From: Mesorhizobium opportunistum WSM2075
Lineage (GTDB): Bacteria > Pseudomonadota > Alphaproteobacteria > Rhizobiales > Rhizobiaceae
Direction of reading: 5' to 3'
DNA: 64,000 bases
NCBI RefSeq assembly: GCF_000176035.2
Contig: NC_015675.1
Location: 2,360,001-2,424,000 of the forward strand
Every line of letters starts with the position of its first letter. Position 1 is the first letter of the stretch. Position numbers and translations under genes: made by a program. Positions 1 to 64,000 of this stretch are shown here, piece after piece. Below the pieces are notes generated by a model that saw nothing but the letters and a program-made list of their open reading frames with translations, was not told the DNA's origin and did not search any database.

Positions 1-25
1 CCGTCAGTTCCGCTGCTGGAGCCAT
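1..25 (-). CDS. soxR: SoxR-type MerR-family regulator, 5' end only (partial)
   Basis: The minus strand opens with ATG at 25 and reads M-A-P-A-A-E-L-T before leaving the window. The ELT start resembles rhizobial SoxR proteins, which usually begin with a short leader followed by ELTVGE. A MerR-type box (TTGACC plus CTCAA/TTGAG symmetry) lies just upstream, as expected for this family. SoxR is a [2Fe-2S] redox sensor that activates promoters with an over-long spacer. Only eight codons are visible, so the assignment is an inference from N-terminus plus box; another MerR-family member is possible. Confidence 0.4.
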
Positions 26-39
26 TTCCCATTTTCCGC

Positions 40-66
40 TTGACCTCAAGTTGAGTTGAGCTTGTA
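40..66 (+). promoter_or_regulatory. Candidate SoxR/MerR-type operator-promoter
   Basis: TTGACC at 40-45 is followed by an inverted repeat, CTCAA (45-49) and TTGAG (56-60). MerR-family activators bind such symmetrical elements in 19-20 bp spacers. The box faces right, yet the next gene on that side (trmL) is antisense to it, so its target is unclear; it may serve soxR itself. The -10 candidate TAGCGA (65-70) is poor. Confidence 0.4.
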
Positions 67-153
67 GCGAAGAAATGCCGATGGAGCAAATGACAGGAGA
101 AGGCGATGTGCGCCTGGGTGAAAATGACTGGAAACGGCGTTGCCGGCGAACCG

Positions 154-612
154 CTATCCGAGCTGCCGGACGGCTTCGCCAGCCACCATGGCGACGGAAA
201 GCGCGACGTTGATGCTGCGCGCGCCACCCTGCATGGGGATGGTCAGCCGCGCGTCCGCGGCCTGATGGATCGGATCCGGCACGCCTGCGGATTCGCGGCC
301 GAACAGGAGGATGTCGCCACGGGCGAAGGCGAATTCGGTGTAAGGGGCCGTGGCCTTGGTCGACAGAAGCACCAGCCGTTTCGCATGCACCTTGCGCCAG
401 TCCTCGAAGGCGTCCCAGTCGACATGCCGGGTCAGGGCAGCCATTTCGAGGTAGTCCATGCCGGCGCGTCTGAGCGCTTTGTCGGAGAGCGGGAAGCCGG
501 CCGGTTCGATGATGTCGACGCCAAGGCCGAGGCAAGCGGCGAAGCGCAGGATTGTCCCGGTATTGCCGGCGATGTCAGGCTGGTAGAGCGCGATGCGGAG
601 ACGACAGTTCAT
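154..612 (-). CDS. trmL: tRNA (cytidine(34)-2'-O)-methyltransferase
   Basis: A 152-residue SPOUT-class methyltransferase predicted to 2'-O-methylate the wobble nucleotide of tRNA-Leu isoacceptors using SAM. The N-terminus carries the family signature LYQPDIAGNTG (residues 9-19). The SAM-binding knot region shows LLFGRESAGVP (about 102-112) and IPMQGGARSINVALSVA (about 124-140). Length fits TrmL (about 150-160). It ends the minus-strand block at the left edge and is read opposite to the downstream ABC genes. The start at 612 fits the conserved N-terminus. Function is inferred from strong family motifs. Confidence 0.93.
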   Translation of the reverse strand: MNCRLRIALYQPDIAGNTGTILRFAACLGLGVDIIEPAGFPLSDKALRRAGMDYLEMAALTRHVDWDAFEDWRKVHAKRLVLLSTKATAPYTEFAFARGDILLFGRESAGVPDPIHQAADARLTIPMQGGARSINVALSVAMVAGEAVRQLG

Positions 613-752
613 TTCCGCGTCTTTCTAATAAGTGGCAGATCGGCCACAGCGACCTCGCGGTTTTGGAAATTCCTGGACCTGCGGGTGGCCATTTTCTGCG
701 AAGTCGGGTATACGGCCGGCATTGTCAACCCGAACCGATGGAGGGGTAACTC

Positions 753-830
753 ATGATGACCATGCACATCCAGCGCCTCTCCTGTGGGCCAGTACGCCCC
801 ACGGCGGTTTCGGTACGACGATTCTCCTGA
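753..830 (+). CDS. Possible 25-residue leader peptide
   Basis: A short frame starting ATG-ATG-ACC-ATG sits 6 nt after a strong GGAGGGG ribosome-binding sequence (740-746) and ends at TGA 828-830. It is rich in Arg and Val (ends VSVRRFS). About 30 bp downstream is a perfect 7-bp hairpin, GCCGAAA/TTTCGGC (860-878). This could be a regulatory leader for the gene at 1080, or a fortuitous frame. No known leader family was recognised. The rest of the stretch 613-1079 shows only an alternative ATG at 897, in frame with the next gene. Confidence 0.25.
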   Translation: MMTMHIQRLSCGPVRPTAVSVRRFS

Positions 831-1079
831 CTCTCTAAGACTTGATCGCACCGATTCCCGCCGAAACGATTTTTCGGCACTCGAAGGAATCCTGCGATGT
901 TTTTCAAAAAGTCAAAAGGGCTGAACGCCCAAGCTGAGCATGTCCGGACCGACACTTGTCGTGTCCAGACCGATTCGTTCAGTCATGCCCTGACCGAGGC
1001 AATGCGCACCTCCGGCCGAATGCCGGTGGTCGAACTTGCTTCGCCTTTTTTATCACATCTTCACATGGAGGACGGACCA

Positions 1080-1475
1080 ATGTTCGATCCCTACAGAATA
1101 CCCGGTTCAAGAAGCCTGCACGAGCGCAAGATGGCGACCTGGGCTCTGCTGATCGGGGAAACCTATTCGTCGGCAGTCCACGCCGAAGTCCGCCGCCGGC
1201 CGCATCGCGGCATGCTGCCGGATGTCGATTTTTCGCGTGCGGTTCCCGACCCGGGCCGGCCCTCGCTGGTGCGCCGGATTATCCGGCTGATCCGGCCGGG
1301 CGCGAAAATCCGGCTCGTCGACACCGCACCGTCAGGATCGACAAACGAGCCTGTCGGCGAAAAGCCCGCGAGCCCCTATATAGCGCGAAGCAGGGCCGGC
1401 GGTCCGGATGATTCCGGACCGTCGGCCCTCGGCGCCACACGGCCCGGGGACTTCGTACGTCGCCACGCCGCGTAA
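1080..1475 (+). CDS. Hypothetical protein
   Basis: A 131-residue basic protein I do not recognise. The start at 1080 is preferred because GGAGGA lies 7 nt upstream. An in-frame ATG at 897, which also has a plausible AAGGA site, would add 61 residues. Visible features are an MFDPYRIPG start, an Arg-rich middle (EVRRRPHRG, about 40-48; RRIIRLIRPG, about 65-74) and a low-complexity Gly/Pro/Ser tail. There is no membrane segment or signal peptide. It lies 29 bp before the ABC pair in the same direction and may be co-transcribed. The C-terminal half may be poorly conserved. Confidence 0.5.
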   Translation: MFDPYRIPGSRSLHERKMATWALLIGETYSSAVHAEVRRRPHRGMLPDVDFSRAVPDPGRPSLVRRIIRLIRPGAKIRLVDTAPSGSTNEPVGEKPASPYIARSRAGGPDDSGPSALGATRPGDFVRRHAA

Positions 1476-1504
1476 GCGGGAAACAGATTTCACGAGCATG
1501 ACCT

Positions 1505-3406
1505 ATGTTGTTGTTTAGCTGGTTTGAAAGAAGGCTCGATCCATTCCCCGCAGCGGAACCGGTCGAGCCGCCCAAGACGCTGGTGGCCTTCTGCCTGCAT
1601 TATACGCGCGGGGCATGGCCCTATATCCTGACCGATGCGGTGCTGGTGACGGCCATCGCCATCGCGGAAGTGTGGATGTTCGGTTTCCTCGGCCGCATCG
1701 TCGACTGGCTGTCGGGGCAGAACCGCGAAACCTTCCTGCAGACGGAAGGCTGGAAGCTCGCCGGCATGGCCTTCATCGTGCTGTTCGCGCTGCCGGGCAC
1801 CGTCTGGCTGCATTCGCTGCTCAACCAGCAGACGCTGATGGGCAATTATCCCATGCGCATCCGCTGGCAGGTGCACCGTTACCTGCTCAAGCAATCGATG
1901 AGCTTCTATCAGGACGAGTTCGCCGGCCGCATCGCCACCAAGCTGATGCAGACGGCGCTCGCCGTGCGCGAATGTGTCATCAAGTTGATCGACGTGCTGA
2001 ACTACGTCGTCGTCTATTTCCTCGGCATGCTGTTCATCGTCGGCTCGGCCGACTGGCGGCTGGCGGCGCCGCTGGGCGTCTGGCTGGTCGGTTACATCCT
2101 GTTGCTGCGCTTTTTCATCCCGCGCCTCGGCAAGGTCGGCGAGGAGCAGGCCAATGCGCGCTCGACCATGACGGGCCGCGTCGTCGACAGCTACACCAAC
2201 ATCCAGACGGTCAAGCTGTTCAGCCATTCGCGCCGCGAGGCCTCCTTCGCCAGGGAAGGCATGATGGGCTTCCTCGACACGGTCTACCGGTCGATGCGGC
2301 TGGTGACGGTGCTTTTCGGTTCGCTCTACATCCTGAACGCCTTGCTGCTGTTCTCGGTCACCGCCATCTCGCTGTGGCTGTGGATGGGGCAAGCGGTGAC
2401 GATCGGCGCGGTGGCCGTGGTCATCGGCCTGGTGCTCAGGATGTGGGGCATGTCGCAGTGGATTATGTGGGAAATGTCGGGCCTGTTCGAGAACATCGGC
2501 ACGGTGCAGGACGGCATTGCCTCGATCTCGCTGCCGCGCCTGGTCGAGGACAAGCCCGGTGCGAAGGAGATCGCCGTTTCCCGTGGTGAAATCCGCTTCG
2601 AGGACATCCGTTTCCATTACGGCAAGCAGAAGGGCGTCATTGAGAGCCTGTCGCTGGCGGTGAAGCCGGGCGAGAAGGTCGGCATCGTCGGCCGCTCGGG
2701 CGCCGGCAAGTCGACGCTGGTCAATCTGCTCCTGCGCTTCTACGACCTGGAGAGCGGCCGGATCCTGATCGACGGCCAGGAGATCGCCGGTGTGAAGCAG
2801 GATTCGCTGCGTGCCCAGATTGGCATGGTCACGCAGGACACTTCGCTGCTGCATCGTTCGGTGCGCGATAACATCCTCTATGGCCGGCCCGACGCGTCGG
2901 ACGAGATGCTTGTCGAGGCGGCGCGGCGAGCCGAGGCGCTGGATTTCATCGGCGGGCTTTCGGACCACAATGGCCGCAAAGGGTTCGACGCCCATGTCGG
3001 CGACCGCGGGGTCAAATTGTCCGGAGGCCAGCGGCAACGCATCGCCATTGCTCGCGTTATGTTGAAGGATGCGCCTATACTTATCCTTGACGAGGCGACA
3101 TCGGCGCTGGATTCCGAGGCGGAAGCGGCCATCCAGGAGAATCTCTACAAGCTCATGCAAGGCAAGACCGTCATCGCCATCGCGCACCGGCTGTCGACCA
3201 TCGCGGCGATGGACAGGCTGGTCGTGATGGACCAGGGCCGCGTCATCGAGGAGGGTTCGCACGACGAACTCGTCGCCAAGGGCGGGCTCTATGCGCAGCT
3301 CTGGCAACGCCAGTCGGGCGGCTTCCTGCTCGAGGAAAGCTCCGTCGACGCCGCCAACGACCTCGTTGCCAACGACATCGGTGCCAAGGGGCAAGCCGCA
3401 GAATGA
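1505..3406 (+). CDS. ABC exporter half-transporter (fused permease and ATPase)
   Basis: A 633-residue type IV (MsbA/multidrug-like) ABC half-transporter. The N-terminal half holds about six membrane spans (from about residue 40 to 310). The C-terminal ATPase has Walker A GRSGAGKST (about 396-404), the Q-loop VTQD, signature LSGGQRQR (about 504-511), Walker B ILILDEATSALD (about 524-535) and the switch His in IAHRLST. It is expected to export a hydrophobic or peptide substrate across the inner membrane. The next gene is a paralogue starting 10 bp after its stop, so the two may form a heterodimer. Substrate is unknown. Confidence 0.9.
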   Translation: MLLFSWFERRLDPFPAAEPVEPPKTLVAFCLHYTRGAWPYILTDAVLVTAIAIAEVWMFGFLGRIVDWLSGQNRETFLQTEGWKLAGMAFIVLFALPGTVWLHSLLNQQTLMGNYPMRIRWQVHRYLLKQSMSFYQDEFAGRIATKLMQTALAVRECVIKLIDVLNYVVVYFLGMLFIVGSADWRLAAPLGVWLVGYILLLRFFIPRLGKVGEEQANARSTMTGRVVDSYTNIQTVKLFSHSRREASFAREGMMGFLDTVYRSMRLVTVLFGSLYILNALLLFSVTAISLWLWMGQAVTIGAVAVVIGLVLRMWGMSQWIMWEMSGLFENIGTVQDGIASISLPRLVEDKPGAKEIAVSRGEIRFEDIRFHYGKQKGVIESLSLAVKPGEKVGIVGRSGAGKSTLVNLLLRFYDLESGRILIDGQEIAGVKQDSLRAQIGMVTQDTSLLHRSVRDNILYGRPDASDEMLVEAARRAEALDFIGGLSDHNGRKGFDAHVGDRGVKLSGGQRQRIAIARVMLKDAPILILDEATSALDSEAEAAIQENLYKLMQGKTVIAIAHRLSTIAAMDRLVVMDQGRVIEEGSHDELVAKGGLYAQLWQRQSGGFLLEESSVDAANDLVANDIGAKGQAAE

Positions 3407-3416
3407 TGACCGCCGC

Positions 3417-5300
3417 ATGATGACAGCCGTCTATCGCTGGTTCGAGAACTGGGTCTATCCGTTCAGGGAGCCGTCGAGCCTTCGGCCACCTTCAAGCGTC
3501 ACCGGCTTTCTCTGGCATTATGTCGGCCAGGCGAAATTCGCCTTCTTCGCCATGCTGGTGATCGGCGGCATCGCGCCGCTGGTCGAGGCGGGCCTGTTCT
3601 ACTTCGTCGGGCGGCTGGTCGATATTCTCGACCAGCTTCCCGGCGAGCGCAGCTGGCATGCGTTGTGGACCGCTGCCGGCCCGGAGCTGGTGTTCATGAT
3701 CGTGGTGGTGCTGGTCGTCCGCACCATCGTCGTCGGCCTGTCGGCGCTGGTCGACGAACAGACGATCACGCCGGGCTTCTACAATCTGGTGCGCTGGCAG
3801 GCGCACCGGCACGTCTCGCGCCAGTCCTATGCCTTCTTCCAGAATGATTTCGCCGGCCGCATCGCCACCAAGGTGTGGCAGGCGGGCCAGGCGACCGGCG
3901 ATTTGATGGAAAGCTTCATCGAGGTGGTCTGGTTCATGGTCGTCTACACGGTGACGACGCTGGCGCTGGTCGCCGGGCTCGATCTCAGGCTCGCTGTGCT
4001 GGTGGTGATCTGGATCACCGCCTTCGGCTGGCTGGCCAAGCTCTACCTGCCGGCGATCCGCAAGCATGCCGAGGCGACGGCCGAGGCCGGCTCGATGATC
4101 ACCGGGCGCATCGTCGATTCCTATTCCAACGTGCAGACGCTGAAGCTGTTCTCGGCCGACGGCGACGACCGCTACATCAGGAACGGCTTCGACATCTATC
4201 TCGACGCGCTGCGCCCCTTCACCCGCCGGCTGACCGGGGTGCGCATGGCGCTGACGACGCTGTCGGGCATCATGATCACGGCGATCGGCTGTTTTGCCGT
4301 CTATCTCTGGGTCGAGGGCTCGATCACCGTCGGCGCGGTCGCCTTCACGCTGTCGCTGGTGCTTCGGCTCAACATGCTGCTCGGCCGGCTGATGATGCAG
4401 CTCAACAGCATCTTGCGAAATCTCGGCGTGCTGGAGAACTCCAAAGCGCTGATCTCGCAGCCGCTCGGGCTCATCGACGCGCCCGATGCGAAAGAACTTG
4501 TCGTGGCTGGCGGCCGCATCGACGTGAAAAACGTCGAGTTCCATTACGGCAAGGGGTTCGGGGTGCTGAACGGCATCGACCTTGTCGTCAAGCCGGGCGA
4601 GAAAGTCGGGCTGGTCGGACCGTCGGGTGCCGGCAAGACGACGCTCGCCAATCTGATCCTGCGGCTCTACGATTTGGAGAGCGGCTCGATCACCATCGAC
4701 GGCCAGGACGTTTCGGACGTTACGCAGAATTCACTGCGCGCCAATATCGGCGTCGTCAGCCAGGACACGGCGCTGTTCCATCGCTCGTTGCGCGACAACA
4801 TCAAGCTCGGCATGCCCGATGCGACCGATGCGGAGGTGATCGCGGCGGCGAAGAAGGCCGAGGCGCACGAGTTCATCCTTGGCCTGCGCGACAACAGGGA
4901 CCGGGCCGGCTACGAGGCCTTTGTCGGCGAGCGCGGCGTCAAGCTTTCGGGAGGCCAGCGCCAGCGCGTCGCAATCGCACGTGTCTTCCTCAAGGATGCG
5001 CCAATCCTGATCCTCGACGAGGCGACCTCGGCGCTCGATTCCGACATCGAGGCGGCGATCCAGGAAAATTTGACGCGGCTGATGCAGGACAAGACCGTGA
5101 TCGCCATCGCCCACCGGCTGTCGACGATCGCCGCCCTCGATCGCCTGGTGGTGCTCGATGGCGGCCGCATCGTCGAGCAAGGCACGCATGACGAACTGGT
5201 GGCGCTCGACGGTCTTTATGCGCGGCTGTGGAAACGGCAGTCCGGCGGCTTCCTCTATCACGAGGAAAGCGTGCTGGAAGAGACACGGCCGGCGGAGTAG
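3417..5300 (+). CDS. ABC exporter half-transporter, second of pair
   Basis: A 627-residue paralogue of the preceding gene with the same order: six predicted membrane spans, then an ATPase with Walker A GPSGAGKTT, signature LSGGQRQR, Walker B ILILDEATSALD and switch His. Both ATPases keep catalytic Glu and His, so neither site is obviously degenerate. The start MMTAVYRWFENW (ATG 3417) mirrors the LFSWFERR start of the first protein. The frame is open further upstream, inside the first gene, but that part is not coding-like. Probably one operon and a heterodimeric exporter, though two homodimers are equally possible. Confidence 0.9.
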   Translation: MMTAVYRWFENWVYPFREPSSLRPPSSVTGFLWHYVGQAKFAFFAMLVIGGIAPLVEAGLFYFVGRLVDILDQLPGERSWHALWTAAGPELVFMIVVVLVVRTIVVGLSALVDEQTITPGFYNLVRWQAHRHVSRQSYAFFQNDFAGRIATKVWQAGQATGDLMESFIEVVWFMVVYTVTTLALVAGLDLRLAVLVVIWITAFGWLAKLYLPAIRKHAEATAEAGSMITGRIVDSYSNVQTLKLFSADGDDRYIRNGFDIYLDALRPFTRRLTGVRMALTTLSGIMITAIGCFAVYLWVEGSITVGAVAFTLSLVLRLNMLLGRLMMQLNSILRNLGVLENSKALISQPLGLIDAPDAKELVVAGGRIDVKNVEFHYGKGFGVLNGIDLVVKPGEKVGLVGPSGAGKTTLANLILRLYDLESGSITIDGQDVSDVTQNSLRANIGVVSQDTALFHRSLRDNIKLGMPDATDAEVIAAAKKAEAHEFILGLRDNRDRAGYEAFVGERGVKLSGGQRQRVAIARVFLKDAPILILDEATSALDSDIEAAIQENLTRLMQDKTVIAIAHRLSTIAALDRLVVLDGGRIVEQGTHDELVALDGLYARLWKRQSGGFLYHEESVLEETRPAE

Positions 5301-5305
5301 GTTTG

Positions 5306-5647
5306 ATGGCTATTGTCTTGCCGCTAGAGACTGAAGTGCTCAATGAGCTCCGGTTGGAATTGCTTAAGTTCCTCTCCGACCATTCTGGACTTTCCGTGCC
5401 GGCAGCAGTCTCCTTTACAAAAATGGACGATGGGGACATGGGAAGCTTCGAAGCTGTAGCTGTTGGCCATTCCTTGACAACTAAGGCGCGACTGATCTCC
5501 GATTTTGCCTACACGGATGTCGACGGTATGGGCGTCTTAGTGTCCGCGTTCTCGGATGGACACGTTATTTCCGCGGTCGATTTTTGGAGATATGATTTCG
5601 GCCCTATTTTATCTTTTCCCGAAGCTAAGGACTTGGAGGCCCGCTGA
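5306..5647 (+). CDS. Small protein, possibly DUF6984 family
   Basis: A 113-residue soluble protein. The C-terminal pattern VDFWRYDFGPILSFPEA (about 91-107) resembles the end of DUF6984 proteins, which have no assigned function; this match is from memory and tentative. The ATG at 5306 follows the ABC stop by 5 bp, and the stop overlaps the next ATG (TGATG at 5645-5649), so translation of the three genes is probably coupled. Codon use is less GC-rich than in the neighbours (TTG, CTA, AAA and ACA are frequent), hinting at later acquisition. Confidence 0.6.
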   Translation: MAIVLPLETEVLNELRLELLKFLSDHSGLSVPAAVSFTKMDDGDMGSFEAVAVGHSLTTKARLISDFAYTDVDGMGVLVSAFSDGHVISAVDFWRYDFGPILSFPEAKDLEAR

Positions 5648-5958
5648 TGTCTCTACGCCCCCCTTCTGGTTCGACGAGCGCTGCCGCTGCCGAAGCGGCC
5701 TTCGATGCGCTTGGCCACGAGATCCTGGCCGAGAAGGCGGCTGCGCTCGGCCGCGCCGGGCAGAAGGTCGAGGAAACGCTGGCACGGTTGCGCGACAATG
5801 CCGACGAACAGATACGCTCGACACTCCTGAAAGAGGCCGCCAAGGCGGTGCATGCCTACTTCATCCAGCGCGAACTGTGCGGCCTTCGCCGACATGAGGC
5901 GGTGATCCGCGAATACAACATCCCGAAAGCCGTGCTGGTCAGGCTTGGCGCCATGTAG
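5647..5958 (+). CDS. DUF6665 family protein
   Basis: A 103-residue helical protein, recognised with moderate certainty as the rhizobial DUF6665 type. It has an Ala-rich N-terminal helix (AAAAEAAFDALGHEILAEKA), a probable coiled segment (residues 35-60) and a conserved C-terminus ending IREYNIPKAVLVRLGAM. There are no catalytic motifs, membrane spans or signal peptide. It shares a TGATG overlap with the gene before it. Its 3' end overlaps by 20 bp the 3' end of the convergent hydrolase gene. Function unknown. Confidence 0.7.
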   Translation: MSLRPPSGSTSAAAAEAAFDALGHEILAEKAAALGRAGQKVEETLARLRDNADEQIRSTLLKEAAKAVHAYFIQRELCGLRRHEAVIREYNIPKAVLVRLGAM

Positions 5959-6823
5959 GGCCGAAGCCTGCAGCGCTGATTTCCCTGTGGAATCTCGCCA
6001 GGCGCGTTGCGAGCGCTTCGGGGTTCTCATCGGCAACGAAGTGTCCGCTGCCCGCGATGATGTCGCCCTCTACGTTCGACAGCCCGGCCGCCCGCAGCCC
6101 GTCGACATAGTCGCCGATGTCGCCGGCCTCGGCCGCCCCCCTCAGATACAGCACCGGGATCGCGATCGGCTGCTTGGGCGCAAGGGCGTTGGCTTTGGCG
6201 TCTTCGGGGAAGGCGCGGTACCAGTCGAAGCCGGCCTGAAGGCTTTCCGGCCGGGAATAGGCTCTTGCGTAGATTTCCCTGGCCTCGGCGGGGATCGATG
6301 CCCGGTCCTTCGAAAGCGCATTGAAGAAGAAGTCGAAATAGGCGCTCTGATGGCCGCTCACCAGCGTTTCCGGCAATGCCGGGACGGCATGGAATGCAAA
6401 ATGCCAGATCATTGGATTGCGAATGACCTCCTCCCACGGCGCGACACCCGGAACGACGACATCCATGATCGCCGCGCCAGAAAGACTGTCGGGATGGTCA
6501 CGCAACAGAGCGAACACGATCTGGCCGCCGACATCATGGCCGGCGGCCACGAGTTGGCGCAGCCCGCAAGCCTCGGCAACGCCCCTCATCAGCCTCGCCA
6601 GGGTTTTCTTGTCGCCGGCCTTGGGCATGCCTTGCGAGCCGCCGATGCAGGGCAGGTCGGGTGCGACGACCCGGTAGTCGGCGGCCAGCCGGCCGATCAC
6701 GCGTTCGAACGCGTAGGAGCTTTGCGGCCACCCATGCAGCAGGAGGAAGGCAGGCGCATCGGCCGGGCCTGCCTCGCGGATGGCGATGCTCAGCCCTTCG
6801 ATTTCGATGTTTGAGGTTCGCAT
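5939..6823 (-). CDS. Alpha/beta hydrolase with Asp nucleophile (epoxide hydrolase-like)
   Basis: About 294 residues from ATG 6823 (another in-frame ATG lies at 6850). HGWPQ (30-34) forms the oxyanion region. The nucleophile elbow is GHDVGG (95-100), so the nucleophile is Asp, as in epoxide hydrolases and haloalkane/haloacetate dehalogenases, not Ser. The catalytic His is in GSGHFV near the C-terminus. The cap region is rich in aromatics (AYFDFFFNAL). It is predicted to open epoxides or remove halide through an ester intermediate; substrate unknown. It is convergent with the DUF6665 gene. Confidence 0.82.
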   Translation of the reverse strand: MRTSNIEIEGLSIAIREAGPADAPAFLLLHGWPQSSYAFERVIGRLAADYRVVAPDLPCIGGSQGMPKAGDKKTLARLMRGVAEACGLRQLVAAGHDVGGQIVFALLRDHPDSLSGAAIMDVVVPGVAPWEEVIRNPMIWHFAFHAVPALPETLVSGHQSAYFDFFFNALSKDRASIPAEAREIYARAYSRPESLQAGFDWYRAFPEDAKANALAPKQPIAIPVLYLRGAAEAGDIGDYVDGLRAAGLSNVEGDIIAGSGHFVADENPEALATRLARFHREISAAGFGPTWRQA

Positions 6824-6898
6824 GTCCTGCACGTCCTGGCCCGATGCCACGCCATAGATCTAGGCGGCAATCGGGAACTCGACAGGGCTATGCCGGAT

Positions 6899-7243
6899 TC
6901 ACTCCAGCCATTCGGTGATGAACGTGCCGTTCTCGTGGATGTCCGTCGTTTCCAGCGGCCCCGGCCCGAGATTGGTGAATTTGTGCGGCGTGTGGGGCGG
7001 CACGATCAGGACCTGGCCGGCGGTGGCCTCGATTTCCTGGTCGCCGACCGTGAACAGGCCGGTGCCCTGGCGGATGATGAAGATCTCCGCGTAGGGATGG
7101 GAGTGCAACCGGGGGCCGCCGCCGACATCGGGCAGGTGATTGAAGATCAGGCAGGAGTTGGAGCCATAGGCGCCGCACTGCAGTTCACCCTTCCAGCGGT
7201 CGGGGCGAACGGCCCATTCCTCGCGATCGATGACGTGTGCCAT
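6899..7243 (-). CDS. Cupin domain protein
   Basis: A 114-residue single-domain cupin. Motif 1 is seen as LHSHPYAEIFIIRQGTG (about 46-62) with His-x-His and Glu metal ligands, and motif 2 as PPHTPHKFTNLG (about 83-94). Such proteins bind a divalent metal and may be small dioxygenases, isomerases or ligand sensors; the reaction cannot be told from sequence. It lies 75 bp upstream of the hydrolase on the same strand and could be co-transcribed. The stretch to its right (7244-7556) is shared with the petA promoter region. Confidence 0.85.
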   Translation of the reverse strand: MAHVIDREEWAVRPDRWKGELQCGAYGSNSCLIFNHLPDVGGGPRLHSHPYAEIFIIRQGTGLFTVGDQEIEATAGQVLIVPPHTPHKFTNLGPGPLETTDIHENGTFITEWLE

Positions 7244-7556
7244 GCAAGCAAGGATAGATCACACCGGCGTCCCGTGTCGAGGCGAGCCGGGGCATTGGAT
7301 TTGCGGTTGTTTCCCGGTTGTTTAGCCGCCTTTTGCGACCATTCGCCGCCTTGCCGCGCAGTGGCGGATTTTGTCCCCGCGACAATCTGCCCTTGTGCCT
7401 TCACCCGTCTGGACAAAAACGGGCTTCACGCATAAACCGAAGTCCAAATGCCGGAGGAATTCGCTAGCCTGTTCGCCATGCGCTGTCGGGTTGGCGTGAT
7501 TGAGCGGGGAACAGGCTCGGCCACCGGCGCGGAAGAGGCGAAAGGATCAGGCACCC
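7244..7556. other. Intergenic region upstream of petABC and the cupin gene
   Basis: A 313-bp divergent region. No gene is supported here. An in-frame TTG at 7500 could extend petA by 19 residues, but the basic, unconserved extension argues against it. Promoters for the bc1 operon and the cupin gene must lie here; I see no decisive -35/-10 pair. Confidence 0.5.
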
Positions 7557-8117
7557 GTGAGCGCAACCGATACCCACGATCCCAACCGTCGAGATTTTCT
7601 CTACGTCGCCACCGGCATGGCAGCCGTGGTCGGCGCCGGCGCCGTTGCCTGGCCCTTCATCGACCAGATGCGCCCCGATGCCTCGACGCTGGCGCTTGCC
7701 TCGGTCGAGGTCGATGTTGCCTCGCTGACACCGGGCATGTCCTTGATCGTCAAGTGGCGCGGCAAGCCGGTCGTGGTGCGCAACCGCACCGAACAGGAAA
7801 TGAAGGACGGCGAGGCCGTCAAGCTCTCCGATCTCAAGGATCCGATCGCCCGCAATGCCAACCTTCCGGCCGACGCGCCGGCGACCGACGCCAACCGCAC
7901 CACGCCCGGCAAGGAAGCCTGGATGGTGATGGTTCAGGTCTGCACCCATCTAGGCTGCATTCCGCTCGGCCAGGAAGGCGATTTCGGCGGCTGGTTCTGC
8001 CCGTGCCACGGCTCGCAATACGATACCGCCGGCCGCATCCGCAAAGGCCCGGCGCCCGAGAACATGGCTGTGCCGGTATTCAAGTTCATTTCCGATACCA
8101 AGATCCTTATCGGTTGA
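7557..8117 (+). CDS. petA: Ubiquinol-cytochrome c reductase, Rieske iron-sulfur subunit
   Basis: A 186-residue Rieske protein of the cytochrome bc1 complex; it carries electrons from ubiquinol to cytochrome c1 on the periplasmic face. The N-terminus has a twin-arginine type start, [11 protein letters not shown] (about 10-20), then one membrane helix. The [2Fe-2S] cluster ligands lie in CTHLGC and CPCHGS (about 129-154). GTG at 7557 is chosen because it gives the standard [15 protein letters not shown]-terminus. It is first in the petABC operon, 16 bp before petB. Confidence 0.95.
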
Positions 8118-8133
8118 GGCAGGGGATATTTCG

Positions 8134-9435
8134 ATGAGCGAGGGACACTCGACCTACACGCCCAAGACCGGTATCGAACGCTGGTTCGACGCCCGCATGC
8201 CGCTGCCGCGGCTGGTTTATGACAGCTTCGTCGCCTATCCGGTGCCGCGCAACCTCAACTATGCGTGGACCTTCGGCGGCATCCTGTCGATCATGCTGGT
8301 GGCGCAGATCCTGACCGGCATCGTGCTGGCCATGCACTACACGGCCGACACCAATCTCGCCTTCGGCTCGGTCGAGAAGATCATGCGCGATGTCAATTCC
8401 GGCTGGCTGCTGCGCTACATGCATGCCAACGGCGCCTCGTTCTTCTTCGTCGCCGTCTATATCCACATCTTCCGTGGCCTCTATTACGGCTCCTACAAGG
8501 CTCCGCGCGAACTGCTCTGGATCCTCGGCTGCATCATCTACCTCCTGATGATGGCGACCGGCTTCATGGGCTACGTGCTGCCATGGGGACAGATGAGCTT
8601 CTGGGGCGCGACCGTCATCACCGGCTTCTTCAGCGCCATTCCGCTGGTCGGCGACTGGATCCAGCAGCTGCTGCTGGGCGGCTTCGCCGTCGACAACCCG
8701 ACGCTCAACCGCTTCTTCGCGCTGCATTACCTGCTGCCCTTCATGATCGCCGGTGTCGTCGTGCTGCACGTCTGGGCGCTGCATGTCGTGGGCCAGTCAA
8801 ACCCGACCGGCATCGAGGTCAAATCGAAGACCGACACCGTCGCCTTCACCCCTTACGCGACCATCAAGGACGCGTTCGGCATGATCGTGTTCCTGTTCTT
8901 CTTCGCCTATTTCGTCTTCTACCTGCCGAACTATCTCGGCCATCCGGACAATTATACGGTCGCCAACCCGCTGAAGACCCCGGCCCATATCGTGCCGGAA
9001 TGGTACTTCCTGCCGTTCTACGCGATCCTGCGCGCCATCACCTTCAACATCGGGCCGATCAACTCCAAGCTCGGCGGCGTGCTGTGCATGTTCGGCGCCA
9101 TCGTCATGTTGTTCCTGGTGCCGTGGCTCGACACCTCCAAGGTGCGCTCGGCGGTCTACCGGCCCTGGTACAAGCTGTTCTTCTGGCTGTTCGTGGCCGA
9201 TGCCATCCTGCTCGGCTGGCTGGGCTCGCAGCCGGCGGAAGGCAGCTATGTGTTCATGGCGCAGATGGCGACGCTGTTCTACTTCGCCTTCTTCCTGATC
9301 GCGCTGCCGGTGCTGGGCCTGATCGAGACGCCACGCAGGGTGCCGAATTCGATCACCGAGGCGGTGCTCGAGAAGAACAAGGGCGGCAGCGGGCATCCGG
9401 CGGGCGCCACGGCCGCACCAGAGACCAAGGGCTAG
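8134..9435 (+). CDS. petB: Cytochrome b of the bc1 complex
   Basis: A 433-residue multi-span membrane protein carrying both b haems and the ubiquinol/ubiquinone sites. Visible are the [14 protein letters not shown] segment and the quinol-site [13 protein letters not shown] (PEWY near residue 288). Haem-ligand His residues lie in the second and fourth helices. The length and the Ala/Gly/Pro-rich C-terminal tail are usual for alphaproteobacteria. The start at 8134 is preceded by GGGGATATTTCG. It is the second gene of petABC; a 68-bp palindromic repeat follows its stop directly. Confidence 0.96.
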
Positions 9436-9503
9436 AGCATGATCCCGAAAAGTGGGAACCGGTTTTCCCGGACAAACGGAACCGTTTGTCCAGAGATCAT
9501 GCT
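9436..9503. repeat. Palindromic intergenic repeat (AGCATGATC type)
   Basis: The outer arms AGCATGATC (9436-9444) and GATCATGCT (9495-9503) are perfect inverted copies. Inside are CCCGAAAAGTGGGAACCGG and an inner GACAAACGG/CCGTTTGTC hairpin. It lies 1 bp after the petB stop and before petC. Relatives with the same ends occur elsewhere in this window, e.g. 55676-55722. In the mRNA it would fold into a strong hairpin between the cistrons. Confidence 0.8.
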
Positions 9504-9546
9504 CAAACAGGAAGACAGAGCGGTAGAGAATCTAAGGGGATTTGGC

Positions 9547-10419
9547 ATGAAAAAGATTCTCACCTCGCTGGCGCTGATCGGCCTTGTGGCCGCCGGCGTT
9601 GGAACTGGAGGCACTTGGGCATTCGCCGCCGAAGAGGCGCACAATGCAGCCGCACCGACGCATTTCCCGATCGACGAGCCGAAGGAGATGAGCTGGAGCT
9701 TCACCGGCCCGTTCGGCACCTATGACAAGGCGCAGCTGCAACGCGGCCTGAAGGTCTACAAGGAAGTCTGCTCGGCCTGCCATTCGATGAATTTGGTAGC
9801 GTTCCGCACGCTGTCGGACCTCGGCTACAGTGACGCCCAGATCAAGACGCTGGCCGCCGAATACACCATTCATGACGGCCCCAACGATGCCGGCGACATG
9901 TTCGACCGTCCCGGCAAGCCGTCAGACCATTTCCCGGCGCCGTTCGCCAACGAAGAAGCTGCCGCTGCCTCCAACGGTGGCGCTGCGCCGCCGGACATGT
10001 CGCTGCTGGCCAAGGCGCGCGGCGTCGAGCGCGGCTTTCCGCAGTTCGTCTTCGACATCTTCACCCAGTATGACGCGGGCGGCCCCGACTATATCCATTC
10101 GCTGCTGACCGGCTACGACCAGACGCCGCCGGCTGGAATGGTCATCCCGGAGGGTACGCACTACAATCCGTATTTCATGTCGGGCGTGTCGCTGAAGATG
10201 CCCAAGCCGCTCTCCGACGGCCAGGTGACCTATGATGACGGCTCGCCGCAGACCGTCGACCAGTATTCCCGCGACGTGGCCGCCTTCCTGACATGGGCCG
10301 CCGAGCCGCACATGGAAGACCGCAAGAAAATGGGTTTCCGCGTGCTGGTGTTCCTGCTGCTGTTCGGCGCGCTGGTCTATCTGACCAAGCGCAAGGTGTG
10401 GGAAGGCATCGCCCACTGA
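9547..10419 (+). CDS. petC: Cytochrome c1
   Basis: A 290-residue haem protein of the bc1 complex, passing electrons from the Rieske centre to soluble cytochrome c. A cleavable signal peptide (MKKILTSLALIG... ending about AFA, residues 1-22) is followed by the haem motif CSACHS (about 73-78). The axial Met lies in the C-terminal half, and a membrane anchor (about 266-282) precedes the KRKVWEGIAH tail. ATG 9547 is chosen for the signal peptide; an upstream in-frame ATG at 9439 lies inside the palindromic repeat. A terminator follows 25 bp after the stop. Confidence 0.95.
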   Translation: MKKILTSLALIGLVAAGVGTGGTWAFAAEEAHNAAAPTHFPIDEPKEMSWSFTGPFGTYDKAQLQRGLKVYKEVCSACHSMNLVAFRTLSDLGYSDAQIKTLAAEYTIHDGPNDAGDMFDRPGKPSDHFPAPFANEEAAAASNGGAAPPDMSLLAKARGVERGFPQFVFDIFTQYDAGGPDYIHSLLTGYDQTPPAGMVIPEGTHYNPYFMSGVSLKMPKPLSDGQVTYDDGSPQTVDQYSRDVAAFLTWAAEPHMEDRKKMGFRVLVFLLLFGALVYLTKRKVWEGIAH

Positions 10420-10444
10420 GCGGGCGGACATAGCGAAATGCAGG

Positions 10445-10467
10445 GGGCGCCGAGAGGCGCCCTTTTT
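10445..10467 (+). terminator. Rho-independent terminator of petABC
   Basis: Perfect 7-bp stem GGGCGCC/GGCGCCC with a GAGA loop, followed by five T. Confidence 0.9.
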
Positions 10468-10545
10468 GCGTCCGGTTACGGTCATGTCACATGGCCGTCA
10501 CCGCATCTGGCGATCCTGCGGCATTCTCGAACAAAGGATCGCTCC

Positions 10546-11241
10546 ATGAAGAAATACGCATCGCTCGCGGCTGGTCTGCTGCTGCTGGTCATCGGCTCGG
10601 CCGCCCAGGCCGAAGACGCAAAACCCTTCGTCACCAACAAGGATGTCGACCTGACGATGATCCTGCCGCCTCCACCGGCGAACGATTCGGCCGAGACCAA
10701 GGCCGAACTCGGCGAGGTGCTGACGCTGCAGGTGACGCGCACGCCCGAAATGGAGGTCCGTGCCGTCGCCGATGCCGAGGAGAATGTCTGGCGCTTCGCC
10801 GATGTGATGGGGCCGAATTTCAGTGCGGAAAAGCTGCCGAAATTCAGCGCCTTCTTCGATCGCGTCGTGGCCACCGAAGGTGCTGTCGTCGACCCGGCCA
10901 AGGATATCTGGAAGCGTCCGCGCCCGCACCAGCTCAGCGAGCTCGTCAAGCCGGCGGTCAAGCTGTCGAGCTCCGGCTCCTGGCCGTCCGGCCACGCCAC
11001 TGTCGGCACCATGATGGGCATCATCCTTGCCGACATGGTTCCGGAGAGGCGCGCCGAGATCATGGCGCGCGCAGCCGAATACGCCCACAACCGCATTGTC
11101 GGCGGCATCCATTATCCGTCCGATGTCGAGATGGGCAAGATTTCCGGCAGCGTCATTGCCGCGGTCCTGCTCAACCGGGACGATTTCAAGGCCGAATATG
11201 AGGTGGCCAGGGCCGAGCTGCGTTCCGACCTCGGCATGTAG
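10546..11241 (+). CDS. Secreted PAP2-family acid phosphatase (class A type)
   Basis: 231 residues with a signal peptide (MKKYASLAAGLLLLVIG..., cleavage probably after AQA at 22). The vanadium-haloperoxidase/PAP2 motifs are complete: KRPRP (about 125-129), PSGHA (about 150-154) with the catalytic His, and HNRIVGGIHYPSD (about 187-199) with the nucleophile-region His and Asp. It is expected to hydrolyse phosphomonoesters in the periplasm. It is close in layout to PhoN/PhoC class A phosphatases. It stands alone between two terminators, so it is probably monocistronic. Confidence 0.9.
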   Translation: MKKYASLAAGLLLLVIGSAAQAEDAKPFVTNKDVDLTMILPPPPANDSAETKAELGEVLTLQVTRTPEMEVRAVADAEENVWRFADVMGPNFSAEKLPKFSAFFDRVVATEGAVVDPAKDIWKRPRPHQLSELVKPAVKLSSSGSWPSGHATVGTMMGIILADMVPERRAEIMARAAEYAHNRIVGGIHYPSDVEMGKISGSVIAAVLLNRDDFKAEYEVARAELRSDLGM

Positions 11242-11266
11242 CGTTCGTCGGCAATCTCGGCAGAGA

Positions 11267-11289
11267 GGGGCGCTTCAGGCGCCCCTTTT
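11267..11289 (+). terminator. Rho-independent terminator after phosphatase
   Basis: Stem GGGGCGC/GCGCCCC with loop TTCAG and a TTTT tail. Confidence 0.88.
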
Positions 11290-11403
11290 CGTGTTCACGG
11301 CCGTGCTCTATGGGGAGTTCAGCAATTAGTCCGTTGGCATGGCCGCATCTGGTTGATATTTCAACAGTGGCAAAGGCTTCGTCCGCCATGGCCTTGGAAA
11401 TCG

Positions 11404-12552
11404 ATGATGCGGCTCAGCGACTGTCACAATTTTTCCGATTTCCGGCGGATGGCACAGCGAAAGCTGCCGGGCCCGATCTTCAATTACATCGATGGCGCGG
11501 CCGATGACGAGGTCACTTATCGCCGCAACACCGCAAGTTTCGAAAGCTGTGACCTGGTCCCCAACGTCCTGCGCGGGGTGAGCGAGATCGACATGTCGGT
11601 GACCGTCATGGGCCAGAAATTGGCTATGCCGTTCTATTGCTCGCCGACTGCCCTGCAGCGGCTTTTCCACCATCAGGGCGAAAGGGCGGTCGCCAAAGCC
11701 GCGGCCAAATACGGCACGATGTTCGGTGTTTCCACGCTCGGCACCGTCAGCCTCGAGGAGGTGCGCAGGATCAGCGGCAGCCCGCAGATCTACCAGTTCT
11801 ACTTCCACCGAGATCGCGGCCTCAACCGGGCGATGATACAGCGGGCAAAGCAGGTTGGCGTAGAAGTGATGATGCTGACCGTCGACAGCATCACCGGGGG
11901 CAATCGCGAACGCGACAAGCGCACTGGCTTTGCCATTCCCTTCAAACTCAACCTTGCCGGCATGGCGCAGTTCGCGCTGAAGCCGGCTTGGGCAGTCAAC
12001 TATTTCACCCATGAGGGCTTCAAGTTGCCGCAGCTCGACGAACATGTCGACATGGGCGGCGGCACGATGTCGATCAGCCGCTATTTCACCGAGATGCTCG
12101 ATCCGTCGATGACCTGGGACGATGTCGCCGAGATGGTCAGGCAGTGGTCGGGTGCGTTCTGCCTCAAGGGTATCATGTCGGTGGAGGATGCCAGACGCGC
12201 CGTCGATATCGGCTGCAGCGGCATCGTACTGTCCAACCATGGCGGGCGGCAGTTGGATGGCTCGCGGGCGGCATTCGACCAGCTTGCCGAGGTCGTCGAT
12301 GCCGTCGGCGACAAGATCGACGTCATCATGGATGGTGGTGTGCAGCGCGGCACCCATGTGCTGAAGGCACTGTCGCTCGGGGCCAAGGCCGTCGGCATTG
12401 GCCGTTACTATATGTTTCCTCTGGCGGCGGCCGGCCAACCGGGTGTCGAAAGGGCGCTCGAGCAGATGCGGGTCGAGGTCGAACGCGGCATGAAGCTGAT
12501 GGGCTGCAGTTCGATCGGACAATTGTCGCGCTCCAATCTCCGTTTCAGATAG
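11404..12552 (+). CDS. FMN-dependent alpha-hydroxy-acid dehydrogenase (L-lactate dehydrogenase-like)
   Basis: About 382 residues starting at one of two adjacent ATGs (11404/11407). It has the TIM-barrel family's [11 protein letters not shown] start (about 26-36), the substrate-region RERDKRTGF (about 160-168), active-site His in [10 protein letters not shown] (about 262-271) and the FMN-phosphate region [18 protein letters not shown] (about 302-319). It oxidises a 2-hydroxy acid, most often L-lactate, passing electrons to the respiratory chain or oxygen. Substrate cannot be fixed by reading. Usual family length is 370-390. Confidence 0.87.
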
Positions 12553-12739
12553 TCGGGGTCGGGCGGACCATCGCGGATCATGCGGATGCGGAATATGGCT
12601 GGGTCGGCGAGATCGATCCCTCGCCGATGCGGCTTGTCTCAGCCGCCACATCGCGCTAGCCGTTGTCGGTCGCGCCGGGTTACGATTGGACCCTGCCGCC
12701 TTTCACGCGTGTCAGTTGGATCATCCGGAGAGCCGTCTC

Positions 12740-13285
12740 ATGAAACCCTCGCTCGAAGACACGCTGCTGGCGTCGATCCGCACCATTCCGGACTATCCCA
12801 AGCCCGGCATCCTGTTTCGCGACATCACCACGCTGCTTGGCAATGCGCGCGCCTTCCGCCGCGCCATCGACGAGCTGGTGCATCCCTATGCCGGCCAGAA
12901 GATCGACAAGATCGCCGGTATCGAGGCGCGCGGCTTCATCCTTGGCGGCGCCGTCGCCCACCAGCTCTCGGCTGGCTTCGTGCCGATCCGCAAGAAGGGC
13001 AAGCTGCCCTACGAGACCGTGCGCGTCGCCTACAGCCTGGAATACGGGCTCGACGAGATGGAGATGCACAAGGACGGCGTTGCCCCTGGAGAGAAGGTGA
13101 TCCTCGTCGACGACCTGATCGCCACTGGCGGCACGGCGGAGGCGGCGGTCAAGCTCTTGCGCCAGATCGGCGCCGATATCCTCGCCGCCTGCTTCGTCAT
13201 CGACCTGCCAGACCTCGGCGGGCGCGCCAAGCTGGAAGCGCTTGGCGTGCCGGTGCGGACGCTGATCGGGTTCGAGGGGCATTGA
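12740..13285 (+). CDS. apt: Adenine phosphoribosyltransferase
   Basis: 181 residues; converts adenine plus PRPP to AMP in purine salvage. It shows the [16 protein letters not shown]-terminal signature (about 15-29), [10 protein letters not shown] (about 61-70) and the PRPP-binding loop [13 protein letters not shown] (about 121-133). The start at 12740 gives the standard N-terminus [16 protein letters not shown]; a GGAGAG sequence precedes it. The 187 bp before it hold no other recognisable gene. A small palindromic repeat follows it. Confidence 0.96.
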
Positions 13286-13299
13286 GGGAGCAGTTCTTC

Positions 13300-13322
13300 C
13301 CTTCTCCCGCAAGGGGAGAAGG
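13300..13322. repeat. Small palindrome CCTTCTCCC/GGGGAGAAGG
   Basis: Imperfect hairpin with a GCAA loop between the convergent apt and MaoC genes. Related hairpins occur at 46187-46210, 52134-52156 and 56778-56800, all intergenic, so this is a dispersed family and not simply a terminator. Confidence 0.7.
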
Positions 13323-13339
13323 AAGAGCGCCCAGCGCCG

Positions 13340-13810
13340 CTACTCCGTCCTCACCAGCACGGCGCTCTCGAACTCCAGCACCTTGTCGCCGGCCGAGGCG
13401 AAGGCCTCGCAGCGCAGTGCCAGCAGGCGCCAGCCGGGGCGCGAGGCGATCGGGCGGTGGGAAAGGGCGGTGCGCGTGAAGGTGACGGTCTCGCCGGCGT
13501 AGACTGGCTTCAGCCATTTCAGGTTCTTGAAGCCGGGCGAGGGGCCGAATTCGGGGACCATGCCGGGGCCGTTCCAGGCAGCGCCCCCGGTGTCCATGCC
13601 GGCTTCGAGATTGAGTTTCATCCAGGTGGCGGCGGTATGCCAGCCGGACGCGCAGAGGCCGCCGAGCACGCTCTTCCTGGCGGCTTCCTCGTCGACATGG
13701 AAGATCTGCGGGTCGTATTTGCGGGCGAAGGCCTTGATCGCCTCGGGCTCGAATGTGTGCGAGCCCAGCGTCACGGTGGTGCCGATGCGGAAGAATTCGT
13801 CCAGGGTCAT
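13340..13810 (-). CDS. MaoC-family dehydratase (second of pair)
   Basis: 156 residues with a hot-dog fold of the (R)-specific enoyl-CoA hydratase/MaoC type. The hydratase motif appears as YDPQIFHVDEEAARKS (about 32-47) with the conserved Asp and His, followed by GLCASGWHTAATWM (about 52-65). It likely acts on an acyl-CoA or hydroxyacyl-CoA. It overlaps the upstream paralogue by 4 bp (ATGA), so the two subunits are probably made together and may form a heterodimer. Confidence 0.87.
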   Translation of the reverse strand: MTLDEFFRIGTTVTLGSHTFEPEAIKAFARKYDPQIFHVDEEAARKSVLGGLCASGWHTAATWMKLNLEAGMDTGGAAWNGPGMVPEFGPSPGFKNLKWLKPVYAGETVTFTRTALSHRPIASRPGWRLLALRCEAFASAGDKVLEFESAVLVRTE

Positions 13811-14277
13811 GCCAAGCTCCCCGCGGCCTCACGCGTGAGGAACATGACGGAATTCTCAAGCTCGAAAACGCTTTCGCCGCGCTGGTTGAACAGTTCGCTG
13901 CGCATGGTGACGAAGCCCAGTTGCGGTTTCGATTTCGACAGGCGCCTGGCGATGACCACGAGGCTGCCGGTGAGCTGGTCGCCGGCCAGGACCGGCTTCT
14001 TCCATTTGACCTGGTCGACGCCGGGCGCGCCCTGGCAGGTGGAGTCCAGCAGGAAGGCATCGCACAGCATGCGCATGAACATGGCGCAGGTATGCCAGCC
14101 CGAGGCCGCCAGCCCGCCAAGGATGCTGGCCTTGCCGGCCTCCTCGTCGAGATGCATCGGCTGGGCGTCGAATTCCCGCGCGAATTCGACGATCTCGGCG
14201 GCACTTACCAGCTTGGTGCCGAGGTCGAGCGAGATGCCCTCGACGAAGTCCTCATAGGCCCAGGTTTTTGCAGTCAT
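13807..14277 (-). CDS. MaoC-family dehydratase (first of pair)
   Basis: A 156-residue paralogue of the next gene with the same hot-dog motif, FDAQPMHLDEEAGKAS (about 36-51), and GLAASGWHTCAMFM. The expected catalytic Asp and His are present. It is translationally coupled to the downstream copy through an ATGA overlap at 13807-13810. Equal length and coupling suggest a two-chain dehydratase. Pathway unknown: fatty-acid, PHA or aromatic acyl-CoA metabolism are all possible. Confidence 0.87.
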   Translation of the reverse strand: MTAKTWAYEDFVEGISLDLGTKLVSAAEIVEFAREFDAQPMHLDEEAGKASILGGLAASGWHTCAMFMRMLCDAFLLDSTCQGAPGVDQVKWKKPVLAGDQLTGSLVVIARRLSKSKPQLGFVTMRSELFNQRGESVFELENSVMFLTREAAGSLA

Positions 14278-14403
14278 GGTCTGAAATCCGGCTCAGGAAT
14301 CCGCGATCCCCAGGGATCGGGCATCCCGGATGCAGGCCGGGCGCGGTTTGGTCAAGTTATTTCTGGTGCGCCAGCAACAGGCAGTCCGCCCGTGGCGAAC
14401 CGA

Positions 14404-15378
14404 TCAAAGCCAGCCGCGGCGGCGGAAATACCAGAAGGGCAGGATCGCCGACAGGATCATCAGGCCGATGGCGAAGGGATAGCCAAGCTGCCATTTCAGC
14501 TCGGGAATGACATCGAAATTCATGCCGTAGATGGAGGCGACCAGCGTTGGTGGCAGGAAGATGACGGCGGCAACCGAGAAGATCTTGATGATGGCGTTCT
14601 GCTCGATCGAGATCATGCCGAGCGTGGCGTCGAGCAGGAAGGAGATCTTCTGCGACAGGAAGGTGGCGTGGTCGGCAAGCGACAGCACGTCGCGCGACAA
14701 GGTCTTGATGCGGGCGCGAATATCCTTGCTCATCCTGGTCTGGGTGGCGACATGGGCGAGGAAACCGGCGAGGCGCTGCAGCGAGATCAGGCTGTCGCGC
14801 ACGGAGGAGGCGATGTCCTCCTTGCGGCCGATGGCTTTCAGCAGCTCCTGGAAGTCGCGGTTGCGCTTCGACGCCTTGGTCGAGGTCGCCTGGAAGATGT
14901 CACGCGAGATCACTTCCACGTCACGGCCGGCGCGCTCGAGAATGTCGGCAAGGCGATCGACGATCGCTTCCAGCAGGCCGATCAGGATGGTGTCGCCGCT
15001 GGTGCATCCGGTCGCCGCCTTCTCCGCGCGCAGCGGAAAGGTCTTGAACGCCTTCGGTTCGTGGTAGCGAACGGTGATCAGCCTGTTGCCGGCAAGCGCG
15101 AACGTGACCGGCGACATCAGGGGATCGTCGACCTCGGTCTGGGCGGGCAGAGTGGCGGTCATGAAGTAGGCGCCGTCCTCGATGTAGAGGCGGCTGGAAA
15201 TCTCGATCTCCTCCATCTCCTCGCGGGTCGGGATGGCGATGCCGAGCCAGCTTTCGATGGTGGCCTCTTCCTCCTTGGTCGGATTGACGAGATCGGCCCA
15301 GACCACCTTGTCGCCATTGGCCTGGAGGTCGTCGGTGAGGCGCAGGCGATCATTGTCGACGACGAAGGCCTTGATCAT
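14404..15378 (-). CDS. corA: CorA-family divalent cation transporter
   Basis: A 324-residue inner-membrane Mg2+ (or Co2+/Ni2+) channel. A large cytoplasmic N-terminal domain with a long helical stalk (about 150-260) leads to two C-terminal membrane helices. The selectivity signature sits in the loop as YGMNF (about 283-287). The basic tail RRRGWL ends the protein. Family length is usually 310-330. It is monocistronic; 126 bp separates it from the MaoC pair. Ion specificity cannot be told. Confidence 0.92.
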   Translation of the reverse strand: MIKAFVVDNDRLRLTDDLQANGDKVVWADLVNPTKEEEATIESWLGIAIPTREEMEEIEISSRLYIEDGAYFMTATLPAQTEVDDPLMSPVTFALAGNRLITVRYHEPKAFKTFPLRAEKAATGCTSGDTILIGLLEAIVDRLADILERAGRDVEVISRDIFQATSTKASKRNRDFQELLKAIGRKEDIASSVRDSLISLQRLAGFLAHVATQTRMSKDIRARIKTLSRDVLSLADHATFLSQKISFLLDATLGMISIEQNAIIKIFSVAAVIFLPPTLVASIYGMNFDVIPELKWQLGYPFAIGLMILSAILPFWYFRRRGWL

Positions 15379-15593
15379 CGCCGGATCTCCCCTGCTGGAT
15401 TAAAGGGCGTTTGGATTGATGTCGGATTGCACGGCTCTTCGTCGCATGCGCCGAGCGTGTGCCTGCCGCTTAGACCCGTGCCATGACAAAATCAAGACAA
15501 GTGGCCATTGGACGGGATGGCACAGGGCTCGGAGATACGCCGATGGTGCATCGCCGCAGGATGGCGACGATGCTTTGGATGCCCAGCGTGCGA
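15379..15593. other. Intergenic region between corA and the ychF 3'-end copy
   Basis: A 215-bp region holding the corA promoter side. Under the integration model it is the original downstream flank of ychF. No gene is supported: an open frame at 15483-15791 (+) runs antisense through the duplicated ychF end and is taken as a by-product. Confidence 0.5.
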
Positions 15594-15716
15594 GCATCAC
15601 GTGTTGAACTTGAACAGCATGATGTCGCCGTCCTGGACGACATATTCCTTGCCTTCGTCGCGTGCCTTGCCGGCTTCCTTGGCCGCTACTTCGCCGCCCA
15701 GCGCGACGAAGTCGTT
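15594..15716 (-). repeat. Displaced copy of the ychF 3' end (left boundary of cassette)
   Basis: 123 bp matching 17648-17770 at 122 positions. The single difference (15603 G, 17657 A) is synonymous (Asn codon AAC/AAT) when read as ychF on the minus strand. The copy holds the last 39 codons, the stop and 3 bp beyond. Direct repeats at both ends of the tcmP cassette look like attL/attR of an element that integrates in the 3' end of ychF and restores the reading frame. Confidence 0.92.
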
Positions 15717-15886
15717 ACAGGCCCTTATAGATGGTTCATGCGCGCGTTTCAGCTTGTTGCATTTGCTTTAGATACTTTGTTGAAGAGATAAGGGGTACTT
15801 TTCGGGGCTACATTGCTCGTTCCTCGAACGCCAAATTGGCTAGACACTTGCCCATTTTCGAGGTTGGATAGTGCGCTTGGGCGGGG
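15717..15886. other. AT-richer leader region of the tcmP cassette
   Basis: 170 bp immediately inside the left repeat, clearly richer in A+T than the surrounding genome. It presumably contains the tcmP promoter. A weak GGGCGGGG precedes the ATG at 15887. No recombinase remnant is visible. Confidence 0.5.
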
Positions 15887-16813
15887 ATGTTAAATTTGGC
15901 AAAACATGTCTTTGGGGGACCTGACACGTCGAGAAAATTGAAATGTCTGCAAGAGTATTTGCAGGCGTTTTCGATTGCGCTTCGAAATCAGGATTTTGCT
16001 TGCATCTACATCGACGCATTTGCTGGTTCTGGCACTCGCACCGAAGTGCGCCCCGGTTTGCCGCTATTCGGGCCGGATTTTGCTGAGCCAGAGGAAATCA
16101 CGACACCAGGGTCGGCCCGAATCGCGATCGAAATCGATCCACCAATGCACTCGATTGTTCTCATTGAACAAGACACGTTCCGGTTCTCAGAACTTCAAAC
16201 TCTGGTTGAGGAGTATCCAGATCGCAAAATCATCGTGCGCAATGGGGACGCCAATAAACTCGTGCAGCGTCTATGCACGAATACCCCCTGGCGAGGTTCC
16301 GAAATTGTCGGCCGTGGAATACGTGGGGTTATTTTTCTCGATCCGTACGGCATGGAGGTGTCTTGGGAGACGGTGGAGGCAATTGCCAAAACCGAGGCAC
16401 TGGATTGTTGGTACTTCTTTCCGCTGTCCGGCCTCTACAGGAATGCTCCGCACGATCCGGCAAAGCTCGATCTTGGCAAGCAAGCAAGTCTAGATAGGGT
16501 TCTAGGCGCCAGCGACTGGCGGTCTCGTTGGTATAATCATGAAATTGCGCGTGAAGACATTTTCGAAACGCAGGGGCTGGCGGCGCGCCGAGCTGATGTA
16601 AACGCGATTGAAGCCTATGTGAAAGAACGCCTTGAAACCGCCTTCAAAGGTGCCGTGCTTGATCCGGTTCGGCTTCACCACAGGAACGGTGCGCCGCTTG
16701 CATCGCTTTTCTTTGCGGTTTCGAATACTAGCTCGGCAGCCGTGAAGCTGGCGACCAAGATGGCATCTCACATTCTCAATTCTGGTAGGTCATCCCACAA
16801 GCGCTCACGATAG
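15887..16813 (+). CDS. tcmP: Three-Cys-motif partner protein TcmP
   Basis: 308 residues with the layout of TcmP proteins: an N-terminal FGGPDTSRKLKCLQEYL (9-25), a Rossmann SAM-methyltransferase-like motif YIDAFAGSG (41-49), an acidic motif-II candidate VLIEQD (91-96) and a motif-IV-like FLDPYGMEVSW (150-160). It is predicted to be a nucleotide- or SAM-binding partner of the three-Cys protein encoded convergently; the biochemical role of this family is not established to my knowledge. Codons are AT-richer than in the neighbours, and it lies between duplicated ychF ends, both signs of transfer. Its last 46 bp overlap the partner gene's 3' end. Confidence 0.8.
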   Translation: MLNLAKHVFGGPDTSRKLKCLQEYLQAFSIALRNQDFACIYIDAFAGSGTRTEVRPGLPLFGPDFAEPEEITTPGSARIAIEIDPPMHSIVLIEQDTFRFSELQTLVEEYPDRKIIVRNGDANKLVQRLCTNTPWRGSEIVGRGIRGVIFLDPYGMEVSWETVEAIAKTEALDCWYFFPLSGLYRNAPHDPAKLDLGKQASLDRVLGASDWRSRWYNHEIAREDIFETQGLAARRADVNAIEAYVKERLETAFKGAVLDPVRLHHRNGAPLASLFFAVSNTSSAAVKLATKMASHILNSGRSSHKRSR

Positions 16814-17520
16814 GTTCGACCTGTTGCCTTCTTGTTCTTCCCGCCCCACTGTTTGAAAAAGAATGCGGCATCGGCGTCGGTGCATTGGTCGAAGATTTCG
16901 TCGATCCACTTCGGGTCCATTGGACGTGCGTTGGGGCCGCTTTCTCCACCGACTATAGCCCAGTGGATGCCTGCTAGGCTTGCGCCCGCCACTGAGCCTA
17001 TCAGCGGTTCATAGGAGACAAACCTTATGGCCGCTGGAACAGCTCGAAGCTCATCCAATCTGTGAAGCACCCGGCTATCCTCAACGCTTGTTCCAAGCCA
17101 TACGTTCGACAGAACTTCAAATGCTTTCGTTGATAGAATTTCTGCCATCCTATCTGGCCGCTTGGTGAGGATTTGATAAGTGTGGCGCGGGGTGGCGCCC
17201 ATAACGCGCCAAACGTCGCGGATGAAGTCCACCGGTACATCCGCGTGGAAAAGATCGGACATCGAGTTGACGAAAACACGGCGCGGTTTCTTCCAAGACG
17301 CAGGAATGTCGAGAGAACCGCTATCGAGCCTTATTTTGCCTGTCCACTTTGCCCTTCCACCGCTTTCCCGTGTCAATCCCACGTACTTCTCGACTCCCAT
17401 CGCTTCGAGGCGGGCAGCCATCCGCATGGCGTAGCAGTTGGTGCATCCTGCCGTAAGGATCGTGCATCCGGCAACAGGGTTCCACGTCGCGTCAGTCCAT
17501 TCGATTGATGTCTCGGCCAT
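16768..17520 (-). CDS. Three-Cys phage Gp37/Gp68-type protein (DUF5131)
   Basis: 250 residues of the Gp37/Gp68 (DUF5131) type first known from phages. The N-terminus has IEWTDATWNPVAGC and the Cys set C19-x6-C26-x2-C29 with NCYA. This spacing suggests an Fe-S cluster and resembles radical-SAM-like proteins, though the classical CxxxCxxC is absent. Also visible are FVNSMSDLFH (about 82-91), ILTKRPDRM (about 117-125), SYEPLIG (about 169-175), WAIVGGESGPNARPM (about 187-201) and FFFKQWGGKNKK (about 220-231). It is paired with TcmP, convergent and 46-bp overlapping. A role in nucleic-acid modification or defence is an inference only. Confidence 0.82.
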   Translation of the reverse strand: MAETSIEWTDATWNPVAGCTILTAGCTNCYAMRMAARLEAMGVEKYVGLTRESGGRAKWTGKIRLDSGSLDIPASWKKPRRVFVNSMSDLFHADVPVDFIRDVWRVMGATPRHTYQILTKRPDRMAEILSTKAFEVLSNVWLGTSVEDSRVLHRLDELRAVPAAIRFVSYEPLIGSVAGASLAGIHWAIVGGESGPNARPMDPKWIDEIFDQCTDADAAFFFKQWGGKNKKATGRTYRERLWDDLPELRM

Positions 17521-17647
17521 TTTCCGCTCTTCTCTTCGTCTGCTTTAAAACTGCCCGAAGATCGTAAATACCCCGATAAGTCTATTGTAGGAATTTCTTC
17601 ATATCAAGAATGTTGGCAGACAGCAGTCCGAGACGCTCTTTCCCGAA

Positions 17648-17770
17648 GCATCACGTATTGAACTTGAACAGCATGATGTCGCCGTCCTGGACGACATATT
17701 CCTTGCCTTCGTCGCGTGCCTTGCCGGCTTCCTTGGCCGCTACTTCGCCGCCCAGCGCGACGAAGTCGTT
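17648..17770 (-). repeat. ychF 3'-end copy within the intact gene (right boundary of cassette)
   Basis: Right member of the 123-bp direct repeat; it overlaps the last 39 codons and stop of the intact ychF. If the cassette integrated as icd- or prfC-type elements do, this part of ychF came in with the element and the left copy is the original end. Confidence 0.9.
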
Positions 17771-18754
17771 GTAGGCGATGGTCTGGGCGCGGATGAAGCC
17801 GCGTTCGAAATCGGTGTGGATGACGCCGGCGGCCTGCGGGGCCTTGTCGCCCTTGTGGATGGTCCAGGCGCGCGTCTCCTTGGGCCCGACGGTGAAATAG
17901 GTGATGAGGTGTAGCAGCTCGTAGCCGGCGCGGATCACCTTGTTCAGGCCGGGCTCGTCGAGCCCGAGCGAGGACAGGAACTCCATCTCCTCTTCGTCCG
18001 AGAGCTGGGCGACTTCGGCCTCGATCGCGGCCGAGATCACCACGGTGCCGGCGCCCTGGGCGGTCGCCATCTTTTCCACGGCCCTGGTGTGTTCGTTGCC
18101 GGTAGCGGCGTCGGCCTCGGCGACGTTGCAGACATAGAGCACGGGATGCGAGGTCAAGAGGTTCAGTCCCTGCAGGATGCGCAAATCCTCGGCCGAAATG
18201 CCCTTGAGCAGGATGCGGGTCGGCTTGCCGGCCTGCAGCAGTTCGAGCGCTGCCTCCATCATCGGCAGCACGGTCGTCGCTTCCTTGTCCTTGGTCGAAG
18301 CGCGCTTGCGGATCTGCACGATGCGGCGCTCGAGGCTGTCGAGGTCGGCGAGCATCAGCTCGGTCTCGACCGTCTCGGCATCGGCGACGGGGTCGATGCG
18401 GCCCTCGACATGGGTGATGTCGTCATCCTCGAAGCAGCGCAGCACGTGCACGATGGCGTCGACCTCGCGGATGTTGGCGAGGAACTGGTTGCCCAGCCCT
18501 TCGCCCTTCGAGGCACCGCGCACCAGGCCAGCGATGTCGACGAAGGAGATGCGGGTCGGGATGATCTCCTTCGACTTGCCGATCGCGGCGATCTTGCCTA
18601 GCCGCGGATCGGGCACCGCCACCTCGCCGGTGTTCGGTTCGATGGTGCAGAAGGGATAGTTGGCGGCCTGCGCCGCCGCCGTTCTGGTCAACGCGTTAAA
18701 GAGCGTGGACTTGCCGACGTTGGGCAAGCCAACGATGCCGCATTTGAAACCCAT
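17651..18754 (-). CDS. ychF: Redox-regulated ATPase YchF (Obg-family)
   Basis: A 367-residue translation-associated P-loop ATPase. Walker A is GLPNVGKSTLFNAL (about 8-21). The G-domain motifs appear as DIAGLVRGASKGEGLGN (about 73-89) and an NxxE-type base-recognition motif, NVAEAD, in place of NKxD (about 212-217), which fits preference for ATP. A TGS domain ends the protein ([27 protein letters not shown]). YchF binds ribosomes and modulates stress responses. pth and rplY lie upstream on the same strand, but separated by a protease/inhibitor pair. Confidence 0.95.
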   Translation of the reverse strand: MGFKCGIVGLPNVGKSTLFNALTRTAAAQAANYPFCTIEPNTGEVAVPDPRLGKIAAIGKSKEIIPTRISFVDIAGLVRGASKGEGLGNQFLANIREVDAIVHVLRCFEDDDITHVEGRIDPVADAETVETELMLADLDSLERRIVQIRKRASTKDKEATTVLPMMEAALELLQAGKPTRILLKGISAEDLRILQGLNLLTSHPVLYVCNVAEADAATGNEHTRAVEKMATAQGAGTVVISAAIEAEVAQLSDEEEMEFLSSLGLDEPGLNKVIRAGYELLHLITYFTVGPKETRAWTIHKGDKAPQAAGVIHTDFERGFIRAQTIAYNDFVALGGEVAAKEAGKARDEGKEYVVQDGDIMLFKFNT

Positions 18755-18910
18755 TTTGTCCAGTCCTATCGGGAATTCGAAATTTGATGAGGGCTATGGG
18801 CGATAGGGGGGAGGAACGTCAAGCCCCGCGGTCGCACGGGCAGGGCCGCGAAAGGCCGCATCGGAGGGCGATCGGCGGTTTTGAGCAGTTCGAACCGCGC
18901 TTTTAGGACG

Positions 18911-19207
18911 CTACTTCACGTCGATGGTGACCGGCTGAACGGCCCGGACAATGTCTTCCCACGGCCGCTTCAGTTCAAAGCGAAGCTGGATCTGTCCAGG
19001 CTTGCCGCAGGAAACCGTGAAACGCTGCAAGGTTGTGCCGCCTATCCCTGTGTCATCGGGCTTGCTCTCAATCTGGGTGATGGTGCAGCCCGCCGGCGCC
19101 GGCGGAACCGACCAGACGACGCCCGCGCCAGGCGTCGCCGGCAATTCCACGACAATCTGCTCGCCGATTGCGGGTTGGAAATTCATGGTCGCTCGTTCGT
19201 TCGCCAT
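18911..19207 (-). CDS. Chagasin-type (I42) cysteine-protease inhibitor
   Basis: 98 residues from ATG 19207, which follows AAGGAAG by 6 nt; an in-frame ATG at 19252 gives a less likely 113-residue form. The chagasin layout is recognisable: a first loop LPATPGAGVVW (about 21-31, in place of NPTTGYxW), GIGGTTLQRF (about 53-62) and the diagnostic LKRPWE (about 79-84). Chagasins block papain-family enzymes by pressing three loops into the active cleft. The gene lies 68 bp downstream of a papain-family protease on the same strand, so it is probably the cognate inhibitor. No signal peptide is visible. Confidence 0.82.
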   Translation of the reverse strand: MANERATMNFQPAIGEQIVVELPATPGAGVVWSVPPAPAGCTITQIESKPDDTGIGGTTLQRFTVSCGKPGQIQLRFELKRPWEDIVRAVQPVTIDVK

Positions 19208-19275
19208 CGCATCTTCCTTTGTGGCGACGGGCGGCGCGCCGATGCGCGCCACCTTCCGATCCCATCAACGTCGCC

Positions 19276-21150
19276 TCAGTTCCAGCCGTTGCTGGGAGCC
19301 GTCTGCCAACGATGATATAGGGCGAGATCCGTGCCGCGCACGAAGACTTCCATACGGCCGTCCTTGTTGTTGACGACCGCCGTGTCGCCGACGATGCCGC
19401 CGCCCAGCGATGCCCAGCCGCTCCAGCCATTGCTCGGCGCGGTCTGCCAGATATGCCAGCAGGCCCCGTCGGTGCCACGGGCGAAGATTTCCATGCGCCC
19501 GTCGGCATTGTGGCCGAGCGCCGGCGCGCTGGTGATGATGCCGCCCAGCGATGCCCAGCCGCTCCAGCCATTGTTGGGTGCGGTCTGCCAGATGTGCCAG
19601 AGCGCATTGTCGGTGCCGCGCCCGAACACTTCGAGGCGGCCGTCCTTGTTCTGGCCAACCGCAAGGTCGCTGGTCAAAATGCCACCCAGCGAGGCCCATG
19701 AACTCCAGCCATTGTTGGGGGCTGTCTGCCAGAGATGCACCACTGCCCCGTTGTTGGTACGGGCGAAGACCTCGATGCGGCCGTCCTTGTTGTTGGACGC
19801 TACCGGATTGCCCGATATCTGGACGCCAAGCGAAGCCCAGCCGCTCCAGCCCCGTTGCGGGCCGCCTTGCCAGATGTGCCAGAGGCCACCATCATTGCCC
19901 CTGGCGAAGACTTCTACCCGTCCGTCGACATTGCGCACCGCACTCGGGTCGCTGGTGATGCCGCCGCCGAGCGAAGCCCAGCCGCTCCAGCCGCTGCTGG
20001 GTGCGGTCTGCCAGATGTGCCACAGGGCGCCGTCGGCTCCCCTGGCGAACGCCTCAAGCCGGCCGTCGGCATTGCTGATGACCGCCGGGGTGCTGGTGAT
20101 GATGCCGCCCAGCGATGCCCAGCCGCCCCAGCCATTGTTGGGCACGGTCTGCCAGATGTGCCAGAGCGCGTTGTCGGTGCCGCGCGCGAAGACCTCGATG
20201 CGGCCATCCTTGTTGTTGCCGGCGACGGCTTCGGTGGTGAGCTTGCCGCCCAACGGCTGCCAGCCGGACGATGGCAGGATGATGCCGGTTGCACCGTACA
20301 TCGGATACAGCTGGCCGTCATACTTGAAGTCGTCATAGCTGATCTTGCCAAAGCCGCCGATGCCCCAGGTCGTGTCCCACGAGTTCTTGACGATCCAGCA
20401 CTGCTCCGCCTCGGAATAGCCGATGACGAGAACGCAGTGGCCGCCGGCGACATCGCCGGTGACGTGGTGGTAGATGCCGCCCGAATAATTGAAGAAGTCA
20501 TTGTAGACGGTGAAGCAGCCGGCGACCGGACCGACACTGCTGAGATGGTTCTTGATCGCGTTCGCATCCACCAGCTTGTGCACGGCCGTCAACTTGCTGA
20601 TGCGCGCCGGACGGTTCGGCGCGGCGTGGCAGGCAGGCGGGCCGCTCCAGATATCGTTGTTGGGGAATGCCGACGGGTAGGGGAAGCCGGCTTCGTCGCA
20701 GACGCCGCGTCCCTTGATCTGGTCGAGGCACTGGTCGGGCCACCAGCCGCCGCAATTGGCGCCGTGCGATGAGCAGAAATGCGAATCGGCTTCCGACAGG
20801 TCGAACCAGCGGCCGGTCTCGATATGCGACATCGCCTCGATAAGGCCGACGGAGCCAAACGAGACGCAGGAGCCACATCCGCCCTGGTTCTTGACCGGGG
20901 TAATATGATTGCCGTTCTTGTTGCGCCAGTCGACGGCGGGCGCAAAACCCGGCGCCGCGGCAAGCGACGGCGGCTGGTTGCGTGCCGCCGCGACCAGGGC
21001 GATGGCTTCATTGCTGGGAATGGCGCCCAGCATCTGCAGGCGTTTTTGGGGGTCCATCAGCGAGATCGGGGTTTCGGCGGCCCGCCATCTGGCATTGTTG
21101 GTTGTCAGGGCTCTGCTGAGCGCAGAGAACGTCAAAGGATTTCGGGCCAT
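19276..21150 (-). CDS. Papain-family (C1) cysteine protease fused to seven-bladed PLL-like propeller
   Basis: 624 residues from ATG 21150, with GAGGGG 8 nt upstream. After a short N-terminal region (1-70) comes a C1A domain: oxyanion Gln89 and nucleophile Cys95 in KNQGGCGSCVSF, His238 in AGGHCVLVIGY and Asn256 in WIVKNSWDTTWG, so the catalytic set is intact. Papain's Trp after Cys is Val here. Residues 294-624 form seven 47-residue repeats of the type DGRxEVFARGTDNALWHIWQ and GWSGWASLGG, closed by sharing of the first and last blades. This is typical of PLL lectin-like propellers (DUF346), which bind glycans. No signal peptide is obvious. Confidence 0.88.
   Translation of the reverse strand: MARNPLTFSALSRALTTNNARWRAAETPISLMDPQKRLQMLGAIPSNEAIALVAAARNQPPSLAAAPGFAPAVDWRNKNGNHITPVKNQGGCGSCVSFGSVGLIEAMSHIETGRWFDLSEADSHFCSSHGANCGGWWPDQCLDQIKGRGVCDEAGFPYPSAFPNNDIWSGPPACHAAPNRPARISKLTAVHKLVDANAIKNHLSSVGPVAGCFTVYNDFFNYSGGIYHHVTGDVAGGHCVLVIGYSEAEQCWIVKNSWDTTWGIGGFGKISYDDFKYDGQLYPMYGATGIILPSSGWQPLGGKLTTEAVAGNNKDGRIEVFARGTDNALWHIWQTVPNNGWGGWASLGGIITSTPAVISNADGRLEAFARGADGALWHIWQTAPSSGWSGWASLGGGITSDPSAVRNVDGRVEVFARGNDGGLWHIWQGGPQRGWSGWASLGVQISGNPVASNNKDGRIEVFARTNNGAVVHLWQTAPNNGWSSWASLGGILTSDLAVGQNKDGRLEVFGRGTDNALWHIWQTAPNNGWSGWASLGGIITSAPALGHNADGRMEIFARGTDGACWHIWQTAPSNGWSGWASLGGGIVGDTAVVNNKDGRMEVFVRGTDLALYHRWQTAPSNGWN
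19279..20271 (-). repeat. Seven tandem coding repeats (propeller blades)
   Basis: About 141-bp units in the 3' half of the protease gene. They are well conserved at DNA level (CAGATGTGCCA and GGCCGTC recur in each unit on the plus strand). Recent homogenisation between units is likely. They should not be mistaken for a non-coding array. Confidence 0.9.
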
Positions 21151-21471
21151 AAACAGTCCCCTCGTGTCGGTTGAAACGTGCGACTGCTCGGCAAAGCCGA
21201 AAGGCATGCGACAACCACACCTTGCATCCATGGCCTTCCGCGAGGTGGTGGTCTGTGAGGGATTTCACTATTGGATATGCTGACGGCGCATCGGCGGCCC
21301 AAGCCGCATCGGTCGGCAAGCTTCAGGCCGTGCTCGCTGCTTTCGCGCGGGCAGACAATTCCGGCAGCTCTATCCAGGCGATCGCATGGTCAGGGATGCA
21401 TCAGCCGTGGCGGTCTGAAATTGTCAGCCGGCGTTCGTTCGCTCCGGGATGGTCGCCCGGCGGCAGCCGTT
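21151..21471. other. Region between pth and the protease gene
   Basis: A 321-bp stretch between the 3' end of pth and the protease start. Only the protease ribosome-binding site and presumably its promoter lie here. Open frames through it are not coding-like. I see no terminator with a clear T-run. Confidence 0.5.
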
Positions 21472-22230
21472 TCAGCCGTCGTTTTTCCCGAACAGCTTTT
21501 TCAGCATGGCGGCCATCGGGCCACTTTCCGGCAGCTTGGCCGGCGCCTGCTGCGGGCGCGCCTGGCGGATGTGGCTCTGGGCTTTCGGGCCTTGCGCCTT
21601 GGGGGCCTTGGGCGGCGGGCGGTCGTCGTCGCCGGTCGGCACGAGCTTGTCGCGCAAGGCGAGTGTCACCCGGTTCATGAAGGAATTGTCGTCGCCCTTG
21701 GCCAGCAAGCCGGCATCGTCGGCTATGGTGTCGAGCAGAACGTCCAGCCATTCGCGGTCGGCCTTGGCGAAGTCGCCGAGGACATGGCCATGCACCATCT
21801 CCTTGACGCCGGGATGGCCGACGCCGATGCGAACACGGCGGAAGTCCTTGCCGATATGCTGGTCGAGCGAGCGGATGCCGTTGTGGCCACCGGAGCCACC
21901 ACCGACCTTGACCCGAACCTTGCCCGCTGCAAGGTCGATCTCGTCGTAGAAGACGGTGAGCGCCTCGGGGCCAAGCTTGTAGAAGCGCAGCAATTCGCCG
22001 ACCGACTGGCCGGACAGGTTCATGAAGGTCTGCGGTTTGATCAGGATGATCTTTTCGCCGCCGAGCGTGCCCTCGGCGATCAGGCCCTGGAATTTCTTCG
22101 ACCAGGGCGAGAAGGAATGGCGGCGGGCGATTGCGTCCGCCGCCATGAACCCGACATTGTGCCGGTTATCAGCGTATTTCGCGCCCGGATTGCCGAGGCC
22201 TGCAAAGACAAGCACTGTCTTCTCTGGCAT
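21472..22230 (-). CDS. pth: Peptidyl-tRNA hydrolase
   Basis: 252 residues; releases peptides from prematurely dropped peptidyl-tRNAs. Pth motifs are complete: [19 protein letters not shown] (about 9-27) with catalytic His24 and Asn14, [20 protein letters not shown] (about 64-83), [20 protein letters not shown] (about 93-112) and GGHNGIRS. It is longer than the E. coli enzyme (194) because of a Pro/Ala/Lys-rich C-terminal tail, common in rhizobia. It follows rplY by 23 bp. Its normal downstream partner ychF is displaced by the protease/chagasin pair. Confidence 0.95.
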
Positions 22231-22253
22231 CGTCAGCTCCAGGCGTGAAAGAG

Positions 22254-22892
22254 TTACTTCTCTTCGGCGGCCGGAGCCGCTTCCGGTGCAACCTCGGCCG
22301 TCTCTTCCGTCTCCGGCTTCATCGCCGACGAACCGGCAATGGTTGCGACGGTGAAGTCGCGGTCGGAGATCACCGGCTTGACGCCGGCCGGCAGCTTGAC
22401 CGCCGAGATGTGGATCGAATCGCCGATGTTGGTGCCGGTGAGATCGATGGTGATGAACTCCGGGATCGCATTGGCCGGGCAGTGGAACTCGACTTCGTGA
22501 CGCACGATGTTGAGCACGCCGCCGCGCTTGATGCCGGGCGACTTGTCCTCATTGATGAAGTGGACAGGCACGTCGACATTGACCTCGGTGTCCTTGCCGA
22601 TACGCAGGAAGTCGACATGGACAGGGAAATCCTTGACCGGGTCGAGCTGGAAGTCCTTCGGCAGGACCTGGATCTTCTTGCCGTCGACATCGATCGTGGC
22701 GATCGTGGTCAGGAACCCGCCGCCATGAATCTTGTAGTAGATGTCTTTGTAGGTGAGAGCGATCGCCAGGGGAGGCTGCTTGTCACCATAGATTACTGCA
22801 GGCACTTTACCGTTGCGGCGAACTGCACGGGCGGACCCCTTACCGACCTGTTCGCGCGCTTCGGCCTTGAGCTCGTAAGTGTCGTGGCTCAT
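22254..22892 (-). CDS. rplY: 50S ribosomal protein L25 (general stress Ctc form)
   Basis: 212 residues: an N-terminal 5S-rRNA-binding L25 domain ([27 protein letters not shown], about 10-36, shown here in overlapping part) and a C-terminal TL5/Ctc beta domain (about 100-185). It ends in an acidic Glu/Ala/Pro-rich tail. AAGGAAAAGCC precedes ATG 22892. It leads the rplY-pth transcription unit. The long form is usual in alphaproteobacteria. Confidence 0.95.
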
Positions 22893-23139
22893 GGCTTTTC
22901 CTTTCGCGTGTTATGGAGCGTTTGCGGCGGGCAATGTTCCCAAGCCGTAAACGTCGAAAGCCGCCAGTCCTGGATGTCCGAATGCCGGCAGCCGCTCACG
23001 CGGACCTTTGTTCGGGATCACAAGGGGAAGGCAGCCTTCCGCCGCGTTGCCTCCAAGGGTGTCTACGCGGGTGGCGGCTCTATAGCGGAAGGCGGGCAGG
23101 CGTGCAAGCGGTGGTGGGGCAGTCGCCAGCCCGCCTGGT
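22893..23139. other. Upstream region of rplY
   Basis: 247 bp before the marR fragment. It must contain the rplY promoter. No gene is supported; an open plus-strand frame here has arginine-rich composition typical of by-product frames in high-GC DNA. Confidence 0.5.
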
Positions 23140-23222
23140 TCTGATCGCGGATCAACGCGTCACGCAGCGCCTGGATCTGCCGGATTAGCGCGCCAAGTTC
23201 AGCCAGCGTCGTGCCCGAGCGC
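23140..23222 (-). pseudogene. Diverged 3' fragment of a marR gene
   Basis: Aligns with 24485-24567, the end of the intact marR. 34 bp are identical (23150-23183 against 24495-24528), followed by 31 of 39 matches, with weaker similarity across the stop-codon side. On the minus strand it reads TLAEL..LIRQIQALRDALI, close to the intact protein's C-terminus. Similarity ends abruptly at about 23222. It marks the far boundary of the glycosyltransferase-like insert. Confidence 0.75.
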
Positions 23223-23246
23223 GTGGGCAACAGCCGATGGTAGGCA

Positions 23247-24173
23247 CTACTGCCGCGACATGAGCTTAAGCCACTGGCGGCGGAGCTTCTGGGTCAAAGT
23301 GCGTTTGGGTCGTGCTCGGGAAGTGATCTGCACGCGCCAGTCCGGAATATCCCGGTCCGGAACATAATTGCCGGGTTCCGTGCTTGCTGCTCGAACCTTC
23401 AGCGCCAGCCATGTCATGTCGACAGGCGCGCATCCATTGGCCAGCAACCGGTTGGTGAGCATCTGCTCATTGAGAATGGCGCGGGCCTTGCTCTCGAAAA
23501 ACGGCAGCGTTTCAGGCGTAAGATCGAACCTGGAATGCCAGACTGTCCATTTGCTGCCTCCGTCGCCGGTGAGCCAACGCAGCAAAAACCGCTGACATCC
23601 TTGCGAGATCGGCGCGTCTTCACGGAAGGGCTGCTGGGGGTTCCCGCTGAAAATCGGCGTGTTCCTGCCGACGCTTACCAAAGATCCCAGGCTGCTGAGT
23701 TGCCGTGGGCGCATCAAGATGAACGAACTGCGGAGCCATGCCTGCGAAGCGATTCCGAAAATCGAGATGGCCTCGTCGTGAAAATCAACGCGGCCCAGCG
23801 CTCCTTGCAAGCCAAGCAGCGACCGTAACGAGCCGCCATCAATCAACTTGAGATGGTCAGGTGTGGATGCCGCGAAGGCCGAAGTGGCCAAGTGAACCAG
23901 ATCGTAGTCATGAAGTTTGGCACCGATATGATTGATGCCACAGTCCCACGCCGAGAACTCCCAATCGACGTTCGACGCGCCGATCAGTTCGACCTCGCGG
24001 TCGAGATCGGAGCCATGACCGACCGGCAGCGAATTGTCGATCACGAGCATGCGATGCGCAACGTCCGGCAACTGGTGGGCGAACATAGCTCGCAAGTCCT
24101 GCCATGCGGTCGGATACTTCTGGGTCCCGTGACGAACCAGAAGGGTCAAAACACGAAGCGGGGGAGCGTGCAT
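23247..24173 (-). CDS. Glycosyltransferase-like protein of uncertain family
   Basis: About 308 residues from ATG 24173. The frame continues open to 24467, but that part is AT-rich and not protein-like. Visible: LRVLTLLVRHGTQKYP near the start, MLVIDNSLPVGHGSD (about 43-57), WEFSAWDCGINHIG (about 70-83) and YDLVHLATSAF (about 89-99). The 'EFSAWD...YDLVHLATS' pattern recalls rhamnan/capsule glycosyltransferases with EFGAWD-like motifs, so a surface-polysaccharide role is possible but unproven. GC is lower than in the neighbours. It lies between a marR fragment and intact marR, suggesting acquisition. Confidence 0.5.
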   Translation of the reverse strand: MHAPPLRVLTLLVRHGTQKYPTAWQDLRAMFAHQLPDVAHRMLVIDNSLPVGHGSDLDREVELIGASNVDWEFSAWDCGINHIGAKLHDYDLVHLATSAFAASTPDHLKLIDGGSLRSLLGLQGALGRVDFHDEAISIFGIASQAWLRSSFILMRPRQLSSLGSLVSVGRNTPIFSGNPQQPFREDAPISQGCQRFLLRWLTGDGGSKWTVWHSRFDLTPETLPFFESKARAILNEQMLTNRLLANGCAPVDMTWLALKVRAASTEPGNYVPDRDIPDWRVQITSRARPKRTLTQKLRRQWLKLMSRQ

Positions 24174-24485
24174 GTCGAATCCAGGCGCACCGTTTTCCAG
24201 CGTCAAAGCCTTCTTCCGGTCAAGCGCGAACGGATCTTTTTCAATGTCTTCTCGAGGCGGGATGAACGCAAGCAAGTTTTGAGAATTTCCCCGCTGTTTT
24301 AGGTTATGACGAAGCCACTTATTTTGGGATTGTTGATACCCATTTACCCACCTTTTTCCCCAGCATTGCTCGCGCAATACCCTATACCCTGTAGTAGAAT
24401 AGAAAGCCTGTAGGTCATTCCGCACGAATCGACTGCTCCAGTTCGTTTCGTGCAAGCCTGAACACAAGAAGACGAACCTGCCGTC
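24174..24485. other. AT-rich region between the glycosyltransferase-like gene and marR
   Basis: 312 bp, markedly AT-richer than the surroundings. It probably holds the promoter of the leftward gene. An alternative longer start for that gene would lie here. No recombinase or RNA gene recognised. Confidence 0.45.
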
Positions 24486-24911
24486 CTAATCACTGATCAA
24501 CGCGTCACGCAGCGCCTGGATCTGCCGGTTCAGGGCGTCCAGCTCGGCCAGCGTCATGCCCGAGCGCTCGACCAGGGTCTCGTTCAGGCAGTTGCACTGG
24601 ACGAGCAGCGAGCGTCCGGCCGATGTCAGGTCGACCTGCACCTGGCGCTCGTCGGTCTGGCTGCGCTGGCGGGTGACCAGCCCCGCCTGCTCCATGCGCT
24701 TCACCAACGGTGTGATGGTGCTCGATTCCAGAGCAAGGCGGTGGGCGATGGAGCCGACCGACATGCCGTCGGCCTCTCCAAGCGCGTTGAGCACCAGATA
24801 TTGCGGATAGGTGATCCCCATCTCGTCCAGCATCGGCTTGTAGGTGCGATTGATCGCCATCGAGGTGGCATAGAGCGTGAAGCAGAGCTGGTTATCCAAG
24901 GGGAGAGGCAC
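24486..24911 (-). CDS. MarR/OhrR-type transcriptional regulator
   Basis: 141 residues with a winged helix: LGEADGMSVGSIAHRLALESSTITPLVKRMEQAGLV (about 44-79, seen in parts), then RQRSQTDERQVQVDLT for the wing. The N-terminus LDNQLCFTLYATSMAI places it near OhrR-like regulators, which use an N-terminal Cys (here in LCFTLY) to sense peroxides. It is divergent from a perhydrolase/haloperoxidase-like hydrolase. A perfect inverted repeat (25020-25036) lies between them, so it likely represses that gene and itself. Its 3' end is partly duplicated at 23140-23222. Confidence 0.88.
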   Translation of the reverse strand: MPLPLDNQLCFTLYATSMAINRTYKPMLDEMGITYPQYLVLNALGEADGMSVGSIAHRLALESSTITPLVKRMEQAGLVTRQRSQTDERQVQVDLTSAGRSLLVQCNCLNETLVERSGMTLAELDALNRQIQALRDALISD

Positions 24912-25019
24912 GACGCATTCCTTTGCCGATTAATCACGAGATGCATACCACGAAAAATGATATCGTGATACATATTTTTATAGACAAGGCCTTCGAATTG
25001 CGTTAGCGATATTGATGTC

Positions 25020-25036
25020 GCGATATTGTTTATCGC
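25020..25036. promoter_or_regulatory. Palindromic operator in the marR-hydrolase intergenic region
   Basis: GCGATA-TTGTT-TATCGC, a perfect inverted repeat of 6-bp arms, 23 bp before the hydrolase ATG. A partial direct copy (GCGATATTG) begins at 25006 or so. Position and size fit a MarR-family binding site. Confidence 0.65.
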
Positions 25037-25059
25037 AGTAATAATCAAGGAGATTTGAG

Positions 25060-25917
25060 ATGGCATCGCAGACAAAGTCTGGCTCGGGCAGCGGCACGAT
25101 CACCACCCAGGATGGCACGCAGATCTACTACAAGGACTGGGGAACCGGTCAGCCCATCGTCTTCCATCACGGCTGGCCGCTGAGCAGCGACGATTGGGAC
25201 GCCCAGATGCTGTTCTTCCTGGCGCAGGGCTACCGCGTCATCGCCCATGACCGGCGTGGTCACGGCCGTTCCACGCAGACCGATGTCGGCAACGAGATGG
25301 ACACTTACGCCGCCGACGTCGCGGCACTTGTCGCGCATCTCGACCTCAAGGACGCCATTCATGTCGGCCATTCGACCGGGGGCGGCGAGGTGGCGCGTTA
25401 TGTGGCGCAGTACGGTGCCGGCGGGCGCGTCGCCAAGGCGGTGCTGATCGGCGCGGTGCCGCCGATCATGCTCAAGACATCAGCCAATCCCGGCGGCCTG
25501 CCGATCGAGGTGTTCGATGGTTTCCGTGCCGCCCAGGCCGCCAACCGCGCCCAGTTCTTCCGCGATGTTCCGGCCGGCCCGTTCTATGGCTTCAACCGTC
25601 CCGGTGCAGAGGTGTCGCAAGGCATCATCGACAATTGGTGGCGCCAGGGCATGATGGGCGGCACCAAGGCGCATTACGATTGCATCAAGGCCTTTTCGGA
25701 AACCGACTTCACCGAGGATCTGAAAGCAATCGACGTGCCGGTGCTGGTCATGCATGGCGACGACGACCAGATCGTGCCCATAGCCGACTCGGCGCTGCTG
25801 TCGATCAAGCTGCTCAAGAAGGGCGAGCTCAAGGTCTACAAGGGTTTTCCGCACGGCATGGCGACAACCCATGCGGACGTCATCAACGCCGACCTGCTGG
25901 CCTTCTTCAAGGCATAG
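25060..25917 (+). CDS. Alpha/beta hydrolase, cofactor-free haloperoxidase-like
   Basis: 285 residues of the non-haem chloroperoxidase/esterase group. [14 protein letters not shown] (36-49) forms the oxyanion hole. The nucleophile elbow is VGHSTGGGE (102-110) with Ser105. The acid is in [11 protein letters not shown] (about 238-248) and the catalytic His in [11 protein letters not shown] (about 265-275). In peracid-forming relatives this triad acts on acetate and H2O2 in vitro; the natural substrate is unknown. AAGGAG lies 8 nt before ATG 25060. It is probably controlled by the divergent MarR gene. Confidence 0.9.
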
Positions 25918-25936
25918 GGCCGTTCGGAACGAAAGA

Positions 25937-25960
25937 AGCACCCGCCGTCCGGCGGGTGCT
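25937..25960. terminator. Bidirectional terminator between hydrolase and MFS genes
   Basis: Perfect 10-bp stem AGCACCCGCC/GGCGGGTGCT with GTCC loop between convergent genes. Only a weak T-tract (CTTCCTT) follows. Confidence 0.75.
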
Positions 25961-25987
25961 CTTCCTTGCGTGGGTTTCAGGTCTGAT

Positions 25988-27223
25988 CTAGGCGGCCGCC
26001 TGTGCCTTCCTGGCTTCCTTCATGTTGGGCAGGAACACGGTCAGCAATCCAAGAAACGGCAGATAGGAGCAGATCTGGAAGACGAAATCGATGCCCTTCA
26101 TGTCGGCGACGACGCCGAGCACGGCGGCCGCGATGCCGCCCATGCCGAAGGCGAAGCCGAAGAAGATACCGGCGATCATGCCGACGCGACCGGGCACAAG
26201 TTCCTGCGCGAAGACAACGATGTTGGAGAAGGCCGAGGACAGGATCAGCCCGATCAGCACCGTCAGCACCATCGTCCATTCCAAATTGGCGTAGGGGAGC
26301 GCCAGCGTGAACGGCAGCACGCCGACGATCGAGAACCAGATCATCGCCTTTTGCCCATAGCGGTCGCCGAACGGGCCGCCGAGCAGGATGCCGAGCGCCG
26401 AGGCGCCGAGGAACAGGAACAGCATGACCTGCGACATCTGCACCGAAACGCCGAACTTATGGATGGAATAGAAGGTGTAGTAGCTGGCGAGGCTGGCGAT
26501 GTAGGCGTTCTTGCTCAACACCAGCAGCGTCAGCACGATCAACGCGTTCATCACCTTGCGGCGCGGGAAGGGCGAGACGAAGCTTGCCGCCTTGCGATTG
26601 CCTTGCGCGGCGCGCAGGCGGCTATACCAGCCGCCGACCTGCCACAGGATGACGATGCCGATCAGCGAGCCGACGGCGAACCAGGAGATGCTGGTCTGGC
26701 CGAAGGGCACGACGATGAAGGCGGCCAGCAAGGGGCCCATCGACTGGCCGAAATTGCCGCCGACCTGGAACAGCGATTGCGCCAGGCCGAACCGGCCGCC
26801 GGAAGCGAAGCGGGCGATGCGCGAGGATTCCGGGTGGAAGATCGCCGAACCGATGCCGATCAGCGAGGCGCCGATCAGGAGCAGGTAGTAGTGCCCGGCA
26901 TAGGCCAGCACGACCAGGCCGATCAGCGACGAGGCCATGCCGTAGGGCAAGGAATAGGGCATCGGTCGCTTGTCGGTGACCATGCCGATGATCGGCTGCA
27001 GCAGGGATGCCGTCACCTGGAAGGTGAAGGTCAACAGGCCGATCTGCCAGAAATCGAGACCGTAATTCTCTTTCAGAAGCGGATAGATGGCCGATAGCAG
27101 CGACTGCATGATGTCGTTGATGCAGTGGCACAGGCTCACCGCCAGGATGACGGTGAAGGCCGTCGCCTGGGCTGAAGCGGCGGTCGCGGGGGAAGCGACG
27201 CTGGTGGCTGTCGTATCGGTCAA
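25988..27223 (-). CDS. MFS transporter, fosmidomycin-resistance (Fsr) type
   Basis: 411 residues if translation begins at TTG 27223, which has GGAG 6-7 nt upstream; the open frame extends 67 low-complexity residues further. Twelve membrane spans are expected. Family-like segments are LCHCINDIMQSLLSAIYPLLKENY..., DKRPMPYSLPYGM and IGSAIFHPESSRIARFASGGRFGLAQSLFQVGGNFG (HPE motif about residue 130). Fsr proteins export drugs such as fosmidomycin by proton antiport; the true substrate is unknown. It is divergent from an AraC gene that may control it. Confidence 0.87.
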   Translation of the reverse strand: MTDTTATSVASPATAASAQATAFTVILAVSLCHCINDIMQSLLSAIYPLLKENYGLDFWQIGLLTFTFQVTASLLQPIIGMVTDKRPMPYSLPYGMASSLIGLVVLAYAGHYYLLLIGASLIGIGSAIFHPESSRIARFASGGRFGLAQSLFQVGGNFGQSMGPLLAAFIVVPFGQTSISWFAVGSLIGIVILWQVGGWYSRLRAAQGNRKAASFVSPFPRRKVMNALIVLTLLVLSKNAYIASLASYYTFYSIHKFGVSVQMSQVMLFLFLGASALGILLGGPFGDRYGQKAMIWFSIVGVLPFTLALPYANLEWTMVLTVLIGLILSSAFSNIVVFAQELVPGRVGMIAGIFFGFAFGMGGIAAAVLGVVADMKGIDFVFQICSYLPFLGLLTVFLPNMKEARKAQAAA

Positions 27224-27374
27224 GATAGGCTCCGTGGTCTTTTTGGCGGGCACGCCCGCGGGCAATCTGGCGGACGCTCCTGCGGCCGCCTTAGGGACGG
27301 TTGCCTTATAAGCTGCTTGCCGCGCGACTTCTTTCGTGGTTTGGTCCAATAGTTTCGCGAGTGGGCCATACAAG

Positions 27375-28259
27375 ATGCCGCATGGCAGGGAAATCTTTCG
27401 CGCCGGCAATACCGACCTCGGCAAATTGCACGAAAGCCGCTGGCAGTGGCTGGAGCAGGTGGCCGGGCCGGCGGTGGCCTTGCCGACCGAATATCCCGAC
27501 GGTTACCACGTGCCCCAGCACCGCCACAGCCGCAGCCAGTTGCTGCATGCGCTGGTCGGCGTCGTGCTGGTGACGACGCGGCACGGGCGCTGGATGGTGC
27601 CGCCCGACCATGCGATGTGGATTCCGGCCGGCACCGAGCATTCCGTCGAAATGCTGGGCGATGTCTCGATGCGCTCGGTCTATGTCATGCCAGGCGCGAT
27701 CGCCGGACTGCCGGAAGGGTTGCGCGTCGTCGGCGTCACCGATTTGATGCACAGCCTGATCGTGGAATCGGAAAAGCTGCCGCAGGGCGGTGAGCTGGAA
27801 GGGCGCGGCGGGCTGATCATGAACCTGCTGCTGCACGAAATCCCGACCTTGCCGGAGCGGCCGCTCGGGCTGCCGTTCCCGTCCGATTCGAGGCTGGCGG
27901 CGCTCTGCCGGCGCTTCGTCGCCGCGCCCTCGCCGCACGCGACGATCGACGAGTGGGCCGATGCCGCCGGCATGAGCCGCCGCTCCTTCACCCGCGCCTT
28001 CCAGCGCCAGACCGGCCTGTCGCTGTCGACATGGCGCCAGCAGGCCTGCCTGTTCGCCGCGCTGCCGAGGCTCGCCGATGGCGAGCCGATCACCAGGGTG
28101 GCGCTCGACCTGGGCTATGACAGCGTGCCGGCCTTCATCACCATGTTCAAGCGGATGCTCGGCACCTCGCCGCGCGGCTATATGCGCGGCGCGCGCGAAA
28201 ACGTGGAGGTCGCTCGTCGCCTTCCGGGCCCGGTTCGGCTGGGAAGCCCGGCGCCGTAG
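27375..28259 (+). CDS. AraC-family transcriptional regulator with cupin sensor domain
   Basis: About 294 residues from ATG 27375 (an in-frame GTG at 27336 is an alternative). The N-terminal cupin has PQHRHSRSQLLHALVG with metal-type His residues. The C-terminal double HTH runs through ATIDEWADAAGMSRRSFTRAF and TRVALDLGYDSVPAFITMFKR, ending in GTSPRGYM (about 190-280). Such regulators usually activate or repress a neighbouring transporter; the divergent MFS gene starts 151 bp away. The effector is unknown. Confidence 0.88.
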   Translation: MPHGREIFRAGNTDLGKLHESRWQWLEQVAGPAVALPTEYPDGYHVPQHRHSRSQLLHALVGVVLVTTRHGRWMVPPDHAMWIPAGTEHSVEMLGDVSMRSVYVMPGAIAGLPEGLRVVGVTDLMHSLIVESEKLPQGGELEGRGGLIMNLLLHEIPTLPERPLGLPFPSDSRLAALCRRFVAAPSPHATIDEWADAAGMSRRSFTRAFQRQTGLSLSTWRQQACLFAALPRLADGEPITRVALDLGYDSVPAFITMFKRMLGTSPRGYMRGARENVEVARRLPGPVRLGSPAP

Positions 28260-28270
28260 CGGCAGCGGTC

Positions 28271-28370
28271 TAGAGCAGTTTACTGTTCAACGGAAACGGT
28301 GAACTGCTCTAACTCTTTGTTTTGACGTAATTCCGGACGGAAAACCGTTTCACACTTTTCCTGGAATTAC
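28271..28370. repeat. Composite palindromic repeat
   Basis: Two hairpins in series: TAGAGCAGTT/AACTGCTCTA (28271-28311) and GTAATTCC/GGAATTAC (28327-28370) with GGAAAACCGTTT inside. It lies between convergent araC and prs genes. It resembles the other dispersed palindromes in layout but has different arm sequences. Confidence 0.7.
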
Positions 28371-28371
28371 T

Positions 28372-29307
28372 TTAATCGAAAAGGCTCGACACCGATTCCT
28401 CGGTCGCGGTACGCGAGATAGCTTCGCCCATCAGGTCGGCGATCGAGATGACGCGGATGTTGGGCGCGTCGAGCACGGCCTGCGTCGGCTGGATGGAATC
28501 GGTGATCACCAGTTCCTGCAGCTTCGAGCCGCTAATGCGGGCAACCGCTCCGCCCGACAGCACGCCATGGGTGATGTAGGCGGTGACGCTGGTGGCGCCG
28601 TTGGCCAGCAGCGCGTCGGCGGCATTGCACAGCGTGCCGCCGGAATCGACGATGTCGTCGATCAGCAGGCAGTCCTTGCCGGCGACCGCGCCGATGATGT
28701 TCATGACTTCCGATTCGCCCGGGCGCTCACGGCGCTTGTCGACGATGGCGAGCTGGGCGTCGAAACGCTTGGCCAGCGCGCGGGCCCGCACCACGCCGCC
28801 GATGTCGGGCGACACCACCACGACATTGCCGAGCTGCTTGTATTTCGCCTTCACGTCGCGGGCCATCACCGGCACCGAAAACAGGTTGTCGGTCGGAATG
28901 TCGAAGAAGCCCTGGATCTGGCCGGCATGCAGGTCCAGCGTCAAAACCCGGTTGACGCCGGCACGGGTGATCATGTTGGCGACCAGCTTGGCCGAGATCG
29001 GGGTGCGGCCGGAGGCGCGGCGGTCTTGCCTGGCGTAGCCGAAATAGGGGATGACCGCCGTGATGCGTTTTGCCGACGAACGCATGAAGGCATCGATCAT
29101 GATGAGCAGTTCCATCAGGTGATCGTTGGTCGGAAACGAAGTCGACTGCAGGATGAAGACATCCTCGCCGCGTACGTTTTCCTGGATTTCGACGAAGATT
29201 TCCTGGTCGGCGAAGCGCCTGACCGTGGCCTTGCCCAGCGGGATGTTGAGATAGCGGGCGACCGCTTCGGCCAGCACCCTGTTGGAATTGCCCGCGAAGA
29301 GTTTCAT
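28372..29307 (-). CDS. prs: Ribose-phosphate pyrophosphokinase
   Basis: 311 residues; makes PRPP from ribose-5-phosphate and ATP for nucleotide, His and Trp synthesis. The start [17 protein letters not shown] fits the family; ATG 29307 follows AGGAACGG. Motifs are [18 protein letters not shown] (about 26-43), [13 protein letters not shown] (about 96-108), [19 protein letters not shown] (about 158-176) and the PRPP loop [18 protein letters not shown] (about 212-229). It is probably monocistronic. Confidence 0.96.
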
Positions 29308-29463
29308 GCACCGTTCCTGGTGGAGGATGGAGAACCCGGACAGACTCTCCTGCACCTTTTAACCGGGCTTTTAGCGGCCCGCGCCGGTATTGCAAGCGCC
29401 GAGATGGGGAATCCGCCGGCTAAGCCTAGGAAAACTTCACGCTCCTCACTGGCGGGCAACACC

Positions 29464-30078
29464 TCAGCCGGCCTTGCCGCCGAGAAACGCCGTGAACTGG
29501 TCGATCGTCTGGTCGGCGATCGCCTGCATGGTGGCCGGCGCCACCGCTTTCCAGGCGTCGGCGCTGCCGCCGGAATTGACCGAAGGCGCTTTCATCTGCC
29601 CATTGATGCGGTGCAGCCGGTTGCCGGCCGGGTCGTAGACATCCCAGACATAGATGACAGTGGTGTCCTTGCCTTCGGAGATCGCCGAGAAATAGCCCTT
29701 GAGCACATGGGTTGCGGTCTGATCCTGGCTGCCGGCCAGCGTGATGCCACGCTGCTTGGCCCGCGTCTGCAGTTCGGCCGTCAGCGGCGTGGCGGCTTCC
29801 ACCGAAGCGCCGACGATCGGCGCGATCTGCAGGCGTGTCTTCGACAGGATGGCAGCGCTTTGGGTCGACGTGAGCGGCGCGGCAGTGGTTGCAGGAGCAC
29901 CGGCGGCGGCGGTGGCCGTCGATGACGGCGCTGGAACAGTGGCCGCGCCTTGCGCTCCCGGCGCCGAGCCCGCCGGCGGGGTGATGGCGGAAGGTTCGAG
30001 AACGTCCTTTGCGTTGGTGCAGGCGGCAAGAGCCAATGCCACAAGCAATGACACGGTCGTCACATGCGATCGTCTCAT
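29464..30078 (-). CDS. Lipoprotein of unknown function
   Basis: 204 residues from ATG 30078, with GAAGG 3 nt upstream. A lipoprotein signal (VSLLVALALAAC, lipobox LAAC, Cys20) is followed by a Pro/Ala/Thr-rich linker (about 30-80). A C-terminal domain holds KTRLQIAPIVGA, THVLKGYFSAISEGKDTTVIYVWDVYDP and GNRLHRINGQ. This part resembles rhizobial envelope lipoproteins of unknown role. It lies 43 bp downstream of the M24-like gene on the same strand and is probably the last gene of the lgt operon. Confidence 0.8.
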   Translation of the reverse strand: MRRSHVTTVSLLVALALAACTNAKDVLEPSAITPPAGSAPGAQGAATVPAPSSTATAAAGAPATTAAPLTSTQSAAILSKTRLQIAPIVGASVEAATPLTAELQTRAKQRGITLAGSQDQTATHVLKGYFSAISEGKDTTVIYVWDVYDPAGNRLHRINGQMKAPSVNSGGSADAWKAVAPATMQAIADQTIDQFTAFLGGKAG

Positions 30079-30121
30079 TTGCCTTCTAACTCCTTGGCGA
30101 AGAACGCCTCCCATTATGGAT

Positions 30122-31273
30122 TCACTGTACGATCAAGTCGAGATCATGGCGGGACAGCGGCTTCGGCTGGGATTCGGTGGTCAGATAGGTGCGGCCAAGC
30201 GTCATTGCCGTCTCCGCCTCGGAATCCATGATGATCATGTGGGCGAACAGCGTCATGTTCGGCGCGATCGGCTCGGGGTTGCCCTGGTAGAACATCGGCA
30301 TGTCCATCCAGGACGGGGTGAAGCGGGCGCCGACCGAGTAGCCGCAGGCGTTCAGCCGATGCTTGGTCAGGCCATGCGCTTCCATGGTGCGGGCGTGGGC
30401 GTCGAACACATCACCGAAGCTGTTGCCCGGCGTCATTGCCTTTTCGACGGCAAGAAGGGCCGCGCGGGCCGCGTCGAACAGTTCCTGATGGCGCTTCGAG
30501 ACCTTGCCGGTCAGCACCGTGCGCATCATCGGCGCATGGTAATGATGAAAGACGCCGGCCCATTCCAGCGTCAGCTGGTCGTTCTTGGTGAGCTTGCGGC
30601 GGCCGGCCTTGTAGCGGCAGAGCAGCGCGTCGATACCGGAGCCGATGATGAACTCGTTGGCCGGATAATCGCCGCCGCCGGCAAAGATCGCACCCTGCAT
30701 GGCGGCCAGGATCAGGGCTTCGTCGCCGCCCTGCTTGATCAGCGGCAAGGCCGCGTCCAGCGCGTCGTCGGAAAGATTGGCGGCCTTCTCGGCCTTGGCG
30801 ACCTCGGCCGGGCTCTTGAACAGGCGCAGCCGGCCGACGATGCCGGATGCATCGGCGATCTGGCCGAAGGTCTGCAATTGCTCATCGAGCCGCCGGCCAT
30901 TGAAGGCGGTCAGGCCGTGGGTGTCGTATTCGACGCCGATGCGGGCGCCGAGCAGGTCGAGATCGTTGAGCAGATTGCGCAGGTCGACCGCCGGATTGGC
31001 GCCGTCGCGGTCGGTCCACAGCACGATGTTGTCGATGATGGAGGTGTGGCGTGCCTGGCGCAGGTCGGCCGAGCGGGTCAAAAGCACCATCGAGCCGTCG
31101 GCCTTCACCACCAGGCACTGGAAGAAGCAGAAGCCGAACGTGTCGTAGCCGGTCAGCCAGTACATGCTTTCCTGCGCGAACAGCAGGATGGCGTCGAGCT
31201 TCTTTTCGGCCATCTCGATCATCAGCCGGTCGCGCCGCGCGTCGAATTCCGATCGTTCAAAATGCAGCGCCAT
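30122..31273 (-). CDS. M24-fold (Xaa-Pro peptidase/creatinase-like) protein without metal ligands
   Basis: 383 residues: a creatinase N-terminal domain (1-130) and a pita-bread C-terminal domain. In active M24 peptidases two Asp, one His and two Glu hold two metals. Here the first Asp pair aligns with Glu and Pro in LEWAGVFHHYHAPMMRT (about 238-254), the His region reads NACGYSVGARF, and the last Glu is absent from LGRTYLTTES. The protein is therefore probably a metal-free hydrolase of the creatinase/ectoine-hydrolase type or a non-enzymatic relative. It starts inside the pgeF stop (TAATG) and is co-translated. Confidence 0.82.
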   Translation of the reverse strand: MALHFERSEFDARRDRLMIEMAEKKLDAILLFAQESMYWLTGYDTFGFCFFQCLVVKADGSMVLLTRSADLRQARHTSIIDNIVLWTDRDGANPAVDLRNLLNDLDLLGARIGVEYDTHGLTAFNGRRLDEQLQTFGQIADASGIVGRLRLFKSPAEVAKAEKAANLSDDALDAALPLIKQGGDEALILAAMQGAIFAGGGDYPANEFIIGSGIDALLCRYKAGRRKLTKNDQLTLEWAGVFHHYHAPMMRTVLTGKVSKRHQELFDAARAALLAVEKAMTPGNSFGDVFDAHARTMEAHGLTKHRLNACGYSVGARFTPSWMDMPMFYQGNPEPIAPNMTLFAHMIIMDSEAETAMTLGRTYLTTESQPKPLSRHDLDLIVQ

Positions 31274-32067
31274 TATTCTTTCTCCAAAACGATGGCCGAA
31301 ACCTGCCGGCCGTAATCGGATTCCCCACGGTGCGTGGTGCGCCGGTAGGAATAGAACAGATCTTCCTCGGCATAGGTGCAGCGGCCGAGGCCCTCAGCCT
31401 TTACGCCGGCCCTGGCCAGCCGGTCGACCGTGTAGCGGTTGAGGTCGAACATGGCGTGGCCGGCATGTGCCGAAGGCGCGAAATAGCCGGTGTTTTCCGC
31501 ATCGGCCTCGACGAAGCGGGCGACGAATTCCGGCCCGACCTCGTAGTTTTCGGGGCCGATCGAGGGGCCGAGCACCGCAATGATGTTTTCACGCCGGGCG
31601 CCGAGGCCTTCCATGGCGGTGATGGTGTTTTCGAGCACGCCCGTGAAGGCGCCTTTCCAGCCGGCATGCGCCGCGCCGATGACGCGCGCGTCCATATCGG
31701 CGAAGAGTACCGGGCCGCAATCGGCGGTCGAGGCGCCGATGGCGATGCCCGGCTGGTCGGTGACGATGGCGTCGGCCTTGGGCCGCTCGCCGGAAAAGGG
31801 TTCCCTGGCGACAATGACGTCGGGCGAATGGACCTGCCAGGCGGTCAACAGATGGTTCGGCGGCACACCCATCCAGGCGGCGACACGGCAGCGGTTCTCG
31901 GCCACCAGCGCCTGGTCGTCATCCGACCCGGTGCCAATGTTGAGGCCCTGGTAGATGCCGGTCGAAACGCCGCCTATGCGGGTGAAATAGCCATGGCGGA
32001 TGCCCTGTGCCTGCGCCTTGTCCAGCAGCGGCGACCGAATGGGATCCGGTTTGGTCTGATTCAGCAT
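31273..32067 (-). CDS. pgeF: Peptidoglycan editing factor PgeF (YfiH, multicopper-like polyphenol oxidase fold)
   Basis: 264 residues from ATG 32067. YfiH motifs are clear: GYFTRIGGVSTGIYQGLNIG (about 26-45), TAWQVHSPDV (about 74-83), ADAIVTDQPGIAIGASTADCGPVLF (about 97-121) with the metal Cys, and GAAHAGWKGAFTGVL (about 131-145) with the metal His. PgeF hydrolyses muropeptides carrying L-Ser in place of L-Ala. It sits in the lgt operon, 103 bp after the methyltransferase gene and overlapping the M24-like gene by one base. Confidence 0.92.
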   Translation of the reverse strand: MLNQTKPDPIRSPLLDKAQAQGIRHGYFTRIGGVSTGIYQGLNIGTGSDDDQALVAENRCRVAAWMGVPPNHLLTAWQVHSPDVIVAREPFSGERPKADAIVTDQPGIAIGASTADCGPVLFADMDARVIGAAHAGWKGAFTGVLENTITAMEGLGARRENIIAVLGPSIGPENYEVGPEFVARFVEADAENTGYFAPSAHAGHAMFDLNRYTVDRLARAGVKAEGLGRCTYAEEDLFYSYRRTTHRGESDYGRQVSAIVLEKE

Positions 32068-32170
32068 GTGGGCGTTGTTGTCCGTGTGGGCGGTTTCGTC
32101 AAGAAAAAGCGACCGGCGGTTCCACCGCTCTTTTGCCGGACGGGAGATTGGGAGGGGTAACGGTGAAAAG

Positions 32171-33259
32171 TCAATCCGCCGTGGCGAAGGGGCGAATGGT
32201 GACGCCACGCGGGACGATGGCAAGCACCTTGAACAGATCGCCCATCGCCTGCGGGCCGGCGAGGCGTTCGACATCGCTGGCGATCTTGTCACGCGCCGCC
32301 TGGCCGGCATCGGCGCCAAGCCGGCCGGCACGCTCGAGAATGCCCATGCCGAGCAGGAAATCGCCCTGCCTCGACAGATGGGCGTCGAGGCCATGCGCAC
32401 GCACGATTGCGGCAAGGGCGGCGAAATCGACGTGGGAGGTGAGGTCGGCTTCGCCGGGATTGGCCAGCACATCTTCGTGATTGTGCTTGCGCAGGGCCTG
32501 CAGCGTGTCGCCGACACCCGGCCGCAAATGGCCATAGTCAGGGAACAGTCCGGCGCCGCCATGACTGGATATGCGCGCGGCAATGGCTGCCATCAGGGCG
32601 GAGCGGGCCGGTGCCACTTCGGCGATCGCACCTTGTGGTGCCTCGCCGGCGTCGGCGGGGAGCAGCGTCGGGTCGACCGAGCCGGCGCCGGCGAAGAAGC
32701 AAAGTTCGTCCTTGTCGTCGAGGCCGACCATGCGCTCGCGCCAGCCGGAGCCGGCACGGACGAACTGGCGGATGGGCACGGCGTCGAACAATTCGTTGCC
32801 GACGATCAGCAGCGGCTGCCGTGGCAGCGTGTCGATTGTTTCGTGCCAGCCAACCGCGAAGGGCGTCGCGCTAAGCGTCTGTTTCTGGATCTCGGCGAGG
32901 CGCGGGCTGGTCTCGACCATTGCGAAGGCTGCGCCGTTGGCCAGGTCAGGTTCGAGCCGTGACAAGGTGCGCAGCATGTCCTTCATCAGCGTGCCACGGC
33001 CGGGACCGATCTCGGCGATGGTTACCGGCATCGGCCGGCCGATCGCAGCCCAGGCCTGGTAGAGCCAGACGGCGACGAGTTCGCCGAACATCTGGCTGAT
33101 CTCGGGCGCGGTGATGAAGTCGCCGGCGGCGCCGAAGGGCTCGCGCGTCGTGTAGTAGCCGTCCGCGGGGTCGAACAGGCACAGCGCCATATATTCGTTG
33201 ACGGGGATCGGGCCCGTCGCCTCGATCAGGTCGACGATGCGGGTCTTCAGCCGCGTCAT
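32171..33259 (-). CDS. NDUFAF7/MidA-like SAM-dependent methyltransferase
   Basis: 362 residues from ATG 33259, coupled to the lgt stop (ATGA overlap 33256-33259). DUF185 features: [20 protein letters not shown] (about 17-36), [22 protein letters not shown] (about 44-65), SAM motif [17 protein letters not shown] (about 80-96) and [14 protein letters not shown] (about 152-165). The mitochondrial homologue NDUFAF7 dimethylates an Arg of complex I subunit NDUFS2; a similar role with NuoD is plausible here but unproven. Confidence 0.88.
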
Positions 33260-34116
33260 GTCGCCTGCGGCTCTGCTTGCGTCACCGGCTTGGCGGTTGC
33301 CATTGCCCAGATGCCGGCCAGCACCATAGGCGTCGACAGGATCATGCCCATGGTCAGCCAATTGGTGCCGAGGAGGTAGCCGAGTTGCTGGTCGGGCTCA
33401 CGGAAGAACTCGACGAAGATGCGCGACAGGCCATAGCCGCAGATGAAGGCACCGCCGACGAAGCGCGGCGTCTTCAGCTTGAGGCGCGAATGGGTGAGGA
33501 TGCGCAGCACGAGGAACAGCACGACGCCTTCGAGCAGGGCCTCGTAGAGTTGGCTGGGATGGCGGGCAAACGGCCCGCCATTGGGGAATTCGATTGCCCA
33601 GGGCACGTCCGTCGGCCGGCCCCAGAGTTCCGAATTGATGAAGTTGGCGACGCGCACCAGGCCAAGGCCGACCGGCACGCCGGCGGCCACGACATCGAAC
33701 AGCGACCAGGTGCGGATGCCGCGCTTGATGGAAAACAGCGTCATGGCGAGGATGACGCCGAGCAGGCCGCCATGGAACGACATACCGCCTTGCCAGACGG
33801 CGAAGATGTCGAGTGGATGCGCAATGTAGCGCGGCAGGTCGTAGAACAGGACGTAGCCGGTGCGGCCGCCGAGCACGACGCCGATGGCCGCCCAGACGAT
33901 GAAGTCGTCGAGGTCGTCCGGCTTCATCGGCAGGATGCCGTCGGGCCACAGCTTCGGGTTGGCGGCGAGCCGTTTGGCGTACCACCAGGCGAACAGGATG
34001 CCGACGATGTAGCCGACGCCGTACCAGTGCACCGCCAGCGGCCCGATCTGGATGAGGATCGGGTTGATGTTGGGAAACGGCAGCGAGGCCAGCGGCAGCA
34101 GGAAATATTCGTTCAA
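33256..34116 (-). CDS. lgt: Prolipoprotein diacylglyceryl transferase
   Basis: 286 residues, seven membrane spans. It moves diacylglycerol from phosphatidylglycerol to the lipobox Cys of prolipoproteins. Lgt signatures are [19 protein letters not shown] (about 31-49), the HGGLLG loop in [12 protein letters not shown] (about 110-121) and [16 protein letters not shown] (about 155-170), followed by [13 protein letters not shown] (about 183-195). It is the first gene of a tight operon: lgt, methyltransferase, pgeF, M24-like protein, lipoprotein. Confidence 0.96.
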
Positions 34117-34253
34117 CGGGGAACTCTCGGTTGCGAACGCGTTTGGGCGCGGACCATGCGGCAGGGTTTTGGCAGGGTCAAGGCAAGGTGGTCGGCGTCA
34201 AAAGTCGGATCGGATCACCCTTGCAGGCCCATCGCGCCGTGCAGGCGGTGCGC

Positions 34254-34493
34254 TCAATCCCGAGGCTTGGCGGCCACCAACTGCCGCAACGCGTCGTTGA
34301 TCCTGTCCTGCCAGCCGGGGCCATCTTCCTGGAAATGATCGAGCACGGCCCGGTCGATCCGGATCGAAACCAGCTCGCGGACATTCGGCGCGGAGGAAGC
34401 TTCGCGAATTGGCGGTGCCGGCTTCTTCACCGGTTTGAAGGCGGCTTCGGCGGCTGCCATCGGATTTGTCGGTCGGCGCGGGGGCGTTGCCAT
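34254..34493 (-). CDS. BrnA-type antitoxin-like DNA-binding protein (DUF4415)
   Basis: 79 residues from ATG 34493 (AGGG 8 nt upstream). A Pro-rich, flexible N-terminus leads to a ribbon-helix-helix-like end, LVSIRIDRAVLDHFQEDGPG then WQDRINDALRQLVA (about 42-74), matching BrnA/DUF4415 antitoxins. No brnT-like toxin frame is seen on either side: the neighbours are lgt (137 bp downstream, same strand) and divergent ubiK. It may be an orphan regulator. Confidence 0.75.
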   Translation of the reverse strand: MATPPRRPTNPMAAAEAAFKPVKKPAPPIREASSAPNVRELVSIRIDRAVLDHFQEDGPGWQDRINDALRQLVAAKPRD

Positions 34494-34709
34494 TGATTGA
34501 CCCTGACTGAGATGTGCTTGACGTGATAGGAGATGAGAACACAATAGGCGATCTGGAGCCCTCAAGTACAGCTTTTGCGCTGCCTGAGAGCTTCTTACAG
34601 GCAGGGCATTGCCATGCGCCATAGCAACGCAGAGGCCGCACCAGCCCTCAACCTTCTTGCATTCGGCGCGCCGCGCCACTACGTCAATTTCAGCAACCGA
34701 GGATTTGCC

Positions 34710-35012
34710 ATGTCGACCGGACCGAACCGCATTCTCGATGAATTCGCCAAGCTGATGACCGATGCCGCGGGTGCCGCGCAAGGCGTTCGGCGCGAGGTCG
34801 AGACCGCCTTCAAGGGCCAGGCCGAGCGTATCCTCAACACGATGGATGTGGTGCAGCGCGAGGAATTCGAGGCCGCGCGCGAGATGGCCGCCAAGGCCCG
34901 GGACGAGAATGCCCGGCTTGCCGCCCGTATTGAATCGCTCGAAGCCAGGCTCGCCGAACTGGCCGGTGATGCCGCACCGGCGGCGGCGGCAAAGCCTCGC
35001 GCAAAAAAATAA
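34710..35012 (+). CDS. ubiK: Ubiquinone biosynthesis accessory factor UbiK (BMFP)
   Basis: 100 residues. The BMFP/UbiK layout is an amphipathic N-terminal helix (NRILDEFAKLMTDAAGAAQG, about 6-25), then a coiled coil with VVQREEFEAAREMAAKARDEN (about 48-68, in parts) and LEARLAEL (about 76-83), then an Ala/Lys tail. UbiK helps the Ubi hydroxylation complex and binds membranes. ATG 34710 is preceded by GAGGA. It lies next to lgt in the opposite direction, an arrangement I recall from other rhizobia. Confidence 0.85.
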   Translation: MSTGPNRILDEFAKLMTDAAGAAQGVRREVETAFKGQAERILNTMDVVQREEFEAAREMAAKARDENARLAARIESLEARLAELAGDAAPAAAAKPRAKK

Positions 35013-35356
35013 TCGTTAAACTTTTCCACATAGTGCGAGTCTGAAAAGCGCTTTGCCGTGAATCGCTTAACGGCATTGCATGAATCTTTGTGACAGCGCC
35101 TTTCCACATGCGAATGCCGCAGTGCGAAAAATTGGGCTGTTCACGCGACTCCCGATCAATAGACTGAATTTGTTGCATGATTCGGAGCAGGGTCATGCGG
35201 CCGGGCGGTGGGGTCCGGTCTGGGGTCTTTGCGTCGAGAAGCAGTCTTTTGCGCGAAGAAAGTCCTGGCCGTCCGAGTTCTAGATCAGATTGTTCGTTGT
35301 GTGTGCCCTCCCGCGGAGCGTGTGGCGGCGCTCCTCAGAACGACAGGAAGCATTCC
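35013..35356. promoter_or_regulatory. ubiK-ybjN intergenic region with clustered GANTC sites
   Basis: 344 bp without a gene. It contains five GANTC pentamers, the CcrM methylation target, at 35037, 35060, 35082, 35147 and 35179. Their density is several times chance expectation. The ybjN-like promoter must lie here; CcrM/GcrA-linked cell-cycle control is a possibility. Confidence 0.6.
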
Positions 35357-35857
35357 ATGGAACTTCTCGAACTCGAATTCTCCCGCGAAATCCACCCGGT
35401 GGATGTTATCGAGCAGGTGGCCCACAACAACGACTGGTCCTTCGAACGGGCCGGCGACGACGAGATTTCGATCTCGGTTGCCGGCAGCTGGACCGACTAT
35501 CACGTGTCCTTCTCCTGGATGGAGGATTTCGAGGCGCTGCATCTGGCCTGCGCCTTCGACATCAAGGTGCCGGAGACCCGCGCGCTGGAAGTGATGCGGC
35601 TGTTGTCGCTGATCAACGAACAGATGCTGTTCGGCCATTTCGATCTCTGGGAGCAGGAAGGCGCGATCATGTTCCGCCAGTCGCTGCTTTTGGCCGGCGG
35701 GGTCGAACCGTCGAGCCAGCAGGTCGAGGTGCTCTTGTCCTCGGCGCTGGAAGCCTGCGAATGCTATTTCCAGGCGTTCCAGTTCGTCGTCTGGTCGGGA
35801 ACTTCGGCCAAGGACGCGCTGGCCGGCGTGCTGTTCGAGACCTATGGCAACGCCTGA
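35357..35857 (+). CDS. YbjN-domain protein
   Basis: 166 residues from ATG 35357, preceded by CAGGAAG. The YbjN/type III secretion-chaperone-like fold is suggested by NNDWSFERAGDDEISISVAGSWTDY (seen in parts, about 25-49), LMLSLINEQ-type segment LLSLINEQMLFGHFDLWEQEG (about 84-104) and FRQSLLL. Rhizobial members are conserved, often essential-looking proteins of unknown role. The gene is followed by csaA after 25 bp and is probably co-transcribed with it. Confidence 0.82.
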   Translation: MELLELEFSREIHPVDVIEQVAHNNDWSFERAGDDEISISVAGSWTDYHVSFSWMEDFEALHLACAFDIKVPETRALEVMRLLSLINEQMLFGHFDLWEQEGAIMFRQSLLLAGGVEPSSQQVEVLLSSALEACECYFQAFQFVVWSGTSAKDALAGVLFETYGNA

Positions 35858-35882
35858 ACCCCTGTAGGCAGACAAGACCGAG

Positions 35883-36242
35883 ATGAGTTCGAGCAGCGAG
35901 CGCAAGCCGCAGATCAGTTTTGCCGACTTCGATCGTGTCGACATCCGCGCCGGCACGATCGTCGAGGCCGAACCGTTTCCGGAAGCGCGCAAGCCGGCCT
36001 TCAAGCTGAAGATCGACTTCGGGCCCGACATCGGCATCAAGAAGTCGTCGGCGCAGATCACCAAATACTATACGCCGGAAACGCTTGTAGGCCGGCAGGT
36101 GTTCGCGGTGGTCAATTTCCCGCCGCGCCAGATCGGGCCGTTCATGTCGGAAGTGCTGACGCTGGGTTTTCCCGACGAGGAGGGCGCCGTGGTGCTCGGC
36201 GCCATCGAGCGCAAGGTGCCGGACGGCGGGCGGCTGTTCTAG
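35883..36242 (+). CDS. csaA: CsaA-type tRNA-binding protein
   Basis: 119 residues, a single OB-fold tRNA-binding domain: [30 protein letters not shown] (about 16-45, seen in parts), [35 protein letters not shown] (about 74-95). The length and the RKPAFKL segment match CsaA, a chaperone-like protein linked to secretion in Bacillus. It follows the ybjN-like gene on the same strand. Function in alphaproteobacteria is unproven. Confidence 0.93.
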
Positions 36243-36243
36243 A

Positions 36244-37269
36244 TTAGCGAGCAGTCTGGGGCCGGAACGCGCCGAGAATGGTTCCGACCGTTGCGGCTGA
36301 GAGCACGAGATGCAGGAGGTCGAACGGCCATGCCAGGCCGAAATGCATCAGCATGAGGTTCAAGAAGGAGGGCGCCGTGGCATCCGCGGGAATCAGGATC
36401 AAGCCTGCGGCCAAGACCAGCCCATATTTGAGTATGGCGACTGTCGCGAGAACGAAGAACATAATGGCGACGAAACGCAGATGATTGCCATTGAGTGCAC
36501 GCCAGCACCCGATTGGATCAAACGATCCCGTCCAGAGAAAGTCGCCGACGAACAGATATGTCCAGGCTAGTACGATACCGCCAGCGAACACGTTGAAGAC
36601 TCCTATCGCCGATGCCCAAGGCGCGACATCCTCGGGGCTGAGCGGTAGGTCACGTGTGGCCATCAGGCCGGCAACGAGCAGTCCGTGCTCACTGGCGACG
36701 GCAAAGCCGCAAAGGAGCTGGACGACAGCGAGCAGCAACGCAGCCACAAGAATCCGCTGACCGAACTCAAGGCGCATGCCCGGGATCGCAACGTGTTTGA
36801 CGCTCTCAATGCCGCGCCGAACAACGACACGGCCGGGCTCGGGCGCGTTCGCCATGCGATCCAGAACGAACGCAAAGACCATTGCCGAGAACGGCGCGGC
36901 AACAATGGCGGAAAGCCAAGTCCTGGGGTCAAAGCCTCGCGATAGAAGCCAGGTGGGCGCCTGTCTCGGATCGGCAAAGAGAACAAAAGCAAGCACAATC
37001 AGACAGAGCGTCGTCAGGAAGCAGGGAAACCAGGCGGCCACGAAAAGTGGCCAGGCGTTCGCACGGCAATAGCCGAACACTCTCGCGACGGTCTTGCCGA
37101 TGCGCAACAGGCGGCGCTTCGGCGTTACGGCAGGCAACTCGTCCAGCGTTGAAATCGGCGCCAATCCCCCACACGCGCACAATAATGAACCGCACGGAAC
37201 GGTTGCACAAGCTCTCGCAAGAAGCGCGCTCGCGGAGATCGAAGCCCGCCGCGCACGATCGCGATGCAT
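36244..37269 (-). CDS. Multi-span membrane protein of unknown function
   Basis: Up to 341 residues. About six membrane helices are visible, at roughly 70-95, 113-133, 170-195, 220-245, 262-290 and 310-335. The first 40 residues are Arg/Ala/Cys-rich and may not be translated; MANAPEPGRVV is a soluble loop between the second and third helices. No family was recognised. The gene lies 18 bp after the glycosyltransferase gene and is probably in its transcript. Its stop is one base after the convergent csaA stop. Confidence 0.6.
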   Translation of the reverse strand: MHRDRARRASISASALLARACATVPCGSLLCACGGLAPISTLDELPAVTPKRRLLRIGKTVARVFGYCRANAWPLFVAAWFPCFLTTLCLIVLAFVLFADPRQAPTWLLSRGFDPRTWLSAIVAAPFSAMVFAFVLDRMANAPEPGRVVVRRGIESVKHVAIPGMRLEFGQRILVAALLLAVVQLLCGFAVASEHGLLVAGLMATRDLPLSPEDVAPWASAIGVFNVFAGGIVLAWTYLFVGDFLWTGSFDPIGCWRALNGNHLRFVAIMFFVLATVAILKYGLVLAAGLILIPADATAPSFLNLMLMHFGLAWPFDLLHLVLSAATVGTILGAFRPQTAR

Positions 37270-37287
37270 CGCAGCGCGCCAGCTCCA

Positions 37288-38310
37288 TCAGGCCGCCAGC
37301 TTACGCGTCCTGCCCAGTGCCTCCTCGACCGCGTCGAGGAACATTTCGGCGCAAGCCTTCCAGCTGTAGCGCATTGCGCGTTCTCGAGCCTGAGCCCGGT
37401 CGACGTTGAGGGCGGCAAGCGCTGCCTCGCGCAAATCGTTCGAGACCGCGCCGCCAAAGCCGTCGCCGACGATGTCGATCGGTCCGGTCACCGGATAGGC
37501 GGCGACCGGCGTGCCGCTGGCCAGCGCCTCGATGATGACGTTGCCGAAGGTGTCGGTGCGGCTGGGGAAGACGAAGACGTCGGCCGAGGCATAGATCTCG
37601 GCCAGTTCGTCATTGGGGCGGTGGCCCAGGAAATGCGCCTGCGGGTACCTTGCCTTGAGCTTGGTGAGTTCCGGCCCCTCGCCGACGATCACCTTGCTGC
37701 CTGGCAGGTCGAGGTCGAGAAGGGCGGAAAGGTTCTTTTCGATGGCGACGCGGCCGACGCAGAGGAAGACGGGGCCGGGAAAGCCGAGGTCCTTGCGCTT
37801 GTCCGGGCGGAAGTGGTCGGTGTCGACGCCGCGCGTCCACGGCCGCAGCTTGTTGAAGCCGCGGGCCGAAAGATCGTCGGCGAGCGACTGGGTGGCGACC
37901 AGCGTGCCCTGGCCGGAATTGTGGAAATCACGCAGCCAGCGATAGGCCCAGCTCTCCGGCACCGGCAGGCGGGCGCTGAGATATTCAGGAAAGCGCGTGT
38001 GGTAGCTGGTGGTGAACGGCCGGCCGGCATTGCGGCAATAGCGCCGCGCCATGATGCCGAGCGGCCCTTCGGTGACGATGTGGATGTGGTCGGCCTTGTA
38101 GGCATCGATCAGTCGCGCGACGTGGCCGGGCGTGGTCAGCGCCAGCCTGATGTCGGGATAGGTCGGCAAGGGCAGCGTGCGGAAGATGTTGGGTGTCAGG
38201 AAATCGACCGCGACGTCGAAGGATTTCAGGGTTTCGGTGAGCCGCTCCAGCGTATGGACGACGCCGTTGACTTGCGGGCGCCAGGCGTCGGTGACCATCA
38301 AGATGCGCAT
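37288..38310 (-). CDS. GT4-family glycosyltransferase
   Basis: 340 residues with a GT-B fold. The N-terminal acceptor domain starts MRILMVTDAWRPQVNGVV with HTLERL; ITSYHT-type segment TTSYHTRFPEYLSAR lies at about 99-113. The donor domain has LCVGRVAIEKNLSALLDLDL (about 203-222) and the EX7E-type region FVFPSRTDTFGNVIIEALASGTPV (about 269-292). It is similar in outline to glycosyltransferases that make glycolipids or mannosyl lipids in rhizobia; donor and acceptor are not determined. Confidence 0.9.
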   Translation of the reverse strand: MRILMVTDAWRPQVNGVVHTLERLTETLKSFDVAVDFLTPNIFRTLPLPTYPDIRLALTTPGHVARLIDAYKADHIHIVTEGPLGIMARRYCRNAGRPFTTSYHTRFPEYLSARLPVPESWAYRWLRDFHNSGQGTLVATQSLADDLSARGFNKLRPWTRGVDTDHFRPDKRKDLGFPGPVFLCVGRVAIEKNLSALLDLDLPGSKVIVGEGPELTKLKARYPQAHFLGHRPNDELAEIYASADVFVFPSRTDTFGNVIIEALASGTPVAAYPVTGPIDIVGDGFGGAVSNDLREAALAALNVDRAQARERAMRYSWKACAEMFLDAVEEALGRTRKLAA

Positions 38311-38510
38311 GGCGGCCCTTTGCTGGAAAGGTCGACGGTTGCTTTGAGACGATGCCGGAACGGCGACCCGCCTGCTGCCCGCGCTTGGCTCCAGCGCACC
38401 TTGGCGGGTACGGGATCGAAGTGAGGCGGCAAGGACGAATCAAGTGTAGTCGCGCGTTTCATGCGCGCTCTTAATCATGATTTCATGACGGGCGGATGAA
38501 GCAGCCTTCC

Positions 38511-38575
38511 GACTGGGCAAACGATTTCCGTTTGTCCGAGAAAAACCCGGTTCTACTTTCCGGGATCGTGCCGCG
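38511..38575. repeat. Palindromic intergenic repeat (degraded)
   Basis: CAAACG/CGTTTG (about 38518-38535) and CCCGG/CCGGG (about 38548-38564) hairpins with TTCTACTTT, like the inner parts of the 9436 and 55676 repeats. It lies 2 bp past the histidine kinase stop. Confidence 0.6.
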
Positions 38576-38576
38576 G

Positions 38577-39992
38577 TCAGGCCGGAACCTTGATCACGGC
38601 CCGCAATCCGCCGAGCGGACTGTCGTCGAGGGTGATGTCGCCGCCATGGCTGCGGGCGATGTCGCGGGCGATCGACAGGCCGAGGCCGGTGCCGCTGGCG
38701 TCGAGGTTGCGGGCCTCGTCGAGCCGCACGAAGGGCTTGAACACCTCTTCGCGCCTGCCGTCGGGAATGCCCGGGCCGTTGTCGTCGATGGTGACGACAA
38801 GCGAGCCACGGCCGTGGTTGGCGTTGACCTCCACCGTCTTGGCATAGCGGAAGGCATTGCCGATGACGTTGGACAACAGTCGGGCGAAGGCATTCGGCCG
38901 CACATGCACGGTCGGATCGCCGACGAGCGTCGTCGACAGTTTGCATTTGCGCAGGGCCGCTTCTTCGCCGAGCTTCTGGAAATAGGCTTCGAGGTCGAAG
39001 CGTCCCGGGTCTTCCGAGGCCTCGCCTCGGGCAAAGGAGAGATAGCCTTCGAGCATCGACTGCATGTCGTCGATGTCCTGGTTGAGGGCTGCCTTGGTCT
39101 CGGCCTTGCCGCCGGCCAGTGCCAGCTGCAGCTTGAAGCGGGTGAGGATGGTTCTCAGGTCATGGCTGACGCCGGTCAGCATGGCGGTTCGCTGTTCGAT
39201 CTGGCGCTCGATGCGCTCGCGCATCTGGATGAAGGCAAAGCCGGCGCGGCGAACCTCTTCGGCTCCGCGCGGGCGAAAATCGCGCGGCATCGGCCGGCCC
39301 TTGCCGAAGCTCTCGGCGGCTTCGGCAAGCGTCAGGATCGGCCGGATCTGGTTGCGCAGGAAGGGGATGGCGATCATCAGCAGCACCAGCGAGGTGCCGA
39401 CCATCCAGATCAGGAAGATGTGGGTGTTCGAGGCATAGGCCTGGCTGCGGCGCACGAAGACGCGCAGCACCTTGCCCTCGAGCTGGACGCGCACCTCGAC
39501 GATGTTGGAATTGCCGACCGTGTCGATCCAGAACGGGCGGTTGATCTGGCGGGTGATCTCGGCCGAGAGGACGTCGTCGAGGATCGAGAAGAAGGGCTTC
39601 GGCCCAGGCGGCGGCAGGGGGTCGGGCGGCAAGAGGTCGACCTTCAACTGCATGCGGTCCTGCGCGATGCGGATGATGTTGGCGTAGTCGGCATCGTGCG
39701 GATAGGTCTCGATCAGATCGATGATGGCTGCGATGTCGCGCACCGTGGCCTGCGACAGGCGCTGCGTCACGGTCGCCCAATGACGCTCCATGAAGACGAA
39801 GGCGACGACCGATTGCAGAAGGATCATCGGCGCAATGACGATGATCAGCGAGCGCGCATAGAGGCGCTTGGGCATGTAAAGCGAAACGAGCCGCCAGAAC
39901 CGGTTCCAGATGCGCGGCACCGTCTTGAGAGTTCGCGTGGCGCGTGCGCTCAAGCCGTCATTTTCCGGCTGTTCCAGTTCCGTGGTCGCCAT
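38577..39992 (-). CDS. EnvZ-type sensor histidine kinase
   Basis: 471 residues. Membrane helices at about 48-68 and 192-212 flank a periplasmic sensor domain. A HAMP domain (about 213-265) leads to the phosphoacceptor His277 in LTGVSHDLRTILTRFKLQL. The ATPase domain has N (LSNVIGNAFRYA), G1 (DDNGPGIP), F and G2 (GTGLGLSIA) boxes. It forms an operon with the OmpR-type regulator 27 bp upstream. The signal is unknown; the pair resembles alphaproteobacterial EnvZ/OmpR-like systems. Confidence 0.92.
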   Translation of the reverse strand: MATTELEQPENDGLSARATRTLKTVPRIWNRFWRLVSLYMPKRLYARSLIIVIAPMILLQSVVAFVFMERHWATVTQRLSQATVRDIAAIIDLIETYPHDADYANIIRIAQDRMQLKVDLLPPDPLPPPGPKPFFSILDDVLSAEITRQINRPFWIDTVGNSNIVEVRVQLEGKVLRVFVRRSQAYASNTHIFLIWMVGTSLVLLMIAIPFLRNQIRPILTLAEAAESFGKGRPMPRDFRPRGAEEVRRAGFAFIQMRERIERQIEQRTAMLTGVSHDLRTILTRFKLQLALAGGKAETKAALNQDIDDMQSMLEGYLSFARGEASEDPGRFDLEAYFQKLGEEAALRKCKLSTTLVGDPTVHVRPNAFARLLSNVIGNAFRYAKTVEVNANHGRGSLVVTIDDNGPGIPDGRREEVFKPFVRLDEARNLDASGTGLGLSIARDIARSHGGDITLDDSPLGGLRAVIKVPA

Positions 39993-40019
39993 TGGCTCTT
40001 TTCATCCGCCGCCGGTACT

Positions 40020-40739
40020 CTATTCCACGCTGAGCCGATACCCAATACCGCGCACGGTCTGCAGCCAGACCGGGTTGGATGGGTCGCGCTCGATCTTGCG
40101 GCGCAGCCGGTTGATCTGGACGTCGATGGTGCGCTCGCCGACCTCCGAATCGTCGCCGACCAGTTCGTGGCGTGGAATGGTCTCGCCGGCGCGCGCGGCA
40201 AAGATCGCCAGGATCTCCTGCTCGCGGTCGGTCAGCTTCAGTGCCTCGCCGCCGCGCTTCAGTTCGCGACGGGCGATCTGGAAGGTGTAGGGGCCGAAGA
40301 CCAGCTGTTCGACCTTGGGCGTCGTCGCCGGGCCGCCGCGGCGCAGGATGTTGTTGATGCGCAGGATCAGCTCGCGCGGATCGAAGGGTTTTGGCAGATA
40401 GTCGTCGGCGCCGGCCTCCAGTCCGGAGATGCGGCTGTCTGTCTCCGACAGCGCCGTTAGCATCAGGATCGGCACGTTCTTTTCGGCGCGTAGCGATTTG
40501 GTGAGATCGACGCCGCTTTCGCCGGGCATCATCACGTCCAGCACGAGCAGGTCGAAATCGAGGCCGGCGAGCTTGCGCCGGGCTTCGTCGGCATTGCCGG
40601 CAACGGTGACGCGAAAGCCGTTCTCGGTGAGATATTGCTTCAGAAGATTGCGGATGCGGGTGTCGTCGTCGACCACAAGCAGATGCGGCGCGTCGTCGTC
40701 CGGTGCGGCCGCCTGATCGACCCTCTCAGTGCTCTCCAT
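40020..40739 (-). CDS. OmpR-family response regulator
   Basis: 239 residues from ATG 40739 (ATG-like start at 40769 is possible). The receiver domain has acidic pocket VVDDD (22-26), phosphoacceptor Asp68 in LLVLDVMMPGESG, Thr in MLTALSE and Lys in YLPKPFDPRELILR. A winged helix follows (GGEALKLTDREQEIL... RTIDVQINRLRRKIE, about 150-230). Its start overlaps the end of the marR gene by 14 bp, so marR, regulator and kinase are probably one transcript. Confidence 0.93.
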   Translation of the reverse strand: MESTERVDQAAAPDDDAPHLLVVDDDTRIRNLLKQYLTENGFRVTVAGNADEARRKLAGLDFDLLVLDVMMPGESGVDLTKSLRAEKNVPILMLTALSETDSRISGLEAGADDYLPKPFDPRELILRINNILRRGGPATTPKVEQLVFGPYTFQIARRELKRGGEALKLTDREQEILAIFAARAGETIPRHELVGDDSEVGERTIDVQINRLRRKIERDPSNPVWLQTVRGIGYRLSVE

Positions 40740-41256
40740 GGCTTTTCCCTGACATTTTTGCGGACCCAACGTCGATCTGGGCTCTCAGTTCCGGATTGAC
40801 CATCGCTTCGAGGAAGCGTTCCACCAAGGTCCGTTCGGTGGCTCCGGAATCTTCCAATGCAGCACGGATGCGGCGCGACTGTGGCCGCGCCAGGGCCAGA
40901 GCCAGCGCCCGGCCCTTGGCCGTCGGATAGAGTTCGCGCTGGCGGCGGTCGCGCGGACCTTGCAATTGCACGACATGGTCGGTGTCGATCAGTTGCTTGA
41001 GCACGCGCGCCAGGCTCTGCTTGGTGATCTTGAGCACATCGAGCAGTTCGGCGACCGTCAGCCCCGGCCTGCGGTTGACGAAATGCAGCACCCGGTGGTG
41101 GGCACGGCCGAAGCCGTAATCTGCCAGGATCTGATCGGGATCGGAGGTGAAGTCGCGATAGGCGAAGAAGAACAGCTCGATGATGGCGAAGTCGATGCCG
41201 TCCTCGTCGGAGATCGCGGTCCTGATCGGTTTCCCTGCGTGGCTTCGATCCGTCAT
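40726..41256 (-). CDS. MarR-family transcriptional regulator
   Basis: 176 residues; of two adjacent ATGs (41259/41256) the second is better spaced from GGAG. The winged helix is VNRRPGLTVAELLDVLKITKQSLARVLKQLID (about 61-92, in parts) with the wing GPRDRRQRELYPTAKG (about 100-115). It leads an operon with an OmpR/EnvZ-type pair, whose first ATG lies inside it. In other alphaproteobacteria a MarR gene is also found before this pair. A near-palindrome at 41284-41298 may be its own operator. Confidence 0.9.
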   Translation of the reverse strand: MTDRSHAGKPIRTAISDEDGIDFAIIELFFFAYRDFTSDPDQILADYGFGRAHHRVLHFVNRRPGLTVAELLDVLKITKQSLARVLKQLIDTDHVVQLQGPRDRRQRELYPTAKGRALALALARPQSRRIRAALEDSGATERTLVERFLEAMVNPELRAQIDVGSAKMSGKSHGEH

Positions 41257-41283
41257 CATTTCTCCATGGGAAAGGGATATTAT

Positions 41284-41298
41284 GTCAGTACTATTGAC
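41284..41298. promoter_or_regulatory. Near-palindrome upstream of marR
   Basis: GTCAGTA-C-TATTGAC, 7-bp arms with one mismatch, 28 bp upstream of the marR start in AT-rich DNA. It could be the MarR autoregulation site or affect the divergent aminotransferase gene. Confidence 0.45.
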
Positions 41299-41517
41299 GT
41301 AATTTCCCTGCAATGGTAATTTTTGACAAGCTTTTGGGCGGATTGCGAACGAAAAGGCAAGGCAAGCCGGTTTTTCCGGAACTTCCTGAGTTTGCCAGAG
41401 CGTGAATATCCGCTTACGCTTCGAGACACCGGCCGGCGTCTCCAAACACATGGCACGGCCAAAAAGAACACGCAACGACACTAACGATATGCGGGCCACG
41501 GTCCGCGGGAGGTTACC

Positions 41518-42411
41518 ATGGCATCCGTTCCCTTCGACCAACTGGACGGCTTCATCTGGATGAACGGCGAGTTCGTCCAGTGGGGCGACGCCAAGATCCA
41601 CGTGCTGACGCACGGCCTGCACTATGCCAGCGCCGTCTTCGAGGGCGAGCGCGCCTATGGCGGCGAGATCTTCAAGCTCAACGAGCATACCGAGCGCCTG
41701 CATGAATCGGCGCGCCTGCTCGGCTTCAAGATTCCCTATTCGGTCGCCGAGCTCAACGACGCCTCGACCACACTCTTGAAGAAGCAGGGTTTCCAGGACG
41801 CCTATGTCAGGCCGATCGCCTGGCGCGGCAGCGAACAGATGGGTGTTTCGGCGCAGAACAACCGCATCAACTGCGCCATCGCCATCTGGCAGTGGCCGAG
41901 CTATTTCGATCCGGCGCAGAAGCTGAAGGGCATTCGTCTCGACGTCGCGGAATGGCGCCGGCCCGACCCGCGCACGGCGCCGTCCAAGTCGAAAGCCGCC
42001 GGCCTCTACATGATCTGCACCATGTCCAAGCACGCCGCCGAGGCCAAGGGTTATGCCGACGCCATGATGCTCGACTGGCGCGGGCAAGTCGCGGAAGCAA
42101 CCGGCGCCAACATCTTCTTCGTCAAGGACGGCAAGATCCATACACCCAAGCCCGACTGCTTTCTCGATGGCATCACCCGCCGCACGGTCATTGGCCTGGC
42201 CAAGGATCGCGGCCTTGAGGTCATAGAACGCGCCATCATGCCGGAAGAGCTCGAGGGCTTCGAGCAATGTTTCCTGACCGGGACGGCGGCGGAAGTAACG
42301 CCGGTTTCGGAGATCGGACCTTACCGATTCGAGGTCGGTGAAATCGCCAAGAATCTCATGAACGACTATTCTGTTGCGGTTCAGCCGAAGCACGCGATAG
42401 CCGCAGAATAA
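41518..42411 (+). CDS. ilvE: Branched-chain amino acid aminotransferase
   Basis: 297 residues, fold-type IV PLP enzyme that transfers amino groups between glutamate and Val/Ile/Leu keto acids. It shows FIWMNGEFVQWGDAKIHVLTHGLHYASAVFEGERAYGG (about 11-48, in parts), PLP-Lys in PSKSKAAGLY (about 157-166), EATGANIFFVKDGKIHTP (about 193-210) and the phosphate-binding FLTGTAAEVTPV (about 252-263). GGGAGG lies 5 nt before ATG 41518. A strong terminator follows. Confidence 0.94.
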   Translation: MASVPFDQLDGFIWMNGEFVQWGDAKIHVLTHGLHYASAVFEGERAYGGEIFKLNEHTERLHESARLLGFKIPYSVAELNDASTTLLKKQGFQDAYVRPIAWRGSEQMGVSAQNNRINCAIAIWQWPSYFDPAQKLKGIRLDVAEWRRPDPRTAPSKSKAAGLYMICTMSKHAAEAKGYADAMMLDWRGQVAEATGANIFFVKDGKIHTPKPDCFLDGITRRTVIGLAKDRGLEVIERAIMPEELEGFEQCFLTGTAAEVTPVSEIGPYRFEVGEIAKNLMNDYSVAVQPKHAIAAE

Positions 42412-42438
42412 CGAAACTCACAGCTTTTCGCGCAAGTA

Positions 42439-42464
42439 GGGGCGGTTTTCGGGCCGCCCCTTTT
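42439..42464 (+). terminator. Rho-independent terminator of ilvE
   Basis: Stem GGGGCGG/CCGCCCC with an 8-nt loop followed by TTTTATTT. Confidence 0.88.
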
Positions 42465-42556
42465 ATTTCAGCGTTTCTGCATTTGACTTTCGTCCAATTC
42501 GGCGTCTCATGATGCTGTCGGCCCGGGAGGCTGGCAGCTATGGAGGGACTAATCAT

Positions 42557-42871
42557 ATGGACATGAACACGCTTCTTCCGATCATCATACAGGTGATTAC
42601 AGGCATCATCGGTGGTCAGGCGGTCGGTGCGGCGCTCAAGACGGCAGCGATGGGTCAGCTTCCCAAAATCCTGGGCGGCGCCATTGGCGGTGTCGGCGGT
42701 GCGGCGATCCTCGGCAGCCTGCTCGGCGGCACGGTCGATCCGGCAGCGGCAGCGGCGGCAACGAGCGGTCTCGGCAGCGCGCTCAACCTGCAGAACATCG
42801 TCGGCGGCGCCGGCGGCGGCGCGATCCTGACCGGCATACTTGGCGCGGTCATGGGCGCCATGAAGAAATAA
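42557..42871 (+). CDS. Gly/Ala-rich small membrane protein
   Basis: 104 residues from ATG 42557, with GGAGGG 9 nt upstream. Two or three hydrophobic glycine-zipper-like segments are seen: IIIQVITGIIGGQAVGAAL, ILGGAIGGVGGAAILGSLLGG and VGGAGGGAILTGILGAVMGAM. The glycine-zipper pattern (GxxxG) suggests membrane packing. No family assigned. It is monocistronic, with its own terminator. Confidence 0.72.
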   Translation: MDMNTLLPIIIQVITGIIGGQAVGAALKTAAMGQLPKILGGAIGGVGGAAILGSLLGGTVDPAAAAAATSGLGSALNLQNIVGGAGGGAILTGILGAVMGAMKK

Positions 42872-42896
42872 GCCTGTCATCTCGGACTGGCCAAGT

Positions 42897-42926
42897 GGGC
42901 GGCTTCGGCCGCCCATTTCTGTTTTT
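42897..42926 (+). terminator. Rho-independent terminator
   Basis: Perfect stem GGGCGGC/GCCGCCC with TTCG loop, then ATTTCTGTTTTT. Confidence 0.88.
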
Positions 42927-42970
42927 GAAGCGCCATTTCTGTCGTTGAAGTGCCATTTCTGTCGTTGAAG
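42911..42970. repeat. Three tandem 20-bp repeats
   Basis: Unit YGCCATTTCTGTYGTTGAAG repeated three times (42911, 42931, 42951) with few differences; the first unit contributes to the terminator's 3' arm and T-run. Confidence 0.85.
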
Positions 42971-43051
42971 TGACTGGCTGTTCGTCCCCTCGAGGGTGGA
43001 CGCCCTTCGCCGCTGCCTCTACATGACGGCCGAGATAGCGAAAGGACGATC

Positions 43052-43690
43052 ATGGGTCAGCTCAATGCCGGCATCGTGCCGGTCACACCGTTCCAGCAGA
43101 ACTGCACCATCCTGTTCGACATGGACGACAAGCGTGGCGTCGTCGTCGATCCGGGCGGCGACATCGACAAGGTGCTGGCGGTGCTGAAGGACAATGCGAT
43201 CACGGCCGGGGCGATCTGGATCACCCATGGCCACATCGACCACGCCGGCGGCGCGATGGACTTGAAGGAGGCGCTCGGTATCGAGATCATCGGTCCGCAT
43301 GCGGCCGACAAGCCGTTGCTCGACAATCTGGCGAACCAGGGCAGGCGCTACGGCATCGATGGTTCGCGCGATTGCGTTCCCGACCGGTTCCTCACCGAGG
43401 GCGAGACCGTGTCGTTCGGCGGCCATGTGTTCGAGGTGCTGCACTGCCCGGGTCATGCGCCTGGCCATGTCGTCTACTACAACCGCGCGGCCAAGTTCGC
43501 CCATGTCGGCGACGTGCTGTTCCGCGGCTCGGTCGGCCGCACCGACCTGCCGGGCGGCGACCACGCGACGCTGATCGCGTCGATCAAGGACAAGCTGCTG
43601 CCGCTCGGCGACGATATCGGCTTCATCTGCGGCCATGGCCCCGGCGGCCGTTTTGGCGAAGAGCGCAGGACCAATCCGTTCCTGACTTGA
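43052..43690 (+). CDS. MBL-fold metallo-hydrolase (glyoxalase II-like)
   Basis: 212 residues. Metal ligands are in THGHIDHAGG (about 59-68), GHAPGHVVYY (about 132-141), the bridging Asp in HVGDVLFRGSVGRTDLPGG (about 150-168) and the last His in ICGHGPGG (about 191-198). It belongs to the hydroxyacylglutathione hydrolase/YcbL-like group; the substrate is not fixed. A good ribosome-binding GAAAGGA lies before ATG 43052. A terminator follows. Confidence 0.9.
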   Translation: MGQLNAGIVPVTPFQQNCTILFDMDDKRGVVVDPGGDIDKVLAVLKDNAITAGAIWITHGHIDHAGGAMDLKEALGIEIIGPHAADKPLLDNLANQGRRYGIDGSRDCVPDRFLTEGETVSFGGHVFEVLHCPGHAPGHVVYYNRAAKFAHVGDVLFRGSVGRTDLPGGDHATLIASIKDKLLPLGDDIGFICGHGPGGRFGEERRTNPFLT

Positions 43691-43746
43691 AATCCTTCGG
43701 ACTGGATCCGAGCCGACCTCAGAAAGTTCCGAAGCGGCAACACAAC

Positions 43747-43780
43747 AAAAAAGCGCCGGCCATGCAGCCAGCGCTTTTTT
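43747..43780. terminator. Terminator after MBL hydrolase
   Basis: Stem AAAAAAGCGC/GCGCTTTTTT extended by an inner GGC/GCC pair; T-runs on both strands make it bidirectional. Confidence 0.88.
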
Positions 43781-43798
43781 GTGGGGCAGGGAAGCCCT

Positions 43799-43877
43799 AA
43801 AGCGCTTTCGCGCTTTGAAATTCTATCTTGTGCAAGTCGTTATCCCAAAACCGCTGCGCACTTTTGGGCGACATGCA
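43799..43877. repeat. Dispersed palindromic repeat (TGCAAGTCGTTATCCC type)
   Basis: AAAGCGC/GCGCTTT hairpin (43799-43816), then a longer arm pair with CCCAAAACCG...TTTTGGG and CGACATGCA end. It is the same family as 44819-44866. Confidence 0.7.
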
Positions 43878-43878
43878 C

Positions 43879-44307
43879 TCAGTTGGCGGTGCAGAAATGC
43901 TGCTCGCCGTCATTGCCGGTGAAGGTGCCGGTACGCGAGTTGAAGCTGCGGTAGCGGTCGGAGCAGTACTCGTACCAGTCACGCGTCCACGGTTCGGCAT
44001 AACGGTCGGCGTAGACCACCCGCGGCTCCGCGTAGTAGCGGCGGACCGGGGCCGGGCGCACCACGACGTCACGATCGTAGTAACCGTCATCGTAGTAGCG
44101 GTCAGCGTCGGGCGGCGGCCGGTCATTGGCCAACGCGCCACCGATCAGGGCGCCGGCGGCGAGGCCGAGGACGCCGGCGGCAATGGCATCGCCATTGCCG
44201 TGATGGCCGTGATGGCGCCAGTCACGCGCGTTGGCAGCGGGCAGGGCCGCGAGCATGGTGGCGGCAACGGCGGTGGACAGCACGGCTGTCTTGAAAATTC
44301 GGTTCAT
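43879..44307 (-). CDS. BA14K-family exported protein
   Basis: 142 residues. A signal peptide (MNRIFKTAVLSTAVAATMLAALPAANA, about 1-27) is followed by a glycine-rich hydrophobic segment (AIAAGVLGLAAGALIGGALA). A Tyr/Asp/Arg-rich stretch leads to the BA14K signature WYEYCSDRYRSFNSRTGTF with HFC near the end. BA14K proteins are envelope antigens known from Brucella and rhizobia, with lectin-like activity reported in Brucella. The gene is monocistronic. Confidence 0.88.
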   Translation of the reverse strand: MNRIFKTAVLSTAVAATMLAALPAANARDWRHHGHHGNGDAIAAGVLGLAAGALIGGALANDRPPPDADRYYDDGYYDRDVVVRPAPVRRYYAEPRVVYADRYAEPWTRDWYEYCSDRYRSFNSRTGTFTGNDGEQHFCTAN

Positions 44308-44485
44308 CTTGGTCTCCTTCGTACCGGGCCGTGCAGTTTGCAGGGGATGCGGTCCGGCTTTACCAAAGACTAATATGCGACCGTGGCTGAACGGAGGCTG
44401 AACGGATTTCGACGGATCGATCCGAAAAACGCTCGGAATCGAGCAGAACCGCCCTGTCGGGATCCGACCTGTATCCGAAGCCGGC

Positions 44486-44698
44486 TCAGCCGACCGACAG
44501 GTTGACGGCCTTGGGCCCCTTGCCGCGCTTGTCCGGCTCGGTGTCGAATGTCACTTTCTGCCCATCTTCGAGACCGGGAAGACCCGACGCCTGCACGGCC
44601 GAAATATGGACGAAGACATCCTTCGCGCCATCGTCCGGCGTGATGAAGCCGAAGCCCTTGGCATGGTTGAAGAATTTGACGGTGCCGGTCTGCGGCAT
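44486..44698 (-). CDS. Cold-shock protein (CspA family)
   Basis: 70-residue single cold-shock domain from ATG 44698. RNP1 is KGFGFI and RNP2 VFVHIS, both intact; the surrounding frame is [15 protein letters not shown]. It binds single-stranded RNA/DNA and acts as RNA chaperone. It is one of three csp genes in 5 kb. An in-frame ATG at 44719 would add seven residues. Confidence 0.94.
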
Positions 44699-44818
44699 GG
44701 GAAGCTCCTTTGATCCCATAAACTCCAGTCTCGGGCCGGCAAATGCCCGAGAGGAAATTTGTCCTTTATTTTAGCGTCATCGGCAAGAGAAAGTTTTACA
44801 GGCACTTAAAGCGTTGTG

Positions 44819-44866
44819 ATGCATGTCGTTGACCCAAAACCGGATCCGGTTTTGGGCAACATGCAT
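44819..44866. repeat. Dispersed palindromic repeat with perfect core
   Basis: Outer arms ATGCATGT/ACATGCAT enclose a perfect 12-bp stem centred on GGATCC (CCCAAAACCG...CGGTTTTGGG, 44833-44856). It lies between two csp genes and is related to 43799-43877. Confidence 0.8.
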
Positions 44867-44887
44867 TCAAGCTGCGTCGCCGACATG

Positions 44888-44915
44888 AAAAAGGCGCGAC
44901 GAAAATCATCGCGCC
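44888..44915 (-). terminator. Terminator of the middle csp gene
   Basis: On the minus strand, stem GGCGCGA/TCGCGCC is followed by a T-run (AAAAA at 44888-44892 on the plus strand). Confidence 0.85.
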
Positions 44916-44997
44916 TTCCAAAAACTGTTTGCACGCCCAGGGCCAAGCCCTGGTGCCTCGTTCGCACATCCGCAGGGACGTGCGACGCGTCGACGGT

Positions 44998-45210
44998 TCA
45001 GGCCGCGCGCAGGTTGACGGCCTTCGGGCCCTTGCCCATGCGATCCGGCTCGACGTCGAAAGTGACCTTCTGGCCATCGACCAGCGTGCGCAGGCCCGAG
45101 GCCTCGATCGCGGAAATATGGACGAACACGTCCTTGGCGCCGCCGTCGGGCGTGATGAAACCGAAGCCTTTGGTCGCGTTGAAGAATTTAACGGTGCCGG
45201 TCTGGGCCAT
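44998..45210 (-). CDS. Cold-shock protein (CspA family)
   Basis: 70 residues with intact RNP1 (KGFGFI) and RNP2 (VFVHIS). It is nearly identical in layout to the protein at 44486-44698, so a local duplication is likely. It has a clear terminator and a long upstream leader region (45211 onward), as is usual for csp mRNAs, whose folded leaders respond to temperature. Confidence 0.95.
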
Positions 45211-45712
45211 TGGGGAAACTCCTTCACCCGTTCAGTCTTTGGTGGTCCTGCCCGCCACTGGCGTCGAGGGCAGTTCCCGGTGGTTGCTTTCGGCAGTCAT
45301 GCATTGGCGCATGGTCAAACCCCCCGCCGAAAAACGGGGCCGTCAGAGATTCACAGTATCGGGGAAAGGTCGTCCAAAACGTTCCGCTCTCCGGGTCGCA
45401 AATGCCCGAACACGGAATTTATCGCACGGAAACGTGAAGGTTGCAAGATAGCGTCGCGGGCCGCCACATTGGGCGCATCCCGACGCAAGAATCGACCGAT
45501 CTGAACGTCGATCGGCCGCAAATAGGCCTCGTTGCCGGGCGGGTCATCGGCCCACGGCCACGGTCAAGCATAGGCCAGCGACATCGGCGGCGCCGACCGA
45601 TCACCGCCATGGCTCCCGTCGCGGTTTTCCGTGCGGGCTGCAAACGGGGGTTGCATTTGGAGGACGAATGGCGAGGATCATCATCAGGGATGGGATCGAG
45701 GGAGAGATCAGC
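45211..45712. other. Region between csp and the Kazal-type gene
   Basis: 502 bp. The left part is the csp leader and promoter (minus strand); the right part is upstream of the Kazal-type gene, which has GGGAGAG before its ATG. Open frames on both strands look like by-products. Nothing else recognised. Confidence 0.5.
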
Positions 45713-46171
45713 ATGAAAATTCTGGCGTCATTTTTCTCCAGACTAGGGTTTGGCTTCTCCAGACTGGGGTTCGACTACTCCAGGCAAGGGTTTGCCGTCC
45801 TGTTCCTGTCAGGGCTTCTGGCCGCCTGCACCGTCGTCGTCGATGACGGGCCGGGGCCGCGTCCGCGCCCACCGCGGCCCGAACCGCAATTCTGCACCAA
45901 ACAATACGAGCCGGTCTGCGCCCGGCGCGGTGGCGACCGCCAGACCTTCGCCAATGCCTGCCTTGCCGACCGTGCCGGTTACCGCATCGTGCGTGACGGT
46001 CCCTGCCGCGATGGTGGTGGCGGCGGTGGCGGCGGCGGCGAAGAGCAGACATTTTGCACCCGCGAATACGCCCCCGTCTGCGCCCGCCGGCATGGCGAGA
46101 TGCGCAGCTTCCCCAATGCCTGCGAAGCCCGCGCCGCGGACTATCGTGTGGTTGGTGACGGGCCGTGCTGA
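45713..46171 (+). CDS. Lipoprotein with two Kazal-type protease-inhibitor domains
   Basis: 152 residues. The N-terminus carries three copies of an FSRLGF-like motif (residues 8-27), then a hydrophobic stretch and lipobox SGLLAAC (Cys39). Two Kazal-like units follow: CTKQYEPVCARRGGDR with TFANAC...GPC (about 61-98) and CTREYAPVCARRHGEM with SFPNAC...GPC (about 115-152), joined by a Gly run. Each has four Cys where classical Kazal has six; the missing positions correspond to the C1-C5 disulfide. It is predicted to be a membrane-anchored serine-protease inhibitor. Confidence 0.82.
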   Translation: MKILASFFSRLGFGFSRLGFDYSRQGFAVLFLSGLLAACTVVVDDGPGPRPRPPRPEPQFCTKQYEPVCARRGGDRQTFANACLADRAGYRIVRDGPCRDGGGGGGGGGEEQTFCTREYAPVCARRHGEMRSFPNACEARAADYRVVGDGPC

Positions 46172-46186
46172 AAGCGTAGGCTTGCG

Positions 46187-46210
46187 CCTTCTCCCATGAA
46201 TCGGGAGAGG
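46187..46210. repeat. Small palindrome CCTTCTCCC family
   Basis: CCTTCTCCC...GGGAGAGG hairpin between the Kazal-type gene and the EAL gene, related to 13300-13322 and 56778-56800. Confidence 0.55.
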
Positions 46211-46220
46211 ACGCGGCTGC

Positions 46221-47786
46221 TCAGCGTCCGCCAGGTGGCCGTATCTCCGCCTGCCGGCAATAGGCGATGAACTCGGCCGCCGGCATGGGCTTCGCAAACA
46301 GCCAGCCTTGGCCATATTCGACGCCGCGTTCGACGAGGTAGTCGGCCTGCGCCTGGGTTTCGACGCCTTCGGCGACGATCGTCAGCTTCAGCGTCTTGGC
46401 CATGTCGATGATGTGCGGCGTCACCGAACTGGTGGCGGAATTCGTGCTGATCGTGTCGATGAACGCCTTGTCGATCTTGAGCGCATCGAGCGGCAGGCCT
46501 TCGAGATGGGAGAGGCTGGAGTAGCCGGTGCCGAAGTCGTCGATCGCCACCGCATGGCCAAGTTCGCGGGCACGCGCGAGCGCCGATCGAGCCGCCTCGA
46601 TATCCACAAAGCCGCGCTCGGTCGCCTCGAGCCAGATTTGCTGCGGCTGGATCCCGGTGTGCTGCAGCGCCTCGGCGATAATCGGCAGAACCCGCTCGGT
46701 GCCGACATCCGACGCGCTGAGATTGATGGCGATGTGAATGGAGCGGTCGGCAACCAGCAGGCTGTTCAGGTCGAACACGACGAGCGCGATCACCTGGTCT
46801 GTAATGGCGGTGATCAGCCCGCTCTCCTCGGCAAGCGGAATGAAAAGATCGGGCCGCACCAGGGAGCCGTCCGGCCGCTTCCAGCGCACCAGCGCTTCGG
46901 CGCCGACGCATCTGCCGGTCTTGAGGTCGACGATCGGCTGATAGTGCACGATGAACTCGCGCTTGCGCACGGCGATCTGCAGCTCTCCCAGGGGTGAAAG
47001 CCGCCGTCGCGACAACCAGACAACCATGCCGATGATGAAGGCGGCAATGAAGGCGCCGAGCGGGAGCAGCAAAAGCTGCTGCCGGCGCACGCTGTCCAGG
47101 ATCTGGCTTTCCGGTTCGGTGGCGACGGCGATCCAGCCGGTGCCGCGCGCGGTGGCAAACAAAAGGCCGTCGTCGATGCCTTCCTCAGGACCGGCGACGA
47201 TTTTTTCAACCCGCGCCGGGTCGGGGCTGTTCAGCGTGCCGAGCAGGATGCCGGTTTTCGTCGTCAGAGCGATCTGGACACCGGGATCGACGACGACGTC
47301 GGCAAAACGCACCGGATCGACCAGGGCGTTGTGGTGCTTGAACTGCAGCGCCATCAGCGTATGGCCCACGCTCATCACCGGCTGCATGCGCGCGGTTACG
47401 GCGATGCCGTCACTGGTGACGAAGTCCGGCCTGGATTGCGCGACGCGACCCTCGGTCGGTCCCCACGACGAGCATTTGAGCAGGCCATTTTCAAAATAGC
47501 CCATTTCCTCGACGGTGCGCGTGTTGATGGTAAGTTGCCGCATGCGGGCTATGTGCTCGGCCGAACAGGGGATGCCGCTGAACCGGTCGACCTGCCGCAA
47601 CGCATCGTTCGCCTCATCGAGCGACATGTCAGCCCTGGCGATGGCGCGGCTGGCGAACTGGTGCAGCCGTTCGTATTCGTTTTCGACTGCCTGGGTCCAT
47701 GAAAGGTGAAACATCGCCGCGATGGGCACGATGGCGCCGAGCAAGGCCAGCACCACCGCCGTCACGATGATGCGAGACCTGTCCAT
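46221..47786 (-). CDS. CSS-motif EAL cyclic-di-GMP phosphodiesterase
   Basis: 521 residues from ATG 47786, with AGGAGG 3 nt upstream. Two membrane helices (about 6-25 and 235-255) flank a periplasmic CSS domain with LLKCSSWGP (about 103-111) and a second Cys (IPCSAEH). The EAL domain is complete: EALVRW, INLSASD, LEATE, IDDFGTGYSS, LKIDK and EGVETQ, so hydrolysis of c-di-GMP to pGpG is expected. In E. coli CSS-EAL enzymes are regulated by periplasmic disulfides and proteolysis. The gene is monocistronic. Confidence 0.93.
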   Translation of the reverse strand: MDRSRIIVTAVVLALLGAIVPIAAMFHLSWTQAVENEYERLHQFASRAIARADMSLDEANDALRQVDRFSGIPCSAEHIARMRQLTINTRTVEEMGYFENGLLKCSSWGPTEGRVAQSRPDFVTSDGIAVTARMQPVMSVGHTLMALQFKHHNALVDPVRFADVVVDPGVQIALTTKTGILLGTLNSPDPARVEKIVAGPEEGIDDGLLFATARGTGWIAVATEPESQILDSVRRQQLLLLPLGAFIAAFIIGMVVWLSRRRLSPLGELQIAVRKREFIVHYQPIVDLKTGRCVGAEALVRWKRPDGSLVRPDLFIPLAEESGLITAITDQVIALVVFDLNSLLVADRSIHIAINLSASDVGTERVLPIIAEALQHTGIQPQQIWLEATERGFVDIEAARSALARARELGHAVAIDDFGTGYSSLSHLEGLPLDALKIDKAFIDTISTNSATSSVTPHIIDMAKTLKLTIVAEGVETQAQADYLVERGVEYGQGWLFAKPMPAAEFIAYCRQAEIRPPGGR

Positions 47787-47925
47787 GTGCCTCCTGCCTT
47801 GGCCCACGATCGCGCCGGGCCGCCCACAATGCCTCGGCCGCCGATTGGCGGCCGCCGTTCAGGCGGATCTTATGGCCCCGTCCTTACATCAACTTTAATG
47901 GCGTCATGCAGCAAATGCTTCTCGT

Positions 47926-48144
47926 CTAGGCCCGATAGGCTCCATCGGCCGGCCCGGCATAAAGCTCGCTGCCGTTTTCATCGGAAATGCGCAGCCGGTC
48001 GGGAATTTGCGGCATGGCCAGGCTGTGGAACAGCGCGGTGGCGCCCTGCAGGGCGGCACGCAAGGTCGTTGCCTCCAACGACACCCTGTCGAGCGTCGCT
48101 TCCTCCGTGTCACGCGACCGGTAGAACTCGATGACGAAGTTCAA
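47926..48144 (-). CDS. Small conserved-looking hypothetical protein
   Basis: 72 residues: MNFVIEFYRSRDTEEATLDR start, an Ala-rich middle helix and RISDENGSELYAG near the end. The composition (acidic/basic balanced, hydrophobic core periodicity) and strong codon bias support coding. Similar small proteins are common in Mesorhizobium-type genomes; no function known. It is the most upstream-lying of a group of small genes reading left (48241-48955 follow on its promoter side). Confidence 0.65.
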   Translation of the reverse strand: MNFVIEFYRSRDTEEATLDRVSLEATTLRAALQGATALFHSLAMPQIPDRLRISDENGSELYAGPADGAYRA

Positions 48145-48240
48145 GCAAGCCTCCGTGGCAAGCGTTGCATGGGCCTGTTGCGTCAGTTCATCGCCTGCTC
48201 ACAGCAGGGCGATGGGGCCATGCGAAGGGCCCCAGGGATG

Positions 48241-48378
48241 TCAACCCTTGGACTTCGGCTTCAGGCCGTTCTCCGCCTGCTTGACCGACGAGCCGAACGG
48301 GGAGGCGGGCTTGGCCACCACCTTGTCCTTCTTCGGCTTGCGCGTTTCGCGATTGCTTCGCTGCTGACCCTTGGCCAT
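48241..48378 (-). CDS. Small very basic protein (45 residues)
   Basis: Reads MAKGQQRSNRETRKPKKDKV at its start and ends LKPKSKG. About a third of the residues are Lys or Arg. ATG 48378 follows GAGGAG with 8-nt spacing. Such short basic proteins are widespread in rhizobia without known role; RNA or DNA binding is a guess. Confidence 0.72.
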   Translation of the reverse strand: MAKGQQRSNRETRKPKKDKVVAKPASPFGSSVKQAENGLKPKSKG

Positions 48379-48422
48379 CTTGGCTGCTCCTCATGCGTAT
48401 TGGTTTGGCGTTTGGCGCGGTC

Positions 48423-48689
48423 TCAGACAATCGGATTGCTGGCGACTATCGGATTGTCGGCCGGTTCGAGATTGTCTTCCGTGGTGACCCGCTCATGGGT
48501 CTCGTGTTCGCTGCGGATGCGGTATTGCGGGGAACCGTCCTTGACCGGCAGCCTGCTCTTGATTTCGAACAGGTCCGCGGTCTTGAGGAGGAGGCCGCCA
48601 CGGCCTTTCATGCGCACGGTCTGGCCGACGGCAAAGAGATGCGAGGGGGTGTCGTTGCGCGGCCGCGCATTCGGCTGGAAACGGATCAT
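48423..48689 (-). CDS. Small hypothetical protein
   Basis: 88 residues. FAVGQTVRMKGRGGLLLKTA and FEIKSRLPVKDGSPQYRIRSEHE recall a small SH3/KOW-like beta fold often found in rhizobial proteins of unknown role. Its start overlaps the upstream gene's stop by 4 bp (48686-48689), so the two are translationally coupled. The C-terminus contains a short NPIVASNPIV repeat. Confidence 0.72.
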   Translation of the reverse strand: MIRFQPNARPRNDTPSHLFAVGQTVRMKGRGGLLLKTADLFEIKSRLPVKDGSPQYRIRSEHETHERVTTEDNLEPADNPIVASNPIV

Positions 48690-48955
48690 GCTGCATTCTC
48701 CCGGTCGCGCTTCAGCGCTGTTTCGAGGTCCAGGTAATCGATGGCGACGAGCTGGCTGGTGGGCGGGTTCTTCACCGCCCTTGCCGGCAAATGGATGAAG
48801 GTGGCGACTCGGCGCCAGGCAAGCCGCGACATACCCTCGACCAGCTCTTCGTCGTGATCGATGTCGTACTCGCCAGCCGGCAATTGGCCCTCCAGCCCGC
48901 CGAGCACGAACGGTGCGGTGAAATGGGCGATGGAACGGGTGGTGCGGTCCGGCAT
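48686..48955 (-). CDS. Small hypothetical protein
   Basis: 89 residues from ATG 48955. It has a conserved-looking HFTAPFVLGGLEGQLPAGEYDIDHDEE segment (about 8-34, in parts) and FIHLPARAV. The ELxAGEYxIExEEE pattern is seen in small rhizobial proteins without assigned function. It is coupled to the next gene by ATGA. The frame extends upstream, but the extension is Arg/Lys-rich and precedes the better start. Confidence 0.72.
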   Translation of the reverse strand: MPDRTTRSIAHFTAPFVLGGLEGQLPAGEYDIDHDEELVEGMSRLAWRRVATFIHLPARAVKNPPTSQLVAIDYLDLETALKRDRENAA

Positions 48956-49027
48956 TGTCCTGGCCTTGATATTTTTACATATTTTACGCCTTGGGGGGCG
49001 GCGCATGCGAAACGGCGATCCGGAAGC

Positions 49028-49053
49028 AAAAAAGCGGGGACGAGCCCCGCTTT
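49028..49053 (-). terminator. Terminator of the third csp gene
   Basis: Stem AAAGCGGGG/CCCCGCTTT with A-run on the plus strand (T-run on minus), 85 bp after the csp stop. Confidence 0.82.
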
Positions 49054-49137
49054 CCTATTTCCGGCAATCGCTGGAAATAAGCCGCTTTCGAGAGCTGCCA
49101 GTACATCCGTGGTCAGCGTTCATCGAATTCGGCCGGA

Positions 49138-49344
49138 TCAGATTAGTTGCAAATTGGCGGCCGATTCGCGGCCCTTGGCGTCACGCTCCAACTCGAATTG
49201 CAGCTTCTGGCCTTCGGCGAGACCCGGGAAACCGGCGCGCTCCAATGCGCTGACATGGACGAAAACGTCCTTGCCGCCGTCGGCCGGCTGAATGAAGCCA
49301 AAGCCCTTCTGGCCATTGTAGAATTTCACGGTTCCGGTGTTCAT
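49138..49344 (-). CDS. Cold-shock protein (CspA family), divergent member
   Basis: 68 residues from ATG 49344: [20 protein letters not shown] with RNP1 and VFVHVS RNP2 intact. More divergent from the other two csp proteins (Tyr at the KFYN position, Arg-rich end). It has a long AT-rich leader upstream and a terminator downstream. Confidence 0.94.
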
Positions 49345-49669
49345 GGATGTCTTTCGCGGATTGAGAAATCGTCGCACGGCCAATGTGCCGCGCGCCCGGT
49401 ATCGATGATTTGGTATGAGATTGGCGGGTCGAGAACCTCTGACGCCGCGAGATGCCAATTCTGGCCCAAACGATGCCTGTTATATAGATCGATTGGGCGG
49501 CGTCTTCAAGATGATTCATAAAAATCACCCGCCTTGGATGAAAAATAGATCGCTATAAATACCCAAATAATTCTGATACAGTTGCAGGATATTTCAAAAA
49601 ATTGTTGACGGTGCACCGGGATTTCCCGGGCGAAGGTATTTTTATTTACTCCTGAACGAGGACAAATCC
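49345..49669. other. Region between csp and a small plus-strand gene
   Basis: 325 bp, AT-rich in its right half. It probably contains the csp leader/promoter and the promoter of the gene at 49670. No RNA gene recognised. Confidence 0.5.
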
Positions 49670-49894
49670 ATGGTTTACACAAGAAGCTCAAGGGGAAAGA
49701 CCGCGGCGGTCAATCCGATCATCAAGCCGACCGCCATACATGCCATTGCTGTCGGCCCCATCGGCCAGCCGATGATCGTCAAGTCGGCACGGCTGACCAT
49801 CAGAAGCGATGAGGCGGCACGGCGAACGATCGCCGACACCGATGGCACCGTGAGGCGGGCCAGGCAGGTTGCCGAGACCAATCGTCTGATCTGA
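49670..49894 (+). CDS. Small basic hypothetical protein
   Basis: 74 residues, start MVYTRSSRGKTAAVNPIIKP, GAGGAC 9 nt before the ATG. Its composition is Arg/Ala/Ile-rich and its end is RQVAETNRLI. No family recognised. Coding is plausible because of the ribosome-binding site and AT-rich upstream region, but conservation was not checked. Confidence 0.5.
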   Translation: MVYTRSSRGKTAAVNPIIKPTAIHAIAVGPIGQPMIVKSARLTIRSDEAARRTIADTDGTVRRARQVAETNRLI

Positions 49895-49934
49895 TCGCCC
49901 TCACGACGGATAGGGCTGGGAACCACGCAAAGCC

Positions 49935-51716
49935 TTGAACCGGCCGCGCCAATGGCTTAGATCGCGGCAGGCGGACAAACACGGCAGGTTTCCCATCAAC
50001 AGAGATCAGAGAAGAGCGGCGGGTGCGGGAGCGAGGTCTGGCGCTGGGGGACAGCCGCCGCTGGGGCTCGACCAGTATGTGCAGCAGGCGCTGCAACTGC
50101 ATCAGGCCGGGCGCCGTCAGGAAGCCGAGGCGATCTACCGGCAGGTGCTGGCGCGTCAGCCCAAGCACGCGGCCGCGGCGCATTTCCTGGGGTTGCTGCT
50201 GCACCAGACCGGGCGCAGCGACGAAGGGCTGGATCTCATCGAACAATCGGTGCAGTTGCAGCCGACGAATCCCGATTTCCTCAACAATTTCGGCACGGTG
50301 ATGCGCGATCTCGGCCGCCCTGCCGCGGCCATCGATTTCTTCCGTGGCGCGGTGGATCTGCGGCCGGACCAGCTCGCTGCGCGCGACAATCTCGGTTCGT
50401 CGCTGAAGCAGGTCGGCCAGTTCGAGGAGGCCGAAGAGATCTATCGTGGCACGGTCGCACGCAACCCGTTTCATGTGCGCGCCCGCATCGGGCTTGCCGA
50501 AACGCTGCAGGAGGCCGGGCGGCTGGACGAGGCGCTGGCGGTTTTCAGCGAGGCGCTGACCATTCGCCCCAAGGATGCCGATCTGTTGCACGGGCTCGGC
50601 GTCGGGTTGATGGAAAAGGGCAAGCTCGACGAAGCGGCCGATCTGTTCCGGCAGGCGTTGGCGGTCAATCCCGGCATGGCCACGGCCTGGCTGATGCTGG
50701 CGCAGGTCAAGCGCCAGAAGGAGCGCGACGCCGAATTGGCCGGCATGGAAGCCCAGCATGCCAAGGCGCCGCAGGGCAGCCTGGCACGCATGCAGCTGTC
50801 CTTCGGACTCGGCAAGGCCAATGACGATCTCAAGGACTACGACAGAGCCTTCGACTATTTCGCCGAAGGCAATGCCATTCGCCGCAAGGGGATCGACTAT
50901 GATCCCGTCAGGACGCGCGCGGAATTCGAGGCGATGAAGACGGTGTTCGATGCCGGCTTCTTCGAAAGGCACAAGCCGAGCCCGATCACCGATGACGCGC
51001 CGATCTTCATCGTCGGCATGCCGCGTTCGGGTACGACGCTGGTCGAGCAGATCATCGCCAGCCATCCGCAGGTCTATGGCGCGGGCGAGCTCAGCATCCT
51101 GAAGAAGGCGGTCGGCAAGCAATTCCCGGCGACGATGCCGGGCGGCTTCCCCTGGGGCGTATCGGAAACGGACGATTCGGATTTCGCCGAGGCAGGCCGG
51201 GCCTATCTCGACATGCTGCACGCCCGCTTCCCGCATATGCGCCATGTCACCGACAAGATGCCGGGCAACTTCCTGCTCGTCGGCTTCATCCACATGATGA
51301 TGCCGAAGGCCAGGATCATCCATTGCGCCCGCGATGCGGCGGCGACCTGCCTGTCGATCTACAAGGTGCATTTCCGCGGCGACAGCCATCGCTACGGCTA
51401 TGATCTCGGCGAACTCGCCGACTTCTACAATCTCTACACCGACATCATGGCGCATTGGCACAGTGTGCTGCCGGGTGTCGTGCACGACGTGCGCTACGAG
51501 GATTTCGTCGCCGACCAGGAAGGGCAGAGCCGGGCGCTCATCGACCATCTCGGCCTGCCATGGGACGATGCCGTGCTGTCGTTCCACCAGACGGACCGGC
51601 CTGTGCGCACCGCATCGGCCGCGCAAGTGCGCCAGCCGATGTACCAGGGGTCCGTCGACCTATGGAAGCGCTATGGCGACAGGCTGAAGCCGCTGCTGGA
51701 CAAGTTCGGCGGGTAA
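49935..51716 (+). CDS. TPR-repeat sulfotransferase
   Basis: Up to 593 residues. Several TPR units (AGRRQEAEAIYRQVLARQPKH, then about five more to residue 260) precede a sulfotransferase domain with the PAPS-binding 5'-PSB loop GMPRSGTTLVEQIIASHP (about 358-375) and a 3'-PB region HCARDAAATCLSIY. The substrate may be a protein, glycan or Nod-factor-like molecule. The start is unclear: the frame opens with TTG 49935 and has no ATG before the TPRs; a GTG near 50075 is an alternative. Confidence 0.82.
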   Translation: MNRPRQWLRSRQADKHGRFPINRDQRRAAGAGARSGAGGQPPLGLDQYVQQALQLHQAGRRQEAEAIYRQVLARQPKHAAAAHFLGLLLHQTGRSDEGLDLIEQSVQLQPTNPDFLNNFGTVMRDLGRPAAAIDFFRGAVDLRPDQLAARDNLGSSLKQVGQFEEAEEIYRGTVARNPFHVRARIGLAETLQEAGRLDEALAVFSEALTIRPKDADLLHGLGVGLMEKGKLDEAADLFRQALAVNPGMATAWLMLAQVKRQKERDAELAGMEAQHAKAPQGSLARMQLSFGLGKANDDLKDYDRAFDYFAEGNAIRRKGIDYDPVRTRAEFEAMKTVFDAGFFERHKPSPITDDAPIFIVGMPRSGTTLVEQIIASHPQVYGAGELSILKKAVGKQFPATMPGGFPWGVSETDDSDFAEAGRAYLDMLHARFPHMRHVTDKMPGNFLLVGFIHMMMPKARIIHCARDAAATCLSIYKVHFRGDSHRYGYDLGELADFYNLYTDIMAHWHSVLPGVVHDVRYEDFVADQEGQSRALIDHLGLPWDDAVLSFHQTDRPVRTASAAQVRQPMYQGSVDLWKRYGDRLKPLLDKFGG

Positions 51717-51751
51717 CAGATTGGCAACAGGCGCTCAGCTGCGCCAGCTGC

Positions 51752-52105
51752 TCAAAGCTCCATGAACGGCTGGAAGCCGCCGAAGATCATGCGCTTGCCG
51801 TCGAACGGCATGGTCGACCAGTCGGATTGCAGGCGCGGATCGGCCATCACCTTGGCCATGACCGCATCGCGGCTCTGCCTGGATTCGTAAACGGCCCAGG
51901 AGAAGATGACGACCTCGTCGTCCTTGGCCTGGACGGCACGCGGGAACGAGGTCAGCTCGCCATAGGGCACGTCGTCGCCGATACATTCGACATAGGCCAG
52001 CGCGCCGTGTTCCATCCATATCGGGCCTGCGAGGTTGGCGAGCTTCTTGTAGTCGTCAAGTTTGGCCTTAGGCACGGCAAGCACGAAACCATCGACATAG
52101 GACAT
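51752..52105 (-). CDS. DUF1428 family protein
   Basis: 117 residues of dimeric ferredoxin-like (EthD/YciI-like) DUF1428 type: MSYVDGFVLAVPKAKLDDY start, IWMEHGALAYVECIGDD (about 29-45), VVIFSWAVYESRQSRDAV (about 64-81) and the end FDGKRMIFGGFQPFMEL. The family is widespread and functionally unassigned. ATG 52105 is chosen for the canonical start. It is separated from the VOC gene by a composite repeat. Confidence 0.9.
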   Translation of the reverse strand: MSYVDGFVLAVPKAKLDDYKKLANLAGPIWMEHGALAYVECIGDDVPYGELTSFPRAVQAKDDEVVIFSWAVYESRQSRDAVMAKVMADPRLQSDWSTMPFDGKRMIFGGFQPFMEL

Positions 52106-52133
52106 GGTGGAACTCCTCATTGGTGGGGTGCTT

Positions 52134-52289
52134 CCTTCTCCCCCTTGTGGGAGAAGGTGGATCGGCGCGCAGCGCCGAGACGGATGAGGGGCGTTCCAGC
52201 TTGGCGCCAAGTTACCCCTCACCCGGATTGCCAACCGAATTGCGAAAGGCAATTCGGGGCAATCCGACCTCTCCCACAAGGGGAGAGGT
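52134..52289. repeat. 156-bp composite inverted repeat element
   Basis: Begins CCTTCTCCCCCTTGTGGGAG, continues AAGGTGGATCGGCGCGCAGC and GCCGAGACGGATGAGGGG, and ends with ACCTCTCCCACAAGGGGAGA. It is bounded at each side by a CTCCC/GGGAG hairpin, with inner AATTGCGAAAGGCAATT. Its ends match the small palindromes at 13300 and 56778, suggesting that these are shorter members of one mobile repeat family. Confidence 0.75.
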
Positions 52290-52303
52290 GAAAAGCTTCC
52301 GCC

Positions 52304-52726
52304 TTATTTCACCGGCGCATTCATGGCCCAGGCGACGCCGAACGGATCGTTGAGCTGACCCCAGCGGTCGCCCCAGAACATCACTTGCAGTGGCGTGACC
52401 ACCTCGCAGCCGGCATCGACGGCGCGCTGCCACCAGGTATCGATATCGCCATCGCCGAGATGGAGCTGCAGCGTGTAGCCCTGCGCCTTCTGATGCGGAT
52501 GGCCGTGTTCGGGATAGGCGTCGCAAAGCATCAGCGTCGAGCCGTTGATGTGGAGATGGATGTGCATGGTGCGGCCCTGCTCGTCGGCCGGATAGGCAAA
52601 GACCTGCTCGGCGCCAAAGGCCGTTTTGTAGAATTCGGCAGCCTTGAAGGCGCCGTCCACCTGCAGATAGGGGGTCAATCCGCCGAGCACTTCTGCCCTG
52701 GGCTGAACGGGGGTCTGGTCGGTCAT
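52304..52726 (-). CDS. VOC-family (PhnB-like) protein
   Basis: 140 residues with the glyoxalase/bleomycin-resistance fold: GGLTPYLQVDGAFKAAEFYKTAFGAE (about 15-40, in parts), MHIHLHINGSTLMLCDAYPE (about 54-73) and QVMFWGDRWGQLNDPFGVAWAM (about 114-135). The PhnB-like group often has no known substrate. ATG 52726 follows AAGAGGAG. Confidence 0.9.
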   Translation of the reverse strand: MTDQTPVQPRAEVLGGLTPYLQVDGAFKAAEFYKTAFGAEQVFAYPADEQGRTMHIHLHINGSTLMLCDAYPEHGHPHQKAQGYTLQLHLGDGDIDTWWQRAVDAGCEVVTPLQVMFWGDRWGQLNDPFGVAWAMNAPVK

Positions 52727-52791
52727 CTCTTGCTCCTCTTTGCGCTTGGCTTGGCTTTGCCAATCCCAGGACGCACGGGACGACGGCGATC

Positions 52792-52890
52792 CTACATGGC
52801 GGCGAAATTTTTTTCGCAGGCGGGGCCCGGACAGGCCGGGCAACCGGAGGGTTTGAACGACAGGCACATGGGCCGGTTCGCCGCGGTCAT
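52792..52890 (-). CDS. 32-residue Cys-rich small protein
   Basis: Reads MTAANRPMCLSFKPSGCPAC then PGPACEKNFAAM. Four Cys lie in C-x7-C-x2-C-x4-C. Its ATG overlaps the stop of the DUF1127 gene (ATGA at 52887-52890), a strong sign of translational coupling. A zinc-ribbon-like or Fe-S-binding micro-protein is possible. Not recognised as a family. Confidence 0.5.
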   Translation of the reverse strand: MTAANRPMCLSFKPSGCPACPGPACEKNFAAM

Positions 52891-53069
52891 ATGATTTTGG
52901 CCGAGAAGGTAGCCGCGCGACGGCTGTCTTGCGCATCCAGGATTTCCGGAAAGCCGATATCCTTGCGCAGTTCGGCCGGCAGCGAGAGCAGGATGCGTTC
53001 GCTGCGATGGCGGGCACGCGCCGCCGCATATTGGGTTGCGATGCGACCGATGGATGAAAGGACGGACAT
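52887..53069 (-). CDS. DUF1127 domain small protein
   Basis: 60 residues from ATG 53069 (GGGAG 8 nt upstream). The YjiS-like DUF1127 pattern is present: ARARHRSERILLSLPAELRKDIGF (about 20-43, in parts). Small DUF1127 proteins in alphaproteobacteria bind RNA and affect phosphate and carbon metabolism in some species. The gene is coupled to a 32-residue Cys-rich frame. Confidence 0.85.
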   Translation of the reverse strand: MSVLSSIGRIATQYAAARARHRSERILLSLPAELRKDIGFPEILDAQDSRRAATFSAKII

Positions 53070-53194
53070 GATGCATTCTCCCTGGGTTGACGCCGGCATC
53101 ATCGTGTCGGCATCCCAAGGACGAGGCAGGTTCAGACGATCCGACACAGCGTCGCAATTTTTGTTACGATCCGGGATTCGACCCAGAGTAAGAC

Positions 53195-53503
53195 CTACGC
53201 AATCTTAAGCGTCGGGATCGCTGAGACATCAACCTCACGCTCGGCGTGCCAGGCATCGAAAGCCGCCTGCATCCGAAGCCAGATCGCGGCTCCGTCGCCG
53301 AACAGCTTCCCAAGGCGGGCGGCCACGGCCGGCGAAACCGGCTTCTTTTCGCGAATGATGTCATAGAGCTGCTGCCGGGAGATCCCGAGCAGATTTGCAA
53401 TTTCCACCTTGGTCTTTCCGGTTGCCGGGATAATGTCCTCAAGCAGCGCTCCCGGGTGGGAGGGACAACGCTCAAGAGGACGCATCGGCTTGTTCTCGGT
53501 CAT
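53195..53503 (-). CDS. higA: HigA-type antitoxin
   Basis: 102 residues: PSHPGALLEDIIPATGKTKVEIANLLGISRQ (about 14-44, in parts) and the rest of an XRE-type HTH, DIIREKKPVSPAVAARLGKLFGDGAAIWLRMQ. This is the HigA/VapI group, in which the antitoxin binds its own operator. It follows higB by 27 bp, in the usual toxin-first order. Confidence 0.93.
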   Translation of the reverse strand: MTENKPMRPLERCPSHPGALLEDIIPATGKTKVEIANLLGISRQQLYDIIREKKPVSPAVAARLGKLFGDGAAIWLRMQAAFDAWHAEREVDVSAIPTLKIA

Positions 53504-53530
53504 AAGTCGAACTTCTCCAATCTGGCCGCC

Positions 53531-53809
53531 TCAGTGGTATTGCTCGAAATCGACGCGGGCGGCGTCCTTGCCGTCGAACTCGAATGTGATGCACCACGGG
53601 CCGTTGACGTGGACCGTGTAGCGGATGGGATCGAAGCCTTTGAGCTGGTGAAAATCGAAGCCGGGGAGGTTCATCTCCTCCGGTTTCTCCGAAGCTTCCA
53701 GGCGGTCAAGTCGAACAAGAACGCGCTTGTGCATCTTGGCGTCGATCTTGCCTGACTTTCCGGTTTGAAAGAGGTCCGACAGCGCCTTGTTCTTGAAGGA
53801 CTTGATCAT
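53531..53809 (-). CDS. higB: HigB-type RelE-family toxin
   Basis: 92 residues: MIKSFKNKALSDLFQTGKSG start, LVRLDRLEASEKPEEMNLPGFDFHQLKG (about 31-58, in parts) and the C-terminus PIRYTVHVNGPWCITFEFDG with DAARVDFEQYH. HigB is a ribosome-dependent mRNA endonuclease. Its leader is very short: operator site 1 lies 8 bp before the ATG, and no clear ribosome-binding site is seen. Confidence 0.93.
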   Translation of the reverse strand: MIKSFKNKALSDLFQTGKSGKIDAKMHKRVLVRLDRLEASEKPEEMNLPGFDFHQLKGFDPIRYTVHVNGPWCITFEFDGKDAARVDFEQYH

Positions 53810-53817
53810 GGATGTAT

Positions 53818-53834
53818 GTAAACAGATCGCTTAC
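53818..53834. promoter_or_regulatory. higBA operator, site 1
   Basis: GTAAAC-AGATC-GCTTAC, an imperfect 17-bp inverted repeat of GTARRC half-sites directly upstream of higB. Confidence 0.7.
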
Positions 53835-53849
53835 ACAAATCAAGAGTCT

Positions 53850-53866
53850 GTAAGCAAATAGCCTAC
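53850..53866. promoter_or_regulatory. higBA operator, site 2
   Basis: GTAAGC-AAATA-GCCTAC, the same half-site arrangement, centred 32 bp (three helical turns) from site 1; this spacing suits cooperative binding by HigA dimers. Confidence 0.7.
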
Positions 53867-53882
53867 GGCCAATCGATCGCTC

Positions 53883-55409
53883 TCAACCCGCCATATCCGC
53901 CACCTCGCGGAAAAAGTCCTCGGGATCCTCCATCTCGGTCAGCTTCCGCTTCTCGATCAGCCAGAAGCGGTTGCCGATGGCGCGGATGAAGGAGCGGTCG
54001 TGCGAGGCGAGCACGCAGCTTGCCTGGTGCTTGAGCAATTCCTCCTCCAGCGCTTCCTGGCCGTCGATGTCGAGATGGTTGGTCGGCTCGTCGAGCAAAT
54101 AGAAGTTGGGATTGGCGAGCCTGAGCGCCAGCATCATCAGCCGTGCCTTCTGGCCGCCGGACAACACGCCGATCTTCTTCTCCTGCATCTCGATGACCAC
54201 GCCGGCGCCGGCAAGCAGCGAGCGGGCGCGTTGCTCGCCGACATCGTGGCGGCGAGAGACCATGGCCAGCGGCGTGTCGTCGCCGCTGATGCCCGACAGC
54301 GCCTGATCGCTGTAGCCGAGCACCGTCGACGGCGTCACCTTCACATTCTGAACGGCGTCCGGCTCGAGGATGGCGTTGCGGATCAGGGTGACGAAGCGCG
54401 ACTTGCCGACGCCATTGCGGCCGAGCAGCACGATGCGGTCCCCCTGGCAGATGTGGCGCTTGCCGGTTTTGAACAGCAGCGTGCCGTCGGGCGTTTCAAC
54501 CGCCGCGTCGTCGAGCGTGATCAGCACTTTGGCGTGGGTGCCGCGATTGGCCAGTCTTATTGCCCCGGCCGACTTCTCGCGATGCGCCGGATTCGCCGCC
54601 TCTTCCAGTCTTTCCGCCCGCTGGTTGAGCTGCTTGGTCTTGACCGTCAAAAGATCGCTGCCCGAATTGATGCCGATGTTGTTGAGCTTGGCGGCCTGGC
54701 GGCGCAGTTGCTGCGCCACCTTCATGTCGCGCTGGAACTTGCGCTCGGTCGAGGCGTCGACCTCGTCGAGCGCCTGCCGGGCGCGGGAGTAGGGCAGCGC
54801 AAACACCGGCGACTGTTCCGGGCGCAGGAACAGGGTGCGGTTGGTGGTGGCGTCGAGAAAGGCGCGGTCATGGCTGGCGATGACGACAGGCACCTCGCGC
54901 GGCAGCGCGTTCATCCAGCTCTCCAACTGGCTGATGCGGGCGAGGTCGAGATGGTTGGTCGGCTCGTCGAGCAAGAGCATATCCGGATCGGTGACCCAGA
55001 CGCGGGCGATCAGCGCCAGCCTCTGCCAGCCGCCGCTCAGCGCGCGCATTTCTCGCTCGCGCATTGCCTCCGGCACATCAAGCGAATCCAGCACCACATC
55101 GACGCGCCACATCTCGCTGTCGGCCTGCTCGGGCGGCAGGGCGTCGGCCACCACCTGATGGAAGGTGCGGCCGAGCAAGGCAGGGGCAACGGACTGTTCG
55201 ACATGGCCGACGCGCAGGCCGCGCGTGCGGGTGATGTCGCCCGACGTCGGCTCGATCTCGCCGGTCAGGCATTTGAGCAAGGTCGACTTGCCGCGACCGT
55301 TGGCGGCGACGATGCCGAGCCGGTCGCCAGTGCCGATGGTGAGGTCGAGATTGGAAAACAGCGGCGCACTCATGGCGACGCCGAGGGATTTGAGGCTGAT
55401 CAGGGCCAT
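53883..55409 (-). CDS. ABC-F family ATPase
   Basis: 508 residues with two ATPase domains and no membrane spans. Walker A motifs are GIVAANGRGKSTLLK (about 33-47) and LLGRNGVGKSRF (about 332-343). Signatures are LSGGWQRLALIARVW and LSGGQKARLMMLALRL, Walker B MLLLDEPTNHLDL and FYLLDEPTNHLDI. ABC-F proteins act on ribosomes, some giving antibiotic resistance. The linker between domains is charged (about 220-280). It is closest in outline to EttA/Uup-type translation factors; exact subfamily undetermined. Confidence 0.9.
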   Translation of the reverse strand: MALISLKSLGVAMSAPLFSNLDLTIGTGDRLGIVAANGRGKSTLLKCLTGEIEPTSGDITRTRGLRVGHVEQSVAPALLGRTFHQVVADALPPEQADSEMWRVDVVLDSLDVPEAMREREMRALSGGWQRLALIARVWVTDPDMLLLDEPTNHLDLARISQLESWMNALPREVPVVIASHDRAFLDATTNRTLFLRPEQSPVFALPYSRARQALDEVDASTERKFQRDMKVAQQLRRQAAKLNNIGINSGSDLLTVKTKQLNQRAERLEEAANPAHREKSAGAIRLANRGTHAKVLITLDDAAVETPDGTLLFKTGKRHICQGDRIVLLGRNGVGKSRFVTLIRNAILEPDAVQNVKVTPSTVLGYSDQALSGISGDDTPLAMVSRRHDVGEQRARSLLAGAGVVIEMQEKKIGVLSGGQKARLMMLALRLANPNFYLLDEPTNHLDIDGQEALEEELLKHQASCVLASHDRSFIRAIGNRFWLIEKRKLTEMEDPEDFFREVADMAG

Positions 55410-55730
55410 TATGATTTCTCTGGTCTTGCCGGTGTCCGGCTCAGTGCACTTTGACGGTGCGCTTGCTGGCCATCAGGCTCGGCATTGCAGCACCACGAAG
55501 GGCAGACCAAAAAATCGAAGCGGGAAAAACCCGGACCGTCCCTGGTCAGCCCTGCAAGCAAGCTCGCAGGGCAGAAATCGGGCCACGCTGACGATGGTGA
55601 CGATGAAACGTGAACACGTGAGCCCTCCTTTCGAGACGTTCGAGTGCAGAGCCCGAGGCGCTGTTCTCTTGTTAAAGCATGATCTTGCCCGAAAACCGGA
55701 TTCCACTTTTCGGGATCATGCTAGAGGCGA
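55410..55730. other. Intergenic region between ABC-F and EamA genes
   Basis: 321 bp. It contains the ABC-F promoter side and a palindromic repeat at 55676-55722. No gene is supported. Confidence 0.5.
55676..55722. repeat. Palindromic intergenic repeat (AGCATGATC type)
   Basis: Arms AGCATGATC/GATCATGCT enclose CCCGAAAACCGGATTCCACT and TTTCGGG. Same family as 9436-9503, in a shorter form. Confidence 0.85.
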
Positions 55731-56636
55731 TTACACCAAAGGTTGGGCCGATGGCAAGACGGCCGCTTCCGTCCGGCGCGGGAACGGGTCCAGCACCAGC
55801 ATGCAGCCGCCGATGATCGCCGTCGCGCCGAAGCCCTGGACGACGGTCAGATGCTCGCCGAGCAGAAGCGTTCCGGCCAGCACCGCTATCGTCGTAACCG
55901 CGAATTCGACGCTGATCGTCCTGGTGGCGCCGATGCTGGCAACCAGCCGGAAATAGACGATGTAGGTCAGCGCGCTCATCACGCAGGCGAGAAGGGCGAG
56001 GTAGAGGAAGTCGACGGGGCGTGGCATGGCTGGCACCGGTACTGCCAGCAGCAGCGGCAGCGTCATCAGGCCGCCGAACAGAAAAGCGGCGCCGGTGAGC
56101 TCGAACGAGCCCGCCGCGCGCAGGTGGCGGTTGGCGTAGTTGCTGCCGAAGGCGGCGGAGAAGGAGCTGAACAGCGAGGCGGCGCAGCCGAACGCGAAGG
56201 GTGCCGTGATCGGGACGGCGGGAAAGCCGACCAGCACGGTGATGCCGGCGGCGCCGAGCAGCAGGCCGGCCAGTCCGCGAACAGTGATGCGTTCAAGCCC
56301 CCACAATTGGCCGAGGATCATCGAGAACAGCGGGATCGCGGCAACGAGGATCGCCGCCATCGCGGTGCCGATGCGCGGGGTGGCGTAGGACAGGCCGATC
56401 AATTGCGTCGCGACGGTCGTCGCGCCGACCACGGCGAAGTGCCGCCAGCCGGCGCTGAAATCGAGCCGTCGCCGCGTCGCCGCCGCGAGTAGGAAAAGCG
56501 TGATGCCGGCGATCAGCGCGCGCAAGGTGACCGCCCCGACCCAACCGAAGGCATGCACAACCTTGAGCAGGACAAGGAAGGACAGGCCCCAGGTGATGGC
56601 CAGGAAGATGTAGGCGGCGATATCCCTGGGTTTCAT
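55731..56636 (-). CDS. EamA/DMT-family transporter
   Basis: 301 residues with ten predicted membrane helices and two EamA halves: YIFLAITWGLSFLVLLKVV near the N-terminus, RALIAGITLFLLAAA, GTAMAAILVAAIPLFSMILG, GLLLGAAGITVLVG, and the second half with ACVMSALTYIVYFRLVASIGATRTISVEF (in parts) then EHLTVVQGFGATAIIGG. These are often metabolite or amino-acid exporters. The substrate is unknown. Confidence 0.9.
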   Translation of the reverse strand: MKPRDIAAYIFLAITWGLSFLVLLKVVHAFGWVGAVTLRALIAGITLFLLAAATRRRLDFSAGWRHFAVVGATTVATQLIGLSYATPRIGTAMAAILVAAIPLFSMILGQLWGLERITVRGLAGLLLGAAGITVLVGFPAVPITAPFAFGCAASLFSSFSAAFGSNYANRHLRAAGSFELTGAAFLFGGLMTLPLLLAVPVPAMPRPVDFLYLALLACVMSALTYIVYFRLVASIGATRTISVEFAVTTIAVLAGTLLLGEHLTVVQGFGATAIIGGCMLVLDPFPRRTEAAVLPSAQPLV

Positions 56637-56777
56637 GGGTGGGCCGGCGGAATGTTGCGTGGAGAGGCGGAATTGCAGCCGTGCGTATCGTTTCCGCCGC
56701 TCGGCGGCAAGGAATGGCTCATGGTCCAGAGGTGGTTGCGGCTGGGCGAAGCGGGACGTTAGGAGCGGAGCGCTTTC

Positions 56778-56800
56778 CCTTCTCCCACAGGGGGAGAAGG
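56778..56800. repeat. Small palindrome CCTTCTCCC/GGGAGAAGG
   Basis: CCTTCTCCC-ACAGG-GGGAGAAGG, 10 bp past the uvrB stop; same family as 13300-13322. It may act as terminator for uvrB. Confidence 0.75.
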
Positions 56801-56809
56801 AAGAGGCAG

Positions 56810-59800
56810 CTACCGTCCCGGCCGACCTGTCTTGCCCGGCCGGCGCTTCTCTCGGCGGGCGTCGCCTGGATCCTCATACGAACCGATGCCGGCGCGCTGG
56901 CGAATGATTGGTTTGTCGTCGCGATCCTTCGCGCCCCCTTCTGCCCTGCCGGGCATCTCCCCCGGTTGGGGGGAGATTGGCTGCGGCTTGGCGGGCAGCT
57001 TTCCTTCGACCGGCTTTTCCGTGCGCCGCACGGTCATCTCGTCGAGCGAGTTCTTCTTGAACAGCGGCTTGGTGGCTTCGCCCGGAATGCCGAAGTCGGA
57101 GCCGTGTGCCTCGGACGCCGATTGTTTCTTGAACAGCGAGCGCGATACAGCACCCGCCGGCGTCGGCATATCGGTGCCGGGGCCCATGTCGTCGATCGAG
57201 GGTTTGGCAAACAGCGGCTTCTTCACCGGGACAGCGCCGTCGGCGCCCATCTCGTCGAGATCAGGCTTGCGGAAGAGGTTGGGCCGGGCAGCCTTGGCCG
57301 CCTCTTCGGCGGCACGCGCTTCCTCGAATTTGCGGAAACGCTCCTGTTCCTCCGCCGTACGATGTTTGGCCACGCCCTTGTTGTGCTTGCCCTTTTCGCG
57401 GCCCGAGGCGGGACTTTGGCCTTCCACCTCGCGCGCCAGCGGATCGTCGGAAATCGACAGTTCCATCTCGCGCAGCCGCTTGATTTCGTCGCGGATGCGG
57501 GCTGCCTTCTCGAAATCGAGGTTGGCGGCGGCGTCGCGCATCTGCTTGTCCATGGCGTCGAGATGGGCCTTGAGATTGTTGCCCATCATGGCGCCGGCGC
57601 TGTCGGTGAACTGCGAGATGTCGGCGCGGACGTGGTCCTTCTCGTAGACCGAATCCAGAATGTCGGAGATGCGCGACTTGACCGATTCGGGCGTGATGCC
57701 GTTGGCCGCGTTCCATTCCATCTGCTTTTCGCGGCGGCGGTTGGTTTCGGCCATCGCCCTTTCCATCGAGCCGGTGACCTGGTCGGCGTAGAGAATGACC
57801 TTGCCGTCGACATTGCGGGCAGCGCGGCCGATGGTCTGGATGAGAGAGGTTTCCGAACGCAGGAACCCTTCCTTGTCGGCATCGAGGATGGCGACGAAGC
57901 CGCATTCGGGAATGTCGAGGCCCTCGCGCAGAAGGTTGATGCCGACCAGCACGTCGAAGGCGCCGAGGCGCAAATCGCGTAGGATCTCGATGCGTTCCAG
58001 CGTATCGATGTCGGAATGCATGTAGCGCACGCGGACGCCCTGCTCATGCAGGTATTCGGTCAGGTCCTCGGCCATGCGCTTGGTCAGCACGGTGACCAGC
58101 GTGCGGTAGCCGGCGTTGGTGGTCTCGCGGATCTCGCCGACGACATCGTCGACCTGGCTTTTGGCCGGACGCACTTCGACCGGCGGGTCGATGAGGCCGG
58201 TCGGGCGGATGACCTGCTCGGCGAAGACGCCGCCGGCCTGCTCCATCTCCCAGCCGCCCGGCGTTGCCGAGACCGCGACGGACAGCGGGCGCATGGCGTC
58301 CCATTCCTCGAAGCGCAGCGGCCGGTTGTCCATGCAGGACGGCAGGCGGAAGCCGTATTCGGCCAGCGTCGCCTTGCGCCTGAAGTCGCCTCGATACATG
58401 CCGCCGATCTGCGGAACGGTGACGTGGCTTTCGTCGATGAAGACCAGCGCATTGTCGGGAATGTATTCGAACAAGGTCGGCGGCGGATCGCCGGGCTGGC
58501 GGCCGGTGAGATAGCGCGAATAGTTCTCGATGCCGGCGCAGGAGCCTGTGGCTTCCAGCATTTCGAGGTCGAAGCGGCAGCGCTGTTCCAGCCGCTGCGC
58601 TTCCAGCAGGCGGCCGGCGCGTTCCAGTTCCACCAGGCGCTGCTTGAGTTCTTCCTTGATCGACTTGATCGCCTGGTTCAGCGTTGGGCGCGGCGTCACA
58701 TAGTGCGAATTGGCGTAGATCTTGACGCTTTTCAGCTCGCCGGTCTTCTGGCCGGTCAACGGGTCGAACTCGGTGATCTGCTCGATCTCGTCGCCGAACA
58801 TCGAGATGCGCCAGGCGCGGTCTTCCAGGTGGGCCGGGAAGATCTCGATCGTGTCGCCACGCACACGGAACGAGCCGCGGACGAAGTTGATGTCCTGGCG
58901 CTTGTATTGCTGGGCGACGAGGTCGGCGAGCAGCGCGCGCTGGTCGAGCCGGTCGCCGATCTGCATCTGGAAGGTCATTGCCGTATAGGTCTCGACCGAG
59001 CCGATACCGTAGATGCAGGACACCGAGGCGACGATGATGACGTCGTCGCGCTCGAGCAGCGAGCGCGTCGCCGAATGGCGCATGCGGTCGATCTGCTCGT
59101 TGATCGAGGACTCCTTCTCGATGAAGGTGTCGGTGCGCGGGACGTAGGCTTCCGGCTGGTAATAGTCGTAGTAGGAGACGAAATACTCCACCGCGTTGTC
59201 GGGAAAGAATTTCTTGAACTCGGAATAGAGCTGCGCGGCAAGCGTCTTGTTCGGCGCCAGGATCAAAGCCGGGCGCTGCGTCTCCTCGATCACCTTGGCC
59301 ATGGTGAAGGTCTTGCCGGAGCCGGTGACGCCGAGCAGCACCTGGGTGCGGTCGTTGTTCTCGACGCCTTCGACAAGGTCCTTGATGGCGGTCGGCTGGT
59401 CGCCGGCCGGCTCGAAATCGGACACCATCTTGATGGCGATGCCACCTTCGGATTTTTCCGGTCGGGCAGGGCGGTGCGGTGTCCACAGCACGCCGTCCTT
59501 GTGCAGCGGATTGCCGGATTCGATCAATGCGGAGAGGGCGGCCACCGTCGCGGTGACGCCGCTCGAGGTCATCGTCTCGGCCTCTTCCAGCGAGACGTCG
59601 AGGCCGGCGACGGGATTGAGGCCGGCGGCGGTGCGCTCGCGGGCGGTGGCCGCGCCGCCCATCGAGGTGCCGCGCGCCGTGCGTCCCGGGGCGGCGGAGC
59701 GCTCGGGTATCTTCTTCGACGGTTTCGGCGATTTGCCGCCGTCGCCCTTGCCGGTCTGGCGCCCTTCTTTCTCCGCCTCCTGCTCTATCTGCTCGGCCCA

Positions 59801-59980
59801 GTCGGCGATCGAACCGGTCAGCGGCGTGCCCGACAGCTCGGGTTGCGGCATCTCGGCGAAGCCGCCTTTGTGCAGCGGTTCGGAGGCGTCGAGGAAATCG
59901 GTCAGCGGACTGCGCCGCTTGGGCGCGGCGCGGTCGTCATTCGCCGTCGGCGGCGTTTTCTTGTCGGGGGATCTGGCCAT
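56810..59980 (-). CDS. uvrB: Excinuclease ABC subunit B with long disordered N- and C-terminal extensions
   Basis: 1,056 residues from ATG 59980; the frame extends to a TTG at 60007. The usual UvrB core (about 670 residues) starts near residue 183: [20 protein letters not shown], Walker A GVTGSGKT (217-224), PNKTLAAQL, the beta-hairpin region [12 protein letters not shown], and a UVR motif ([20 protein letters not shown]) before the tail. It forms the damage-verification complex with UvrA and recruits UvrC. The N-terminal 180 residues contain two PLHKxG motifs. The C-terminal tail has four LFxK-(P/Q/N)-(S/D)-x-(D/E)-(D/E)-M-like motifs. Both tails look disordered. Confidence 0.94.
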
Positions 59981-60108
59981 GTCCCGAATATGGGAGGTCT
60001 TGGCCAAAATGGAAAGAGTGGGATGGGGCGGGGCACGCCGCCAGACGCGGCTCCTGACAGAAGGCTGTCAGGAGGAGAAAGCCACGGCCCGTGCCTGTCC
60101 GACGCCGA

Positions 60109-61710
60109 TCAGGCGCCGCTTCCGTTGGATGCTACCCGCGTCGCCGATCCGTTCAGGCGCGGCACGACGACCAGGCGCTTGATCTTGCCCTTCTTGTAGG
60201 CGGCGAGGAAGCGCGCATAGTCCTTGAAGGCAACGCAGCCGCTGGACTGTCCGTAGCGGCCGCGAAGCAGGTAGCTATGGGCCAGGAAGCCGTCGCGATT
60301 GTATTTGTTGCGGCCATCGACCGGGGTGAGGCGCAACGCCTCGACACCGTGAAAGCGCGCCTCGCGCAGCGACAGATTGTAGGTGTTGGGCGGCGTCGGT
60401 CCACGGTTCTTCTGGTTGACATAGCGCGGCTGGTCCGTCATGGCGCCGACGCCCGAATGCGCTTCGAGCCTCTCGCCGTCCGGCATGTAAACCATGCCGG
60501 CGCTGATGTCATAGACTGCAACGCCGTGTCCGGCACCGCTTCCGGCGCTCGGCCCGTTGAACAGGTTTCTGAACGCCTGGCCAAGGCCGCCCGAAGGCGT
60601 GTCCGGCTTGGCATAGGCCAGCACGTCGCCGCCTTGGCGGCCTTGCCTGGCCTGTTGGGCCGGCTTTGCCTGGGGAGCCGGCTTCTGCTGCGCGATCTTG
60701 GGCTGTGGAGCCGGCTTGTCCTGCTCCACGGCCTTGTCCTGTTCCACCACCTTGGGCTGCTGCGGCCCGTCATATTGCGGCCGGCGGGTCGGCAGCGGCA
60801 CGTCGTCGGTGAGCGCGTCCGGCAGCGAGGCGGCGTCGCCGGGCTGCGCCTTTTGGGTCTCGACAGGCGCGACCGCGACATCGGCCGAGGCGCCGGTCAT
60901 CGGCAGCGGCGAGGCGAAGGCTTCGTCCTCGACCGGCATCGACTGGACGAGAGCGAGCGCCAGCTGCGCGTTGTCAGGTGTCTCCGGCTGGGCAAAACCC
61001 GTCGGCGCAGGCGCGGTCTGCACGACAACGGAGCCGGTGCCGGCTCGGGCGAAGCGTTCCGCCGCGGGCGGTGGAATGTCGTCCGACAGGCTGGCCACGA
61101 CCTGGACGGACGGCACCAGCGACGCCTGGGTAATCTGGGCCCCGATGCTGGAAATCACCGGGCGGGCGTCGGCCGTGGCGACAGGTTTGCCGGCGCCGGC
61201 AAAGGCAGCCGCGAGCTTGGTCGGCGACAGCGATGCTTCCATGCGTTCGAAGCGCTCCTGCGCCTTCGACTTCAAGACCGCCGGCTTTGCCGATGCCACG
61301 AGGCGTGCGGATTTCTCCGCGTGGGGGCTCACCCTGGCCAGCTTGAAACAGCTGGCGCCGCATTGCACGGCATGATCATGCAGGGCTTCTGCGCCGCCAT
61401 GGGCATTGGCCAACACGAACGGCGCCGAGGATGTCAGGAAATGTTGTTTCAGCGGATCGGCCAGCGCCAGCGAGCCCGGCATGGACAGCGTCTGCGGCAG
61501 GCCGCCCGACGTCGCCGACAGCGAGGCGCCGACCGAACTGAGGCCGGCCATGGTGCCGATCAGCCAAAGGCCCACGGCAGCGCTGACGCCGGGCACGGCG
61601 ACCCAGCGGACGATCCGTTCAGGGGTGAAGGATGAGGAACGTGGAGCGTCGCAGGCATTCTCGCCCTCCCAACGCGTGTCCCCGACAATGTTTCTACTCA
61701 AGAACGCCAT
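60109..61710 (-). CDS. Large DUF2778 (Tlde1-like) cell-wall protein
   Basis: 533 residues from ATG 61710. A membrane anchor (about 35-55) is followed by a long Pro/Ala/Gln-rich region with VEQDK and PAPQ repeats. The C-terminal DUF2778 domain (about 400-530) has GVAVYDISAGMVYMPDGERLEAHSG, the His in DGFLAHSYLLRGRYGQSSGCVAF and its Cys. The domain is related to L,D-transpeptidase-like Tlde1 effectors, which act on peptidoglycan. The role here is probably periplasmic murein modification; no secretion-system genes are nearby. Confidence 0.83.
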   Translation of the reverse strand: MAFLSRNIVGDTRWEGENACDAPRSSSFTPERIVRWVAVPGVSAAVGLWLIGTMAGLSSVGASLSATSGGLPQTLSMPGSLALADPLKQHFLTSSAPFVLANAHGGAEALHDHAVQCGASCFKLARVSPHAEKSARLVASAKPAVLKSKAQERFERMEASLSPTKLAAAFAGAGKPVATADARPVISSIGAQITQASLVPSVQVVASLSDDIPPPAAERFARAGTGSVVVQTAPAPTGFAQPETPDNAQLALALVQSMPVEDEAFASPLPMTGASADVAVAPVETQKAQPGDAASLPDALTDDVPLPTRRPQYDGPQQPKVVEQDKAVEQDKPAPQPKIAQQKPAPQAKPAQQARQGRQGGDVLAYAKPDTPSGGLGQAFRNLFNGPSAGSGAGHGVAVYDISAGMVYMPDGERLEAHSGVGAMTDQPRYVNQKNRGPTPPNTYNLSLREARFHGVEALRLTPVDGRNKYNRDGFLAHSYLLRGRYGQSSGCVAFKDYARFLAAYKKGKIKRLVVVPRLNGSATRVASNGSGA

Positions 61711-62224
61711 GCCACCAATCTTGCTCCAATCGGCTCCCACGTCCGCGGCTGTGATAGCCGCGACGACCATTCTGTGAGTGATCCCAGGTGGTCCCCGACG
61801 CGTTTTCCGCGCCTGTCGTTAGTTGCCGATTGCTTCAAAATATGGACAAAGTTGGTTAACCAATCCCTCTCAAAACCAACAGAGAGACGTGGACTTTGTG
61901 CCGAAAAAGGCTTGTCCACGACCATGCACGCGGTATTGCAGCCCTTCCAATCCTGTTTTGCTGCCCGTTTTTGTCCGGCAAGTCAAGCAAAACAGCCCTC
62001 GCTAATTTGTGCGGGTGGCTGTTCGGCCGGTCATGCCACGATGGCGGGCGCTCGTTGCGTGGCGTCGGGAAGGCCTTGGGCACCGTCAAAAACTGTTGCC
62101 CGCCTGCCACAAATTCTTGGCCCGGACGGCTGTCTCGCGACGGCCATTGACTCGTTTTGGGAGCCGGTGCACTCCGTTCAAGTGCTTGGTTTGGAGTGGC
62201 AAAGGCCACTTTGGAGGCTTTTCC
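61711..62224. other. Divergent intergenic region
   Basis: 514 bp between the DUF2778 gene and the PCMT gene. It must carry both promoters. No gene or structured RNA was recognised; open frames here are not coding-like. A GGTTAACC palindrome lies at about 61854. Confidence 0.5.
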
Positions 62225-63118
62225 ATGAAGCGTCGGGACTTCTTGGCGCTGTCGGCGGGTGCTGCGGCGTTTTCCATTCTTCCGGCCACCGTCAGGGCCA
62301 ATGTACCGGTGCCCTACGACCGCAACGTACCGGTGCCCTACGACCGCAACGCCGAAGTGCCGTTCAAGGACAAAAAGTCGTTCATCGACTGGATGGTGGC
62401 CAATCGCGGCGAGGATCCGAAGTTCCTGGCCGAGCGGTTCGATCGCTTCCAGATCATGGTCTACAACAAGGACGTGCTGGACGACCGCAACAAGCGCGCC
62501 TTCCTCCTGACGCCTCGCGAAGAATTCGTGCTGCCCCAGAATCTGGGCCGCGCCTACGACCATGCCTTCCTCGACATCGGCTATGGCGTGACCATTTCGG
62601 GTCCGCACCTGGTCGGGCGCATGACGACATCCATAGACGTGCAGTTCGGCGAAGCCGTGCTCGAGGTCGGCACCGGCTCGGGCTACCAGTCGGCGTATCT
62701 CGCCAACCTCACCGACAAGGTGCACACGATAGAGATCATCAACCCGCTGGCGCAGCGCACCCGCCGCACCTACGACGCGCTGATCGAGCGCGGCTACAGC
62801 GAGTTCGGCTCGGTCACCAGCCGCAACGCCGACGGTTATTATGGCTGGGAAAGCGTCGGCCCGTTCGACAAGATCATCGTCACCTGCGGCATCGACCACA
62901 TCCCGCCATCGCTGCTGCAGCAGCTCAAGCCGAATGGCGTGATGGTCATTCCGGTCGGTCCGCCGGGCGCCCAGCACGTGCTCAAGGTGATCAAGCAGCA
63001 GCTTGCCGACGGCACCTTCAACATCGTCCGCTCGGACATCTACAATGGCAAGGTGGTACCGTTCGTGCCGTTCACGAAGCTCGAAGGCGACCAGATCGTC
63101 GGCACGCACAACGCCTGA
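62225..63118 (+). CDS. Exported protein-L-isoaspartate O-methyltransferase-like protein
   Basis: 297 residues. A twin-arginine-like signal, MKRRDFLALSAGAAAFSILP (1-20, cleavage about VRA-N), implies export, unusual for a SAM enzyme. Two identical VPVPYDRN octapeptides follow (about 27-42). The methyltransferase core has LEVGTGSGYQSAYLANL (about 142-158), IEIINPLAQRTRR and GPPGAQHVLKVIK. It repairs isoaspartyl residues in cytosolic homologues; a periplasmic version would need a SAM source, so its activity is uncertain. It precedes a membrane spermidine-synthase-like gene by 24 bp. Confidence 0.85.
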   Translation: MKRRDFLALSAGAAAFSILPATVRANVPVPYDRNVPVPYDRNAEVPFKDKKSFIDWMVANRGEDPKFLAERFDRFQIMVYNKDVLDDRNKRAFLLTPREEFVLPQNLGRAYDHAFLDIGYGVTISGPHLVGRMTTSIDVQFGEAVLEVGTGSGYQSAYLANLTDKVHTIEIINPLAQRTRRTYDALIERGYSEFGSVTSRNADGYYGWESVGPFDKIIVTCGIDHIPPSLLQQLKPNGVMVIPVGPPGAQHVLKVIKQQLADGTFNIVRSDIYNGKVVPFVPFTKLEGDQIVGTHNA

Positions 63119-63142
63119 GCATTGCCGCATCAAGGGACCTGA

Positions 63143-64000
63143 ATGGCAGCCGTCATATCGAATTCCCGCCCGGCTCTTCCTTCCCTGAAGGCCGTTCCTC
63201 CGCTCGAGGCGCCTCGGCTCGCGCACTATCTCGCGGTCGGGCTGATCGCCGGAGCCATCATCGCATTGCAGATAGCGGTGATGCGGGTGTTCGCCGTCGG
63301 CAGCTGGTCGCATTTCGGCTCGCTGGTGGTCAGCCTCGCCATGCTCGGCTTCTCGCTGTCCAGCGTCGTCATCTTCGCCGGCAAGGGCTGGTTCGACCGC
63401 CACTGGCAAGGTGCGGCCACCGCCGCCTTGCTGCTGATCGGCCCGCTTGCCGTCGGCTCCAACCTCGTCGCCCAGACGGTGCCGTTCAACGCCATCTTCC
63501 TGGTCTCCGACCCCGAACAGAAATGGCGGCTGCTGGCCAATTTCCTGCTCTATCTCCTGCCCTTCCTGGCCGGTGCGTTCTTTCTCGGCATCGTCTTCCT
63601 GAAGAGCCGCACCGCCTTCGGCCGCGTCTATTTCGCCGATCTCACCGGTTCGGGTCTCGCCGGCCTCGTCGTGCTGGTGTCGATGTATCTGTTTTCGCCG
63701 GAAATCATCATCGTCGTGCCGCTGCTGTTGTGGGCCGCCGGTTCGCTGCTGTGGTTCGCCGCTTTCGGCGCCTGGAAGAGCGTCGTTGCCGGCGTGGTCG
63801 TGGCAGTGCTGTCGATATCGGGCTACCTGATGCTGCCCGGCCTGCTCGGCATACAAGACATCGCGGTGTCGCAATACAAGGGCGTCGCCTACGCCCGCAA
63901 CTTCCCGGACGGCAAGCGCATCTACCGCAGCGTCTCGCCGTTCGGCGACCTGCAGGTCTATGCCAGCTCCTACATGCATTTCGCGCCGGGCCTGAGCGAC
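63143..64000 (+). CDS. Membrane protein, spermidine-synthase-like family (partial, runs off window)
   Basis: 286 codons from ATG 63143 (AGGGACC upstream) to the window end without stop. Six or more membrane helices are visible (about 28-48, 55-77, 87-107, 128-150, 160-182, 190-212). They are followed by the beginning of a soluble domain, AVSQYKGVAYARNFPDGKRI, typical of membrane-bound spermidine-synthase-like proteins, in which a SAM-binding domain follows. It is probably co-transcribed with the exported methyltransferase. The 3' part is not visible. Confidence 0.72.
   Translation, partial: MAAVISNSRPALPSLKAVPPLEAPRLAHYLAVGLIAGAIIALQIAVMRVFAVGSWSHFGSLVVSLAMLGFSLSSVVIFAGKGWFDRHWQGAATAALLLIGPLAVGSNLVAQTVPFNAIFLVSDPEQKWRLLANFLLYLLPFLAGAFFLGIVFLKSRTAFGRVYFADLTGSGLAGLVVLVSMYLFSPEIIIVVPLLLWAAGSLLWFAAFGAWKSVVAGVVVAVLSISGYLMLPGLLGIQDIAVSQYKGVAYARNFPDGKRIYRSVSPFGDLQVYASSYMHFAPGLSD

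Follow-up and report, generated by a model that had tools for sequence, protein, structure and literature searches.

A displaced ychF gene end beside a candidate defence gene pair in Mesorhizobium as a likely scar of one-sided recombination

We analysed a stretch of 64,000 nucleotides from Mesorhizobium opportunistum WSM2075 (hereafter, the window) in which the 3' end of ychF is present twice, on either side of a cassette of two genes. We conclude that the second ychF end is probably a recombination scar, left by a one-sided exchange at a gene-swapping spot at which we found no integrase. Many variable spots in bacterial genomes carry no integrase, and there is debate about the route by which they acquire genes. 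A displaced 3' tail of the flanking core gene is a simple footprint, and could reveal one-sided, homology-anchored gene addition in sequence data.

Comparison of the window sequence with itself gave a direct repeat of 124 nt at an offset of 2,054 nt, with a single mismatch (plus strand, G at 15603 versus A at 17657). The mismatch falls in an Asn codon near the end of ychF and is synonymous: AAT in ychF, AAC in the displaced copy. An earlier note on this DNA had recognised both the duplication and its one synonymous difference; its extent has to be corrected, as the repeat takes in the final 120 nt of ychF together with 4 nt, rather than 3, past the stop codon. Likeness fades beyond both ends, and a longer alignment spans 130 nt at 98%. 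A search of the genome (6.88 Mb, single contig) returned these two copies and no third, with an E value of 1.4e-58 for the second, and the repeat is therefore not due to chance. Each copy is of host type, with no other species exceeding 97% identity. The stub passes into a spacer that resembles the ychF-corA spacer of alleles without an insert. GC content, in windows over 12000-22000, is 0.47-0.57 between the repeat copies versus 0.59-0.71 outside. Feature coordinates are collected in Table 1. Elsewhere in the window, a gene on the minus strand (19276-21231) encodes a cysteine protease of the papain type that carries at its C terminus an array of repeats, 141 nt (47 aa) each, matching DUF346/FG-GAP.

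Table 1. Features of the ychF-corA region, in window coordinates
Feature	Position	Strand	Remarks
corA	14404..15378	-	
Native ychF-corA spacer	15379..15592	.	As in empty relatives
CTTGATTTTGTCATGGCACGGGTCTAAG, in native spacer	15469-15496	-	Putatively promoter-like
Displaced ychF 3' stub	15593..15716	-	Continuous with native ychF-corA spacer
Junction of cassette and ychF stub, proposed to be illegitimate	15716..15717	.	Minus strand GGGCCTGT / AACGACTTCG
Distal non-coding cassette flank	15717..15886	.	170 nt, at 65-68% identity to the corresponding flank of four relatives
tcmP (TIGR04474; PADLOC PDC-M41A)	15887..16813	+	RlmJ-like methyltransferase fold
DUF5131 gene (PF07505; PADLOC PDC-M41B/M30B)	16768..17520	-	Radical-SAM-like model
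CTTGATATGAAG, ychF-side cassette edge	17597..17608	-	Closely similar in five same-orientation relatives; putatively promoter-like
42-nt spacer, ychF stop to cassette-conserved part	17609..17650	-	
Functional repeat copy (final 120 nt of ychF and 4 nt past the stop)	17647..17770	-	
ychF	17651..18754	-	Complete, 367 aa; 3' end is the functional repeat copy

The description of the insert as lower-GC DNA with exactly two genes and no integrase held up. The two genes, tcmP and a DUF5131 gene, are convergent and their 3' ends overlap by 46 bp; we saw no further family-supported gene between the repeat copies, where the remaining listed open reading frames are short or overlap these two. TcmP scores 232.3 bits on TIGR04474 (curated cut-off 53), and the DUF5131 protein scores 314.6 bits on PF07505 (curated cut-off 28.9). 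We rejected an assignment to radical SAM mobile pair protein A (TIGR04471), for which the score of 69 bits lies below the curated cut-off of 355. Both model genes of the PADLOC candidate system PDC-M41 are matched and adjacent, with E values of 7.4e-76 and 9.4e-104. A motif of the DUF5131 protein, C19-x6-C26-x2-C29, is invariant in 34 of 34 aligned sequences. Foldseek with the DUF5131 model gave a best E value of 0.011, and VIA-align re-examined the same matches. The cargo, an RlmJ-like methyltransferase with a radical-SAM-like protein, is probably a candidate pair that acts against phages or is carried by them, and it looks horizontally acquired. In windows along the DUF5131 gene, similarity to the relatives is ~76-86%, lower than for tcmP (82-91% with four relatives), as if the cassette itself were a mosaic.

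The ychF end has a match in all 146 Mesorhizobium genomes; 16 genomes besides that of the window have a second match, at E values of 1.8e-5 or weaker, and the three such matches listed are 32-36 nt long and lie elsewhere. We compared 141 loci, namely the window and, from 140 of the 145 other genomes, ychF with up to 10 kb downstream. Empty ychF-corA sites, to which the earlier note had looked, do exist: corA lies within 400 bp of ychF in 75 of the 141 loci. It lies 818-6206 bp away in 40, and was not found in the fetched stretch downstream of ychF in 26 (e.g. L036, L081 and L119). In 15 of these 26, maoC-like genes begin within ~340 bp; the stretch of L099 is too short to tell. A spacer of at least 700 bp was found between ychF and corA in 40 of 115 loci, between corA and maoC in 1 of 115, between the maoC genes in 0 of 139, between maoC and apt in 11 of 132, and between apt and lldD in 0 of 38. 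The ychF-corA spacer is a local insertion hotspot, with the same core flanks, many different cargoes, and empty alleles. In 11 loci (e.g. L035, L040 and L076) the ychF-corA gap is only ~20 bp, and the corA promoter region is seemingly deleted; the carriers L038, L110 and L118 have the corA-proximal spacer, and their flanks are nearest to those of the ~20-bp-gap loci.

Cargo at the other occupied sites is varied. Among 58 open reading frames chosen by hand from the 161 listed there, we counted 11 amidohydrolases, 10 APH-type phosphotransferases, 8 xanthine/uracil permeases, and 1 DDE transposase, and found no PADLOC system. An integrase that targets ychF, which the earlier note had envisaged, did not emerge, as no integrase family occurs among these 58. 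Recurrent cargo at the junction (e.g. in L033, L039 and L049) includes an amidohydrolase gene with a xanthine/uracil permease gene, and genes for APH-type phosphotransferases.

TcmP is present in 15 of the 146 Mesorhizobium genomes, always with a DUF5131 neighbour. Eleven of the 15 are close relatives (77-100% identical), and nine of these lie at ychF, making the ychF-corA spacer a repeated home of the candidate defence pair in the genus. The pair occupies this junction in 9 of 141 loci, with DUF5131 next to ychF in six (the window, L038, L042, L080, L110 and L118) and inverted in three (L034, L109 and L159). In L080 (genome G125), tcmP is interrupted, its tblastn match falling into several pieces, and the DUF5131 match is full-length. 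The cargo of L034 and L109 is 97.8-99.1% identical, against 93.5% for ychF and 96.2% for corA, and the cargo of L118 is closest to that of L042 while its flanks group with those of L038 and L110. From these identities and this conflict between cargo and flank trees we conclude that cargo moves between species. In the TcmP tree the inverted group falls with off-site copies of genomes G063 and G119 (support 89.2/72, modest); taken together, this placement and the reversed orientation suggest that the pair arrived at least twice.

Next to the pairs that lie off-site in G063 and G119, only two of 10 neighbouring open reading frames gave Pfam matches, and neither is a mobile gene. Outside Mesorhizobium, none of the 17 genomes with a match (18 loci, L202-L219, with flanks up to ~1.5 kb) has the pair beside ychF, nor is ychF near the pair in any of 67 viral or phage loci. 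Plasmid records (75) contain related DNA, mainly of the DUF5131 part, but 80% coverage of the query is reached by none of them. A TcmP/DUF5131 pair 74% and 80% identical to the rhizobial one is present in two records that bear the name Synechococcus phage (PP438429.1 and OM868082.1; L220 and L221), and it would be worth asking whether the label of the host or a recent transfer accounts for this.

Among these loci, the repeat accompanies the cassette only in the window. With each locus's own ychF end as query, a long second ychF end was found in none of the eight other carriers, and in none of the 140 other loci; the other matches are 13-48 nt long. The expectation that other cargo would lie between ychF-end repeats was not borne out in these loci. 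Five relatives have the same two-gene insert of ~2 kb, and in four relatives the distal cassette flank extends to the corA promoter. At the edge that in the window abuts the stub, the relatives' 20 nt match ychF at 13 of 20 positions, an imperfect match that is the best of ~580 registers (the next is 11); the ranking used L080, which is identical to L038 and L042 over these 20 nt. On the ychF side, a query of 17540-17660 matched three other genomes, solely in the cassette part (query 19-70), and no donor of the 42-nt spacer was found in the 146 genomes. Perfect runs shared with five carriers in the ychF end measure 19-83 nt; the only repeat mismatch is close to the 3' end, and upstream of it identity is unbroken for 83 nt with L038, and for 59 nt with L042 and with L110.

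We infer the following donor, use of RecA, and order of steps. Donor DNA with the natural order ychF end, DUF5131/tcmP, corA would enter a cell with an empty ychF-corA site. On one side, the donor DNA would be joined by a RecA-type exchange within the conserved terminal part of ychF; on the other, an illegitimate joint would connect the end of the cassette, immediately ahead of the corA promoter of the donor, with position -120 of ychF. Two routes could lead to this: (i) direct homology-facilitated illegitimate recombination, or (ii) closure of the fragment into a circle that integrates by one crossover. Either would yield a complete ychF, the cassette, a ychF stub (the old tail), the native spacer, and corA, in that order. 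The second route has an experimental precedent in Escherichia coli conjugation, as described in the accessible text of one study: of 60 recombinants in one class, 56 yielded a PCR product that indicates partial duplication of the anchor gene, and sequencing of 14 showed 109-950 bp to be duplicated, which was explained by circularisation and a single crossover (PMC3240628).

Displaced gene tails also occur elsewhere. A search of the family (394 genomes) with the YchF C-terminus gave two matches in four genomes, that of the window, G175, G495 and G525. We rejected G495, where the two pieces are adjacent, overlap and seem to belong to a single gene, as well as G525, with one piece at a contig start. 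In G175 (L293, 997-4209) the order is ychF, corA, a 110-nt ychF tail (85%) that begins 4 nt past the corA stop, and a YiiX/C92 lipoprotein-like gene. In G393 (L314, 138-2250), ychF is followed after 65 nt by a 40-nt tail (97.5%), a YiiX/C92 lipoprotein-like gene, and corA. The two are species of one other genus, in which ychF directly precedes the lipoprotein gene in G273, G338 and G439, and corA in G478; by eye, the DNA past both tails resembles the natural ychF-lipoprotein junction. Because both orders are natural in congeners, G175 can be read as one natural ychF allele set ahead of another's tail. As G393 was found only through a DNA search within the genus of G175, the family-wide search may have overlooked other short tails.

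A further case concerns corA itself. In G119 (L072, 7125-8850), a DUF6602 gene lies behind corA, and behind that gene comes a displaced corA 3' tail of ~70 nt, which is closer to the corA ends of some other species (up to 92.5%) than to its own (85.3%). PADLOC models place the DUF6602 gene with PD-(D/E)XK/NucC nucleases, and the locus may thus be another instance of a defence-like cassette next to a gene end present twice. Displaced tails were counted in 3 of 167 loci for ychF, 1 of 127 for corA, 0 of 163 and 0 of 162 for the maoC genes, and 0 of 150 for apt; G175 and G393 joined this set because of their tails, and within the 141 Mesorhizobium loci the ychF count is 1. For lldD there was one 30-nt inverted match in 38 loci, and a control with the ychF 5' end gave 45-51-nt other-strand matches (~80%) in 4 of 167 loci; we judged both to be probably chance or paralogy.

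We considered whether the duplication could have arisen in place, with a staggered break or template switch duplicating the final 120 nt of the host's own ychF on either side of a captured cassette fragment. The host type of both window copies favours this account, and the G175 stub is likewise nearest to its own ychF; the same feature, with no donor found, is what speaks against one-sided exchange. Against duplication in place, the insert starts right past ychF, its 42-nt spacer is within the range of natural carriers, and it ends near the edge of the corA promoter, so that a captured fragment would need to have both ends there by luck. The ychF-corA and ychF-lipoprotein orders in G175 are, moreover, both natural alleles. 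We regard this origin as unlikely, and one-sided exchange as the best explanation.

The earlier note had likened the arrangement to elements that integrate in the 3' end of a gene and rebuild it, the cassette being moved in trans or left over from a larger island. Under the corresponding rival account, a site-specific recombinase, acting in trans or lost, would have integrated the cassette in the ychF 3' end, and the attP of the cassette would have rebuilt the gene. The anatomy fits (a complete gene, cargo, a displaced 3' end, and empty sites elsewhere), nine of the 11 close tcmP relatives in the genus lie at ychF, and two species of another genus also have displaced tails, one of which has a comparable 5' limit (-120 here, ~-110 in G175). 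What counts against it is that eight other species carry the pair at the same junction, in both orientations, without a long second ychF end; that the scanned cargo held no integrase family; that the G175 and G393 tails differ in length, the latter being 40 nt; and that the DNA between the G175 copies is corA, an ordinary ychF neighbour in relatives. We consider such an island distinctly improbable, and not every duplicated gene end should be taken for an attachment site. The earlier note also knew of no report of ychF as an integration site. For the 3' end this stands, as we found none in the literature searched, which covered few subscription journals; for the gene at large, pneumococcal prophages are reported next to ychF in the available text of two papers (PMC8637289, PMC10383233), upstream of it in the second. 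An assembly artefact or the residue of a larger island is very improbable: repeats can mislead assemblers, and we found no specific support for this here, but the genome is a single contig, the copies differ by a distinguishing base and have different outer flanks on both sides, and the five relatives with the same insert have nothing more.

An unlikely further reading is that the 124-nt repeat makes the cassette mobile without an integrase, a RecA exchange releasing a 2,054-bp circle with a ychF end that could enter the ychF of another Mesorhizobium. If so, the conserved tail of a core gene would serve as a portable homology arm, and defence-like genes could spread as 'tail cassettes', with ychF here and perhaps with corA and the DUF6602 gene in G119.

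Several known systems resemble parts of this arrangement. In islands of the icd or prfC type, the 3' end of a gene is present twice around the cargo; here no integrase was found, the repeat is missing at other occupied sites, and repeat lengths vary. The cargo corresponds to PDC-M41 (PADLOC; TIGR04474 and PF07505), a candidate defence system, both genes of which are matched, adjacent and convergent; among the genomes searched (~1.5-kb flanks), no genus other than Mesorhizobium has the pair beside ychF. Hotspots that lie between core genes and lack mobile elements, for which exchange through recombination in the flanking core genes has been proposed, are alike in their variable cargo, in having no integrase found, and in the incongruence of cargo and flanks, as far as the accessible text describes them (PMC5635113); here, by comparison, the product is additive and a displaced gene tail is kept. 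Homology-facilitated illegitimate recombination and crossover of recircularised fragments, in the portion of the E. coli study available, likewise have one homologous and one illegitimate side (PMC3240628), whereas the present case is natural, interspecies and known from sequence, with imperfect similarity at the junction. Finally, in the T6SS immunity-gene arrays of Vibrio cholerae, additions behind a conserved anchor push older 3' parts downstream, and homology-facilitated illegitimate recombination has been proposed in the text available to us (PMC5361080); here the anchor is a housekeeping GTPase gene, the cargo is a defence-like pair, and what is pushed downstream is a stub of 124 nt rather than a gene.
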